Source of the DNA: Armatimonadaceae bacterium
GTDB taxonomy: Bacteria > Armatimonadota > Armatimonadia > Armatimonadales > Armatimonadaceae
Assembly: GCA_030446525.1 (NCBI GenBank)
Contig: JAUJNC010000018.1
Span: forward strand, 1 to 17,388
Direction of reading: 5' to 3'
DNA length: 17,388 nucleotides
A program made the translations under genes and the position numbers. Numbering within the stretch: the first letter of the stretch is position 1; each line of letters begins with the position of its first letter. The notes beneath the pieces are model-generated. The model was given only the letters and a program-made list of their open reading frames with translations, made no database searches and was not told the origin of the DNA. Shown here piece by piece: positions 1 to 17,388 of the stretch.

Positions 1-140
1 CGCCGGGGGCAGATCAGGCGCCCTCGGCCTCCCTCTTCGCGGCTACGGCGAGCTCATCGGCCCGGTCGTGGCCCGCCCTGTGGGGGCCCGCGGCCGTCTG
101 GTTCCCCCTGACAATAATACACAGCACCACCCAGTGGCGG

Positions 141-734
141 ATGTCGACCATCCGCAATCAGCCGCCTGGGCGCGATAATCGGCCGCATGCGGGTGATCGA
201 CGGCACGCTGGAGACGGTCGGTGGCAACGATCTGGGCCTTTCTGGTGCACCACGCCGACGCCGCCGAACTTTATCTTGCAGCTGCAATGGCTGCGCCTGA
301 CGCAGGAGTCAAACTCCGGGGTGTTCATTCGCTTTCCGAATCCAGACTCGCAGAACTACAATAACACTGCCTACGTGGGCATTGACTTCGGCTTTGAGGT
401 ACAGATCGATGAACGCTGGGCGCCCCGACGGCCTGAACATCCACCGGACCGGCGCCATCTATCGCGGCGACGGCCGCTCGGACAACGAGGTATTGACCCA
501 GCGAGCGGCGCGTCCGGTCGGCCAGCCGGTGGAATGATTACGAGATCCGCGTGGAAAACCAGATCTGCACGGTGTTTCTAAATGGGGTGCAGGTCTGCGT
601 GTTCGACAACACCGCGACCTACCCGGCCGAGGCCTGCCGTCGGCGCCGGGGGCGCCGAGCTTTATTGGCCTCCAAGTCTATCCCAACCCCAGTTACGCCG
701 TTCGCTGCGTCATGTTCGCATCCAGGCGATCTAA
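141..734 (+). pseudogene. DUF1080 (3-keto-disaccharide hydrolase-like) gene, frameshifted relic
   Basis: Read across several frames, this stretch gives a concanavalin-like DUF1080 domain. The first part has FILQLQWLRLTQ followed by NSGVFIRFPNP and AYVGIDFGFEVQID (about 270-410). The frame then changes and gives PDGLNIHRTGAIYRGDGRSD (422-485). It changes again near 528 to give WNDYEIRVENQICTVFLNGV, and once more near 630 to give SFIGLQVYPNPSYAVR. A last shift restores HVRIQAI and a TAA at 732-734. An earlier shift near 240 is needed to join MRVIDGTLETVGGNDLG (from 187) to FWCTT. Family members bind or cleave sugar derivatives outside the cytoplasm or in the periplasm. With at least four frameshifts this copy cannot make the protein. 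The true start lies upstream and is not recognisable. Confidence 0.75.
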
Positions 735-1327
735 GGGATGAGGATTGACCGGCCGGGTTGCCGTCCAGGGTAGCAACGGTTGCGCCGCGAGCAGCGCAGC
801 CGTCATTGTCCCGGTCCCGGTCGCGCGTGTGGAATGCCGTCCCCCGTCTCGGTCGCGCGGCAGACCCCGAGACGAGGCCGATGCGTGGTGGAGCGCTCTG
901 CGGGAGGATGGTCCGTAGTCCCATTCCTATACCAGGGCGATTGATAGTCAGTTTCCAGCAGGACGTAACGGAGGCCGCGCCTGAGTGATTGCCGAGTTGT
1001 CCCCCCGAGCGAGGTACTCTCTCTTTATGGTTCATCCATGCACACTCAATCATCGTTGCCCGCCTTTGACGAGCGGGAGGCGAAGCGAAGGGTGCGTCGC
1101 TCCCGTCTGTGCGTTATGCGCAAACCGACGATCGCATTTCTCTGATCGTTCCGGGCGGATACTGGCGTATACAGGCTATACTGGGTGGCGCAAGGTAATC
1201 ATCGGTCTGGCAAGAGCACCTGTGAGAGCGGATCTCTCGCGGGGTGTCGAATCGAAAATACATCCGAACATGGAGACGACGGGCGCCGCAGGCGCTCTGT
1301 GGGCTTGTTAAGAAACGGAGATTCAAG
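735..1327. other. No recognisable gene
   Basis: About 590 bases with only short overlapping open frames and no start with a convincing ribosome site. Fragments such as SVRYAQTDDRISLIVPGGYW (about 1108-1167, plus strand) look protein-like, but they break after a few dozen codons. This is probably more decayed coding sequence. I recognise no family. Confidence 0.5.
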
Positions 1328-1984
1328 ATGTCTCAAAACGCCAAGTTCAGACCAGCGCATTTTCCGGGTCGGCGATCCCGGTATTCCGAAAAGGGCATCC
1401 TTATGGTCGCGGCGGTCAGTTCACCACACTCTATGACGACTTCGTGCTATTGCCTGACGGAACGGTGCGCTTCATGCGCTATATGACAGCCACGGTGCCA
1501 CCATCCCGGAGGATTTCGAGCATTCCTGTTCCTGAGCGAACCCGCACAATACGAGAATTCATAAAAGAGGTCAGGGCGATCGACTTCGGGTCTATGGACG
1601 TCCGCCCCCCGCATCACTCTAATCGAGTATCTGGTCTGGTTCAGAAGGAAGAAGGGCTACACGCAGCAATCTGGTCCCAGGGCGACGGTGCGGTTCCCGC
1701 GCCACTCCTCGCGATCAACCGATCGTCCGGTCCTTCGTCACGGGAGTTTTCCTCCGGAACAACGGCCCGGGATCGACGGGATACAACGAGTTTGTGGAGC
1801 ACTGTCCGGGGTCTTGATGGTCAAGCGTATCCAGACATAAGCGGTGCCAGACGTTCATCGAACTGGCTTCTCCTGCGCCAGGTTCATCGGCGCGGGTAAA
1901 CGTGTTCACCGACGTCCCGAAATTCAGACTCTGCTGGAGACTGCCTTTAACACGGGCGAGTCACTGGTTAATCTTCACAATTAG
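1328..1984 (+). pseudogene. Unrecognised gene broken by frameshifts
   Basis: An ATG at 1328 follows GGAG with normal spacing and starts MSQNAKFRPAHFPG. The next frame continues plausibly as SAIPVFRKGHPYGRGGQFTT, then LYDDFVLLPDGTVRF (to about 1473). Further shifts give YDSHGATIPEDFEHS, then TRTIREFIKEVRAIDFGSMD, and later VFLRNNGPGSTGYNEFVEHC near 1746-1805. A final piece, TLLETAFNTGESLVNLHN, ends in TAG at 1982-1984. The pieces run in order in one direction, which suggests one original protein of about 210 residues. The family is not recognised and no function can be given. At least four indels separate the pieces, so it is almost certainly inactive. Confidence 0.45.
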
Positions 1985-2069
1985 ACAGTGGCACGCTGCC
2001 TACTGATTTGACTCGTTCTGGTGTTCTGACCATGCTCGCTTTGCTTGGCATACGCAGCCTCCCGGAACG

Positions 2070-3012
2070 CTGATCGATCTGCCCGTTCACGAGGCCCGCC
2101 ACGGCCACCACACACGCGCCGTGTGGTGCTGACGGTGATGCCCGTCGCCGCAAACATTGGTAGCGCCGCAGGCGAGCGATGCTGTTCTCCACCACGATCC
2201 GGCGGCGGCTAAACGCCCGGTTGTAGAGACATCCATCGGCAGGCGCGCCGTGCCGCGGCTTCTTGCGCGGCGTGGCCCCCACCAAACCTTGCCGGTGCAG
2301 GACGCCATGCCCTGGTAGGCCAGATCCCCGATGGCGCCCACGTCCACGGGCAGCCGCCCCATCGGCCGACTTCGCCAACAGCGTCACGTCAGCGCTCGGA
2401 CCCGGCGCGCTATCGGCGACATCGACGAACTTGCCGCTTGCTCGTCCACCGCCACTGGCTCTTGAGCGTATGCTGCTTCTTCTTACCGCTGTAGAAGCGG
2501 TCTTTGCCTGGCTGCGGCTCCTGCGTGGCATCGGTGCCGCTGTCCGGCTCGGTCCTTGTGCTCGCCTTCTTGGGCCGCTGCCCGTTGTTCAACTGTCCAA
2601 TGATCACGGCCAACTCCGGCGTGTCCTTAAGCAGATCGGCCAGGCCAGCGCCGCGCCTCTTACCTGGATCAGAGCATTCATGGTGTCACGACCGGAGGAC
2701 TCCAGAAGCGGCACGCGGCTGACGATGCGCGGCGCCGTGGGTCGCTGACGCCGAACAGGTAGCCCAGCACTTGCTGGGTCGGGTATCGGCGCAGCCAGAC
2801 CACGAAACGGATCTGGTCGCGCGCATCAAGGGCGAAGGGATGCCCAGCACCGAGGGCGCGCTTGCAGGTAGGGCGGGAAAGGCGCCTGTGTTCCTGGGCA
2901 CTATGTAGGGCAGGACATCATTGAGCAGGTCCTCAAACTCGGGCAGGCGCAGGCCGGTCATGGAAAGGAAGAACTGCCGGTGGCGGCTCAGTTCAGCATA
3001 GCGGAGGATCAT
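2070..3012 (-). pseudogene. IS5-family (DDE_Tnp_4 type) transposase, frameshifted
   Basis: The minus strand starts at 3012 with a short leader and then FLSMTGLRLPEFEDLLNDVL, the N-terminal helix-turn-helix typical of this transposase type. A different frame gives RDQIRFVVWLRRYPTQQVLG and YLFGVSDP. Further on come DRFYSGKKKQHTLKSQ (about 2450-2510), SGKFVDVADSAPGPSADVTL, and the C-terminal signature NRAFSRRRIVVENSIARLRR followed by AVAGLVNGQI. The first catalytic Asp region reads VIIG instead of the usual VIID, at a frame disturbance. At least three frameshifts make it inactive. Terminal inverted repeats were not found with confidence, so the element ends are unknown. Confidence 0.8.
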
Positions 3013-3054
3013 GCTCTCCAGTGTACGACACTTTTACTCTGTGTAGGTTAACGG

Positions 3055-4124
3055 CTATGGATTTGGGCGCGTTGTGCTGATAGTTCGGGTATGGTCACTC
3101 TCTCCTGCCCGCACTGCGGCAACCGTAAAGATACTGTGTTGCTTGTCAAGTGGCCGGTGCGGTTTTCGTGGCAAGTTCGGGTCGAAGGGCTTGCCTGACT
3201 TCAACACGCCGTAGGCGATCACCAACAGCTTGCGCATGGCCGCACCCAGGATCAGCATTTTGGCCTTACCTTTCGCTTTGAGCCGTTCGCCCAACGCCTT
3301 GACGAGCGGGTTGAAGCGCAGCGCCGTCATCGCGGGAAAGTACAGGCTGTGGCGCAGACGCGGCGAGCCGCGCTTGGACAGAACACTACGGCCCCGCACG
3401 GAACTGCCCGCTCGACGGATCTTGGGCGCGAGCCCGGCGAAGGCGGCGACTTGCCGGGACGCGGTGAACGCGCAACATCACCGAGTTCGGCCAAAGGGCC
3501 GCCGCGCTGGTGTGGGCAATGCCGGGGATGCTGGTCAGCAGATCGCGCTTGCCCTTCAGGTCCGGGTGGCTGTCGATGTGCTCGTAGATCTGCCCCTGGA
3601 TAGCGGCAATCTCAGCCTCCAGGAAAGCGAGCACCGTCTCAAGGGAAGTGCTCACTCTTCGCCACTGGCGGGTCCTGCCGCTAAGCGATTCTTCTCGGTC
3701 GTCTGCATTTCCAGCAGGCAGCGTCGAGCCGGCGCACCAGCGCTTGGAGCGTGCGGATCTGCGGTACGGGAGGTGTCCAAACGGGCGGCCGGTACATCTG
3801 GCAGAACCGGGCCATGGTTTGGCATCTACCTTGTCGGTCTTGGTGCGTGAGAGGGTAGTCTGGGCGAAGTGGTACACCTGGGCGGGGTTGACCATGCTGA
3901 CCGTGTGGCCCGCCTCGTGAAGCGCCAGGGCGGCGGCCTCGCTGTGGTCCCGGTCGCCTCCAGGCAAGCATGGACCGGTTGTGCCGCGCCATTGTCGCTG
4001 AGCCAGCAAGGATCTGCTGGTGACCGGCGGCCGTGTTGGCGAAGACCTTGTGGCGCGGCTTGCGCTCGTCCTTGATCAGGGCGACATCCAGCGTAGTTTT
4101 GGAAACATCGATGCCCAGGAACAT
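3055..4124 (-). pseudogene. IS110-family DEDD transposase, frameshifted
   Basis: The start is ATG at 4124, seven bases after AGGAGG on the minus strand, and reads MFLGIDVSKTTLDVALIKDE, the RuvC-like DEDD N-terminus of IS110 enzymes. After a frame change come SMVNPAQVYHFAQTTLSRTK and TDKVDA, the conserved core. Next are TSLETVLAFLEAEIAAIQGQ and the helix-hairpin segment DLLTSIPGIAHTSAAAL. The Transposase_20 C-terminus reads LSKRGSPRLRHSLYFPAMTA and MRKLLVIAYGVLKSGKPFDP. The natural end is probably near LDKQHSIF (about 3127); this frame runs to a stop at 3055. IS110 enzymes recombine DNA guided by a structured RNA from the element end. Several indels make this copy inactive. It is wedged between the IS5 and IS1 relics. 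Confidence 0.85.
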
Positions 4125-4151
4125 AGTGCCTCCTCAAGAATGGTGGATGGT

Positions 4152-4311
4152 TCTTGCCCGGTAGCCAGCCTTGTGATGCAAGCTCTTCCTTTAGCAGGTA
4201 GGCTTTGGATATGTCCGACCTTTGCAGGGCAAGAGATGTCGTGCCGGGCGCTCTTGTCTCACCGGCGGGCTCTTTCGGGCCCAAAGCGGGTCTCGGCGTC
4301 GCCGGCACGAC
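4152..4311 (-). ncRNA. Candidate IS110 bridge RNA (relic)
   Basis: The stretch just upstream of the IS110 start has no gene but holds two adjacent stem-loops. The first to be transcribed pairs GTCGTGCCGG (4238-4247) with CCGGCACGAC (4302-4311), ten perfect pairs, with an inner GGGC/GCCC hairpin (4267-4282). Three bases later TCTTGCCC (4152-4159) pairs with GGGCAAGA (4227-4234), and inside it lies an AGCCT/AGGCT hairpin. Two large stem-loops with open internal loops, in the roughly 180-base region upstream of an IS110-group transposase, is the layout known for bridge (seek) RNAs. That it is one here is inferred from position and folding only, and the loops may have drifted. Confidence 0.4.
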
Positions 4312-4324
4312 AAACATAACATAC

Positions 4325-4905
4325 AAGACGTTATCAAGTTCGGAACCAACCGCTCGGCACCGCACGCTGCCGCTGTCACGGCTGCGGCAAGACCTTTACG
4401 CTCAACCCCAAGAGCCGCGCGTTCTCACGCCGAGAAGGAGCAGCAGATCTGCCGGGCGCTGCGGGAGCGCACTTCCCAACGTGGCATCGCCCGCACGCTC
4501 CAGGTGGGCCGGCAGACCATCCGGGCGGTGCGCAAAAACGCCGCCCGCATAGAAGCCAAGTTCCAGCAGCACGGCATCACGAGTGTGCCCGCACCGCAGG
4601 GCGACGCTATCGAGATAGACGAGCTATGCATCCGGGTGTCTCCCAGCCTGTGGCTGTGGACGGCGGTGTCTCGTCAGGTGCGGCAAGTGGTCGGCTTCGT
4701 CATCGGTGATCGTACGGATGCGATGCTCAATCTGGTCTGGTCGGACGTGCCTGGAAGATTACCGGGACAAGCCCGTCTACAGCGATTACTTGGGCGCCTA
4801 TGCCGTTTCTTTGCGGCAGGGCAGCACCATCCCTGCGACAAGGGTTCTGGTCAGACGAGCCAGGTCGAAGGTCTCAACAACTGTACGGACGGCAAGCAGT
4901 CATAG
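4325..4905 (+). pseudogene. IS1-family transposase, frameshifted and 3'-truncated
   Basis: The N-terminal zinc-ribbon end reads CRCHGCGKTFTLNPKSRA (from about 4367) in one frame. The next frame gives EKEQQICRALRERTSQRGIA, then GRQTIRAVRKNAARIEAK, the InsA-like helix-turn-helix. VPAPQGDAIEIDEL holds the first catalytic Asp-Glu region, and VVGFVIGDRTDA follows. The segment after DEL (CIRVSPSLWLW) is altered. A frameshift near 4755 moves the conserved YRDKPVYSDYLGAYAVSLRQ into another frame, and QHHPCDKGSGQTSQVEGLNN returns to the first. The C-terminal arginine-rich part is missing after about 4880. The enzyme is therefore inactive, and its end abuts the IS4 relic. Confidence 0.85.
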
Positions 4906-4992
4906 AGTTATTCTAACAGGCGGACATTAACTGGCAGAAAGGCCATTCCCTGAGGCTATCGTGAAGCATCACAAAACGTGAAAGCCTCAGCA

Positions 4993-5718
4993 ATGACCCC
5001 AGACTATTCTACCGAAACGCTGACACAAAAGCTGCACCATCTGGACCTGCCGTTCGCCGAGTTCTTCGCCCGCGCCCTGGTGGCGCTGCTCGCGGGGCGC
5101 AAGATCAGCCTGCATCACGTGGCACAACTCATGCCCGGAGAGCAGAAACGGAAGCCAATCGCCAGCAGATGCGCCGCTGCCTGGATCATGCGGGCATGTC
5201 GCCCGAGGCATGGACCCATGCTGGTCGCCGTCCTGCTGCCGCGAACCAAGTGGATCCTGGCGATAGATCGTACGGAATGGAAACGCGGAGATACCACGGT
5301 TAACCTGCTGGTATTGGCCGTCGTCACCCATGGGTGTTCCGTGCCGCTTCTCTGGACGGTGATGCCCCAGTGCGGCTCTAGTGATACGGCCGAGCGGATC
5401 GAGTTGCTGTCCCGGTTCGTCAAGCAGTTCGGCAGGGAGCGCCTGCGCTTTCTGACGGCGGACCGGGAGTTCATCGGAAGGGAGTGGATCGGCTGGCTCC
5501 TAGAGCAGCAGATCCCCTTTCGCATCCGCGTCAAAGCGGGCGAGTACCTGTCGGACCCGAAGGGGCAGGAGCGAAAGGCGTGGCAGTGGTTTGCGCGTGC
5601 CAATCGCTGCCGTTCCCAGACGATGCTGCTGTGGGGATTACCGGTCTATGTTGGAGGAAGGCACCTGCACGGCACAGAGTACTTGATCGTCATCAGCAAC
5701 GAGAGGGGCGACCTGCTA
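4993..5718 (+). pseudogene. IS4-family (DDE_Tnp_1) transposase, truncated
   Basis: The frame from ATG 4993 reads MTPDYSTETLTQKLHHLDLP. It carries the first catalytic Asp in KWILAIDRTEWKRG, the second in LRFLTADREFIG, and typical IS4 text such as NLLVLAVVTHG, VPLLWTVMP and GSSDTAERIELLSRF. The conserved third catalytic region (Y-x2-R-x3-E-x6-K) is absent, because the reading stops making sense at LIVISNERGDLLG where an inverted-repeat element begins. Between about 5140 and 5220 the expected family text (AETEANRQQMRRCLDHAGMS) is found in another frame, so two compensating indels scramble about 27 residues. A GTG at 4978 could extend the frame. An 8-bp inverted repeat (CTGAGGCT 4950-4957, AGCCTCAG 4983-4990) precedes the gene. 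Confidence 0.85.
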
Positions 5719-6047
5719 GGCCCCGAACAAACATGGCTGTCGGAAAGGGCCACGACAAGGGCGATGTTATAGACCAAATCGCCAATTTCAGGCCGCTATG
5801 CTGCCGCGCGTTCAGTCCCAGGTCCGGAACAACCAAGGATAACAGCCTTCGGGTGGCCGAAAACTCTACCTTTTTGCCGAGCAAGCATTGCGGACTTCGG
5901 CCAATCGCGGAAGAGAGGCAAACATTACCGATTTTGGAAGGGGATTTTCGGCCAGGGAATATTTACATGCGGCCTTGTGCCCTGGCAAAGTGGCTGTTTC
6001 GCCTCCGCCTCGTGGCCCTTTCGGACAGCTATGTTTGTTCGGGGCCT
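5718..6047. mobile_element. 330-bp non-autonomous element with 37-bp terminal inverted repeats
   Basis: The ends match as inverted repeats. The left end (5719-5755) begins GGCCCCGAACAAACATGGCT, and the complement of 6010-6046 matches 35 of its 37 bases, with one more pair at 5718/6047. There is no transposase inside. The left 155 bases are repeated at 11018-11172. The right arm, read inward from 6046, also ends in GGCCGAAAAT (5944-5953), matching the GGCCGAAAA that closes the left unit, so the element could be two diverged copies of one unit placed head to head. No clear target-site duplication is visible. It interrupts the IS4 transposase gene. Nearby short minus-strand frames in both copies encode a similar string (DLGLNARQHSG / DLGLNARQHGG); this may simply reflect shared DNA. 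Confidence 0.65.
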
Positions 6048-6347
6048 GTATCGAGTGCAAGCACTTCATAATCCGGATGCTACTTCTGGCGGCGGAACGG
6101 CAAATTCGCGCAGAGCGTGCTGAAACCGTCTTCTCTTGCGAGCGTGCTGCCAGGTGCGTACCAGGACCCCGTGAGCCGCTCATTGGCTATTGGGACGAGT
6201 GGCCGATCGACCATCGAACAGCCGCCGAGCCTGGCCCTGATGAAGGCAAACTGGGGGTGCGAATCCATGGGGTCGGCCGGCGGTCGACCTTCCCCGCCAC
6301 AGCGCGGCGCGAGCAGCGGGGGAGGGACCGGAGGCGCAAGGCCTCAG
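6048..6347. other. No recognisable gene
   Basis: Three hundred bases between the inverted-repeat element and the stop of the repeat-rich membrane protein. Open frames here continue as antisense shadows into that gene. The interrupted IS4 transposase does not resume on this side of the element, so a deletion accompanied or followed the insertion. No terminator with a T-run was seen after the membrane protein's stop. Confidence 0.5.
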
Positions 6348-8399
6348 TCAGTCCGTCTTGATGAGGCCGGTGAAGGCGCTGACAAAGAGGGTGGACAGAT
6401 ACCAGCCGCTGATGCACACCAACCACAGCAGGCCCCAGTACCAGCCGCCGCCGGGGCGAGAGCGGTCGGGTATCCAGTACTCGACCTGGTGCAACTCGAT
6501 GATGGGCAGGAACTCGTCCAGGGCATAGATGGCGGGGTTGAAGTGCGGGTAGCCCGGCGAGACGAAGTCCTTCAGAGGCGGCTTCTCCCGCTCCGGCGTC
6601 GCGGTCACCGCCTGGGCGATGTCCCTCTCCTGCGCTTCCCAATCGGGCGCAGGGGGGCGCTTGGTCCCCTTCGGGAGTGCTGCCACCTGCTGGCGCCACT
6701 GGTCCTTGCGTTCCTCCAGTCGCGGCGCGATGAGCGCCCCGTCACGGCCCTGCACGACGCCCGGCAGGATGTCATGGCTGGCCGGGACCATCACGTTCTC
6801 CCGATAGGCGCGATCGAGCTGGGCGGCGGCGATCCCCCAGATGGCGACGGCGAACACGAGCGCCACCCACGGGCGGTAGCCGTAGCGGATCGGGATGTCC
6901 AGCAGCCAGAACTCCAGGGACTGACGCAGCCAGCGCCACAGGAAGAACCCGCCATAGGAGCGGCGGCGCTGGATGCGCTTGGCGATGGCGACTTCGCGGG
7001 CTTCGGCGTCGTTGCCGCCTTCGCGCAGGACCCTGGCCATCTGCTCATAGGGCTGGGGGTGGTACTCGCCTTGGTCGGAGAGCAGGAGCCAGCGGACGAT
7101 CTCGCTGCCGTGCTTGGGCATGTCGCGGCCCAGGCGTTCATAGGTGAAACCTTCTAAGAGGTAACCTTGCTTGCGCCCATCTTTGAGGCGGTATAAGCCG
7201 CAGCCGAACTCGACGAGCCGGTCTTCCCTCCAGTGCCGGGCGCGCTCCCCCCAGGAACGAGGCGGTTTAAGGGCGTGCCGGTCATCCAGCACGCCGACAC
7301 GGGCGTTGGTGAGTTCAACCGACCAGTCAATGTCCTCCTTGGGATGCCACAGGAACCGCTCCGCGACGTTCGCCTGCTCTAGGTCGATTGCGTACCCTTT
7401 GCCCCAGAAGGAACCGCCGTTGCAGTAAAGACTGCCGCGCAGATCCGCGCCGGACAAATATACGACCCCGGCGGCTTCGAAATCCTTCGTCAGGTGAACG
7501 TCGCCCGTGACATCAGCGCCGTACAAGCTGAGACAGGCCCCGCCCGCAAATCGGAACTTGGCGCCCTCGCAGTCGAGGACCCCGCCGACCTTGGCGCCGG
7601 CGAGGTCCACCGGGCCGGCCGCCTCGACGCCGCGCAGCAAGAGGCTCTGCCCGGTCTCGATGCTTTGGGCAAAGAAGCACTTCTCGCCTGGGTGCTGGAA
7701 CTTGGCGCCGTTGCAGTCGAGCTGGCCGCCGACCTTGGCGCCGGCGAGGTCCACCGGGCCGGCCGCCTCGACGCCGCGCAGCAAGAGGCTCTGCCCGGTC
7801 TCGATGCCCTGGGCAAAGAAGCACCTCTCTCCCTGGTGCTGGAACTTGGCGCCGTTGCAGGCGAGCTGGCCGCCGACCTTGGCGCCGTTGAGGTACACCG
7901 AGCCGGCCGCGACGAAAGATCTCTGGTCGCCATCTGAGGCGTTAGTGAGGGCAAGGCTGTACTCGGTGGTTAGGTACGATGCGTTGAACGTCTCGCGGAT
8001 CGTACAGCCGTAGAAGCCGAGATAGCGCACCGTCGCGGCCGTCACGTCCACGCCTCGCTCGAACGCGCAACGGGAAAACTTTAGGCCAAAACTGAGGTCG
8101 GTGTCGCGCAGATCCAGGCGGTCGCGGAATGCGGCTCCCACGAGAGTGATGCCCCTGGGGTCGACAGCCCCGGCGCGCAGGCAGAGGGCGCGCAATAGGG
8201 CCGGACGAATGACGCGGGCGTCTTCATCGTCGGGCCAGCGGGCGAGGAGGTCACACGCTTCGCCCTTTGCGGCACAGGAGAGGAGCGCCCGTTCGGCCGC
8301 GCGGAGCGGCAAGTAGTCGGCCCAGGGGTTCGAGGCCGTATGGCGGCTGCCGTTCAGGGCCCTTGGATGCCTTCCGAAGCGCCCCGGTAGTTCATACAT
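6348..8399 (-). CDS. Repeat-rich (pentapeptide-like) protein with two C-terminal membrane segments
   Basis: This 683-residue protein has three parts. An N-terminal region of about 100 residues has no clear family. Residues about 80-370 are built of short hydrophobic-polar units (such as GITLVGAAFRDRLDLRDTDL and GAKVGGQLDCNGAKF) that resemble pentapeptide-type right-handed beta-helices. The C-terminal part has a membrane segment near residues 508-528 (PWVALVFAVAIWGIAAAQL) and another near 652-674 (WYWGLLWLVCISGWYLSTLF), separated by about 120 charged, proline-rich residues. Two 48-residue units in the helix are nearly identical. Similar proteins are sometimes annotated as membrane-associated oxidoreductases, but I see no catalytic motif. 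ATG 8399 is preferred over TTG 8426, because the TTG lies inside a good -10 element. It lies downstream of Rep1 with its own promoter, so it is probably plasmid cargo of unknown function. Confidence 0.8.
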   Translation of the reverse strand: MYELPGRFGRHPRALNGSRHTASNPWADYLPLRAAERALLSCAAKGEACDLLARWPDDEDARVIRPALLRALCLRAGAVDPRGITLVGAAFRDRLDLRDTDLSFGLKFSRCAFERGVDVTAATVRYLGFYGCTIRETFNASYLTTEYSLALTNASDGDQRSFVAAGSVYLNGAKVGGQLACNGAKFQHQGERCFFAQGIETGQSLLLRGVEAAGPVDLAGAKVGGQLDCNGAKFQHPGEKCFFAQSIETGQSLLLRGVEAAGPVDLAGAKVGGVLDCEGAKFRFAGGACLSLYGADVTGDVHLTKDFEAAGVVYLSGADLRGSLYCNGGSFWGKGYAIDLEQANVAERFLWHPKEDIDWSVELTNARVGVLDDRHALKPPRSWGERARHWREDRLVEFGCGLYRLKDGRKQGYLLEGFTYERLGRDMPKHGSEIVRWLLLSDQGEYHPQPYEQMARVLREGGNDAEAREVAIAKRIQRRRSYGGFFLWRWLRQSLEFWLLDIPIRYGYRPWVALVFAVAIWGIAAAQLDRAYRENVMVPASHDILPGVVQGRDGALIAPRLEERKDQWRQQVAALPKGTKRPPAPDWEAQERDIAQAVTATPEREKPPLKDFVSPGYPHFNPAIYALDEFLPIIELHQVEYWIPDRSRPGGGWYWGLLWLVCISGWYLSTLFVSAFTGLIKTD
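7560..7847 (-). repeat. Two 144-bp tandem repeats inside the membrane protein gene
   Basis: Bases 7560-7703 and 7704-7847 match at about 132 of 144 positions (hand count), an exact 48-codon period. A third, diverged and shorter match follows from 7848. Each unit encodes GAKVGGQLDCNGAKFQH, a CFFAQ-IETGQSLLLRG segment and VEAAGPVDLA. The high DNA identity points to a recent in-frame duplication that lengthened the beta-helix by one unit. Confidence 0.85.
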
Positions 8400-8472
8400 A
8401 CGCGACTCTTTCGCCTTCACACCCAAGATACACTAGACGTAAGACACGCGCAATAACTTCCGTGTTGCCCAT
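8392..8472 (-). CDS. Possible 26-residue leader peptide overlapping the next start codon
   Basis: ATG 8472 sits seven bases after AAGGGAG, a better ribosome site than that of the gene that follows. It encodes MGNTEVIARVLRLVYLGCEG plus six residues. Its TGA (8394-8392) lies just inside the start of the membrane protein gene, so the frames overlap by eight bases. If translated from an upstream transcript, for example read-through from Rep1, it could couple translation of the next gene. The predicted promoter at 8453-8425 lies inside it and would bypass it. No homologue is recognised. Confidence 0.25.
   Translation of the reverse strand: MGNTEVIARVLRLVYLGCEGERVAYV
8425..8453 (-). promoter_or_regulatory. 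Predicted sigma70 promoter of the membrane protein gene
   Basis: On the minus strand TTGCGC (8453-8448) is followed after exactly 17 bases by TATCTT (8430-8425). Transcription would start near 8418, leaving a leader of about 20 bases before ATG 8399. This supports the ATG over the upstream TTG as start codon. Confidence 0.45.
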
Positions 8473-8567
8473 GCTTCTCCCTTCGCCACCGCCCTTAATC
8501 TCTCTAGCTCCTCCGTCCACGCGCAGGAAAATGGCGAACACCTACAGCGCTTTCTGTTCGAATGCAT

Positions 8568-9401
8568 TCAGGCTGTCCCACGGGTCGTCCTCCCGCCGTC
8601 TTCCCCCGTTAGGCTAGCCGCGATCTGGGCGCGGACGTCCTCGCGCTCTTGGGCCGTGCCAACGGGCACCGCCACGCCGCGCTTTCTCAGGATCTCGCAC
8701 AGCGCTGCGCAGAAGTAGGCGCCCGGCTTTTCCAGGGAAGGTAACGCGTCATTGGCCATCCGCTTCCTCAGGCTGCGCAGCGCCTCGTCCCAGGCGCTGC
8801 CCCAGCCGGCCTGGACCGCCACCTCCCACAGCTGCTCGAAGCGGCGGACGCTGTGCGTATCCCCGGTGAGGGCCACGACCCTCTGGATCGGCTCCAGTGT
8901 CGCTTTCATCAAATCCAGCTCGCCCTTAACGTTCAACGTTCCTGAGTCTTTTTCAAATATAACTGCGTCTTCTTCAGACAACGTTCTTATAGGACCGGAA
9001 AAAAACTTCCGGTCCGGACCGGAAGAATTCTTCCGGTCAGCAGCGGCGGCGCCGTAGACGGCGCAAAGGTCCTCGATCCAGTAGATGTTGGTTTGGCGCA
9101 GGCCGCGCTGCTCGGTGGTGATCAGGCCCCGCTCCCCCAGCTCCGCCAGGTGCGCGCGGACCGAGCGGGGGGTGAGTTTGCGCTCCGCCGCCAGCTTGTC
9201 CTGGCCCGGGTAGCAGCTAAGATCCTGCCAGGCGTGCATGCGCAGCACGAAGTAGGTCACCTTCGCGCCGTCGGAAAGCGCGGGGTCGAGCAGCACCAGG
9301 TTGCTGGCCTGGGTAAAGCCGGCGGCATCGATCGGGGAGCGGAACTGGAGGCGATCGCCGTTCCGCCCGCGCCCCGTGCCTTCATTTGAAGAAGTCTTCA
9401 T
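8568..9401 (-). CDS. Winged-helix plasmid replication initiator-like protein (Rep1)
   Basis: This 277-residue protein carries a winged helix-turn-helix (HTH_36 type) at about residues 38-110: LSDGAKVTYFVLRMHAW, then CYPGQDKLAAERKLTPRSVR, AHLAELGERGLITTEQRG and TNIYWIEDL. A variable linker follows (115-160). A C-terminal helical region contains WDEALRSLRKRMAN and KPGAYFCAALCEIL. The layout (N-terminal winged helix, linker, C-terminal domain with a GAY motif) is shared with Rep2 to the right, and is typical of initiators that bind origin repeats. The linker DNA holds two perfect inverted repeats. ATG 9401 has AAGG at good spacing; GTG 9437 would add 12 residues. It is third in a leftward operon after the ATPase and RHH genes, separated from the latter by a hairpin. 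A transcriptional regulator role cannot be excluded. Confidence 0.65.
   Translation of the reverse strand: MKTSSNEGTGRGRNGDRLQFRSPIDAAGFTQASNLVLLDPALSDGAKVTYFVLRMHAWQDLSCYPGQDKLAAERKLTPRSVRAHLAELGERGLITTEQRGLRQTNIYWIEDLCAVYGAAAADRKNSSGPDRKFFSGPIRTLSEEDAVIFEKDSGTLNVKGELDLMKATLEPIQRVVALTGDTHSVRRFEQLWEVAVQAGWGSAWDEALRSLRKRMANDALPSLEKPGAYFCAALCEILRKRGVAVPVGTAQEREDVRAQIAASLTGEDGGRTTRGTA
8993..9038 (-). repeat. Two tandem inverted repeats in the Rep1 linker-coding region (candidate in-gene origin iterons)
   Basis: GACCGGAA (8993-9000) and TTCCGGTC (9007-9014) flank AAAAAC. Two bases later a perfect 22-bp palindrome, arms GACCGGAAGAA and TTCTTCCGGTC (9017-9038), repeats the same core. The junction GGTCCGGACC (9011-9020) is itself palindromic. 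They encode the linker around DRKNSSGPDRKFFSGP. Known RepA_N-type plasmid origins lie in the same place within their rep gene, so a Rep1 binding site or origin is a reasonable inference. Confidence 0.55.
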
Positions 9402-9402
9402 C

Positions 9403-9448
9403 CCTTCAACCTTTCCTTCATTGGGGCGTTCCTTCACTCACTCCTTCA
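9403..9448 (+). promoter_or_regulatory. Phased CCTTCA half-sites between the RHH and Rep1 genes
   Basis: CCTTCA occurs at 9403, 9415, 9431 and 9443, in two pairs each 12 bases apart, and a fifth copy at 9379 is part of CCTTCATTTGAAG. The same sequence forms the ends of the palindromes inside the RHH gene. Ribbon-helix-helix proteins commonly bind such short repeated half-sites, so this could be an operator for the RHH protein. The evidence is pattern only. Confidence 0.35.
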
Positions 9449-9453
9449 AAGCG

Positions 9454-9481
9454 GGAGGGGCCGCCTTTCGGCAGCCCCTCC
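9454..9481 (-). terminator. Hairpin between RHH and Rep1 genes (terminator or attenuator-like)
   Basis: GGAGGGGC (9454-9461) pairs with GCCCCTCC (9474-9481), then one C/A mismatch, then GCC/GGC around a four-base loop. In the direction of transcription it starts two bases after the RHH stop codon and is followed by CGCTTT, a weak T-run. It could reduce read-through into Rep1 or stabilise the upstream message. Confidence 0.4.
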
Positions 9482-9482
9482 T

Positions 9483-9959
9483 TTACTCCTTCCTCCCTTG
9501 CGCGTCCAGGTAGGCTTCCAGGATCGCGCAGACTTCATCGCGGATCGTTGTCTCGTGCAGCAGGCAGTGCAAGCGCAGGCGCTTATGCACCCGCTCGGGG
9601 ACATCCACGTTCAGGCGCGTGAGCGGCTCCTTACCCGAGCGTGCCTTCGCGCGCTCCCGCACCGCCTCGATCCACCCTTCACCCGTGTCCCCGTTCCCTC
9701 GTGTAGGTATTTGCCCGTTTGAAGCATCAGGCGAGCCTTCAAACGATGCATCGTTTGAAGGAACATGCCTTCCTTCATTTGAAGGTTTCTTCATTTCTTC
9801 ATCGAGCTGGGTTGCGGGAGAGTTTTCGGCATCCGTCCGATCCGGCGGACCGGTGGGTGGTTGTCCCGCCGGCTCCTCCATCTGCTGGAGCAGCATTTCG
9901 CGCAGCTCGGACCCGGCGCTCTTGGGGAAGGACAGGCCCTTGGTAGGTTGCTTGTTCAT
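9483..9959 (-). CDS. Ribbon-helix-helix DNA-binding protein (ParG/CopG-like), partner of the ATPase
   Basis: This 158-residue protein has a disordered, polar N-terminal two-thirds (1-110) and a C-terminal ribbon-helix-helix at about 113-153. The beta strand is TRLNVDVPER, helix one VHKRLRLHCLLHE and helix two TIRDEVCAILEAYL. Such proteins dimerise to bind DNA as partition adaptors or autorepressors. The ATG (9959) overlaps the stop of the ATPase gene as ATGA, so the two are translationally coupled. An adaptor with a long mobile N-terminus next to an ATPase resembles ParF-ParG pairs, but the ATPase here is not ParA-like. The codons for residues about 57-75 contain a 26-bp perfect palindrome. 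An in-frame start further upstream is rejected because it would overlap the ATPase deeply. Confidence 0.7.
   Translation of the reverse strand: MNKQPTKGLSFPKSAGSELREMLLQQMEEPAGQPPTGPPDRTDAENSPATQLDEEMKKPSNEGRHVPSNDASFEGSPDASNGQIPTRGNGDTGEGWIEAVRERAKARSGKEPLTRLNVDVPERVHKRLRLHCLLHETTIRDEVCAILEAYLDAQGRKE
9736..9785 (-). repeat. 26-bp perfect palindrome and related 14-bp palindrome inside the RHH gene
   Basis: The arms CCTTCAAACGATG (9736-9748) and CATCGTTTGAAGG (9749-9761) form a gapless palindrome. Ten bases on, CCTTCATTTGAAGG (9772-9785) repeats its outer ends with a two-base centre. A lone half, CGTTTGAAG, lies at 9716-9724. They encode the low-complexity linker KPSNEGRHVPSNDASFEG, which has little protein constraint. 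This suggests the DNA itself is selected, possibly as a binding site of the RHH protein. Confidence 0.55.
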
Positions 9960-10783
9960 TTGGACGGCCACTCCTTGAAGGCCATGTCTCCCAGCGCCGC
10001 CTCGATCGCCGCGTCGTCTACGGCGGGCAGGCCACGGCCCCAGGCGTTGATCATCGCGGCCCGGCACAGCACACACAGGTCGCGCGGGACGCCGCGGCTG
10101 GCTTTGTACAGGCCGACGTGGGTCAGGGGAGGGAAGATCCGGTCGAAGTCACCGCCCACCACCGAGACCCGGTGGCGGAGCATGTCGATCGAGTCGCCCA
10201 GCGTCAGCGGGTTTAGGTAGGCACCGCCGGTGATCCGGGACCGGAGCGCCGGCTTCTGCTCCAGCTTCTTGGCGAAATTGGTTTGGCCCAGCAGCACCAC
10301 CTGCAGCAGCTGCTCGGTGGCCGTGGCGTGGTTCGACAGGAGGTGCAGCAGGTCGAGGTTGGGCAGCGCCATGGTCTGCGCCTCGTCCACGATCAGGACG
10401 GCGGTCTTGCCGGCGCGGTGGGTCTCGTTCAGGAAAGAAAGCAGGGTCTCCTTCAGGATGCCCAGGTTGCGCGCGGGCGGCAGGCCAAAGGTTTCCAGAA
10501 CGGCGCGCAGAAAGCCGGCCTGCGTACGCATGCTCGGGTCGGTAATGTGGGCGACCGCGTACTTCTCGGGCTGCTCGGCCCAGCCCTTTAAGAGGAACCG
10601 CGACAGCGTGGTCTTGCCCATGCCCGCGTCGCCCTGCAGCAGGAACAGGCCCATCTTCTCGTCGACGCTGAAGACGATCTTCAGCAGCGCCAGCCGGTGC
10701 TCTTTGGTTTCGAACGCGAATCGGGGGTCCGGGGTGGCCGAGAAGGCGTTCGCGGACATCCCGAAGTGCTGGTGCATCTCCAT
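9956..10783 (-). CDS. ExeA/GspA-like AAA ATPase
   Basis: This 275-residue AAA ATPase begins HFGMSANAFSATPDPRFAF, the N-terminal signature of ExeA-like proteins (NPF..TPDP-F). It has Walker A GDAGMGKT (51-58), Walker B VLIVDEAQ (129-136), a sensor-1-like VVLLGQTNF (162-170), an arginine-finger-like RSRI (181-184) and a helical lid (KASRGVPRDLCVLCRAA). Related ATPases load or activate transposases (TnsC/TniB/MuB relatives) or act in secretion. Here the neighbours are an RHH adaptor and a replication initiator, so plasmid partition or initiator loading is more likely, though inferred. ATG 10783 follows AAAGGG at good spacing; the frame extends 22 codons further upstream, but those codons lie in the promoter-leader. 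It is first in the operon. Confidence 0.85.
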   Translation of the reverse strand: MEMHQHFGMSANAFSATPDPRFAFETKEHRLALLKIVFSVDEKMGLFLLQGDAGMGKTTLSRFLLKGWAEQPEKYAVAHITDPSMRTQAGFLRAVLETFGLPPARNLGILKETLLSFLNETHRAGKTAVLIVDEAQTMALPNLDLLHLLSNHATATEQLLQVVLLGQTNFAKKLEQKPALRSRITGGAYLNPLTLGDSIDMLRHRVSVVGGDFDRIFPPLTHVGLYKASRGVPRDLCVLCRAAMINAWGRGLPAVDDAAIEAALGDMAFKEWPSK

Positions 10784-10806
10784 CCTTTTTCCCTTTGCGA
10801 GTTGAA

Positions 10807-10829
10807 AACCAGGTAACTTGATAACCAGG
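10807..10829 (+). promoter_or_regulatory. Direct repeat in the operon leader, possible operator
   Basis: AACCAGG occurs at 10807-10813 and 10823-10829, 16 bases apart, just downstream of the predicted start of the ATPase transcript. A protein bound here would block early elongation. The sites differ from the CCTTCA motif, so the regulator is unknown. Confidence 0.3.
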
Positions 10830-10848
10830 GTACAAGATAGTTTCGTCA

Positions 10849-10877
10849 ATTATACCGGGGTGAGCCGGGCGCGTCAA
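10849..10877 (-). promoter_or_regulatory. Consensus sigma70 promoter of the ATPase-RHH-Rep1 operon
   Basis: On the minus strand TTGACG (10877-10872), a 17-base spacer and a perfect TATAAT (10854-10849) precede the ATPase start by about 66 bases. This is close to the ideal arrangement and the strongest promoter in the window. Confidence 0.75.
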
Positions 10878-11017
10878 GTCTTGCTGCCGCGGAAAGGGAA
10901 AAGTCACTCGGCGCGGGCTTAGGCCCCCGATCTCGGCGAGCGTAGCGGCGGGGTCAGCGTCCAACCCTCCCACCGCGGCAGGTCGCAGCCGAACCGCTCG
11001 CGTACCGCGAGCCGGTT

Positions 11018-11172
11018 GGCCCCGAACAAACATGCTGTCGAAAAGGGCCACGCTAGGGGCGATGTTGTAGACCAAATCGCCGATCTGGAGCCGCCATGCT
11101 GTCGTGCGTTCAGGCCCAAGTCCCGAGCAGCCAAGGACAATGGCCTGGGGGCGGCCGAAAACTCTACTTTTG
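11018..11172 (+). repeat. Second locus of the dispersed GGCCCCGAACAAACAT repeat
   Basis: This stretch aligns over about 155 bases, at roughly 80-85% identity by hand alignment, with 5719-5875. It starts at the same GGCCCCGAACAAACAT and ends at the same GGCCGAAAACTCTAC. Here no inverted partner follows, so only one arm is present. Matching start and end points at two loci show that the 155-base unit is a discrete repeat. Confidence 0.75.
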
Positions 11173-11287
11173 GTCACCAAAGGCCCCGGTTCTTGGTTGT
11201 TCAGGAGCGCGAATCTGAAACACGCAACAGCTCGGCGCCTCCTGGGAGGCATTTCCGGCAGCAATACGCGGTTAGCCCGCAGAGATG

Positions 11288-11377
11288 CCAGGCTGCGCCA
11301 CCGGCACAAGCCAGGCTGCGCCACCGGCACAAGCAGGTACGCGCGCCGGTGGCGCAGCTAGCTGCGCCACCGGCGCA
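11288..11377 (+). repeat. Array of palindromic TGYGCCACYGGCRCA motifs, including a 34-bp perfect palindrome
   Basis: Two exact 23-bp direct repeats start at 11288 and 11311 (CCAGGCTGCGCCACCGGC, continuing ACAAG). They are followed by a gapless 34-bp palindrome (11343-11376) whose arms are GCGCCGGTGGCGCAGCT and AGCTGCGCCACCGGCGC. Each copy contains the near-symmetric core TGCGCCACCGGCrC, giving four copies in 90 bases. A fifth, TTGTGCCACTGGCACAA, lies about 900 bases away in the Rep2 leader. This looks like an iteron cluster or multi-site operator for a dimeric protein. Confidence 0.6.
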
Positions 11378-11910
11378 ATCAACCACCGGGCTTGTGACAC
11401 GGCGGTGGCAGCAGCATCGCACCGACTGCAGATCGTGGCCGTGCCCCGACTCACTACCCCGGATCAACCGGGAAAACGCACAAGGTGGTGCCGGACCCGC
11501 GCCGGGAGGGCGCAAGGGGGATGAGAGCCCCGCCACGGGGACGGCTGGGACGGCGGCAGAGCGGCCGGGACGGGCGGCCAGGCCTATGATCGGGGGGCAA
11601 CCCGGGTGTTTGGCCACAGCAGGCGCAGGAACAGGCGCAACAGGGGGGGAGCGGCCCTGCCTTTGCGTACCGACAAAGGCCATGCGCGGGGAGATCACCT
11701 CCCGAAGAGCGGCACAGGAGGGAGGGCGGGCTGCCCCCGCAGAAGTGCAGGCCGGCAGGAGGGTGGGGGGTTGGGGTATGCGAGCGCCTCCGTAGTATGA
11801 CCAGATCGGGCAGAAAAACCCGGCTCAGGCAGGGTGGGTGGAACCGAGGGAAGGTGGAGAACGGGGGCGTAGGGCCTCGCTGCGCTCGGCCTTGTGCCTA
11901 TCCCCGGGCA

Positions 11911-11960
11911 AAGAAAAAGGGCCCGCCGCAAAGGGTGCGGTCCTGGGCCCTCCCTCTTTC
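11911..11960 (+). terminator. Hairpin with T-rich tail, possible terminator
   Basis: GGGCCC (11919-11924) pairs with GGGCCC (11945-11950), and CCGCA (11926-11930) with TGCGG (11936-11940). An A-rich left flank faces the T/C-rich tail tccctctttctt. No gene clearly ends here on the plus strand, so it may insulate the Rep2 control region from read-through. Confidence 0.3.
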
Positions 11961-12107
11961 TTGCTCCACACATAATCATCGGCGCAAAGCGCCGATCCCT
12001 GTACAAGCGATGCTATCCGCGCTGCGCCATCCGGGCATAACCTGAGCAGGACCTACCCGGTCCGCCACCACCGCAGAAACTCGCTGCCCGGTATAAGTAC
12101 TGGCATT

Positions 12108-12138
12108 TTGACGGACTTTCCAAATGCCGTTGTATAAT
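12108..12138 (+). promoter_or_regulatory. Predicted promoter of the Rep2 operon leader
   Basis: TTGACG (12108-12113) and a perfect TATAAT (12133-12138) are separated by 19 bases, two more than ideal, in an AT-rich patch. Transcription would start near 12145, about 440 bases before the first gene. It points at the convergent antisense promoter at 12288. Confidence 0.55.
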
Positions 12139-12143
12139 GGTGT

Positions 12144-12184
12144 AAAAATAGATACGCCCTCTCGTTCCAAGGCGAGAGGGCGTA
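12144..12184 (-). terminator. Intrinsic terminator of the antisense RNA
   Basis: Perfect 12-bp stem (12184-12173 with 12164-12153) with an eight-base loop, followed on the minus strand by TCTATTTTT. Read on the plus strand it has no T-run, so its direction is leftward. Confidence 0.65.
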
Positions 12185-12253
12185 CGGCAAAGGACCCTGG
12201 GCGGGTCGTACGTCATGCTTTCGTTTGGCGACAGAAGCATGACTGGTCTTAGC
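12144..12253 (-). ncRNA. Predicted antisense (counter-transcribed) RNA controlling the Rep2 operon
   Basis: A minus-strand promoter at 12288-12260 would start an RNA near 12253. The RNA contains a 9-bp stem (12243-12235 with 12220-12212) with a 14-base loop, then a 12-bp terminator stem ending in five Us at 12148-12144. Its length is about 110 bases and it is fully complementary to the start of the rep leader. The facing loop in the leader carries UUGG, which fits the YUNR loop motif of fast-pairing antisense RNAs. Plasmids such as pT181 and pIP501 control rep this way, by promoting termination in the leader. This is inferred from sequence only. Confidence 0.5.
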
Positions 12254-12259
12254 AAAAAG

Positions 12260-12288
12260 ATCATACCACAGTTGTGCCACTGGCACAA
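12260..12288 (-). promoter_or_regulatory. Predicted antisense promoter, overlapped by a palindromic operator
   Basis: On the minus strand TTGTGC (12288-12283) is followed after exactly 17 bases by TATGAT (12265-12260), with TG at the extended -10 position. The -35 and adjoining spacer coincide with TTGTGCCACTGGCACAA (12272-12288), a perfect palindrome around one base and a match to the motif array at 11288-11377. A protein bound there would block the antisense RNA and so favour rep expression. Confidence 0.5.
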
Positions 12289-12488
12289 GTTACCTTGCGC
12301 CAATGAGCCAGTTGTCTCCCTTGTCTCACGGGGGCGACTCCGTCTCCGTGACGCGACGCGCTTTCTGTGGTAGTGAAGGCAGCTCCCCTTCTCCCGCCAG
12401 TGTTCCTTTGCCCCAAGCACATGGGCGGCAAGGGTGACGAGGTGACAGGTGTCAGGCTTTGCCCGGAGTAATTACCGGGCAAGTCCAG

Positions 12489-12533
12489 AAAGCCGGTCCG
12501 TGAGTTTCCCTTGCCGCTCACGGACCGGCTTTT
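12489..12533 (+). terminator. Strong intrinsic terminator in the Rep2 leader (attenuator)
   Basis: AAAGCCGGTCCGTGAG (12489-12504) pairs perfectly over 16 bases with CTCACGGACCGGCTTT (12517-12532) around a 12-base loop, followed by TGCTTTG. No gene precedes it on this strand except the leader from 12145, and the first gene starts about 50 bases later. That is the expected position of an attenuator. It could alternatively isolate the operon from upstream transcripts. Confidence 0.7.
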
Positions 12534-12585
12534 GCTTTGTCCGTTCGACCATGACAAAGCAGCTAGAAAGGCAAAGGAAATGAAG

Positions 12586-12870
12586 ATGCCACCCATACAG
12601 GTTGTGCAGGTCTCGCCCATACAACAGGGCGCACTGCTGGCCCTGTTGTCGGTCAAGATCGGCTCCCTTACCATCCACAAGTGCCGCCTCATCCAGCATG
12701 CAGAGAAGCCGCCCTGGGTTTCTCCCCCGCAAGAGTCGTGGCTCGACGCTGCAGGCCAGCGGCGCTACGCGACGCTGCTGCAGATCCCGTGCGCTTGGCG
12801 CATGCCGCTGACTCACGCCTGCTGGTCTGCTTGGCAGCAACTCAAGCAGCGGGAGGAGCAAAGCAGATGA
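12586..12870 (+). CDS. Small SpoVG-like protein of unknown function in the Rep2 operon
   Basis: This 94-residue protein has the core LLSVKIGSLTIHKCRLIQ, then PPWVSPPQESWLD, GQRRYATLLQIP and a C-terminal helix. Strand-turn-strand, then a W/FVxxPQ segment, then an RY-x-LxxIP segment resembles SpoVG and related small nucleic-acid-binding proteins. The similarity is structural in pattern and modest. ATG 12586 has AAGGAA six bases upstream; ATG 12580 overlaps that site. The stop overlaps the Rep2 start as ATGA, so translation is coupled. Its position suggests a role in replication control, perhaps as an RNA or DNA-binding cofactor, which is inference. Confidence 0.65.
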   Translation: MPPIQVVQVSPIQQGALLALLSVKIGSLTIHKCRLIQHAEKPPWVSPPQESWLDAAGQRRYATLLQIPCAWRMPLTHACWSAWQQLKQREEQSR

Positions 12871-13964
12871 ATCAAAGCAGCAGGGGAGATAGTTTCTCCC
12901 AGAAGTGGGGTGAGGATCCGTTCACCTTGAGGGGCCACACCCAGATCCCCAACGCGCTGATCGAATACGCCGCGCGCCTGGGCCTGCGCTCCGAAGAGTG
13001 CTGGCTGATCTGCTGCATCCTGCGCTTCAAGTACAACGCCGACGCCCCCTACCCGTCGCAAGATAAGCTTGCTGCGCTGTTCGGCCAGAGCATCGACACC
13101 GTGCAGCGCACCGTCAAGAAGATCGTTGCTAAGAAACTGCTCAATCTCGAGCGCATCCGCAGCCACCGTGGCGTCTTCACGCACGCCGTCTATGACTTCA
13201 CTCCGCTGCGTTTCGCCCTGAACGAATGCTACTACCAGGACCACCCGCAGGAGCGTCCCCAGCCGCCGCAAGCCTCGGAGCACGCTAGGCCGCAGAAATG
13301 CGGCCCGGACCACACCGCAGATCTGCGGCCTGGTCAAATCGAGACACCAGGCCGCAGAAATGCGTCCCGGACCACACCGCATTTCTGCGGCCCTAATAAG
13401 AATCTGCTGTCGGAAGAATATACACAAGAAAACAGCAGCAGCAAGAAGCGTGGGCCCGAGCCCCCGCCGGCCCAGCCTGTTGAAGTGTCTGCTGCTGCCT
13501 CTCTGGTGGAGGAGTTGGTTGCTAACGACCTAAATCACAGCGCCGCGCTTCGCCTGGCCCGGGAGAGGCCCGACGAGTGTCGCCGCCAGCTCGAGTACCT
13601 GCCGCATGTGGCCGAGTTCACCAGCAGTAGAGGGGCGTACTTGCGCAGCGCCATCGAACAGGGATTCGGGCCGCCCAAGGGCTACGCCCACGCACAGGAG
13701 CGCGAAGCGCAGGAGGCAAGGCGTGCCGAGGCTGCCAGAGCCCGGGAAGCAGCGCAACAGCAGGAAGAGGATCGCCAGGCCGTCATACTCGCGGCGCGCG
13801 CCCGGCTGGAGCGGGACCCGGTAGTCTGGGCGCGCATTCAGGCCGAGGCCGAAGCCAAGCTCCCGGTGCCGCTGCGGGGCAAGCCGGGGCACGTGGCGTA
13901 CAAGCCGGCGCTGGAGGCGCTCATCAACGAGATCGTCGCCGGCATCGCGCTCGGAGGAGTGTGA
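12867..13964 (+). CDS. Winged-helix plasmid replication initiator (Rep2)
   Basis: This 365-residue protein has an N-terminal winged helix (HTH_36 type) at about 28-112: IPNALIEYAARLGLRSEECW, then YPSQDKLAALFGQSIDTVQR, TVKKIVAKKLLNLERIRS and FTHAVYDFTPL. A repetitive linker (about 130-200) is encoded by inverted-repeat DNA. A C-terminal domain (about 210-275) contains LPHVAEFTSSRGAYLRSAIE, a charged coiled-coil stretch (275-310) and a tail. This order is typical of plasmid initiators that recognise repeats within their own gene, and it matches Rep1 despite low sequence similarity. Expression is probably set by the attenuated leader. The ATG overlaps the previous stop; GGAGG lies about ten bases upstream. 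The frame extends further upstream but would overlap the SpoVG-like gene. Confidence 0.75.
   Translation: MNQSSRGDSFSQKWGEDPFTLRGHTQIPNALIEYAARLGLRSEECWLICCILRFKYNADAPYPSQDKLAALFGQSIDTVQRTVKKIVAKKLLNLERIRSHRGVFTHAVYDFTPLRFALNECYYQDHPQERPQPPQASEHARPQKCGPDHTADLRPGQIETPGRRNASRTTPHFCGPNKNLLSEEYTQENSSSKKRGPEPPPAQPVEVSAAASLVEELVANDLNHSAALRLARERPDECRRQLEYLPHVAEFTSSRGAYLRSAIEQGFGPPKGYAHAQEREAQEARRAEAARAREAAQQQEEDRQAVILAARARLERDPVVWARIQAEAEAKLPVPLRGKPGHVAYKPALEALINEIVAGIALGGV
13287..13392 (+). repeat. Two tandem inverted-repeat units in the Rep2 linker-coding region (candidate in-gene origin)
   Basis: A 33-base sequence starting AGGCCGCAGAAATGCG occurs at 13287-13319 and again at 13349-13381 with one mismatch, a 62-base period. 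Each copy is the left half of an inverted repeat. In unit one AGGCCGCAGA pairs with TCTGCGGCCT (13322-13331), and CCGCAGATCTGCGG (13315-13328) is itself a palindrome. In unit two GGCCGCAGAAATGC pairs with GCATTTCTGCGGCC (13379-13392). The encoded linker (RPQKCGPDHTADLRPGQ) looks shaped by the DNA. These are good candidate Rep2 binding sites. Confidence 0.65.
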
Positions 13965-14124
13965 GATTTCCGCGCGCGGGCTCGAGAAACCCGGTGTTTG
14001 TGCCAACGCCGGCGGCAGGAGGCAAACGGCCGCCCAGGGAACTCTCGTTTATGCGCCCGACGACGGAGCCGGCACCCGGGTAACTTCTCTTAGCCAAGGA
14101 TACAGGATACAGGAACGCACAGGC

Positions 14125-14847
14125 ATGCGACATAGGAAGCGGTTGCTCTTTCTTCTGGTGCTGGGTTTCGTCCCCTGGCTGTGCGGGAGCCGGGTTTGTG
14201 CCCAGGCCCCGCCACCCACGGCGTGGGCGGCCCGCTACGAGGGGCCCGGCAGCGCGCAAGATTCGGCCCGCGCCCTCGCCGTCGACGACGTTGGCAACGT
14301 GTACGTCACGGGCAGCTCCGTGTGCCCCGCCTCGCCCTTCGACACCGACTACACGACCGTCAAGTACGACGCCCACGGCAACCAGCTCTGGGTCGCCCGC
14401 TATGACGGGTCGCGCAACTTCGCCGACAACGCCGCGGCCATCGCCGTGGACGGCGCGGGCGGCGTGTACGTGACGGGCATGTCTGCCGGGGCCGGCGTGG
14501 GCTTCTTGGCCATGGACTACGCCACGCTCAAATATGCCGCTGTGCCCAACCTGCGCCTGGCAGTGACGAGCGTGCAGCGCACCGGCGAGGGCGTGCGGCT
14601 GACGCTGCGGCTCTCCAACCCGGGCGAGGCCGACGCCACAGGGCTTGAACTTGTCCGCGCCACGCTGGTGGGTGTGGCCGCCGCCCACGCGCCACAGAGT
14701 TTAGGCACGATCCCCGTGGATGGCTCGGCGACCGCGACGCTGAGCTTCACCGGCGACTTCCCCGCCGGCACCCGGGCGCTGCTGCGGGTGCAGGGCAGCT
14801 TCGAGGGCGGCGCGTTCACGGCCAGCCGGCGCGTGCCCCTGCCATAG
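14125..14847 (+). CDS. Exported SBBP-repeat protein, short form
   Basis: This 240-residue protein has a clear signal peptide: MRHRKR, a hydrophobic stretch LLFLLVLGFVPWLCG, and a probable cut after VCA (about residue 27). Two SBBP beta-propeller repeats follow: SARALAVDDVGNVYVTGSS with DYTTVKYDAHGNQLWVARYD, and AAAIAVDGAGGVYVTGMS with DYATLKYAA. A C-terminal beta-sandwich (about 140-240) reads NLRLAVTSVQRTGEGVRLTL and ends SRRVPLP. Full members usually carry many more repeats, so this one may have lost internal repeats, and two blades cannot close a propeller. The role is unknown; it is likely extracellular. AGGAA precedes the ATG by about nine bases, and a GGATACA direct repeat lies just upstream. 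Confidence 0.75.
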   Translation: MRHRKRLLFLLVLGFVPWLCGSRVCAQAPPPTAWAARYEGPGSAQDSARALAVDDVGNVYVTGSSVCPASPFDTDYTTVKYDAHGNQLWVARYDGSRNFADNAAAIAVDGAGGVYVTGMSAGAGVGFLAMDYATLKYAAVPNLRLAVTSVQRTGEGVRLTLRLSNPGEADATGLELVRATLVGVAAAHAPQSLGTIPVDGSATATLSFTGDFPAGTRALLRVQGSFEGGAFTASRRVPLP

Positions 14848-15190
14848 CAGGCGCCTGGGGCCGGGCGCGCCCCGGCCGGGCTGCCTGCAAACAGTGCGAA
14901 GCCGCCACGGTGCCGGCCATAGGGAAGGGGACAGAAGGCAGCATGGGCGCGAACGTGACATGCCGTGAGGCACAGGCGGGCACGGATAAGAGGAAGCGGG
15001 AAGCGGCGACCGCGCGGGTGTGCGGCCTGCCGGGCGCTGGCCCAAGAGGCGGCGCTCGCGGGCAGGGACGCCCGCGCCGCGCGCTACCTGTAGCGGGCCG
15101 AGCGCGCCGCCTGGGACTGACGTCAGGTCGCCCATGGGACCTGACGTCTCCGCTGCTGGCTGTGCCGCGTTACCGGCCTGCCGTTTTTGC
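14848..15190. other. Convergent intergenic region with an inverted repeat
   Basis: About 340 bases between the stops of two convergent genes. A GC-rich partly self-complementary run (GGGGCCGGGCGCGCCCCGG, near 14857-14875) follows the SBBP gene and may slow transcription, but it has no T-run. A perfect 11-bp inverted repeat, GACGTCAGGTC (15119-15129) and GACCTGACGTC (15138-15148), with loop GCCCATGG lies nearer the other gene. No small gene with a good ribosome site was seen. Confidence 0.5.
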
Positions 15191-16381
15191 CTAGCCCACG
15201 AGCGCTTCGCCCTGAACGTCGGTGTCTTCGGCGCGCTGGCCGGGCGCCGCGCACGGCGTCGAGACCGGCTGCCGCTGGCCGGGCGCCGGGCTGGGGTCGG
15301 CGCTGCCGCAGCCGGCCGCCAAGGCATCGGCTTGGGTCTGCAACTGCTCCCGTGGCGGGGGCGTCTCGTCGGGGGGGCGCGTGGCAGGCACCAGCGGGAT
15401 CCCGCTGCGGCGCAACTGCTCGATGATCAGGCACGCCACCGTGCGGCCCAGCTGCACGCCCTGCACGTGGTCGGAGCGCCAGTGGATGCCCGCCCACAGG
15501 CGCGCCACGCCCGCGTTGTCGGCCAGGAAGTCCAGCTCGCGGCGGTAGTCGGGGAAGAAGAAGCTCAGCATCTCGCTGGCGGCCCCGCCGTAGGTGCTGT
15601 GACCAGAGGGGTAGGCGGGGTGGCGCGGCGTCCCGGGCGAGGTGTTGATGAAACCGCTGACCGGCTCGAAGTCCGGGCGCTGCCCGTCGCTGCCCGAGCC
15701 CGTGCCGTTGACGGCCCGGTCGAAGAGCACGTCCAGGGACAGCCCGCTGTCGAGGGCGTACTCGATGGGGCGCGGGCGGCGGGAGACGCCGGGGCGGGGG
15801 CTCAGCCACTTGTAATACCAGGCCGCCTGCAGCGCGCTCTGGATCGCCACGTCCAGGGCCGCCCAGACGAGCGCCTGACGCGGCGGCGACCAGTTGGTGT
15901 CGCGGATCAGGTAGTTGAGGGCGTGCCGGTGCGCCAGGCCGGGCGTCTCGCTCTCGAAGTAGCGGGCCAGCTCGCTGCCGGTGAAGATCACCGGGAACGC
16001 CTCGCCGCGAGCCATGTTGAACACGGCGCCCAGCGGCTGCGGGCGCAGCTGCAGGAACGCGCTCACCGGGAGGCGCTCGCGGCCGGGGGTCGTGCTGGTC
16101 AGCTGTGCGGGGTCTCCGCGCCGTATCTGCAGATCGACCAGCTCGTCGAACTCGGCGCGGACCGCCGCGGGGTCGGTGGGGTAGGGCGGGAAGTACCCCG
16201 GGTTGTCCGGGTCGTCGGTGACGTGCGTGAGGTCCTCGAAAGAGACGGGGCACGGCACGGGGCAGTGGTTCCAGTAGCTTGCTTCCGGTTCCACCTGCGG
16301 CCCCGAGAGTCGGTATTCGCTGGCAGCGGCCGCCGCATCATCGGCGGCGGTATCCGCATCGGTCTGGTCTTCTGTCGCCAT
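15191..16381 (-). CDS. Vanadium-dependent haloperoxidase / PAP2-family enzyme
   Basis: This 396-residue protein carries the three oxyanion-binding motifs of the PAP2/vanadium haloperoxidase superfamily. These are KWLSPRP (Lys191, Arg196), RHPAYPSGHSTYGG (PSGH at 258-261) and ARLWAGIHWRSDHVQG (Arg294, His300, Asp304). The N-terminal half is helical and of the type seen in bacterial vanadium haloperoxidases rather than small membrane PAP2 phosphatases. Members either oxidise halides with hydrogen peroxide or remove phosphate; which applies here cannot be told. The first motif has four residues between Lys and Arg-Pro instead of the usual six. No signal peptide or membrane segment is evident. 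The last 60 residues are a low-complexity Pro/Gln/Ala tail. GGAGGAG precedes ATG 16381 at good spacing. It appears monocistronic. Confidence 0.85.
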   Translation of the reverse strand: MATEDQTDADTAADDAAAAASEYRLSGPQVEPEASYWNHCPVPCPVSFEDLTHVTDDPDNPGYFPPYPTDPAAVRAEFDELVDLQIRRGDPAQLTSTTPGRERLPVSAFLQLRPQPLGAVFNMARGEAFPVIFTGSELARYFESETPGLAHRHALNYLIRDTNWSPPRQALVWAALDVAIQSALQAAWYYKWLSPRPGVSRRPRPIEYALDSGLSLDVLFDRAVNGTGSGSDGQRPDFEPVSGFINTSPGTPRHPAYPSGHSTYGGAASEMLSFFFPDYRRELDFLADNAGVARLWAGIHWRSDHVQGVQLGRTVACLIIEQLRRSGIPLVPATRPPDETPPPREQLQTQADALAAGCGSADPSPAPGQRQPVSTPCAAPGQRAEDTDVQGEALVG

Positions 16382-16992
16382 GGTGACTCCTCCTCAAGTA
16401 GGGTGTGCCGGACGGTTACGCTGCCCTCGCCCCCTCACCGGCGTAAGGGACGAGCCTGCGCTCCTGCACGCTCAGGCAGCGGGATGACCCCGAGGCACCG
16501 CAGCGCCGCCTCCTGGGAGCTGCATACCTGCGGGGCCCCTATGGGCCCGCGCCTCTTTGATGCCGACGTCTCTCCCCGTGCCGCTCAGGCAGTTTAGAAG
16601 GTTGAACGGGGCTTGAGCGGGGGTTGTTACAGCCCGGTGCTTCGCAGCCTAGGACCGAACGGGGGAGGTTGGCGCTGAGGGCTGCTTGCTGCCAGGTCCA
16701 CTTCCGCTACGTCACCGCCGGCTTGCGTGCACGGTTATCTGACTTCATACTTGGTGTTGACGTACTACACGCTTGGCAGCACACCTCTTTCCGGTCGCAA
16801 ATGGGGATTGCCATGCGGACGCGCCACAAAGACAGGCAAACGCGTAGGCCCACCAATTAGAAGGCAATAATCTACCGGACACATCCGGCTTCTTCAAAAT
16901 ATCGCTTGCTGCCTCAGTCTGGTATAATACCGAACTAACCCCCTTGCGGACACCTCAGCAGGTGCCCCTGTCAACGAGGAAAGGATAAGACG
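16382..16992. other. Intergenic region between divergent genes
   Basis: About 610 bases. The left end carries the ribosome site of the haloperoxidase gene. GGGGCCCC and GGGCCC around 16533-16551 form a short GC hairpin without a T-run. A 78-codon plus-strand frame at 16624-16860 lacks a good ribosome site and any recognisable motif. The right end holds the promoter of the HAF-repeat gene. Confidence 0.5.
16923..16928 (+). promoter_or_regulatory. Extended -10 promoter element of the HAF-repeat gene
   Basis: A perfect TATAAT preceded by TG one base away (CTGGTATAAT) lies 65 bases upstream of the ATG. No good -35 is present at 17 bases, which is normal for extended -10 promoters. Confidence 0.5.
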
Positions 16993-17388
16993 ATGTGGTT
17001 GTTTGACCGTCTCTTATTGGCACGCCGCTCGCTCGCTGTGCTGGCGCCGCTGGCCCTGCTCGCCCTGCCCGCGCGCGCCCAGTTCTTCCTGGGGCTGGGA
17101 GACCTGCCGGGAGGAGGCGTCCGAAGCCTTGCCAACGGTGTCTCTGCCGACGGCAGCGTCGTGGTGGGTGAAGCCTCCTCGGCTGCTGCGTACTCTGAGG
17201 CGTTCCGCTGGACGCGGGAGGGCGGCATGCTCGGGCTGGGAGACCTGCCCGGTGGAAGCTTGGGAAGCGCTGCCTTGGGCGTCTCCGGCGACGGCAGCGT
17301 CGTGGTGGGATTGGGAAATTCGGCTTCAGGCTTTGAGGCGTTCCGCTGGACCGCGGAGACGGGCATGCTCGGGCTGGGAGACCTGCCG
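16993..17388 (+). CDS. Exported HAF-repeat protein, N-terminal part (runs off the window)
   Basis: The first 132 codons are present. A signal peptide begins MWLFDRLLLARRSLAVLAPL and continues to ALPARA, with a likely cut before QFF (about residue 30). HAF-type repeats follow: LGLGDLPGG, then GVSADGSVVVGE, then EAFRWTREGGM, repeated with LGLGDLPGG again and SGDGSVVVG, FEAFRWTAETGM. Repeat starts at 17092, 17233 and 17371 give periods of 47 and 46 residues. Proteins of this type are secreted or surface-bound beta-rich repeats, often with a C-terminal sorting signal that would lie outside the window. AAGGA sits seven bases before ATG 16993. The repeats are nearly identical at DNA level, so copy number may vary. 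Confidence 0.85.
   Translation, partial: MWLFDRLLLARRSLAVLAPLALLALPARAQFFLGLGDLPGGGVRSLANGVSADGSVVVGEASSAAAYSEAFRWTREGGMLGLGDLPGGSLGSAALGVSGDGSVVVGLGNSASGFEAFRWTAETGMLGLGDLP

Follow-up and report, generated by a model that had tools for sequence, protein, structure and literature searches.

Organization of the rep2 locus

The window, by which we mean the whole stretch of 17,388 nucleotides analysed, probably belongs to a plasmid of the little-studied phylum Armatimonadota and carries the genes rep1 and rep2. The features around rep2 are collected in Table 1. The gene is preceded by a small reading frame, ORF1, and by a long leader that holds a predicted promoter, a convergent minus-strand cassette of promoter and terminator, a terminator-like hairpin, and a family of complementary words (X1, Y1, X2, Y3, and X3). 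An array of ~23-bp units lies 0.9 kb upstream of the antisense promoter, in front of the ATPase, RHH-like, and rep1 genes. Terminator-like hairpins are also present on both strands (plus 11906-11956, minus 11950-11919) and may serve to insulate rep2 from rep1 and its surroundings.

Table 1 Features of the rep2 locus, in window coordinates.
Feature	Position	Strand	Description	Basis
Repeat array	11287-11378	.	units TGCGCCACCGGC(A/G)CAA at 11293, 11316, and 11362 by pattern; inverted part-copy at ~11344-11358 by eye	pattern
Predicted rep2 leader promoter	12108-12138	+	TTGACG-19-TATAAT; predicted mRNA start ~12145	sequence
Predicted antisense RNA	12144-12253	-	~110 nt, complementary to the first ~110 nt of the leader	fold, shuffles
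Antisense terminator	12144-12185	-	13-bp stem 12185-12152, loop CCUUGGAA, U5 12148-12144	default terminator scan
X1	12186-12205	+	word GGCAAAGGA at 12186, within the antisense target	pairs with 12393-12412, -30.5 kcal/mol
Hairpin I of predicted antisense RNA	12212-12243	-		fold
Antisense promoter	12288-12260	-	TTGTGC-17-TATGAT, extended -10 TG; -35 matches 3/6	sequence
Palindrome over antisense -35	12272-12288	.	perfect, TTGTGCC-ACT-GGCACAA; candidate operator	pattern
Y1	12393-12412	+	holds TTCCTTTGCC, word TCCTTTGCC at 12404	complementary to X1 and the ORF1 RBS
X2	12426-12434	+	CGGCAAGGG	complementary to the hairpin loop, less perfectly to Y1
Terminator-like leader hairpin	12489-12540	+	perfect 16-bp inverted repeat 12489-12504/12517-12532	sequence, custom script
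Y3	in hairpin loop	+	word TCCCTTGCC at 12507	complementary to X2 and the RBS
X3, ORF1 ribosome-binding region	12570-12580	+	GGCAAAGGAAA, word GGCAAAGGA at 12570	sequence
ORF1	12580-12870	+	96 aa (94 aa from ATG 12586); overlaps rep2 by ATGA	sequence, coding composition
rep2	12867-13964	+	DnaD_N/HTH_36, phage O-like initiator, 365 aa; own RBS GGGAGGAG	profiles, model
Repeats in rep2	13290-13390	+	four CCGCA-N4-TGCGG, at 13290, 13315, 13352 (one mismatch), and 13377	pattern

The GC content of ORF1 at the three codon positions (0.65, 0.48, and 0.78) differs little from that of rep2 (0.68, 0.48, and 0.78) and of rep1 (0.65, 0.49, and 0.79), and this composition, together with the ATGA overlap with rep2, indicates that ORF1 is probably translated. 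A preliminary description of the locus had presented it as a SpoVG-like gene coupled to rep2. The overlap of the two frames stands, but the SpoVG-like assignment is unsupported, as ORF1 has no match in Pfam or NCBIfam up to E 0.1, among PHROGs up to 0.01, or among PDB sequences up to E 10. Its predicted order of strands followed by a helix presumably resembles that of SpoVG, and the single-sequence AlphaFold model, with a pLDDT of 47, is too low in confidence to judge the fold. The search for homologues, in which four word-sharing candidates were scored, returned none besides ORF1 itself.

The Rep2 initiator and the repeats within its gene

Rep2 is predicted to be a plasmid-type, DnaD/phage-O-like initiator whose gene would contain its own origin repeats. 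It resembles the phage lambda O and O-like proteins in the match of its residues 22-216 to PHROG 678, "replication initiation O-like" (E 1.6e-9), and in having repeats inside the initiator gene, as the lambda O gene does. It differs from them in falling below the cut-off of NCBIfam phage_O_Nterm (16 versus 45.5 bits) and in that tblastn against 50,697 phage records gave nothing at E 1e-5. RepA_N, a Pfam family, was not detected in Rep2 with Pfam; we take structure 4pt7 to be a pSK41-type RepA. Among plasmids, tblastn with Rep2 retrieved 33 records, all distant, with at most 44% of the query covered among the 20 matches listed, and the viral contigs scanned with alignment A1, P0003, P0012, and P0024 yielded no relative. 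Alignment A1 comprises 22 of the 45 protein matches, including P0016, which has a different N-domain.

The four CCGCA-N4-TGCGG repeats, which are probable origin iterons, are read in three frames and encode PQKCG, TADLR, RRNAS, and PHFCG, residues held in the low-confidence segment 139-203 of the Rep2 model. The conserved family peptides at these places are PQKCG, TAEMR, RRNA, and PHFCG. With strict patterns, all four motifs are found in 11 of the 15 best protein matches, query included (P0002-P0006, P0008-P0012, and P0015), three in P0001, P0013, and P0014, and two in P0007, while among the other 30 of the 45 matches only P0021 has all four. The 4-base spacers implied across the frames agree within 14 of the 15 proteins, the exception being that of the window; permutations gave a mean of 9.1 proteins, and 7 of 5000 were as high. 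The rep gene of L001, a distant relative, also carries three exact DNA copies of the repeat (6394-6542). The concordance of the spacers is conservation at the DNA level, as expected for an origin inside the initiator gene, and the conservation of the repeats over three frames would make such an origin recognisable from protein sequence alone.

A sister branch (P0017, P0018, P0022, P0024, P0025, and P0027) has other peptides at the repeat position, such as TGQNCPV or TVQICTV. These would fit palindromes with other half-sites (GGGCA-N4-TGCCC and GTGCA-N4-TGCAC), and initiator specificity may thus be readable from the protein. Two in-gene palindromes, ACCGGAA-N-TTCCGGT, are present in rep1 too (window 8992-9040). 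Judged by eye, P0016 combines the C-terminal module of Rep2 with one other kind of N-terminal part, and P0032, P0034, and P0040 combine it with yet another, giving modular initiators as in pPR9/pSK41. Passages of PMC5703833 describe the Rep of pPR9 as having a pfam13730 (HTH_36) N-domain and lying behind the pSK41 rep control region (99% nucleotide identity), and they present this region, in pSK41, as antisense-controlled. The hybrid initiators of pPR9 and pUSA03 share this N-domain with Rep2 according to the same passages, but they are staphylococcal and their C-domain is of the pSK41 type. That an HTH_36 initiator under such control might be undescribed, as had been proposed for rep2, is undercut by pPR9.

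The antisense cassette and its counterpart in a distant relative

The preliminary description had placed in the leader a forward promoter, a convergent promoter with 17-base spacing, and an antisense RNA of ~110 bases with a stem-loop and a U-run terminator; the signals for all three are present, and the transcript itself is predicted. The 19-nt spacer of the forward promoter is longer than optimal. Its hexamers, TTGACG and TATAAT, recur with a 17-nt spacer as a near-consensus promoter on the minus strand at 10877-10849, immediately before the ATPase gene, and this lends them credibility in the host. Given the predicted mRNA start at ~12145, the antisense RNA would cover the first ~110 nt of the mRNA. 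The predicted 110-nt RNA folds at -48.4 kcal/mol (z -5.68), and none of 200 shuffles was equally stable. Its terminator stem is separated by three bases from the U5 run, and the mRNA loop opposite its hairpin I carries UUGGCG at 12225-12230.

A cassette of promoter and terminator (at least 9 bp, either strand) occurred in none of 1000 dinucleotide shuffles of 12080-12600, the thresholds having been chosen post hoc, after the window had been seen. The default scan of 11700-13000 lists no promoter, the forward spacer being 19 nt and the antisense -35 matching at 3/6. The Rfam covariance models gave no match at the gathering threshold in the window, and the four obtained up to E 5 in 12080-12600 are all below that threshold and belong to no counter-transcript family.

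L001 (48% amino acid identity to Rep2) is the one relative from the genome-contig search and the sole one examined at the level of leader DNA. Its leader contains a minus-strand promoter, TTGACA-18-TATGGT (5960-5931), which was found at default thresholds (one in 600 bases versus 0.2 expected). A terminator follows at 5849-5816 (-28.5 kcal/mol); as the default scan found none in this leader, versus 1.2 expected in shuffles, this terminator rests on custom scripts, with the stem trimmed, and on the fold. The predicted L001 antisense RNA, of ~113 nt, has a position equivalent to that of the window and is similarly structured (z -6.24; 0 of 200 shuffles as stable). It would span the region just before and around the possible start codons of the L001 rep gene. 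No obvious sequence is common to the two RNAs.

From the anatomy of the cassette and the positionally equivalent cassette in this distant relative, we infer that rep2 is likely to be controlled by an antisense RNA expressed from its leader, with a probability of about two in three. Copy number would then probably be limited by the ~110-nt RNA running from 12253 to 12144, acting against the 5'-terminal ~110 nt of the rep2 mRNA, and the pairing of the two probably begins at the hairpin loops. That the cassette instead gives a small RNA with no part in the control of rep2, or goes untranscribed, is unlikely: the weak -35 would agree with this, but the RNA would cover the predicted rep2 mRNA at its 5' end and an independent cassette is found in the L001 leader.

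A survey of both strands of 145,962 nt, made up of the window and 14 of 16 loci (L002 and L003 were omitted as duplicates of L001), gave three distinct cassettes of 11 bp or more, two of which are the antisense cassettes of the two rep leaders. The third, at L001 plus 4342-4501, near the start of an integrase frame, has a perfect TATAAT, an extended -10, and a terminator of up to 17 bp, and could be an attenuator or a small RNA. With an alternative terminator definition, five distinct cassettes were obtained: window plus 12108-12218 (hairpin -12.5 kcal/mol), L001 plus 4342, L001 minus 6653, L001 minus 5960, and L006 plus 335; this definition misses the antisense cassette of the window itself, owing to the 3-nt gap before its U-run. 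Eight further loci (72,614 nt, some overlapping the earlier ones), which hold relatives of the C-terminal part of Rep2 only, contain no cassette, and other rep operons were rejected as carriers of the same control on this ground.

Neither a leader hairpin or terminator of the 16-bp type (custom script) nor a relative of ORF1 was found in L001, so that the leader switch considered below is not common to it. The leader DNA has no blastn match in 72,556 plasmid records and two short ones, of 30-38 nt, in 291 genomes of the phylum of G001. The latter (L025 and L026) were taken as chance, tblastn with ORF1 reaching only E 1.1 and 2.0 there and the L025 match lying inside long unrelated frames.

Leader folding and possible modes of control

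The leader hairpin had been described as a strong terminator, and the whole layout as attenuation of the pT181/pIP501 type. The perfect repeat is there, followed by TTTTGCTTT; the default scan does not list it, its 12-nt loop exceeding the limit of 8, and its U-run is interrupted (UUUUGCUUU). As passages of PMC5703833 present them, pT181 and pIP501 have an antisense RNA against a long leader and a terminator before rep, to which the predicted antisense RNA and the terminator-like hairpin of the window would correspond; the initiator family differs. In classical attenuation, the antisense RNA would remove a pre-emptor that otherwise pairs with the 5' arm of the terminator, and the layout of the leader and its 16-bp hairpin agree with such a scheme. 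No pre-emptor beyond chance was found in the leader, however: the best competitor for the 5' arm reaches -16.8 kcal/mol, versus -32.3 for the hairpin and a median of -16.2 in 60 shuffles. In partition functions, the arm is paired at 0.94-0.99 (second and third pairs) with or without 12145-12253 blocked, and the hairpin is formed in all four states modelled. Counter-transcript control keeps its support in the anatomy and the L001 cassette. Attenuation of this type, for which no terminator was found in the L001 leader either, is distinctly improbable.

The complementary words point elsewhere. The 12-nt hairpin loop TTTCCCTTGCCG (Y3) is complementary to X2 and, at 10 of 11 positions, to the RBS. 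The RBS 11-mer GGCAAAGGAAA has two complementary sites in the leader with at most one mismatch, a number reached in 0 of 5000 shuffles, at least one site being present in 50 of 5000. For words that were not preselected, the largest family of 9-mers that occurs in both orientations has six copies, matched by 1 of 300 shuffles; with 8-mers the observed family size is reached by 4 of 300, and with 10-mers by 3 of 300. The X1:Y1 duplex (-30.5 kcal/mol) compares with -16.4 kcal/mol for the local hairpin 12392-12440, and the X2:loop and loop:RBS duplexes are worth -20.8 and -14.9 kcal/mol.

On blocking 12145-12253 in nested folding, the unpaired fraction of Y1 rises from 0.12 to 0.60, while that of X2 falls from 0.46 to 0.21 and that of the start region 12580-12588 from 0.76 to 0.54. 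The RBS passes from 0.76 to 0.68 and is mostly open both ways, and the hairpin loop is ~0.76-0.77 unpaired in all four states, in folds that leave out the pseudoknots X2:loop and loop:RBS. With 12145-12253 blocked, X2 pairs with 12386-12397 and not with Y1; the Y1:X2 pairing (0.58) is seen only when 12203-12253 alone is blocked.

The word family, with the RBS and the hairpin loop among its members, suggests a switch that is translational or mixed, and the folding supports this in part. In the scheme that we propose, the bound antisense RNA would occupy X1 and free Y1. The region around Y1, or Y1 itself, would capture X2, which would in turn release the hairpin loop Y3. The freed hairpin may then terminate transcription, or its loop may cover the RBS of ORF1, or both, and rep2 would be affected through the ATGA overlap. 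Without the antisense RNA, X1:Y1 and X2:Y3 would form and rep2 would be made. The RBS that rep2 has of its own speaks against this word-by-word order, which is tentative and, in our view, rather unlikely in its details.

Simpler control, at translation only, is a possibility to be taken seriously, even if the odds are against it: the antisense RNA would refold the leader so that the ORF1/rep2 RBS is hidden, as in pSK41, and the 16-bp hairpin would serve mainly to hide the RBS and would hardly terminate. The complementarity of the loop to the RBS, the broken U-run, the L001 leader in which no terminator was found, and the less open start region upon blocking of the antisense target all agree with it. 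On the other side, the RBS is largely open in the nested folds of both states, and the antisense target stops ~320 nt short of the start codon, versus ~100 nt in pSK41 according to passages of PMC5703833. Judged by its elements, the predicted control of the window is most like the pSK41 type. In those passages (PMC5703833), pSK41 and other RepA_N plasmids, with an RNAI of ~83 nt, share with the window a stem-loop antisense RNA against the rep leader, a DnaD-like N-domain, and repeats central in the rep linker, and the in-gene origin repeats and this N-domain speak again for translational control. The window is unlike them in having no RepA_N by Pfam, a 96-aa ORF between leader and rep, a target much farther from the RBS, and a strong leader hairpin with a terminator-like tail.

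Another conceivable arrangement is like that of ColIb-P9/IncB (I-complex) plasmids: the mRNA loop UUGGCG of the window would pair with CGCCAA at 12298-12303 into an activating pseudoknot, the CGCCAA loop of the antisense RNA would block this pairing, and ORF1 would be the coupled leader frame. The window has UUGGCG in the target hairpin loop, CGCCAA downstream, and a reading frame that overlaps rep, and the motif 5'-rUUGGCG-3' is named in the title of ColIb-P9 work cited by PMC10724649. The resemblance does not extend to the place of the complement, which lies ~270 nt before the ORF1 RBS and does not adjoin it, nor to the antisense RNA, which has two hairpins. To our knowledge, the I-complex initiators are unrelated to Rep2. 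By our estimate, which is not a computed one, a 6-nt match would readily arise by chance in a leader this long, and we regard this arrangement as very improbable.

Most known examples of counter-transcript control come from plasmids of proteobacteria and of Gram-positive bacteria. A cyanobacterial case, pSYSA, appears in PMC9978351. Armatimonadota and plasmid replication are barely mentioned together in the open-access literature searched, to which this statement is confined. Within the searches made, the new elements are ORF1, the family of words by which the antisense target is connected with the hairpin loop and the RBS, the palindrome that the antisense promoter shares with the upstream array, and the probable host group. 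A testable replicon that combined an antisense RNA with repeats inside its rep gene and a separate operator would offer a handle on the plasmids of Armatimonadota.

The palindrome that covers the antisense -35 has its only other occurrences in the window, at up to two mismatches, in the three units of the upstream array, which is a possible centromere or operator. The window has three exact copies of its 14-base core GCCACNGGCACAAG, two of them in the array, versus 0.00 expected in 200 shuffles with a pattern chosen after the copies had been seen; the 13-base core GCCACNGGCACAA is absent from the 16 loci examined. As the motif is common to the array and the antisense -35, an array-binding protein may regulate the antisense promoter. 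In the fullest version of this idea, a DNA-binding protein encoded on the probable Armatimonadota plasmid would control the antisense gene as well as bind the array. The neighbouring operon offers two candidates, the ribbon-helix-helix (RHH)-like protein and Rep1. The leader itself would act as a switch of several states, on termination and translation together. This combination is improbable as a whole; if true, it would couple the copy number of replicon 2 to segregation or to replicon 1.
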